Virus record (IMG/VR): IMGVR_UViG_3300009551_000124
Span: 1-21,823 of that record
Length of the DNA: 21,823 nucleotides
Source of the DNA: a virus
Reading direction: 5' to 3' (one strand)
The notes under the pieces are model-generated. The model did not search any database. It was not told where the DNA came from and saw only the letters and a list, made by a program, of their open reading frames with translations. A program made the position numbers and the translations under genes. This document shows, in pieces, positions 1 through 21,823 of this stretch (the first letter of the stretch is position 1; each line of letters starts with the position of its first letter).

Positions 1-954
1 AACGATCCGAAGGCATTCGGTCAGTTCCTCAAGTACAAGGGTAAGATGCATAACTACTCTTGGAACAATACGATGCTTATCCTGATCGATGCATGGATTC
101 GTGAGACTGAGGCACGGCTGGCTCTTGAGCAGTGCACTGACCCGGACGAAGAGGCTGCTCTCAGGCATGAGCTAGAGCTTTGGGAAACCGGCGGTGTCAT
201 CACTATGGGCTACCGTGGATGGCAGGGTGTCGGTAGGCAGGTTCGCAAAGGTTCCAAGGCAATCGCGCTGTTCAAACCGGTGTTGGTTAAGGACTTGGAC
301 GCTGAACCTCTCCCGAACGGTAAGCCTCGACTCAAGTGTGTCGGGTTTGAGATCATTCATAAGACATTCCACATTCAGGATACGGATGGCCCGGAGTATG
401 ACACGCCGACGCCTAAGCCGATGCATGACACCGATGACAACATCGAGAACAGTAAGAACCTGTGTCGGTGGCTTAGTCGCACGGCTCTCGATGACTTCGG
501 CGTACCCAAGATCATGCGGGACGCTAAGAGCGACCGACTGCTAGGACAGGCACAGGGTTGTATGCTGCCTAAGACACAGACCATTACCCGTGACGGCGAG
601 AAGGTGACGCTATACGAGAACACCATCATCGTATCAAGCAAGCTGTCATACGCTCAGGCAGCTAAGACACTCACTCATGAGATTGCTCATGTGGTGGCCG
701 AACACGGCAAAGTGACCAACTATCAGTCCGATGCTCAGGCGCGAGCAGCGTGTGAGACAATCGCTGAGGGTGCGGCCTACGTTGTAATGGCACACTATGG
801 ATACGATACCAACGACTACACGGTGCCTTACATTGCCGGGTGGGCAAAAGACACGGCAGTAGTCAAGCAGGTAATCAAGGATATCTCCGACGTTGCCAAG
901 GCGATCATCGATAAGGTCGATGCCCGCATGAACCCCGCTAAGAAGGATGCATAA
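1..954 (+). CDS. ArdC-like antirestriction protein (5' end outside window)
   Basis: The reading frame is open from base 1, and the 15 residues before the first ATG (position 46) already fit the family, so the gene is cut by the window edge. The N-terminal part has the ArdC ssDNA-binding pattern: YSWNN near the visible start, then GYRGWQGVGRQVRKGSKAI at about bases 208-267. The C-terminal part is a zincin: HEIAH (bases 676-690) with a downstream ETIAEGAAYVV helix giving the third metal ligand, then YIAGW. ArdC proteins of plasmids and phages bind ssDNA and protect incoming DNA from restriction, so a role soon after DNA entry is likely. The family assignment is firm; activity against a particular restriction system is inferred. 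The next gene starts directly after the stop. Confidence 0.88.
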   Translation, partial: NDPKAFGQFLKYKGKMHNYSWNNTMLILIDAWIRETEARLALEQCTDPDEEAALRHELELWETGGVITMGYRGWQGVGRQVRKGSKAIALFKPVLVKDLDAEPLPNGKPRLKCVGFEIIHKTFHIQDTDGPEYDTPTPKPMHDTDDNIENSKNLCRWLSRTALDDFGVPKIMRDAKSDRLLGQAQGCMLPKTQTITRDGEKVTLYENTIIVSSKLSYAQAAKTLTHEIAHVVAEHGKVTNYQSDAQARAACETIAEGAAYVVMAHYGYDTNDYTVPYIAGWAKDTAVVKQVIKDISDVAKAIIDKVDARMNPAKKDA

Positions 955-1131
955 ATGCCCGCATATGTAACACTTATTGAGGATGGTAACGGCGATCTAG
1001 TCGATATCATGTACTACTGCGCCTGGCATAAACCTGATGACGTGTTGCCGTGGCCCGGTTACGATTGGCCCGGTTATGATGTTCACTGTGAGGTATGTGG
1101 TGACCTAATCCATAAAGGGGATGAATCATGA
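955..1131 (+). CDS. 58-aa putative zinc-finger protein
   Basis: ATG follows the upstream TAA with no gap, and the stop overlaps the next start as ATGA, so this is one link in a translationally coupled chain. Two cysteine/histidine pairs, C22-x2-H25 and C45-x2-C48, could hold one zinc ion. Between them is a perfect five-residue tandem repeat, WPGYD-WPGYD (bases 1051-1080). The function is unknown; a small nucleic-acid- or protein-binding zinc finger is the simplest reading. Confidence 0.72.
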   Translation: MPAYVTLIEDGNGDLVDIMYYCAWHKPDDVLPWPGYDWPGYDVHCEVCGDLIHKGDES

Positions 1132-1382
1132 TAACGCTGGAAAGACTCAAGACGTTGGTAAGGGGTGACGTGATTTGCGTACCTCGCATCGGTCGGCCTG
1201 ATGCACAGTGGCGCGTCAATGGTATGGTAAAAACGTGGAAGCGCGACCCCTCTAGAGTGCACGTACCCGTCAAGTTTGGACTGTACTCATACGATGCAGT
1301 CACAGAGCAAGAGCTAGACTACTTGAATAAGGTAGGCGCATACATTCGATCTAACGTAAGTGGTTGTCGTGAGACTGATTAG
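1128..1382 (+). CDS. Small hypothetical protein, 84 aa
   Basis: It starts at the ATGA overlap with the upstream zinc-finger gene. The protein opens with a short amphipathic stretch and then has a beta-rich look (GDVICVPRIG, QWRVNGMVKTW, VHVPVKFGLYSYDAV), suggesting a small SH3- or OB-like barrel, though no family is recognised. There is no signal peptide or membrane segment. Its end overlaps the start of the next, secreted, protein. Confidence 0.72.
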   Translation: MITLERLKTLVRGDVICVPRIGRPDAQWRVNGMVKTWKRDPSRVHVPVKFGLYSYDAVTEQELDYLNKVGAYIRSNVSGCRETD

Positions 1383-1626
1383 CTACATTGCAATCGCTAT
1401 GTGTTTGATCGCTGGCACACGCGTCTATGACGCCTACGCTGGCAACACTTCACCACGCTACACTCCACGTGAGCTAGTCAAGATTCGCTCACATGAATGT
1501 CGCACGGAAGATAGTTTCATGTTTGTACCCGCTCGCAGGATCAAAGCAGGGGTAAGCTGGCCTGCCGGGTCACATGATGTTGTCTACTGTGTGCAAATCG
1601 ACAATGCCTACAAGGCAGGAAGGTAA
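1369..1626 (+). CDS. Small secreted protein with signal peptide, 85 aa
   Basis: Start chosen at GTG 1369, giving VRLISYIAIAMCLIAG: a short basic n-region, a hydrophobic core of about 14 residues and an AYA|G signal-peptidase site near residue 25. An in-frame GTG at 1360 would add VVV and is also possible; neither has a strong Shine-Dalgarno. The mature part has two cysteines (in HECRTED and VVYCVQ) that could form a disulfide outside the membrane. It overlaps the upstream gene by 14 bases. Function not recognised. A small exported phage protein could act at the cell envelope, but this is inference. Confidence 0.66.
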   Translation: MRLISYIAIAMCLIAGTRVYDAYAGNTSPRYTPRELVKIRSHECRTEDSFMFVPARRIKAGVSWPAGSHDVVYCVQIDNAYKAGR

Positions 1627-1628
1627 AC

Positions 1629-1817
1629 ATGGATAACGCAGCGGAAATCATCTTCGGACGTGACTGGATGCTAGGTACTGAGCGCGTACGGATTCGCACT
1701 ATTGAGCCTGCACCACCTAATGCTAACCCGGAGTATTCTGGCCCTCGCGCTGAGGTTATAAACACTGAGGGTATCTTCTACTACGTTATGCTTCACGCAC
1801 TGACGGAGGCTAAGTAA
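1629..1817 (+). CDS. Small hypothetical protein, 62 aa
   Basis: A good Shine-Dalgarno (AGGAAGG, about 1617-1623) lies just before ATG 1629, two bases after the previous stop. The stop overlaps the next ATG as TAATG. The protein has an acidic start and central strands (ERVRIRTIEPAPP), with no cysteine motif, membrane segment or known domain. One of the array of small early genes. Confidence 0.68.
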   Translation: MDNAAEIIFGRDWMLGTERVRIRTIEPAPPNANPEYSGPRAEVINTEGIFYYVMLHALTEAK

Positions 1818-2008
1818 TGGATAACACGATGGGTATTATGTGGCTTGTGACGGTAGGTAATGCACACTTTATCTGTAATGCATTCCACCGTGAAACAGCC
1901 AAGCAGCTAGCAGCGCATTGGTTCGCTGGCGATCCTGACAAGTACATTGTCACTCCACTAACTAAGGAAGGCGATCGCGTACATGTTGCGGTCACGGTAT
2001 CAGCATGA
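1817..2008 (+). CDS. Small hypothetical protein, 63 aa (possible member of a local small-protein family)
   Basis: Starts in the TAATG overlap with the previous stop and ends in an ATGA overlap with the next start. The layout is a hydrophobic strand (MWLVTVG), a strand/loop, a helix (RETAKQLAAHWFA) and a closing strand with YIVTPL. A similar pattern, an Ala-rich helix followed by an aromatic residue and a strand ending near P-L, appears in the proteins at 2654-2893, 3186-3404 and 7348-7569. They may be diverged copies. No function can be assigned. Confidence 0.68.
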   Translation: MDNTMGIMWLVTVGNAHFICNAFHRETAKQLAAHWFAGDPDKYIVTPLTKEGDRVHVAVTVSA

Positions 2009-2211
2009 CTAAGGCTGGGTATGAGCAGCTAGCCGATGAATTGGCTATCGAGCGCAAAGATATTATGCGCTTAATCCCACACGACGATATGCTGTATGGG
2101 TTTGAAAAGTGCATGAACACAGTAGCCGATGCGCTCAAGCGCGATAACTCAAACTTCGACAAGATGCGCTTTATTAGCGCCGTAAGGAACAGGAGTACAA
2201 ATGACTCGTAA
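2005..2211 (+). CDS. Small helical hypothetical protein, 68 aa
   Basis: ATGA-coupled to the upstream gene. The sequence is charged and helical (QLADELAIERKDIMRLI, FEKCMNTVADALKRD), with no zinc or membrane signature. Its last codons contain the Shine-Dalgarno (AGGAACAGGAG) of the next gene, which starts 10 bases before this stop. No family recognised. Confidence 0.66.
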   Translation: MTKAGYEQLADELAIERKDIMRLIPHDDMLYGFEKCMNTVADALKRDNSNFDKMRFISAVRNRSTNDS

Positions 2212-2470
2212 GGTATTCATCGTCAACAATATGACCGGTACCAAGTCGCTGACGGTCGTGACCACTACCGACGTAGCCCGTTACATCGACTGGCACGAAG
2301 AGGCTGAGATGTTCACACCGATCATCGTCGGCAACCTTGGACTTGAGGCTACTGAGTGCGAAGGTCTGTGGATCGGTGACTTGGATGATCGCATGTTCGA
2401 CGCTGACAAGCGTAAAACTGAGGTACATGGTACGGCCCGATTTTGGGCAGAAAGGCGATATGTAGCATGA
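2201..2470 (+). CDS. Small hypothetical protein, 89 aa
   Basis: ATG 2201 is preceded by a strong AGGAACAGGAG ribosome site. The protein begins with a strand (KVFIVNNMTGTKSLTVVTTT), followed by DVARYIDWHEEAEMF and strand IIVGNLGL. The VARYI helix also occurs in the 79-aa protein at 2654-2893 (QTVARYINVNN), hinting that the two are diverged paralogs. The second half is acidic. The stop overlaps the next start (ATGA at 2467). Confidence 0.7.
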   Translation: MTRKVFIVNNMTGTKSLTVVTTTDVARYIDWHEEAEMFTPIIVGNLGLEATECEGLWIGDLDDRMFDADKRKTEVHGTARFWAERRYVA

Positions 2471-2664
2471 GCGTACATACACTGTTTACCCTACAAATCG
2501 ACATTGGCAATGATGCAATGCTGTCTAACGCCGACGTGGTTGAGGCTTTGGCTAATGTTAGTAACCGTGTGGCTGAGGGATGCCAGAGCGGCGTCATCCG
2601 TGACGTAAATGGTAACGACGTTGGCACGTTCGCACACCTAGCAGTGAGGGAGCATGATGCGTAA
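2467..2664 (+). CDS. Small hypothetical protein, 65 aa
   Basis: Start placed at ATG 2467, which overlaps the previous TGA. An in-frame ATG at 2443 would run deep into the upstream gene and has no better ribosome site. The sequence has one helix (SNADVVEALANVSNRVAEG) and a short hairpin-like end (GVIRDVNGNDVGTFA) of the D-x-N-G-N-x-V-G type often seen in small phage proteins. No catalytic or metal motif is visible. Confidence 0.7.
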   Translation: MSVHTLFTLQIDIGNDAMLSNADVVEALANVSNRVAEGCQSGVIRDVNGNDVGTFAHLAVREHDA

Positions 2665-2893
2665 CCCCAAGCGGCGGTTCCTAGTCTGCTATATCGACCC
2701 TAATACCGGTCGTGAGCGGATTGGAAGTGGCCCACATGCACAGACGGTAGCGCGTTACATTAACGTGAATAATGTGATTCGCTACTTTCTTTCACAGGAT
2801 CACTTCCCTGCTGGTCAGTACAACATCTACCCGTGGCCCGAGGGGTCAAGGCCACTCACAGCATACAAGCGCACAGCATACAAGAGAGTGTGA
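2654..2893 (+). CDS. Small basic hypothetical protein, 79 aa
   Basis: ATGATG at 2654/2657 follows a GAGGGAG ribosome site; either ATG could be used. It is a basic protein with strand RRFLVCYIDPNTG, helix QTVARYINVNNVIRYF and the end YNIYPWPEG. The C-terminus carries a perfect tandem TAYKR-TAYKR repeat, from a 15-base duplication (copies at about 2857-2869 and 2872-2884). Similarity to the proteins at 1817 and 2201 is suspected by layout only. Confidence 0.7.
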   Translation: MMRNPKRRFLVCYIDPNTGRERIGSGPHAQTVARYINVNNVIRYFLSQDHFPAGQYNIYPWPEGSRPLTAYKRTAYKRV

Positions 2894-2894
2894 C

Positions 2895-3182
2895 ATGAAA
2901 AAGCGGACAGTTGATATCAGGATTGGTGCCGATACCTACAGGTTTGTGTTTCCGTATCGTTATGACAATCAACGCCCATGTATCCTAATTTTTCGGCGCG
3001 GCCCGAACGGTAGTCCCGCAGGCTATGGCCCGAAGGGGTTTCCCAAGTGGATGATGCATCACGGCTGGGGCAGCGTTCATGTATGGTTGCCTTGGGTGCC
3101 GTGGCGTGTCGCATACAAGTATCGTCGGTTCGGCATGATGCGTCTGTATCGTGCTAGCCAAAACTTCTATGGAGTGAGGTAA
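2895..3182 (+). CDS. Small basic, aromatic-rich hypothetical protein, 95 aa
   Basis: Begins one base after the previous stop, with a weak AGAGAG ribosome site. Rich in Arg, Lys, Trp, Tyr and Gly (GYGPKGFPKWMMHHGWG, HVWLPWVPWRVAYKYRR), so strongly basic. The central aromatic stretch could look hydrophobic but is interrupted by charge, so I do not call a membrane segment. No known family; nucleic-acid binding is possible from charge alone. Confidence 0.68.
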   Translation: MKKRTVDIRIGADTYRFVFPYRYDNQRPCILIFRRGPNGSPAGYGPKGFPKWMMHHGWGSVHVWLPWVPWRVAYKYRRFGMMRLYRASQNFYGVR

Positions 3183-3185
3183 AAC

Positions 3186-3404
3186 ATGAGTATGGTCAAG
3201 GCACATATCTACAAGTGTGTTGGTAAGGACGCTGCCGGTCAGGTGGTGGTACGTGTCGATATTGTATCCAATGGCCCGATGCACGCTGCTCGATGCGCTG
3301 ACAAGTGGGCAAAGCAGTTTGATAAGGGATATGTCACATTCAACCCGCTGGAATGCAAGCGTCAGGCTGGCAACAACAATCTGTATCTGGACTGGCCTGA
3401 ATGA
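3186..3404 (+). CDS. Small hypothetical protein, 72 aa
   Basis: ATG 3186 lies after a GGAGTGAGG ribosome site. Two strands (KAHIYKCVGK, GQVVVRVDIVSNG), then helix HAARCADKWAKQF and strand GYVTFNPLE. The helix-plus-strand end resembles the proteins at 1817 (HWFAGDPDKYIVTPL) and 7348 (ANKYRAQYNTDEYSIAIM). The stop overlaps the next ATG. Function unknown. Confidence 0.7.
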   Translation: MSMVKAHIYKCVGKDAAGQVVVRVDIVSNGPMHAARCADKWAKQFDKGYVTFNPLECKRQAGNNNLYLDWPE

Positions 3405-3541
3405 TCGCTAAGGATTACAAGTGGTCTGCCAATGAACGCCTGTGGCTGGAAGAGCACGGCATTACACCTGATACGTACATTGGTGCTAAGATCGTGCTGC
3501 CCAAGGCGCGACGGACACGGCCTATCAAAGCTAAGAAGTAA
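3401..3541 (+). CDS. Small basic protein, 46 aa
   Basis: ATGA-coupled to the previous gene, ending with a TAATG overlap to the next. The N-terminal half reads like a short helix (YKWSANERLWLEEHGI) and the C-terminal half is a basic tail (KARRTRPIKAKK). This could be a tiny DNA- or RNA-binding protein, but no family is recognised. The double coupling on both sides supports it as a real gene. Confidence 0.62.
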   Translation: MIAKDYKWSANERLWLEEHGITPDTYIGAKIVLPKARRTRPIKAKK

Positions 3542-3600
3542 TGCGGGTAGTCTGGATCATCGGATTCATTCTGCTATACGCACTAGCACACGCACACTAG
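3541..3600 (+). CDS. 19-aa membrane micropeptide
   Basis: The ATG shares a base with the upstream TAA. The product MRVVWIIGFILLYALAHAH has one basic residue and then about 14 hydrophobic residues, enough for a single membrane helix. No separate ribosome site is obvious, so translation would depend on re-initiation from the upstream gene. Two similar membrane peptides occur at 4752-4838 and 21284-21397. Confidence 0.45.
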   Translation: MRVVWIIGFILLYALAHAH

Positions 3601-3610
3601 GGGAGGTAAA

Positions 3611-3814
3611 GTGGACAAGGATGATTTGGTTACGCCACGTGATGGTATGATCTACGCGTTCCAGTTGACCGCTATCATGTGTGGTAATATCGTGGAGCAA
3701 ATCAACCACGCACCGACGACCAACACAGACTACGAGAAGGGTTTGAAAGACGGTGCTATCTCAGTGCTCGATCAAATCCAGAAGGTCATCAATAGGGCAT
3801 TGGAGGATGCATGA
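3611..3814 (+). CDS. Small helical hypothetical protein, 67 aa
   Basis: GTG 3611 follows a GGGAGG ribosome site (3601-3606). Two helices are likely: DGMIYAFQLTAIMCGNIVEQI and YEKGLKDGAISVLDQIQKVINRALE. No metal site or membrane segment. The stop overlaps the next ATG, and the GGAGG in its last codons serves the following 26-aa ORF. Confidence 0.7.
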   Translation: MDKDDLVTPRDGMIYAFQLTAIMCGNIVEQINHAPTTNTDYEKGLKDGAISVLDQIQKVINRALEDA

Positions 3815-3891
3815 AACTTTGGTCATACATTAAGTTTTGGTGTTACTACGCACCACGCGAGTTGTGCCGACACTATCGTGCGACACGATAA
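3811..3891 (+). CDS. 26-aa basic micropeptide
   Basis: ATGA overlap with the previous stop plus a GGAGG ribosome site at about 3801-3805, an initiation context as good as that of larger neighbours. The product is MKLWSYIKFWCYYAPRELC followed by a basic tail; aromatic and basic, possibly membrane-surface bound. Short enough that a chance reading frame cannot be excluded. Confidence 0.42.
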   Translation: MKLWSYIKFWCYYAPRELCRHYRATR

Positions 3892-4030
3892 ACAGACACC
3901 GGTGAAGAAGATCCCGATACTTAGTTATCGTGTACAGAAGTGGCTTTACGAGAATGATCGTACACATCTTGCAAGCTACTCGCCCGGATACACCGGACAA
4001 AAAACCCCCAACCACAGGAGCATCATATGA
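3878..4030 (+). CDS. Possible 50-aa protein upstream of the DUF2786 gene
   Basis: A frame from GTG 3878 (or GTG 3902) runs to TGA 4030 and overlaps the next ATG as ATGA. It would fill the only gap in this array. The ribosome site is poor, and the last third is made of the C-tract/ACAGGAG leader block, so the frame may be accidental. The predicted product is basic, with IPILSYRVQKWLYENDRTH in the middle; no family is recognised. Confidence 0.33.
   Translation: MRHDKQTPVKKIPILSYRVQKWLYENDRTHLASYSPGYTGQKTPNHRSII
4005..4020 (+). promoter_or_regulatory. C-tract plus Shine-Dalgarno leader block, copy 1
   Basis: CCCCCAACCACAGGAG, six bases before the DUF2786 start. The same 16 bases occur at 14127-14142 before the Sak4 gene, and a close relative at 11274-11287. 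The ACAGGAG half is the ribosome site; the C-tract role is unknown. Confidence 0.6.
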
Positions 4031-4749
4031 CCGTCGATGATAAGATCATTGACAAGATTCAGAAGCTTTTGGCCCATGCCGAAGGCACGGACAATGAGGC
4101 TGAGTCGGCTGCCTTTGTAGAGAAGGCACAGCTACTCATGCAGCAGTACGCTATCGAGCAGGAAATGGTCGATGCATACGAAGCGGTAGGTACCGACACA
4201 CTCGTTACACGTGACGTATTCATTCCGAAGAAGAATCCGCTCACAAACGGCAAGCGCGACTTGCTCAATGCATGTGCGGTCAATAACCGCTGTCGCATGT
4301 GGTACACGGAAGGCACTCACAAGGCTTGCGTAGCAGGCTATGAGTCTGACGTAACCTACGTCATTCTGCTTTACACGCACTTGCTCAATGAGATGGAAAT
4401 GGAGTTGGTATTTGCACAGGGTGAGTCCGGTGTGAGTGGTGGAGGTATCCGTACCTTCAAGGCCAACTTTATCCAGTCATACGCAAGCCGAATCTACAGT
4501 CGGCTGGCAGGCATGAATGAGCGTATCAAGCCGGACGAGTCTACCGATGAGGGTAAGGGTCAGGCACTTGTGCTTGTAGGCCGCAAAGAGGCTGTAGAGA
4601 AGTACGTTGAAACGGTTGTACCGAACCTCAAGAGTGGTGCTGCACGAAACATGAACTATGACGGCTTTGCCCGATCCGCAGGTACCGCCGCTGCCAATGC
4701 TGCTAACATCGCTGGCGCACGTGGACGGACTGAGCGAATTGGAGGGTAA
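4027..4749 (+). CDS. DUF2786 domain protein, 240 aa
   Basis: The N-terminus (residues about 6-45: IDKIQKLLAHAEGTDNEAE, AFVEKAQLLMQQYAIE) is the DUF2786 signature, found in many phage and actinobacterial proteins of unknown role. The rest is alpha-helical, with SYASRIYSRLAGM near the middle and a Gly/Ala-rich basic tail. ATG 4027 has CAGGAG six bases upstream inside a 16-base block shared with the Sak4 leader, suggesting co-regulation with the recombination genes. A DNA-linked function is plausible but unproven. The length agrees with phage members of the family. Confidence 0.82.
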   Translation: MTVDDKIIDKIQKLLAHAEGTDNEAESAAFVEKAQLLMQQYAIEQEMVDAYEAVGTDTLVTRDVFIPKKNPLTNGKRDLLNACAVNNRCRMWYTEGTHKACVAGYESDVTYVILLYTHLLNEMEMELVFAQGESGVSGGGIRTFKANFIQSYASRIYSRLAGMNERIKPDESTDEGKGQALVLVGRKEAVEKYVETVVPNLKSGAARNMNYDGFARSAGTAAANAANIAGARGRTERIGG

Positions 4750-4751
4750 GC

Positions 4752-4838
4752 ATGAAGCTTGTCATATGGCTGCAAATCCTCGCCGTGTGTGCGGTGTTTT
4801 GGTACATCGTCATCGGCCTATCGTTAGGATGGGGGTGA
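4752..4838 (+). CDS. 28-aa membrane micropeptide
   Basis: ATG 4752 follows GGAGGG (4741-4746) and lies two bases after the previous stop. The product starts MKLVIWLQILAVCAVFWYIV and continues hydrophobic to the end: a single membrane helix with a basic start, no extracellular domain. It directly precedes a lipoprotein gene, so both may work at the cell membrane. Confidence 0.5.
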   Translation: MKLVIWLQILAVCAVFWYIVIGLSLGWG

Positions 4839-4842
4839 ACAC

Positions 4843-5145
4843 ATGAAGTATCTACTGGCAACCGTGCTATGCATCGGTGCTGCTGGCTGTGGGTCGGCTG
4901 GTGCAACGAGTACAGTCACGACACCACCTAAGACAGTACATGTCACCAACACAACCACTGCGCTTGGTAATGATGCGTGTCGCAAGGCAATGGAAGAGTT
5001 GATCGACATGAACGGACTTGCACTTGACTCTGCACAAGCTATCTCAAACGGCGACTACTCAAAGGGTAGTGCTAAGCTTGAGAGCTTCACTGCTAAGGCT
5101 AAGGAAGTCAAGCCGCTCGTAGACCTTTGCCGGGCCATTGGCTGA
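4843..5145 (+). CDS. Small lipoprotein, 100 aa
   Basis: The start MKYLLATVLCIGAAGCGS is a lipoprotein signal peptide: basic n-region, hydrophobic core, and a lipobox-like A-A-G-C with Cys16 followed by Gly-Ser. A Thr/Ser-rich linker comes next (about residues 20-41), then a helical domain (CRKAMEELIDMNGLALDSA, AKLESFTAKAKEVKPLVDLC) with two cysteines at its ends that could be disulfide bonded. The mature protein should be tethered outside the membrane. Phage lipoproteins are often superinfection-exclusion factors; whether this one is cannot be seen here. It overlaps the next gene by 8 bases. Confidence 0.75.
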   Translation: MKYLLATVLCIGAAGCGSAGATSTVTTPPKTVHVTNTTTALGNDACRKAMEELIDMNGLALDSAQAISNGDYSKGSAKLESFTAKAKEVKPLVDLCRAIG

Positions 5146-5401
5146 CTTCACAGATCAAGAGATTGATGTGATGCTCATCCGCGATACGCACGGTATACAC
5201 AAGATCAGGCATAGACGCACTGCCACTAAGTGGCGCAAGATGATTCAATATCGTGGACTCTGCCGATGTTGTGGTGCTGACCCGGTTATGATAAGTGTGG
5301 TCAAAGAGCGTGGAGCGCAGAAACGATTATGCCTTGCGTGCTATGAATCCGCTCTAGACCTTTACATGGAGGCCATTCCCGACTACACTCCCTCCCAATG
5401 A
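5138..5401 (+). CDS. Zinc-finger protein, 87 aa
   Basis: A TTG start at 5138 keeps the usual short overlap; the first in-frame ATG is 5171 and is also possible. The core is a basic stretch (HKIRHRRTATKWRKM), then C-R-C-C-G and, 22 residues on, C-L-A-C, a treble-clef or HNH-like zinc site without the HNH catalytic histidines. Probably nucleic-acid binding. The stop overlaps the next start (ATGA at 5398). Confidence 0.66.
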   Translation: MADFTDQEIDVMLIRDTHGIHKIRHRRTATKWRKMIQYRGLCRCCGADPVMISVVKERGAQKRLCLACYESALDLYMEAIPDYTPSQ

Positions 5402-5856
5402 GCGAACCGGTCAGAGAAGTCAACCATTACGATAAGGGCAAGCGTCTTTACGAGGCCATTGACGCACGTGGCGAAATCGACACTGTTGATGATATGCCTG
5501 TCAAGATGTTCACAGGCTCGATCCTCGAGGTTTACAAGAACGTACGCCCTAAGCTGTCCATGAGTGACTATGGACGGCTATTTAGAGGATTGAAGCAGAC
5601 TGGTTCGATTACACTGCTTCAAAAGGGAGCGCGCAACACCAACACGATCATGGCGCTCCATCACCCACCTACTCCCGAGCAGTGGCAAGCCTATGAACGT
5701 AGTCCCTTGACACGCAAGCTTGCGAGTGGTAATCTCAGTAGTGAGCTAGCCGATTTGAGAAAGGAGGTGGAGACATTACGGACACGGCTCAATCAAGTGG
5801 TACAACTGAACGGTCTGCAAGACGCAGGCGAGCAAGAAACACCGACACAAACGTAA
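5398..5856 (+). CDS. Putative DNA-binding protein with C-terminal coiled coil, 152 aa
   Basis: ATGA-coupled to the zinc-finger gene. Residues 1-90 are helical with a beta-hairpin (SITLLQKGARNTNTIMAL), a layout typical of a winged helix (SDYGRLFRGLKQTGSITLL); residues about 112-140 (LSSELADLRKEVETLRTRL) form a clear leucine-zipper coiled coil, so a dimer is likely. A repressor or replication accessory role is possible. A predicted promoter for the next gene (5707-5735) lies inside this coding sequence and carries a palindrome in its spacer, which a dimeric regulator such as this could bind. That link is inference. Confidence 0.68.
   Translation: MSEPVREVNHYDKGKRLYEAIDARGEIDTVDDMPVKMFTGSILEVYKNVRPKLSMSDYGRLFRGLKQTGSITLLQKGARNTNTIMALHHPPTPEQWQAYERSPLTRKLASGNLSSELADLRKEVETLRTRLNQVVQLNGLQDAGEQETPTQT
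5707..5735 (+). promoter_or_regulatory. Predicted sigma70-type promoter with palindromic spacer
   Basis: TTGACA (5707-5712), 17-base spacer, TAATCT (5730-5735). The -35 is a perfect consensus and the -10 fits TANNNT. The spacer begins with the perfect 12-base palindrome CGCAAGCTTGCG (5713-5724), a possible operator. It would drive the 96-aa gene at 5877 from about 5742. It lies inside a coding region. Confidence 0.55.
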
Positions 5857-5876
5857 CGAGTACAAAGGAGAGCAAC

Positions 5877-6167
5877 ATGGCTGAGGCAACTGCAACTTCC
5901 GGCGCGATGACCGATGATGAGGTCGCCGCCCTGCTGAGCACTTCCAAGACGAAGGGTCAGTATTCCGATCTGCTCAAGGCATTCGTTGACTCCGGTGAGC
6001 GTGGTCATCGATACAGCAACACCGATGGTCAGTTTGCTGGTAAGGCGCTGCAGAGCATCAACACCGGCTTCAAGAACGCGGTCAAGGCTGCAGGACTTGA
6101 GGGTCAGGTGCGCGTGATCGGCTCCAAGGACGGCGGATTCGTCGCCCTGGTCAACACCGCCGCGTAG
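5877..6167 (+). CDS. Small, probably highly expressed protein, 96 aa
   Basis: An AAAGGAGAG ribosome site lies a few bases before ATG. The coding sequence uses GC-ending codons (GCC, CTG, GGC, ATC) more than its neighbours, has its own predicted promoter (5707) and is followed by a strong hairpin (6183-6218), so it looks like a stand-alone, abundantly made product. The protein is Ala/Gly-rich: a short disordered start, helices (DEVAALLSTS, YSDLLKAFVDSG, GKALQSINTGFKNAVKAAG) and a beta-hairpin end (VRVIGSKDGGFVALV). Slightly basic, no cysteines. Function unknown; a nucleoid-like or winged DNA-binding protein is one reading. Confidence 0.8.
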   Translation: MAEATATSGAMTDDEVAALLSTSKTKGQYSDLLKAFVDSGERGHRYSNTDGQFAGKALQSINTGFKNAVKAAGLEGQVRVIGSKDGGFVALVNTAA

Positions 6168-6182
6168 GGTAGCGCGACGGGC

Positions 6183-6218
6183 TGAGGGGGTGTCGGCCTT
6201 GCGGCTGGCACCCCCTCA
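6183..6218 (+). terminator. Strong hairpin after the 96-aa gene
   Basis: A 16-bp stem (TGAGGGGGTGTCGGCC paired with 6203-6218, two G-U pairs) with loop TTGC, 15 bases after the stop at 6167. Very stable and GC-rich. No T-run follows, so it would be an actinobacterial-type terminator or an mRNA-stabilising hairpin. Confidence 0.6.
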
Positions 6219-6228
6219 AGCTATCTTG

Positions 6229-6338
6229 GGGGAGAGGCAAGCCGTGTCCGCTGCTCTGTCTCCCCTCGCCGGTGGTACAGGGTGACCGTAACGTGAGTCC
6301 CCTAGACATACGTGAGTCGTATGCCCTGTACCACCGGC
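6229..6338 (+). other. Intergenic inverted-repeat cluster (possible structured RNA or protein-binding region)
   Basis: No gene is seen between 6168 and 6393. Besides the hairpin at 6183, it holds GGGGAGA (6229-6235) paired with TCTCCCC (6259-6265); a perfect 15-bp inverted repeat, GCCGGTGGTACAGGG (6268-6282) with 6324-6338; and inside that a 6-bp hairpin CATACG-TGAGT-CGTATG (6307-6323) stacked directly on the long arm. The 9-mer ACGTGAGTC occurs twice in the loop (6291-6299, 6310-6318). The long stem is followed by CTTTATTC, a weak T-rich tail. It may be a terminator, a structured 5' leader of the lysin-like gene, a small RNA or an origin-like site. Confidence 0.5.
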
Positions 6339-6393
6339 TTTATTCGTCCGTCGATGACATTGGCGGTAAGCGACAACATAGGAGGTACACCGT

Positions 6394-6936
6394 ATCCGGC
6401 GTGTACTAGCGATAGCAGCAGTGCTAACACTAGCGGCAACGAGTACGGCAAAAGCGCACACATACCCGCATCACATGTTGCGTAAGATCCATCATAACCG
6501 TGATGCCACGTGGCACTTTCAACGGTTGATGGGTGTACCACTAACCCCCTATCACAAATGGGCAGAAAATCGATGTGGCAACAAACAGTGTCGATATCAA
6601 GTATTGCTCATTTGGAGGCGTCATCATAGACATGCGCACCATCGATACAAGAGAGTCGGGTCTGCCCCGAGCTATTACGATGCGCGTTACGCAGGTCTAC
6701 GATGCATTCATGGTGGAGAAGGATCATGGGATGCATACAATCCTGCAGGCTACTACGGTGGCCTACAAATGGATTGGTCATTCATGCGCCATTGGGGCGC
6801 TGACATGCTAGCAAGGCATGGAGGTAAGGACGCACGATACTGGACTCCGCTTGAGCAACTGATAGTAGGGTATCGAGCGGTACAACATATAGGATACTCA
6901 CCCTGGCCGAATACACGTATTCCCTGTGGTGTGTAA
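6394..6936 (+). CDS. Secreted Rpf/transglycosylase-like cell-wall hydrolase, probable ATC start
   Basis: The C-terminal 75 residues match the actinobacterial Rpf/lysozyme-like fold: C104-I-H-G-G-E109-G-S-W, then YYGGLQMDWSFM, WTPLEQLIVGYRA and PWPNTRIPCGV. E109 is the likely catalytic acid, and C104 with the terminal Cys probably form the usual disulfide. Such domains cleave peptidoglycan glycan strands. No ATG/GTG/TTG gives a whole signal peptide: GTG 6421 leaves only MLTLAATSTAKA. The in-frame codon ATC 6394 has GGAGG (6381-6385) eight bases upstream and yields a textbook signal, RRVLAIAAVLTLAATSTAKA ending AKA|H. An in-frame TAG at 6379 excludes longer starts. The region between signal and domain is His/Arg-rich. 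It may aid lysis or lysis from without; an ATC start or a base error are both possible. Confidence 0.8.
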   Translation: MRRVLAIAAVLTLAATSTAKAHTYPHHMLRKIHHNRDATWHFQRLMGVPLTPYHKWAENRCGNKQCRYQVLLIWRRHHRHAHHRYKRVGSAPSYYDARYAGLRCIHGGEGSWDAYNPAGYYGGLQMDWSFMRHWGADMLARHGGKDARYWTPLEQLIVGYRAVQHIGYSPWPNTRIPCGV

Positions 6937-6940
6937 GTAG

Positions 6941-6969
6941 TCTCCCTGAACCCGAAGCCTATAGGGAGA
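6941..6969 (+). terminator. Hairpin after the hydrolase gene
   Basis: TCTCCCT (6941-6947) pairs with AGGGAGA (6963-6969), four bases after the stop codon. No T-run. A weak terminator or mRNA 3'-end hairpin. Confidence 0.35.
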
Positions 6970-6977
6970 TAGCCGAG

Positions 6978-7056
6978 GTAGCAGACGTTCACGGTAGGCG
7001 GTGAGATGTGCACCGAACGGTACGAAGCGGAGAGACAGCGTACCACGATCTGCTAC
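6978..7056 (+). ncRNA. Candidate three-way-junction RNA in the leader of gene 7076
   Basis: A closing stem GTAGCAGA (6978-6985) with TCTGCTAC (7049-7056) encloses two hairpins: CGGTG/CACCG (6999-7015) and GGTACG/CGTACC (7019-7044). All three stems are perfect Watson-Crick. The element ends about 10 bases before the GGGAG ribosome site of the zinc-ribbon gene at 7076. It is not a tRNA: no T-loop motif or anticodon arm. Could be a regulatory leader; unproven. Confidence 0.35.
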
Positions 7057-7075
7057 ATAAGATTTAAGGGAGAGC

Positions 7076-7348
7076 ATGGACACGGAAGAGTATTGCATAG
7101 GATGCGGTTACTGGCGTCCTAATCTTATAGATCGCACAGGTGTATGCGCTCACTGCACTGCAGCACAAGAGGATAAAGTAGTGCTAACATGTATAGAGTG
7201 TAAGCGCGAGAAGCCTGTCAAGCGTGGTGAACTGCGCCCGATGTGCAGTGCATGTAGACAACGAGTTTACATTGCTAAAGACCCAGCTTATCGTCTATAT
7301 CGTAGGCAAATCCGAATACGTCAATGGCATAATAGAAAGAAGAGGTAA
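7076..7348 (+). CDS. Double zinc-ribbon protein, 90 aa
   Basis: ATG 7076 follows AAGGGAGAG. Two CxxC...CxxC zinc ribbons stand in tandem: C7/C10 with C24/C27, and C39/C42 with C57/C60. The tail is strongly basic and aromatic (YRLYRRQIRIRQWHNRKKR). This build suits DNA or RNA binding; phage proteins like this are often transcription or HNH-type accessory factors, but no catalytic residues are visible. It ends in a TAATG overlap with the next gene. A long structured leader (6937-7075) precedes it. Confidence 0.74.
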   Translation: MDTEEYCIGCGYWRPNLIDRTGVCAHCTAAQEDKVVLTCIECKREKPVKRGELRPMCSACRQRVYIAKDPAYRLYRRQIRIRQWHNRKKR

Positions 7349-7569
7349 TGTATACGATCCTGATTCGACGTGAGTATTGCCCCTGGTGGTCATTTGGTAT
7401 GATGACTAGAGTGAACCTTGCAGCTATTGAGGTTCCGCCCTATGTACAGTATTCATCCATTACGACCATTGCAAACAAGTACCGTGCTCAGTACAACACC
7501 GATGAGTACAGTATCGCAATCATGGAAGGAGATGCTAAAGATGCGATTATTCAAGCGAAGCACTCCTAA
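7348..7569 (+). CDS. Small hypothetical protein, 73 aa
   Basis: Starts in the TAATG overlap; the upstream AAGAAGAGG is a fair ribosome site. Strand MYTILIRREYC, strand MMTRVNLAAIEVP, helix SSITTIANKYRAQY, strand EYSIAIMEG. The order of elements resembles the small proteins at 1817 and 3186. Overlaps the next gene by 29 bases. No function recognised. Confidence 0.68.
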   Translation: MYTILIRREYCPWWSFGMMTRVNLAAIEVPPYVQYSSITTIANKYRAQYNTDEYSIAIMEGDAKDAIIQAKHS

Positions 7570-7915
7570 GCACGTCAGTCAAGTCATTGATGACTTGATT
7601 GAGATTGATGAAGATGAGATGGACAGGTATGCTGAGGCTAACAAGCAAGAAGTGTTTCAGTGGGTTAAGGAACAGGTTGCGGTAGCTATTGAGGCTGGCG
7701 TCAGCATTGATGAAACATGCGCTACTATCCTTGGTGTCGTGCTCATGAAATCGTTTGAGCCGTTCATAGTCACAGGCCCACAGCGGCTTGATGACGAAGA
7801 GTTTATGAAGTCATTAGATCAATACTGTCACGGTCAGGGTCATAAGATGCTTGAGCTATTTGGACTCATCACAACGACCTACCTTGACATTCAGCGCCAA
7901 TCTGTGGTAGAGTAG
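7541..7915 (+). CDS. Acidic helical hypothetical protein, 124 aa
   Basis: Start set at ATG 7541, nine bases after GGAAGGAG (7524-7531); ATG 7532 lies directly against that site and is less likely, and in-frame ATGs further upstream would bury the previous gene. Acidic N-terminal helix (IDDLIEIDEDEMDRYAEAN), then amphipathic helices (VKEQVAVAIEAGVSI, ATILGVVLMKSF). No membrane anchor, cysteine site or recognised family. Its last codons contain the predicted promoter of the SNF2 gene. Confidence 0.72.
   Translation: MRLFKRSTPKHVSQVIDDLIEIDEDEMDRYAEANKQEVFQWVKEQVAVAIEAGVSIDETCATILGVVLMKSFEPFIVTGPQRLDDEEFMKSLDQYCHGQGHKMLELFGLITTTYLDIQRQSVVE
7884..7913 (+). promoter_or_regulatory. Predicted promoter of the SNF2 helicase gene
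   Basis: TTGACA (7884-7889), 18-base spacer, TAGAGT (7908-7913). Perfect -35, and a -10 of the actinobacterial TANNNT form. It overlaps the end of the upstream gene and leaves a leader of about 50 bases with a C-rich stretch (CTCCCCAAC) and a small hairpin before AGGAGG. Confidence 0.6.
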
Positions 7916-7932
7916 TACCAACTCCCCAACGG

Positions 7933-7950
7933 CCTGTGCCGCCTCACAGG
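7933..7950 (+). promoter_or_regulatory. Leader hairpin upstream of the SNF2 gene
   Basis: CCTGTG (7933-7938) and CACAGG (7945-7950) form a perfect 6-bp inverted repeat with a 6-base loop, between the promoter and the AGGAGG at 7961. It could be an operator or an mRNA element affecting ribosome access. Confidence 0.4.
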
Positions 7951-7972
7951 ATAGACAGACAGGAGGAACATA

Positions 7973-9406
7973 GTGGTTACGTACGTGAAACAGCCGTTTC
8001 AGCTAGAGGATCTAGACAAGCTGATTGCACGGCCACACGCTGCTAACTGGTCAGAGGTTGGCTGCATGAAAACATCGACGGCCTTGTGGGATATTGAGGG
8101 TACGATGACGTTGTGTCCGCCTGAGAAGCGTGGGCCACGTATTCTCATCATTACCACCAAGACCGGTAAAGACCCATACTTCCAGGCCACAGGCCCGATC
8201 TTGCCTGAATGGTCGATTGCCAATGCTAAGACTGACGGCACTGCTGATTGGATTCGTGGTGGCAACGACCCGATGGCTCCGCGTATCATCCTCGCGCATT
8301 ACCATTGCTTCACTAACAAGGCTAAGAGCCTTGAAGTGCTAGGTCTTATCAAATGGGACATGGTATTGCTAGATGAGGCACATAGGGTCAAGAACCGCAA
8401 TAGTCAGTGGTCGAAGAACATTCGCAAAATCTTCCGACATGTACCGTTTAAGCGTGTTATGACTGGCACCGGTTTCGTCAACACGCCCGACGAAGTATGG
8501 GCGCTACTGAATTTCCTTGATCCGAAGAAGTACACTGCATACTGGAAGTTTCGTGAGTATTTCTGCCTTGAGATTGAAGTCGCCGGTTTCCGCAAGGTTG
8601 TCGGTATTCGACCCAACCGCAAGGATGAGTTTCGTCAGCTACTTGCTGATATTGGTGTGCGACGTACGAAGAGTGAGGTATTCAAAGACCTGTTAGACCC
8701 GATTGAGACTAAGGTATTCGTTGACCTGTCTCCGACACAGCGACGTATGTACAACGAAGTCGTCAACTATCTCAAGACGCTTGATGCTGAGGGTACGCCG
8801 ATCACGTCACCCAACGTCATATCCGCGCTCACACGGCTGCGCCAGATCGCTGTAGCGACGCCTGTGGTCACGGGCACTGAGGTTGACCCTAAGACTGGCA
8901 AGAAAATCACTCACATCGATCTTACTGAGCCGTCATCCAAGCTGGATGCAGTGATGGAGATACTTGAAGGCATGTCGTGGGATGATGACCGTAAGGACAG
9001 TGTGGTCATATTCTCACAGTTTGCTAAAGCTGTAGACTTGATGCAGGCGCGGTTGGAGAAGGCCGGTATCAGTTACATTCGCATGTTGCCACGACATAAT
9101 GAGTTGAAGCGGGCTGCTATGGTAGAATCATTCCAGAACAAGGAAGCACAGGTATTCTTGTGCACCATCGATCTAGGTGGTGAGTCGATTACCCTAACTG
9201 CAGCGCAGACTCAGATTAACATTGATAAGTCGTGGTCGCCCGGTAAGAACATGCAGGCTGCTGGACGTATTCACAGGCCAGGTCAGAAAGGCCAGGCTCA
9301 GATCATTGACATTCATGCTAACAACACAGTAGACAACCGCGTACAGAAGAAGCTTGACAAGTCGGGATCATGGTTCAAGATGCTATTCGGAAAGGACGAT
9401 GAATGA
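7973..9406 (+). CDS. SNF2-type DEAH helicase / ATPase, 477 aa
   Basis: GTG 7973 has AGGAGG (7961-7966) six bases upstream. SNF2-family motifs run in order: motif I region WSEVGCMKTST (residues 26-36), motif II DEAH (134-137), motif III TGTG (164-167), and the C-terminal lobe with VFLCTIDLGGESITLTAA (motif V) and QAAGRIHRPGQ (428-438, motif VI). These enzymes move on dsDNA using ATP; in phages they are usually single-subunit helicase-like proteins of the replication/recombination module, which fits the neighbouring SWIM, RecB-like and Sak4 genes. Motif I is odd: Met replaces the Gly before Lys33. The length matches short phage SNF2 proteins, without extra chromatin domains. Confidence 0.9.
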   Translation: MVTYVKQPFQLEDLDKLIARPHAANWSEVGCMKTSTALWDIEGTMTLCPPEKRGPRILIITTKTGKDPYFQATGPILPEWSIANAKTDGTADWIRGGNDPMAPRIILAHYHCFTNKAKSLEVLGLIKWDMVLLDEAHRVKNRNSQWSKNIRKIFRHVPFKRVMTGTGFVNTPDEVWALLNFLDPKKYTAYWKFREYFCLEIEVAGFRKVVGIRPNRKDEFRQLLADIGVRRTKSEVFKDLLDPIETKVFVDLSPTQRRMYNEVVNYLKTLDAEGTPITSPNVISALTRLRQIAVATPVVTGTEVDPKTGKKITHIDLTEPSSKLDAVMEILEGMSWDDDRKDSVVIFSQFAKAVDLMQARLEKAGISYIRMLPRHNELKRAAMVESFQNKEAQVFLCTIDLGGESITLTAAQTQINIDKSWSPGKNMQAAGRIHRPGQKGQAQIIDIHANNTVDNRVQKKLDKSGSWFKMLFGKDDE

Positions 9407-9564
9407 CATTGACATTCGATGAATTGCTTGATAAGTTGAATGAGTCATACGAAGCATGGACAATGCGTGGTCAGGTCATTGAAGTGCCTGTGCGTGAATC
9501 AGAGGCTATTTTGATTATCGCACGTGAAGTCAAAGCATTACAGATACAGCTTGAAGGGAGCTAG
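9403..9564 (+). CDS. Small acidic helical protein, 53 aa
   Basis: The ATG overlaps the helicase stop (ATGA), and the frame is open for 53 codons to TAG 9564, four bases before the SWIM gene. The product is acidic and helical (TFDELLDKLNESYEAW, RESEAILIIAREVKALQIQ). No family recognised. Position and coupling support it as a real gene. Confidence 0.6.
   Translation: MTLTFDELLDKLNESYEAWTMRGQVIEVPVRESEAILIIAREVKALQIQLEGS
9409..9437 (+). promoter_or_regulatory. Possible promoter upstream of the SWIM gene
   Basis: TTGACA (9409-9414), 17-base spacer, TAAGTT (9432-9437). It matches the same pattern as the promoters at 7884 and 14068 but lies wholly inside the 53-aa gene and is about 130 bases from the SWIM start, so it is less certain. 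Confidence 0.3.
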
Positions 9565-9567
9565 GAT

Positions 9568-9900
9568 ATGCCAGCGGACATTGTAACAATGAGGGACTGT
9601 GCTAGTAACTATGGCATCTTCGATGTGAAGTCGGATAGCACCGATGAAGTGTACATCGTCACCTTTGACGGTGAAGCCGGTGCACATTGCACTTGTAAGG
9701 CATGGCTGTACAGTGCCGACAATGACTGCAAGCACGTGAATCGCACGTACCTCAAGGCTTGCATGTATAACCCACAGTATTGTGACGGACATGAGAACCC
9801 GATTAAGCCGCGTGGCTTTGCATATACACAGGGACTTGACTCCAACGAGCCGTGCCCCAACTGTGGTGGCCCAACTGTACTCGTAAGGAGAGCAGTATAA
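9568..9900 (+). CDS. SWIM zinc-finger protein, 110 aa
   Basis: The SWIM pattern CxCx(n)CxH is clear: C41-T-C43-K-A-W and C54-K-H56, after a strand-rich lead-in (EVYIVTFDGEAGAHC). A C-terminal C96-P-N-C99-G-G adds half of another zinc knuckle. SWIM domains bind DNA or proteins; stand-alone versions in phages and archaea sit next to helicases and recombinases (in eukaryotes, SWIM proteins of the Shu type promote recombination). Here it follows a SNF2 helicase, and the two may work together, which is inference. GGGAG lies upstream of ATG 9568. The stop overlaps the next ATG. Confidence 0.82.
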   Translation: MPADIVTMRDCASNYGIFDVKSDSTDEVYIVTFDGEAGAHCTCKAWLYSADNDCKHVNRTYLKACMYNPQYCDGHENPIKPRGFAYTQGLDSNEPCPNCGGPTVLVRRAV

Positions 9901-10064
9901 TGGGATACGATCTACGTACTATCTTACGTCATGAGTTTGAACGTGAGATTTGGAAGCTGCCATCACTTCCATTGCAAGAGCATGATCGAGCGATGGTTAA
10001 ACAAACCGCAACAAATTGCGCTGATATAGCTATCAAGGAATGTAGAGATGAACATTCGCATTGA
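9900..10064 (+). CDS. Small helical hypothetical protein, 54 aa
   Basis: Start taken at ATG 9900, in the TAATG overlap and after AAGGAGAG; an in-frame ATG at 9852 lies inside the SWIM gene and lacks support. Charged and helical (LRTILRHEFEREIWKL, EHDRAMVKQTATNCADIAI). It overlaps the next gene by 17 bases. No family recognised. Confidence 0.64.
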   Translation: MGYDLRTILRHEFEREIWKLPSLPLQEHDRAMVKQTATNCADIAIKECRDEHSH

Positions 10065-11016
10065 TCCTGATACCCTAGTTGTACCGGAGCTATACAAGAT
10101 ATATACAGACAAGAAGTATCCGGTTGATGAGGCTGTCGTTGAGAAGTGTCTTGATCCATCAGTACCGTTTGAACATCAAGAGGGTGGTCGGTGGCTACAG
10201 CCTTCACATGCTCAGGTTATCGCCATTCTACGTAGTAGCATCCTACATGTAGTTAGTGCAAATGAGACAACGAAGGTACTGCAATCGGCTGGTGAGTATC
10301 CGATGCCTGAGCTACCGCCACTGCCATATCCTCGCGTTGCTATCGAGGCCGAAGAGCAGAATGGTTGGTTAGTCGCAACAGAACAAAATAAATACTATTC
10401 AGTATACGCCATTTTCATCTCTGAGCGCGAGCAGGGTAAGACATGGGATTGCTTGTGGTATTGGGGCGATGCGTATGAGTATGATCGACCATATAACGAT
10501 GATGAGCAGTACGTACCGTATGTAGCATGGACTATACGTGCTAACCCAGAAGCTAAAGCCGGCTTCGATGTTGCAGGTGCGTATGAGAATCATCCAAGTA
10601 ATGACACAACTATGGTGTCACCAAAAGCTGCACATGTGTTGGTCAAGTTTGCTGTTGAGCTAGCACAGATCATTAGTGCCGACAAAATCCCCCATGAGCC
10701 TATCGTGCCGGTATCACGTCAGCAGCGACGGCAATGGAAAGCTAAGCATCCATATGTCATCACCACCGATAAACCGCGTGTGTACTACGTGAACCTCCAT
10801 GCAGCAGGCGAGACTTCACACGAAGAGGGAGATGGTTCACGGGTGTATCATGTGCGCTGGCTGGTGCGTGGTCACTGGCGACATATCAAAGGTGGTCGCA
10901 CACGTGATGGAAAGCGCGTATTCGCTAAGAAGAGCACATGGGTTAAGGCCCACGTTCGTGGCCCGATAGGCGCTCCTTGGAAGGGACGCCCAATCTATAG
11001 ACAGGAGGATCAATGA
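10048..11016 (+). CDS. Hypothetical protein, 322 aa
   Basis: ATG 10048 follows AAGGAATG. No named family is recognised. Residues 1-80 are helical; the middle is rich in Trp, Tyr and acidic residues (TWDCLWYWGDAYEYDRP); the segment near residue 225 (SRQQRRQWKAKHP) is very basic; and the last 56 residues (from about 267) have YHVRWLVRGHWRH, then WVKAHVRGPIGAPWKGRPIY. Related Arg/Trp-rich endings (RGHWR ... W ... RGP..AP) occur, as far as I recall, in uncharacterised plasmid and phage proteins of actinobacteria, so the tail may be a nucleic-acid-binding element. It is ATGA-coupled to the next membrane protein. Confidence 0.78.
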   Translation: MNIRIDPDTLVVPELYKIYTDKKYPVDEAVVEKCLDPSVPFEHQEGGRWLQPSHAQVIAILRSSILHVVSANETTKVLQSAGEYPMPELPPLPYPRVAIEAEEQNGWLVATEQNKYYSVYAIFISEREQGKTWDCLWYWGDAYEYDRPYNDDEQYVPYVAWTIRANPEAKAGFDVAGAYENHPSNDTTMVSPKAAHVLVKFAVELAQIISADKIPHEPIVPVSRQQRRQWKAKHPYVITTDKPRVYYVNLHAAGETSHEEGDGSRVYHVRWLVRGHWRHIKGGRTRDGKRVFAKKSTWVKAHVRGPIGAPWKGRPIYRQEDQ

Positions 11017-11252
11017 GTTGGTTCAATTTTATCTTATATCCACTTTTAGCTGCTCCAATATGTTTGGTTAGTTGGGATTTATGGCGGCAGCGCCATCTAC
11101 CTCGATCATTTCAATTTCGACCTGGCACTACATTACGTATCACAGGACAAGGTAAGTATAACATATTTCGGATTCAGTCTATTCAAAGTCAATGGGATGC
11201 AGACGGGCGACGAACATACATAGTCGAGTTGACCGCCGACCCCAAATCGTGA
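11013..11252 (+). CDS. Small membrane-anchored protein, 79 aa
   Basis: ATGA overlap with the previous stop. An N-terminal membrane helix (WFNFILYPLLAAPICLVSW, residues 3-21) is followed by a basic linker (LWRQRHLPRS) and a small beta-rich domain (TTLRITGQGKYNIFRIQSI, TYIVELTADP). The domain may face the cytoplasm, judging by the positive charges after the helix. Function unknown. The promoter of the next transcript overlaps its last codons. Confidence 0.68.
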   Translation: MSWFNFILYPLLAAPICLVSWDLWRQRHLPRSFQFRPGTTLRITGQGKYNIFRIQSIQSQWDADGRRTYIVELTADPKS

Positions 11253-11258
11253 TACACT
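11229..11258 (+). promoter_or_regulatory. Predicted promoter of the 11292 gene / nuclease transcript
   Basis: TTGACC (11229-11234), 18-base spacer, TACACT (11253-11258). It sits over the stop of the upstream gene. The leader contains two C-tracts (11264-11280) and ACAGGAGG. CTGTG (11257-11261) can pair with CACAG (11279-11283), next to the ribosome site. Confidence 0.58.
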
Positions 11259-11291
11259 GTGCCACCCCCCGAACCCCCCACAGGAGGCGAG

Positions 11292-11525
11292 ATGACCGTT
11301 CACTTCGTAGTGAAGTTTTGGCTGTATGACTCATACGGTGCCAAGATCCATAATGTTTGGGTAGCTTCAAGTGCTACTGCAAAGAAGGATGACGATGTTA
11401 CACAAGGCATTGCAATAGCAGAGGCATTGAAAATTCTTGTGCGTAATGGCTTCTCTGCTGACAAGCTTGAATTTGTCGGTTTTGAAAATATGGAAGGTTT
11501 GAAAGGTGGGGGCGTTGACTACTAA
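11292..11525 (+). CDS. Small hypothetical protein, 77 aa
   Basis: Start set at ATG 11292 after AGGAGG (11282-11287); an in-frame ATG at 11259 would translate the C-tract as PPPEPP and has no ribosome site. Strand VHFVVKFWLYD, strand KIHNVWVASS, a helix (IAIAEALKILVRNGF) and strand KLEFVGFEN. No known family. First gene of the transcript that continues into the Fe-S nuclease. Confidence 0.7.
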   Translation: MTVHFVVKFWLYDSYGAKIHNVWVASSATAKKDDDVTQGIAIAEALKILVRNGFSADKLEFVGFENMEGLKGGGVDY

Positions 11526-12783
11526 TATCAACACACAGGTTGGTAAACTACCTCCGCCGATACCACCGAAGTCTGAGGTAATCCCGATCCATACGTCAGA
11601 TCGTGGTACGTTCAAGCAGTGTCGTCGTAAGTGGAATTGGTCATCGCCTATGCGCGAGAACCTGCGGACTAACCCACGCATTCACGGTATCTCATTCCCC
11701 CTGTGGTTTGGTACAGGTATCCATCTTGCGATGGAGTTGTATTACAATCCTACGCTCAAGCTTGATCCTGTCAATACGTTCACTACATGGTATGATGTAC
11801 AGACCAAGGGCGGCATGATCGACTACATGATATATGACCTTGGCTATGCCAGTGGTCTGCCTCATCTTGGTGAATATGATATAGCTGAGGGCGTAACACA
11901 GACACACCATGTTGAAGGTCTGTTCGATGTAATCCCCGATGTAGACTTAGATGAGTTTCAAGCTCATCTTGAACTAGGCATTGGCATGATGACGTTCTAC
12001 AAGGAGTACGCAGATCGTCACGATAACTTCGCCGTCATCGCTGCTGAGCACGACTTCAGTGTACCTCTTATGGATAAATCTGAGGATGGGATAGACTACT
12101 ACATTACGCACGGTACGAAACAAGTACACTATCGTGGCCGCATGGACGTTATCATTCAGGATCTTGAGACTGGCCGGTATGGCATCATGGATCACAAGAC
12201 CGCTGCGCCTGCCGATGGTGATGAGTACATCAAGAAGCTTGAGAAGGATGAGCAGGTAACGTCATACATGTGGGCTGCTGAGCGTGAAGCAGAGATACAT
12301 GACCTTGAGTACAAGAATATCGATTTCGTGATTTACAATACGCTCTGGAAAGCATTTCCGAAGCCACCGGATATTACGTCCATTACCAAAAACTTCCCAC
12401 AGGGGCGTCCGTCGATTGATCGCACAAAGCCTACCTCTGCTGCGCTATGGTATGAAGCAGTTAAAGAGCGTGACCTTGATTGGTGGGTCGAGAACGATGA
12501 CAAGGCTAAGGCGTATGCCCAATATCTACTCGATAGTGGCGATGGTTTGTTTGTCCGGCGTGACTATGTACGTCGCAATCGCCATGAGCTACGTAGCGCA
12601 GGTCAACGAATTCTCGATGAGGCTAGTGATATGCTCGCTCCTGATCTTAGGGTGTACCCTAACTTCACTACTAGTTACTCCTGTTTGCGGTGCCCTTTTC
12701 GCAATCCTTGTCTTGCTATGGATGATGGTTCCGATTGGCAAGAGATGATCGACAACAACTATGTGGGAAACTACGACCGATGA
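11506..12783 (+). CDS. Cas4/AddB-type PD-(D/E)XK nuclease with Fe-S cluster, 425 aa
   Basis: Nuclease motifs: GTGIHLAMEL (motif I, RecB-like), G-R-M-D214 (motif II) and D229-H-K231 (the D/ExK). Cysteine C39 near the start and C393-x2-C396-x5-C402 at the end form the split four-cysteine 4Fe-4S arrangement of AddB, Cas4 and Dna2-type nucleases. The substrate should be DNA ends or ssDNA. Beside Sak4 and its SSB partner it probably supplies resected DNA for recombination. Two starts are possible: GTG 11506, with GGAAGG eight bases upstream, and TTG 11515, with AAAGG eight bases upstream; residue numbers use the first. It overlaps the previous gene by up to 20 bases. No helicase domain is fused. 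Confidence 0.88.
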   Translation: MGALTTNINTQVGKLPPPIPPKSEVIPIHTSDRGTFKQCRRKWNWSSPMRENLRTNPRIHGISFPLWFGTGIHLAMELYYNPTLKLDPVNTFTTWYDVQTKGGMIDYMIYDLGYASGLPHLGEYDIAEGVTQTHHVEGLFDVIPDVDLDEFQAHLELGIGMMTFYKEYADRHDNFAVIAAEHDFSVPLMDKSEDGIDYYITHGTKQVHYRGRMDVIIQDLETGRYGIMDHKTAAPADGDEYIKKLEKDEQVTSYMWAAEREAEIHDLEYKNIDFVIYNTLWKAFPKPPDITSITKNFPQGRPSIDRTKPTSAALWYEAVKERDLDWWVENDDKAKAYAQYLLDSGDGLFVRRDYVRRNRHELRSAGQRILDEASDMLAPDLRVYPNFTTSYSCLRCPFRNPCLAMDDGSDWQEMIDNNYVGNYDR

Positions 12784-13196
12784 TTACTCCACAACGTGGT
12801 AGAGAACTAACAGGGCGGCATGTTGCAGTGCGGTATCGATGGAGTGGGAGTGGTTGGATACTCGATATGCCAGTGCGTGACCGTAAGTTTGGTGTGTTGG
12901 GGTGTACTACCTTTCGCTGGCAGCAAGCTAGTGAAATGGTTCCTGCCTCTGAGCATGATACAGCACCGGAGAGGGATGAGTACCGATGGTTCTATGTGCG
13001 TTATGGATGGTCACATGGTATCTATATTGGCAAAGTAGCTAAACAGGAAGGTACCAAGATATTCGTTGACTATGACAGCGGCAATATACTAGATCATCAC
13101 AAGCGTAAGACAATTACATTCGGCTGCGTAGCATTGAAAGGTGTACGTGACGGATTCGTACTTGCATATATACCTCTAACGGAAGGAATCAAGTGA
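12780..13196 (+). CDS. Hypothetical beta-rich protein, 138 aa
   Basis: Start set at ATG 12780 in the ATGA overlap; an in-frame ATG at 12735 would extend into the nuclease gene without a better ribosome site. Beta-rich and aromatic (GRHVAVRYRWSGSGWILDM, YRWFYVRYGWSHGIYIGKV, TKIFVDYDSGNIL), suggesting a small barrel, perhaps two related halves built around RYRWSG and RYGWSHG. No motif points to an enzyme. Coupled by GTGA to the next gene. Confidence 0.72.
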   Translation: MITPQRGRELTGRHVAVRYRWSGSGWILDMPVRDRKFGVLGCTTFRWQQASEMVPASEHDTAPERDEYRWFYVRYGWSHGIYIGKVAKQEGTKIFVDYDSGNILDHHKRKTITFGCVALKGVRDGFVLAYIPLTEGIK

Positions 13197-13918
13197 GAGT
13201 ACACCCGCTCATCGTAGTATATAATCACCCGGAGTCAGGTCTTACCGATGCTGAGGTAACGGCTACGCTAGTAGCACATAAGTATTGCCTCGATCATCAC
13301 TTTGAGCCTGCTTGGAATGCTACTGCTGCATTCGTACTCGGTGACCTAGCTCATCCAACACCACGATCAAAGATGATTTGGGAACACCACCTTCTCGGTA
13401 CGTCTGATGAGGCGGGTGCTCTTGGTTATCACTTTGATGATAGTGGTACGCCGGTTATGCGTACATTTGTGCAAACTGATAAGAAGTATGGTCTATCATG
13501 GCAAGTTACGTTCTCGCATGAAGTTGTAGAGGCGTTGGTAGATCCATTTTGTATGACATGTGCTCAAGACCCTCGCAAAGACCCTGCTGAGTTTTTTGGC
13601 TTTGAAGTTGGCGATCCTGTGGAGGGTGACAAGTTTGCGTACACGTACCATGACGTAGAGTTTACGGACTTCATTACACCGGCATGGTTCAGTGGTGATG
13701 ACGGCCCGTATGACTTCAAGCATTATTGTACACAGCCATTTCAGGTACTTGAACAGGGATACTGCAGTATTTGGAAAGATGGTGAGTGGACGAGCTTCCA
13801 GATGCAGAAAGGGGAGTTGGTACCAACGAAGGATGACGATGATGTAGACAAGCCCCGCATTCGTAACACAGAATCACGACAACTTCGTGTCAAGGATTAT
13901 GGATTGCTAGATGGCTAA
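13193..13918 (+). CDS. Putative metalloprotease-like protein with HEXXE motif, 241 aa
   Basis: GTG 13193 overlaps the previous stop, with GGAAGGAA upstream. The centre has S-H109-E110-V-V-E113-A-L-V-D117-P, then GFEVGDPVEGDKFAYTY, FITPAWFS and PFQVLEQGY. I recall this layout (SHE..E...DP, then DPVE, then TPAWF) from uncharacterised bacterial and phage proteins that look like zincin metalloproteases with HEXXE in place of HEXXH. Four cysteines (two in FCMTC, one in HYC, one in GYC) may add a structural site. There is no signal peptide, so it should act in the cytoplasm or as a virion part. The C-terminal tail is charged. Confidence 0.72.
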   Translation: MRVHPLIVVYNHPESGLTDAEVTATLVAHKYCLDHHFEPAWNATAAFVLGDLAHPTPRSKMIWEHHLLGTSDEAGALGYHFDDSGTPVMRTFVQTDKKYGLSWQVTFSHEVVEALVDPFCMTCAQDPRKDPAEFFGFEVGDPVEGDKFAYTYHDVEFTDFITPAWFSGDDGPYDFKHYCTQPFQVLEQGYCSIWKDGEWTSFQMQKGELVPTKDDDDVDKPRIRNTESRQLRVKDYGLLDG

Positions 13919-14150
13919 GTGTGGATTTTATGCATGTGATGAAGAAGGCACGGTTGATGCTACCTTTGCTGCTCATGATCGTACGATGCGATTGTACACG
14001 AAGGTATGTAAGATGCATGATCGTCATACGCGGGCTGGCGGCGACCTGGCGGTGCTTTTCCAGAGAGTTGACCCCCCGGCTCGGGTCGGCTATGCTTCCC
14101 CTTCTGGCGCTGATTCAGGCGCTAACCCCCCAACCACAGGAGGTATGTAG
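13911..14150 (+). CDS. Small zinc-finger-like protein, 79 aa
   Basis: It overlaps the previous gene by 8 bases. Residues 1-40 contain C4-x4-C9 and C33-x2-H36, a possible zinc site with hydrophobic strands between. From about residue 50 the protein is low-complexity (PPARVGYASPSGADSGANPPTTGG), encoded by the promoter and C-tract of the Sak4 gene; this tail is probably a by-product of overlap. Function unknown. Confidence 0.62.
   Translation: MAKCGFYACDEEGTVDATFAAHDRTMRLYTKVCKMHDRHTRAGGDLAVLFQRVDPPARVGYASPSGADSGANPPTTGGM
14068..14096 (+). promoter_or_regulatory. Predicted promoter of the Sak4 recombination transcript
   Basis: TTGACC (14068-14073), 17-base spacer, TATGCT (14091-14096). It lies inside the end of the preceding small gene. 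The leader has a GGCGCT direct repeat (two copies, about 14106-14124), a C-tract and AGGAGG. Confidence 0.62.
14127..14142 (+). promoter_or_regulatory. C-tract plus Shine-Dalgarno leader block, copy 2
   Basis: CCCCCAACCACAGGAG, identical to 4005-4020, here extended to AGGAGG and placed seven bases before the TTG start at 14151. The identity covers more than the ribosome site, so the C-tract is probably selected too. Confidence 0.62.
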
Positions 14151-14897
14151 TTGGCGCAAGTGTCCCCCTTACGCGAGAGGATCGGTGCCACATCGCCTAT
14201 GGAGGCAGTGAGGTACTTGAACCTACTTGTCTACGGCCCTGCAGGTAGCGGTAAAACGTATCTGGCAGGTACAGCACAGGATCATCCAGATACATCACCC
14301 GTGCTGTTTCTAGATATGGAGGGTGGTACAACTACACTTCGTCATCGCAAGGATATCGATGTTGTACGTGTCGAGACAACTGAGCGTCTAAACGAAGTGT
14401 ATGAGATGGTGGCAATGGACACGGAGGATTACTATAAGACCATCGTACTAGACTCACTCACAGAGTTGCATTCTGTTATCATGAGTGATGTGATGAAGGT
14501 TAGGATTGAGAAACGGCCTGACCTAGCAGGTGAACCCCCCGGTATGAAGGAATGGGGACTTGCCGGTGATAAGCTGAAAGTGGTAGTACGTGCATTTCGT
14601 GACCTACCATGTAACACCATCCTGATCGCACTTGATAAGACCGATAAGGATGAGAATGGTAAGGTATCAATTTCACCGTCACTACCGGGTCAGCTTAGTG
14701 GAAACATTCCCGGCTTTCTCGATATCGTTGGTTATATGACTGCCAACGAAGAAGATGATGGTATCGTGCGTAGACTGCAGACGCAGAAAACGCGTAAGGT
14801 AATTGCTAAAGATCGCACAGGTGCGCTACCGGCTCTGATTGAGTCGCCTAGCATTCCGTTGATCTTTGAAGCACTGTCGGATGACGAAGGAGAATAG
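14151..14897 (+). CDS. Sak4-type RecA-like ATPase (single-strand annealing/recombinase), 248 aa
   Basis: Walker A GPAGSGKT (29-36) and Walker B TIVLD (97-101) define a RecA-fold ATPase; VLFLDMEGG (51-59) and the overall size match the phage Sak4 family (often annotated AAA or RecA-like NTPase). Sak4 proteins bind ssDNA and promote strand annealing with help from an SSB; the next gene is DUF669-like, the usual partner. TTG 14151 is chosen because AGGAGG (14138-14143) lies seven bases upstream and the frame is closed by TAG just before. Its own promoter and a leader block shared with the DUF2786 gene suggest regulated expression. Confidence 0.87.
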   Translation: MAQVSPLRERIGATSPMEAVRYLNLLVYGPAGSGKTYLAGTAQDHPDTSPVLFLDMEGGTTTLRHRKDIDVVRVETTERLNEVYEMVAMDTEDYYKTIVLDSLTELHSVIMSDVMKVRIEKRPDLAGEPPGMKEWGLAGDKLKVVVRAFRDLPCNTILIALDKTDKDENGKVSISPSLPGQLSGNIPGFLDIVGYMTANEEDDGIVRRLQTQKTRKVIAKDRTGALPALIESPSIPLIFEALSDDEGE

Positions 14898-14899
14898 AT

Positions 14900-15415
14900 A
14901 TGCCATTGCTTGATCTTACTGGTGCTGACACCACACAGCCGGAATTCGTTCCGCTCCCCGCAGGTAGCTATGATGCAGTCGTGTTTGAGGCTGAATGGCA
15001 GGAGACTAAGGGTGGCGGTAAGCTACCTGCTGGCACTCCGATGTTGAGCATTCAGTACAAGATTACTGATGAGCGCCTTGAAGGCAAGGATCGCCGCGCA
15101 TTCGATCGGTATATCATCGCACCTGCAAAGGTCGATGGTAAGAAGTACGAGCACAAGGCCAAGATGGATGGTATGCTTGTGCGTTTCCTTGAAGCTGTCG
15201 GTTACAGTCAGAATGAGGTAATGACTGAGGGCTTCGATCTGGACGTGGATGACCTTGGTGGACGTGAGTGCGTCGTGACGCTTGGTATCGAGTCTTACCC
15301 GTCGAATGAGACAGGTGAGGATGGCGAGCCTATTGTCAAGAAGCGCAACGTCGTCAAGGGGGTCAAGAAGGCCGGTAGTAAGACTGGCTCCGCTGCTTCC
15401 AGTGGCTTGATCTAA
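14900..15415 (+). CDS. DUF669-like single-stranded DNA-binding protein, 171 aa
   Basis: Two bases after the Sak4 stop, with GAAGGAG upstream. It has the DUF669-type pattern: PLPAGSYDAVVFEAEWQET, then SIQYKITDERLEGKDRRAF, RFLEAVGYSQNEV and GGRECVVTLGIE, with a basic, Ser/Gly-rich tail (VKGVKKAGSKTGSAASSG). These phage proteins are OB-fold-like ssDNA-binding partners found beside Sak4 recombinases. It should coat ssDNA made by the nuclease and load Sak4. The stop at 15415 ends the transcript before a 93-base gap with a strong hairpin. Confidence 0.8.
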   Translation: MPLLDLTGADTTQPEFVPLPAGSYDAVVFEAEWQETKGGGKLPAGTPMLSIQYKITDERLEGKDRRAFDRYIIAPAKVDGKKYEHKAKMDGMLVRFLEAVGYSQNEVMTEGFDLDVDDLGGRECVVTLGIESYPSNETGEDGEPIVKKRNVVKGVKKAGSKTGSAASSGLI

Positions 15416-15447
15416 TCCAACAGGTCTAACAGGGAGGCCAAACATAA

Positions 15448-15496
15448 AGGTCACTCTGCCGTCTGTTTCCGGGGGGTTTCAGCGGCAGAGTGACCT
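15448..15496 (+). promoter_or_regulatory. Perfect 14-bp hairpin between an orphan Shine-Dalgarno and the primase start
   Basis: AGGTCACTCTGCCG (15448-15461) pairs with CGGCAGAGTGACCT (15483-15496), loop of 21 bases; an inner CTG/CAG pairing is possible. AGGGAGG (15431-15437) lies 10 bases before the hairpin with no ATG near it, and the primase ATG is 12 bases after the hairpin. There is no T-run, so a plain terminator is less likely than a translational element. Confidence 0.6.
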
Positions 15497-15508
15497 ATCT
15501 TATGAGAG

Positions 15509-17731
15509 ATGCAAAAATCATCGATCAAAGATATAAGGTATGAATTCTTCGATTTGGTATTCGGGGATGAAGATGGACTTATCTGCATCGCTACCTCACA
15601 CAAAATCCGCGGACGTGATTCGTTCAAGCGGTTTTTCTTTGAGTGGCCTAGAGAGTCAGCTAACATGTTGGCTTTCATCGAGCAGAAAGAGAAACATCAT
15701 AACGTGTGGTTTGCGGTCACTATGTTCGATAGGCGCGAGGCTAAGAAAGAGTATGCACGTCCTACACGTATTGTATGGGCAGACCTTGACTCTTGCGATC
15801 CTGAGACTGTAGATCCACCACCACCAATCATCATGGTATCGTCGCCCGGACGCTATCAAGCGTTGTGGACGCTGGACGGCTATGTTGATCCACAGATAGC
15901 AGAAGATTACTCACGTCGCATTGCATACAAGTACCACGACAATGGTGCAGACGTATCAGGTTGGGATATCGGTCAGCTACTTCGTGTACCGTTCACACGT
16001 AATTTCAAGGCTGAGTATCAAGAGGCCGGTGACGTATACCCAACTGTAGAATTGACACGTATCCTCACCGGCATGGAAGCACCGGTCGAGATATTTGAGG
16101 GGGTCGAGAAGCCAACCGACGTGCCCGAGGCGGTCAAATTTGATGTTGACATGCCTGCTGATGATATCCTGCCGGACGTGCCTGAGACTATTCGCAAGTA
16201 CATAGGGTTGATGGAAGATGCTCCTGCATTCATGTCACGTATGGAGGATGATCCAGATGATGAGGCCGATTGGTCTAGTCTCATGTGGAACCTCATCAAT
16301 ATGTGCTTTGAATGCGGAATGGATGAGCTAGAGACATTCGCTTGTTGTCGTGTATCAAAGGTCAACAAGTACCGTCGTGATAACCGGCCTGAGCGCCACC
16401 TGTGGTTGGAAGTGCTTAAGGTCAAACAGCGGTTTCAGCGCATTGCAGAGTATCAGCATGAAGCAGTATCATTCACAATGCCTGGTATCTATGATGAGGC
16501 AGAAGATGATAACTTCACATACATCGACATGTATCGTGAATGGGGAATGAAGCGGACTGACGCGCCACCACAGTACCACGATCTGTTTGCATTTATGTTG
16601 CTGTCAGCGATCCTCTCTGCTAACTTGAAGCTTGAAACTACATATGGTACAGTCCGTCCCAACCTGTGGGGGATGGTACTTGGCGAGTCCACGTTGGCAC
16701 GGAAGACAACATCGATGCGTATGTGTGAAGAGGTTATTGCCAACATCGACGTTGATATCTTTGCTGCCTCAGAGGGTTCGGTAGAAGGTATTATCAGTTT
16801 TCTTGCCAATCGTCCACACCAAGTCAGTTTGATGACACGTGATGAGCTAGCAGGGTACTTCAATCAGATTTCACGTAAGGATTATTTGCAGGGAACCAAA
16901 GAGCTATTCGCACAATTGTATGACGTACCACGTATTTTTCGACGGACACTTAAGAAGCAAACATATACAGTGGAAGAACCGATCTTCATGGTAATGGGCG
17001 CTGGCATTCGTGACGAGGTATATCATTCACTCGATGAGTCAGCTATCACAAGTGGATTTCTGCCCAGGTTCTTGATTGTCTGTGGCGACACAAAACTTGA
17101 GGCTGTAAAGCCATTAGGCCCGCCGCTTCAAGAAATCCAAGATGGCAGCAATCCTGTAATTGCACACGCACAACATCTATACAATACATATCATCGTAAC
17201 GGTCAGGTCAAATTGACTGGTGGTGGTACTGAGGTAACGGTTGATAGGCCGATAGTGGTGGACGTGCAACTGACCCCGGAAGCATGGACAGAGTTTTCAC
17301 GAATTGATGCCATTATGCGTGAGTCGTCCTACCATAGTGCATTGAGTCACGTGATGTTGCCGACTATGCAACGGCTCTCCATGAGCCTGTTAAAGATGGC
17401 TATGCTGATTGCTGCCTCTCGCAGTGAGCCGGACGAAGATGTTATCTCTGCTGAAAAGCGTGATATCGTGTCGGCTGCTAAGTACGTGCAGGATTGGGGA
17501 CAGTATTCTATCGAGGCATGTATGAATGTCGGCAAGGGTTTGAATGAGCGATCATTGTCGAAAGCACATCGTTATATCAAACGACATTCAGGTGTATCAC
17601 GTGGTCAGTTTATGCGCGACAATCATTTGATGAAGCGGGAGGCAGATGACTACATTCAGACATTGATTGAGCGTGGGCACATCAGAATTGATAGGATTGG
17701 TAAAGCAACCCACTACATAGCGATAGATTAA
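15509..17731 (+). CDS. PrimPol-helicase: RepB-like primase fused to DUF3987-like ATPase, 740 aa
   Basis: The N-terminal domain (1-170) is an AEP-type primase: metal-binding A-D-L-D (91-94), SSPGRYQALW (111-120) and W-D-I-G-Q-L-L-R-V-P-F-T-R-N (152-165), as in RepB-like plasmid and phage primases. The C-terminal domain (about 330-600) is DUF3987-like: P-loop variant G-E-S-T-L-A-R-K-T (392-400) and Walker B-like VSLMTRDELAGYF (439-451), followed by a helical tail with an HTH-like end (SRGQFMRDNHLMKREADDY). Together they should prime and unwind DNA at the phage fork. ATG 15509 has only a weak GAGAG just upstream; a strong AGGGAGG lies 71 bases away across a hairpin. Confidence 0.87.
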   Translation: MQKSSIKDIRYEFFDLVFGDEDGLICIATSHKIRGRDSFKRFFFEWPRESANMLAFIEQKEKHHNVWFAVTMFDRREAKKEYARPTRIVWADLDSCDPETVDPPPPIIMVSSPGRYQALWTLDGYVDPQIAEDYSRRIAYKYHDNGADVSGWDIGQLLRVPFTRNFKAEYQEAGDVYPTVELTRILTGMEAPVEIFEGVEKPTDVPEAVKFDVDMPADDILPDVPETIRKYIGLMEDAPAFMSRMEDDPDDEADWSSLMWNLINMCFECGMDELETFACCRVSKVNKYRRDNRPERHLWLEVLKVKQRFQRIAEYQHEAVSFTMPGIYDEAEDDNFTYIDMYREWGMKRTDAPPQYHDLFAFMLLSAILSANLKLETTYGTVRPNLWGMVLGESTLARKTTSMRMCEEVIANIDVDIFAASEGSVEGIISFLANRPHQVSLMTRDELAGYFNQISRKDYLQGTKELFAQLYDVPRIFRRTLKKQTYTVEEPIFMVMGAGIRDEVYHSLDESAITSGFLPRFLIVCGDTKLEAVKPLGPPLQEIQDGSNPVIAHAQHLYNTYHRNGQVKLTGGGTEVTVDRPIVVDVQLTPEAWTEFSRIDAIMRESSYHSALSHVMLPTMQRLSMSLLKMAMLIAASRSEPDEDVISAEKRDIVSAAKYVQDWGQYSIEACMNVGKGLNERSLSKAHRYIKRHSGVSRGQFMRDNHLMKREADDYIQTLIERGHIRIDRIGKATHYIAID

Positions 17732-17742
17732 GGAGAGCACAT

Positions 17743-18153
17743 ATGGACATTCATGAAAATTTTGATCCGCCTGTAGGCGATGATGCAGACCTTGATATCG
17801 GTGTGCCTGAGCCTGAGTATGCTGCACAAGAGCCGCACATCATTGAGAAGATTGCTGCCATCAACAATGCTTTTGAGCATGAAGTAGCGTTGTGGGATAA
17901 GAACGGTCTAAATCCAGCTGGTCTACAGATTAACATGGCATTTCTTAACTGGCAGGTAGGCTCATTCTTTGAGTATGTCTATGACAAGATTCCTGGCTTT
18001 GATAAGCATGAGTGGGAGTTGAAGTGGAAAACGGATCTTGTAGAAGCGTTGATTCGCAATAGGCTTGGTATTATTGCTGAGAAGACACGTCAAGATATCA
18101 CTGCCGGTATCATCGGCCCTGACGGTAATCCAATCAAGGTGCCAAAGACATGA
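17743..18153 (+). CDS. Hypothetical protein, 136 aa
   Basis: AAGGAG (17731-17736) precedes ATG 17743. Acidic, disordered N-terminus (HENFDPPVGDDADLDIG), then a helical domain with conserved-looking aromatic residues (MAFLNWQVGSFFEYVYDKIPG, WELKWKTDLVEALIRN). No catalytic motif. It lies between primase-helicase and polymerase, so a replication accessory role is possible. ATGA-coupled to the next gene. Confidence 0.75.
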   Translation: MDIHENFDPPVGDDADLDIGVPEPEYAAQEPHIIEKIAAINNAFEHEVALWDKNGLNPAGLQINMAFLNWQVGSFFEYVYDKIPGFDKHEWELKWKTDLVEALIRNRLGIIAEKTRQDITAGIIGPDGNPIKVPKT

Positions 18154-18410
18154 GCAGCCCGCCCCTCCACGAAGCCGCCGCACGTGCTATCGCTCTACAC
18201 CTAGTCTCAGACACTGAGCGTTGGCGAGAGTACAAAGGCCCAGCGCGTGACACCATCGCTGCGGTCGAGCCGCTGATTCGTGCCGATGAGCGGGAGCGCG
18301 TCACTACCACCATCAAGGCGATCCAGTCCTATGACCCCGATACAGTGGTCGTGCGGCCAGCCGACGACTTCAAGCGTGACGTGCTGGCTGCGATTGGCGC
18401 TATTCGATGA
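18150..18410 (+). CDS. GC-rich small protein, 86 aa
   Basis: ATGA overlaps on both sides. The base composition and codon use (GCC, CCG, GTG, CGG) are clearly richer in GC than the flanking genes. The protein is helical and Ala/Arg-rich (EAAARAIALHLVSD, AAVEPLIRADERERVTTTI), a type common in Streptomyces and other actinobacterial phage or chromosome proteins with no known role. Probably a recent gain from a high-GC genome. No active-site motif. Confidence 0.72.
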   Translation: MSSPPLHEAAARAIALHLVSDTERWREYKGPARDTIAAVEPLIRADERERVTTTIKAIQSYDPDTVVVRPADDFKRDVLAAIGAIR

Positions 18411-20812
18411 CTGAGGCAAAAATGCACCTTGAGGCGATTCAGGCTGATACTACAGCTAAAGCCCCACATGCAAGGTGTTGGGAATGCCCGCTGTTCGATC
18501 AACCGTGTGCTCCGACCACAGGCCCGGAGGGTGCGTCTGTGGTGATTGTAGGTCGGTCGCCTGGATTCCATGAGGCGAACGCTGGCAAGCCGATGAGTGG
18601 CCCTATCGGTAAGATAGTCAATCATCTACTTGACATGAATGGAGTTGATAAGGCCAGTGTCAAGCGAACCAATACCGTCCTTTGTTACAGTGATAAGCCG
18701 AGCAGCGCAGCCCTTGCTGCATGTAGACCTAGACTTGACGATGAAGTTAGGTCAGCGCAAACGATCATTGCATGTGGAGTGGAAGCTTCACAAACATTCA
18801 CCGGAGGCAATGTCAATGCAAAGCGCGGACACGATCACAAGTACAATGACGCAAGAGTTATTGTTACTAACAATCCAGCAGCGACTTTACGAGATGACGG
18901 TACATATCCAAACCTCGTAAGTGACTTTAAACGTGCACTAAACCCAATTGAACCTCGACCATTCCCGGAAGTAAGGTGGACGGATGATCCTGACGAAGCC
19001 ATCGACTGGATACAAAAACTTCAATTGGTGGATACGTTCAGCGTCGATATCGAATCCACAGGACTTGATTTCGATTCTGAGTTGGTGTCTATCGGTATCG
19101 GACGCGATACGCGAGCAGTTGTTATCGGAAGATACGCACTTGGTGAACATCACGTGCGACAGGCTCTCGGACGGTTCCTTTCAGATCCTCATAAGACAGT
19201 CATCTACCACAATGGAAAATTCGACGTAAAGATCCTACGTCAGAATGGTATAGATGCACGTGTCGATGAGGATACACTGCTACAGTCCTACATATTGGAT
19301 GAACGTCCAGGGTCACACTCCCTAGACTATCTTACTGCCGATAGACTTGGCTGGCCTGACTACACTCCACAAGTGGTCAAGGAAGGTAAGCGCAAGCAGC
19401 ATTGGATCGGACGTGAGGATGAGCTACAGGCATTGTATGGACTTACGTGGGATGAGTATAAGGTGCTGCTGTATGAGTATAACGGTCAGGACACTTCCGG
19501 TACACACATGTTGTATCTGCTGTTCACTCCTGAAACCGATCAAGGCAACATACGTGATCCGTACTACAAGTTACTCATCCCCGCTTCTAACGTAATTGCA
19601 GATATTGAACGTAGGGGCATCGCATTTGACGTTGACCTAGCACAGTGGTCACTTGACCATGAGGTTCTGCCAGAGTTAGAGCATTTGAAGGCCGAAGCTG
19701 CTAGACTGATCGGGAGAGAAATCAATCTCAACTCCCCACAGCAAGTCAGCGCGTATCTCTACGATGAGCTACAACTGCAACATACACTCGATAGGCGTGG
19801 TAAAGAGCGATCCGTTGACGCTGCTATCAGGAATGAGATACTAGATGGACGGGCTAAGTTTGCGAACATACTGCCTGAACAGATGGGCCTATTCGACAAC
19901 GGTGGGGTTGCATTCGTATCAACGCTCCATCGTTTCAAACGCCTCGACAAGATTCGATCTACGTATGTCGAAACGCTCATCAAGCAGTGTGCAAAGGATG
20001 GCCGTATACACGCTGAATTCAATCCTGCAGGAACAGAGACAGGTAGGCTCAGTGGCAGTCGTCCTAACCTGCAGAATCAGCCACGACCTAAGCCGGGTGA
20101 AAAGCTACCTAATGTACGTAACTTCTTTATCGCATCAGAAGGGCACGTACTAATACAGGCAGACTACTCACAGGCTGAGCTACGTGTGGCAGCAGTGTTG
20201 AGTGGTGACAAAAATCTACAGGATATCTACTACAATGACCTTGACTTGCATACTGAGGTTGCAACAGACTTCTACGGTAAAGGTTTCAACAAAGAACATC
20301 GTGTACGAGCTAAGACAGTCAACTTCGGCATCCTGTATGGACAAGAAGAATTCTCACTGTCACAACATCTTCACATCACAGTCAATGAAGCTAGGAGACT
20401 TATCAATGCATGGTGGCATCGTTTTCCAGAGGTACGTACATGGGTAAAGCAGCAGCATCGGAACATCTTGAAAGACGGTTATCTAACTACAGCGACAGGA
20501 CGAAGAAGGCGCTTTCATCTGATAACGGAAGAGAACAAGCATCACACGCTGAAAGAGGGGGTCAACTGCCTGATTCAATCACCCGCAAGCGACTTGTGTT
20601 TGTACAGCCTGATTCGTCTAAGTGATGTGCCACTATTCGATATCCTACTCACGGTGCACGACTCAATCTTGTTTGAGACAAAGCCGGAGAACGTCGAAGC
20701 ATCAATGTCCATCATCAAGAAGACGATGGAAGGCGCTGCCAACGAGCTTATCGGGTGGGACTTCCCATTCAAGGTTGACATGGCTACAGGCGAAAGGTGG
20801 GGCGAGCTATGA
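18407..20812 (+). CDS. DNA polymerase I with N-terminal UDG-like Fe-S domain, 801 aa
   Basis: Three parts. Residues 20-180: uracil-DNA-glycosylase-like (family 4) fold with 4Fe-4S cysteines C24-x2-C27, C93 and C106, but GRSPG (49-53) where GEAPG is usual and NNPAATLR where HPS/HPAALLR is usual. Residues 208-400: DnaQ/RNase D-like 3'-5' exonuclease, D214-I-E216, Y-H-N-G-K-F-D273. Residues about 400-801: family A polymerase, motif A D586-Y-S-Q-A-E-L-R, motif B R-A-K636-T-V-N-F640-G-I-L-Y-G, motif C V-H751-D752-S753. It is the replicative polymerase of this phage. Phe640 predicts discrimination against dideoxynucleotides. Motif C has Ser where Glu is common. UDG-like extensions are known on phage polymerases such as that of SPO1. 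Confidence 0.94.
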   Translation: MTEAKMHLEAIQADTTAKAPHARCWECPLFDQPCAPTTGPEGASVVIVGRSPGFHEANAGKPMSGPIGKIVNHLLDMNGVDKASVKRTNTVLCYSDKPSSAALAACRPRLDDEVRSAQTIIACGVEASQTFTGGNVNAKRGHDHKYNDARVIVTNNPAATLRDDGTYPNLVSDFKRALNPIEPRPFPEVRWTDDPDEAIDWIQKLQLVDTFSVDIESTGLDFDSELVSIGIGRDTRAVVIGRYALGEHHVRQALGRFLSDPHKTVIYHNGKFDVKILRQNGIDARVDEDTLLQSYILDERPGSHSLDYLTADRLGWPDYTPQVVKEGKRKQHWIGREDELQALYGLTWDEYKVLLYEYNGQDTSGTHMLYLLFTPETDQGNIRDPYYKLLIPASNVIADIERRGIAFDVDLAQWSLDHEVLPELEHLKAEAARLIGREINLNSPQQVSAYLYDELQLQHTLDRRGKERSVDAAIRNEILDGRAKFANILPEQMGLFDNGGVAFVSTLHRFKRLDKIRSTYVETLIKQCAKDGRIHAEFNPAGTETGRLSGSRPNLQNQPRPKPGEKLPNVRNFFIASEGHVLIQADYSQAELRVAAVLSGDKNLQDIYYNDLDLHTEVATDFYGKGFNKEHRVRAKTVNFGILYGQEEFSLSQHLHITVNEARRLINAWWHRFPEVRTWVKQQHRNILKDGYLTTATGRRRRFHLITEENKHHTLKEGVNCLIQSPASDLCLYSLIRLSDVPLFDILLTVHDSILFETKPENVEASMSIIKKTMEGAANELIGWDFPFKVDMATGERWGEL

Positions 20813-20946
20813 TCGAAAATGAACCGGTATATCGTGAGCCACAAAAGCCACGACGTATCCGCCGGTCAATCAAGATTCGTCATAATCCTCGATGGGATAA
20901 GACGTTGAAGCATATTAAAGGTTTACGACGACAAGGATTGATTTGA
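20809..20946 (+). CDS. Very basic 45-aa protein
   Basis: ATGA overlap with the polymerase stop, and the stop overlaps the next ATG (TGATG). The sequence is dominated by Arg/Lys (QKPRRIRRSIKIRHNPRWDK), ending GLRRQGLI. Probably binds nucleic acid or an acidic partner such as the polymerase; no family recognised. Confidence 0.62.
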   Translation: MIENEPVYREPQKPRRIRRSIKIRHNPRWDKTLKHIKGLRRQGLI

Positions 20947-21287
20947 TGGATATAGTGATAGGGGGTCGAAGATCGGGTAAGTCAACTGAGGCAATCAATT
21001 GGTTGGCACTAGGTAAGCCAAAGGGTGCTATCTATGATCGTGTGGTCGTACAGCCAACTGCCGATATGGCTAAAACGTTCAAAGGTGCTTGTGCTGCTAA
21101 CGGCTTGACGAAAGACATTGACAAGCGTGTGTTTTCGTTGGCACAGTGGAAGCAACGCGCCTCCACAGGAGTGCAGGTGTTGTACGAAGAGGCACAGACG
21201 TACTTGCCTGCCGACGCTAGCGTCATCACGATTACTGCAGATGGAAGGTTGAAGGCAATGACCAACTACAACGTACCGACGGCATGA
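20946..21287 (+). CDS. Mini P-loop NTPase-like protein, 113 aa
   Basis: Start set at ATG 20946, eight bases after AAGGA (20933-20937); TTG 20943 would add one residue. It begins MDIVIGGRRSGKSTEA, a Walker A at residues 6-13, and has VLYEEAQTYLP (about 78-88) as a Walker B with catalytic Glu. At 113 aa it is about half the usual size of a P-loop ATPase, so it is either a minimal domain or needs a partner. It may be a relic of a helicase or packaging-type ATPase. Follows the polymerase operon directly. Confidence 0.72.
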   Translation: MDIVIGGRRSGKSTEAINWLALGKPKGAIYDRVVVQPTADMAKTFKGACAANGLTKDIDKRVFSLAQWKQRASTGVQVLYEEAQTYLPADASVITITADGRLKAMTNYNVPTA

Positions 21288-21397
21288 GTGACACAATTGC
21301 ATTTGTGATACTGTTATTCTGTGTGGCATGTATCATAGCAATTTGTATGATGGCAGGTTTATATCTCCATGAGCATGTGACCATTGGATGGCAATGA
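21284..21397 (+). CDS. 37-aa membrane peptide
   Basis: ATGA overlap with the previous stop; the last codons overlap the next start. A long hydrophobic segment (IAFVILLFCVACIIAICMMA, residues 5-24) forms one membrane helix with a short C-terminal tail (LYLHEHVTIGWQ). Cysteine-rich in the helix (three). No function can be given. One of three such peptides in the window. Confidence 0.5.
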   Translation: MSDTIAFVILLFCVACIIAICMMAGLYLHEHVTIGWQ

Positions 21398-21591
21398 AGA
21401 ATCCGCTCAAGGCAATCGAAGATCGTACAGCATGGGTAGACTTTGGTAGACAGGGTATGTTTGTCTATCAGGGGGCACTTGAAGAAGGTGCTGATAGCTC
21501 AACAGCACTAAAGATTGTAGCAGCGTTCTTTGCTGGTATGTTTGAAGGCGCAGCCCGCGCAAATGACGATAAGGAGGATAAGGATGCGTAA
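21394..21591 (+). CDS. Small hypothetical protein, 65 aa
   Basis: ATG 21394 makes the usual ATGA overlap; ATG 21388 would add two residues (MA) and is equally possible. N-terminal WVDFGRQGMFVYQGAL, then helix TALKIVAAFFAGMFEGAARA and an acidic tail (NDDKEDKDA). No cysteine or catalytic motif. The AAGGAGG of the next gene lies in its last codons. Confidence 0.68.
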   Translation: MKNPLKAIEDRTAWVDFGRQGMFVYQGALEEGADSSTALKIVAAFFAGMFEGAARANDDKEDKDA

Positions 21592-21802
21592 CATTACATT
21601 AACTTGCCCGGCATGTGGTGAGCCTGAACGGTGTGTTGGTGACCCCAATGAAACCGATGCAGGTCATAGTGGCGAATGGTTCTGCTTTAACTGCAAGAGT
21701 CACGGTAACTACGCCATTGCGTTTGAGCAGACTGGCGATGCCCCTACTGATCCTGCCACGGAGGCCGACCCGGCTGCCCCGGACGCTGGCACGGACGCTT
21801 GA
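21584..21802 (+). CDS. Zinc-ribbon protein, 72 aa
   Basis: ATG 21584 is chosen for AAGGAGG (21571-21577) six bases upstream; a GTA-region start inside the previous gene is not credible. C8-P-A-C11-G and C34-F-N-C37 form a zinc ribbon, and H40 follows; the pattern with GEWFCFNCKSHGN resembles primase CHC2 or transcription-factor ribbons. The tail (from about residue 50) is Pro/Asp/Thr-rich, GC-rich and disordered. It may serve with the primase-helicase, but no direct evidence is present. Confidence 0.7.
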   Translation: MRNITLTCPACGEPERCVGDPNETDAGHSGEWFCFNCKSHGNYAIAFEQTGDAPTDPATEADPAAPDAGTDA

Positions 21803-21823
21803 TCGATGGGATTACCTGCCCAC

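Follow-up and report, generated by a model that had tools for sequence, protein, structure and literature searches.

The question raised by this locus is from which codon a phage gene for a predicted secreted hydrolase is translated. The window, i.e. the whole stretch of DNA analysed here (21,823 nucleotides), is a linear IMG/VR virus record of 21.8 kb. The hydrolase gene occupies positions 6394-6936 (180 codons) and, like its leader and the neighbouring genes discussed below, lies on the + strand. An earlier note, made from the sequence alone, had placed its start at the ATC codon 6394-6396. On re-reading of the sequence, the GGAGG at 6381-6385, the eight-base spacing and the in-frame ATC were all found to be exact, the GGAGG being part of a 7-nt Shine-Dalgarno sequence (SD), AGGAGGT, at 6380-6386. 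The TAG at 6379-6381 is indeed in frame, five codons 5' of the ATC, and excludes longer starts. Read from the ATC, the protein has a complete signal peptide (coding region 6394-6456), IRRVLAIAAVLTLAATSTAKA, followed after the cleavage site by H, with two arginines in its n-region, a hydrophobic core identified from hydropathy and an AKA cleavage site. The first canonical codon, GTG 6421-6423, is codon 10 of 180; it has no SD, and starting there would remove the basic n-region and about half of the hydrophobic core, as the note had stated. A second copy of the window's own start site was not found in IMG/VR, and the window codon is single-copy evidence backed by relatives.

The product of the gene is predicted to be a secreted Rpf-like peptidoglycan hydrolase. 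The Rpf-like assignment, which had also been proposed earlier, was borne out by a profile comparison, by Pfam matches of aligned relatives and by the fold of the catalytic domain. The hydrolase family profile matches RpfB at 1e-8, and PF06737 was matched by all aligned relatives (12/12, best 9.6e-9). The window domain itself reached 18.3 bits against PF06737, under the Pfam gathering score of 27 bits, which is passed by two relatives at the same locus, L409 (71 bits) and L457 (36 bits). The AF2 model of the Rpf-type catalytic domain (residues 96-180, positions 6679-6933) had a pLDDT of 97.2 and matched mycobacterial RpfB with a TM of 0.80, an rmsd of 1.7-1.8 and a probability of 1.00, whereas the AF2 model of the full-length protein gave no usable fold match. 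Glu109 (6718-6720) is invariant in alignments of 30 and 45 homologues. The window protein shares with Rpfs (PF06737, RpfB) the fold of the catalytic domain, the YYGGLQ motif and the invariant glutamate, but it differs from them in that it is short, is encoded by a phage, has an N-terminal region of its own, scores below the Pfam cut-off and has an unusual start codon. The window DNA had no match among isolate phages, and the hydrolase protein had none in isolate-phage or plasmid collections. Homologues are present in 68 of the 299 genomes of the class Thermoleophilia that were searched, a hint, short of proof, at the host group.

The earlier note had proposed comparing the start codon in related phages. 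As syntenic markers we used a conserved neighbour of 152 aa (5398-5856), a second conserved neighbour of 96 aa with an ATG start (5877-6167) and a SNF2-type helicase (7973-9406), the latter two also serving as paired controls. When the helicase was used as the query, many soil contigs, several of them of about 57-59 kb, turned out to carry the hydrolase flanked by the 5877-like gene and the SNF2 gene. Two contigs found in this way, L015 and L016, carry the same block and are the closest in shared neighbouring genes. Their aligned start codons are ATT and ATA, respectively; in both, an in-frame stop lies 5-6 codons 5' of the start, and L015 has a TTG at codon 3. Nearly all close relatives have ATT, ATA, ATC, CTG or ACG at the equivalent site, and not ATG. 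Among the 26 distinct hydrolases at the locus, 18 have a non-canonical start (ATC 6, ATT 5, ATA 1, CTG 5, ACG 1); the exact start is ambiguous in the CTG group because a GTC or ATC codon stands immediately 5' of the CTG. The remaining eight begin with TTG (4), ATG (3) or GTG (1), so the weak codon is not essential. None of the neighbouring genes with an identifiable SD has a non-canonical start (0/15 for the 5877-like gene and 0/18 for the SNF2 helicase, 0/33 in total), as against 17/25 hydrolases (Fisher test, p = 5e-9). The mean SD length is 6.1 nt, with short SDs of 4 nt in L015, L016 and L412.

The hydrolases at this position, 5' of the SNF2 helicase, belong to differing sub-types (L409, L449, L457, L461, L465, L419 and L430), a distribution that suggests exchange of domains or genes. 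A non-canonical start is kept with PF06737 (L409, L457), with SLT_3-like domains (L461, L465) and with the CESG...GLFQ type (L449). A scan for further secreted proteins starting at AUH or CTG found five. Each of them lies at one of these loci and is a wall hydrolase or a lysozyme-like protein of another sub-type. As the trait is kept when the catalytic domain differs, it follows position and function. The comparison indicates that the non-canonical start is a trait of this lineage of uncultured soil phages, not of one gene, and that it is restricted to the hydrolase gene relative to its neighbours. The window gene combines a full product that is unreachable from a canonical in-frame start, a strong and well-spaced SD (AGGAGGT, 8 nt) and a non-canonical codon conserved in relatives.

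We also surveyed about 95 distinct viral homologues of the wider family. Starts were classed by an automatic rule, which required an SD of at least 5 nt for a non-canonical call, and some were assigned by hand; codon-agnostic SD scans across the entire first halves of the open reading frames were too noisy and were replaced by other scans. A canonical start with an SD was found in 64 viral homologues (ATG 19, GTG 29, TTG 16) and a non-canonical start in 16 by the automatic rule (ATC 10, ATT 4, CTG 1, ACG 1), and five further non-canonical starts were assigned by hand (L015, L016, L073, L079 and L198). Of the 19 viral homologues that lack a canonical start with an SD, 14 have an isoleucine (AUH) codon at the SD-defined position, against a regional isoleucine background of 3.4% (P ~1e-10 or less). 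All bacterial homologues scored were canonical (18/18). Only 2 of 125 other genes of the same contigs were scored as non-canonical, and both proved false on inspection. The canonical members of the family avoid ATG too (19/64, 30%, versus 152/228, 67%, in other genes; p = 1.5e-7), and the general tendency is therefore towards weak initiation. On a tree of 82 columns, the start trait requires 15 changes compared with a shuffled mean of 19.5; at least three are forced by well-supported branches, and the trait is thus recurrent. In this tree the window gene falls in a clade of five whose members all have AUH starts, with three different bases at the third position.

One objection is that the true start is GTG 6421, or the equivalent internal canonical codon in relatives, and that the match at the ATC is coincidental. 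GTG is a normal start codon, but besides the missing SD and the halved signal peptide noted above, several relatives lack any canonical codon that could serve. The L419 open reading frame contains zero ATG, GTG or TTG in its 197 codons, which makes a downstream canonical start impossible, and the CTG is kept in L423/L424 (two assemblies), which share 67% DNA identity with L419. In L457 the first canonical codon is number 161 of 170, and L087, L052 and L084 have none 5' of the catalytic motif; a product started downstream in these four would be catalytically dead or unsecreted. Moreover, in L011, L073 and L079 of the wider family, codons 2-32, between the ATC/CTG and the first usable canonical codon, show a pN/pS of 0.04-0.12, which signifies strong purifying selection on these codons. 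A 4-nt length difference immediately 5' of the start breaks the frame between L011 and L073/L079, and in neither L073 nor L079 does a canonical codon lie further upstream in the open reading frame. As far as sequence allows a judgement, initiation at 6421 is very improbable. A canonical start in another frame, combined with programmed frameshifting or with coupling from a short upstream open reading frame, is a second alternative. It finds some support in out-of-frame ATG codons near the SD of L016 and L087 and in the structured leaders, but the relatives have no out-of-frame start or slippery site in common, the SD spacing suits the AUH or CTG codon, and the window lacks an ATG, whatever the frame, from the SD to the signal peptide. 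We regard this route, too, as a most improbable one.

The codons might instead be artefacts of sequencing or assembly, or the genes might be decaying; the contigs are metagenomic and the window is without a replicate. Nevertheless, the start codon is identical across independent assemblies (L027 and L028, L065 and L067, three assemblies of L084 and several of L430), and error is excluded for several members because such assemblies share it. The third base also varies among relatives, and invariant catalytic residues together with purifying selection speak against decay, so that this explanation can hardly be true. The strongest competitor is drift, in which low expression is enough, mutations of the ATG are tolerated and weakness itself is not selected. 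The wide variation of the codon among relatives and the presence of some ATG or GTG members would fit such a history. However, the codons seen are all known to support some initiation (AUH, CTG, ACG, TTG, GTG), while AAG and AGG were not seen; in the subgroup where ATC and CTG interchange, no ATG relative was found; the trait persists whichever domain type is present; and the SDs remain fairly strong (mean as above). Drift is therefore considered unlikely, although less so than the other alternatives.

With regard to the intergenic leader of the window (6168-6393), it folds far better than shuffled sequences (z -6.8). It contains a hairpin with perfect 15-nt arms at 6268-6338 and a second one at 6183-6218 with 16-nt arms at 88%, which are among the few long hairpins in the window. 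Relatives have strong hairpins at the same place, unrelated in sequence, with z values of -2.3 to -5.6 (leaders compared: L409, L411, L415, L417, L419, L421, L423, L430, L447, L457, L461 and L465). In many relatives the motif TGTAAKCTA lies directly 5' of the SD, and it is almost confined to the hydrolase gene. Termination, promoter activity or regulation are possible roles of these elements. No Rfam match was found. Predicted mRNA folding near the start did not distinguish non-AUG from canonical members by the accessibility of the SD.

The reading that we prefer is that the window hydrolase is translated from AUC 6394 and that selection in the lineage holds the start weak and the SD fairly strong, keeping the enzyme scarce; on the comparative evidence, this is probably correct. 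Initiation at near-cognate codons is the part that we infer strongly. The 7-nt SD would place fMet-tRNA on the near-cognate AUC, where initiation, discouraged by IF3, would reach only a small part of the rate at AUG. Selection in the phage lineage would favour a weak start (AUH, CUG, ACG or else often UUG) together with a fairly strong SD. The secreted wall-cutting enzyme would thus be made in small amounts only, and premature lysis would be averted; the low protein output, the sensitivity to IF3 and the protection from premature lysis are presumed. As the gene sits among DNA-metabolism genes, its product could lyse the cell early. The suggestion in the earlier note that the codon limits a potentially lytic enzyme fits the lineage pattern, and a regulatory purpose is plausible.

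In bacteria, AUH starts other than AUG have been described in a few host genes. In infC, which encodes IF3, AUU, AUC or AUA follows a strong SD, and initiation is low and IF3-sensitive (PMC5472188, PMC13009471). The window gene resembles infC in having an AUH codon behind a strong SD, but infC is an autoregulated host housekeeping gene, whereas the window gene encodes a phage secreted hydrolase with no known feedback partner. In several genomes of the class Thermoleophilia (L370, L378, L380, L383 and L388), infC itself has a GGAGGTG with TTG or GTC after it at unusual distances, a start reading that is not confident. The ccpN (AUA) and cvfC1 (AUU) genes of Staphylococcus aureus have a conserved non-canonical start and an extended SD, with a reporter output of about 10% of that of AUG (PMC13009471). 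Each of these is one conserved bacterial gene, whereas in the phage lineage the codon varies among AUH, CTG and ACG and across hydrolase types. Streptomyces sigR starts with GTC and is repressed by IF3 (PMC5472188). It can be likened to the phage hydrolase as an actinobacterial case in which a non-canonical start limits a protein harmful in excess, although sigR encodes a regulator with a cotranscribed partner and its codon is GTC. The combination of a near-cognate codon and a strong SD is a design in common with infC, ccpN, cvfC1 and sigR, in which output is low and IF3 acts as a repressor in the cases examined for it. The Escherichia coli gene ymfQ is a prophage gene; unlike the phage hydrolase, it does not encode a wall hydrolase, and we know of no lineage-wide start pattern for it. 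It is one of three E. coli genes listed with ATT starts (PMC6200909). Our searches of the open-access literature turned up no phage gene for lysis or for a hydrolase that is described as starting at AUH.

A more far-reaching idea, which we put forward tentatively and consider rather doubtful, is that the weak start acts together with the hairpin-rich leader as a dedicated gate on translation, which phage relatives have retained even where the catalytic domain was exchanged. Such a gate would sense IF3 or the ribosome state of slow-growing soil hosts and would release the Rpf-like enzyme at trace levels or in particular host states only, e.g. in waking or remodelling host cells; the enzyme would then not be the lysis endolysin.

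In this phage lineage, AUH starts are the norm for one gene and track its function across changes of the catalytic domain, which provides a clean natural experiment on selection for weak initiation. Gene callers limited to ATG, GTG and TTG would assign a wrong start to the window gene and would miss the L419 gene entirely.

Three other features of the window were observed. An open-ended reading frame at 1-954 has weak similarity to phage anti-restriction and metalloprotease families (phrog_7245 and phrog_87). A perfect 14-nt inverted repeat at 15448-15496 lies just 5' of a primase-like gene at 15509. Finally, the DNA polymerase A at 18407-20812 carries an N-terminal domain of the uracil-DNA-glycosylase superfamily in one chain.
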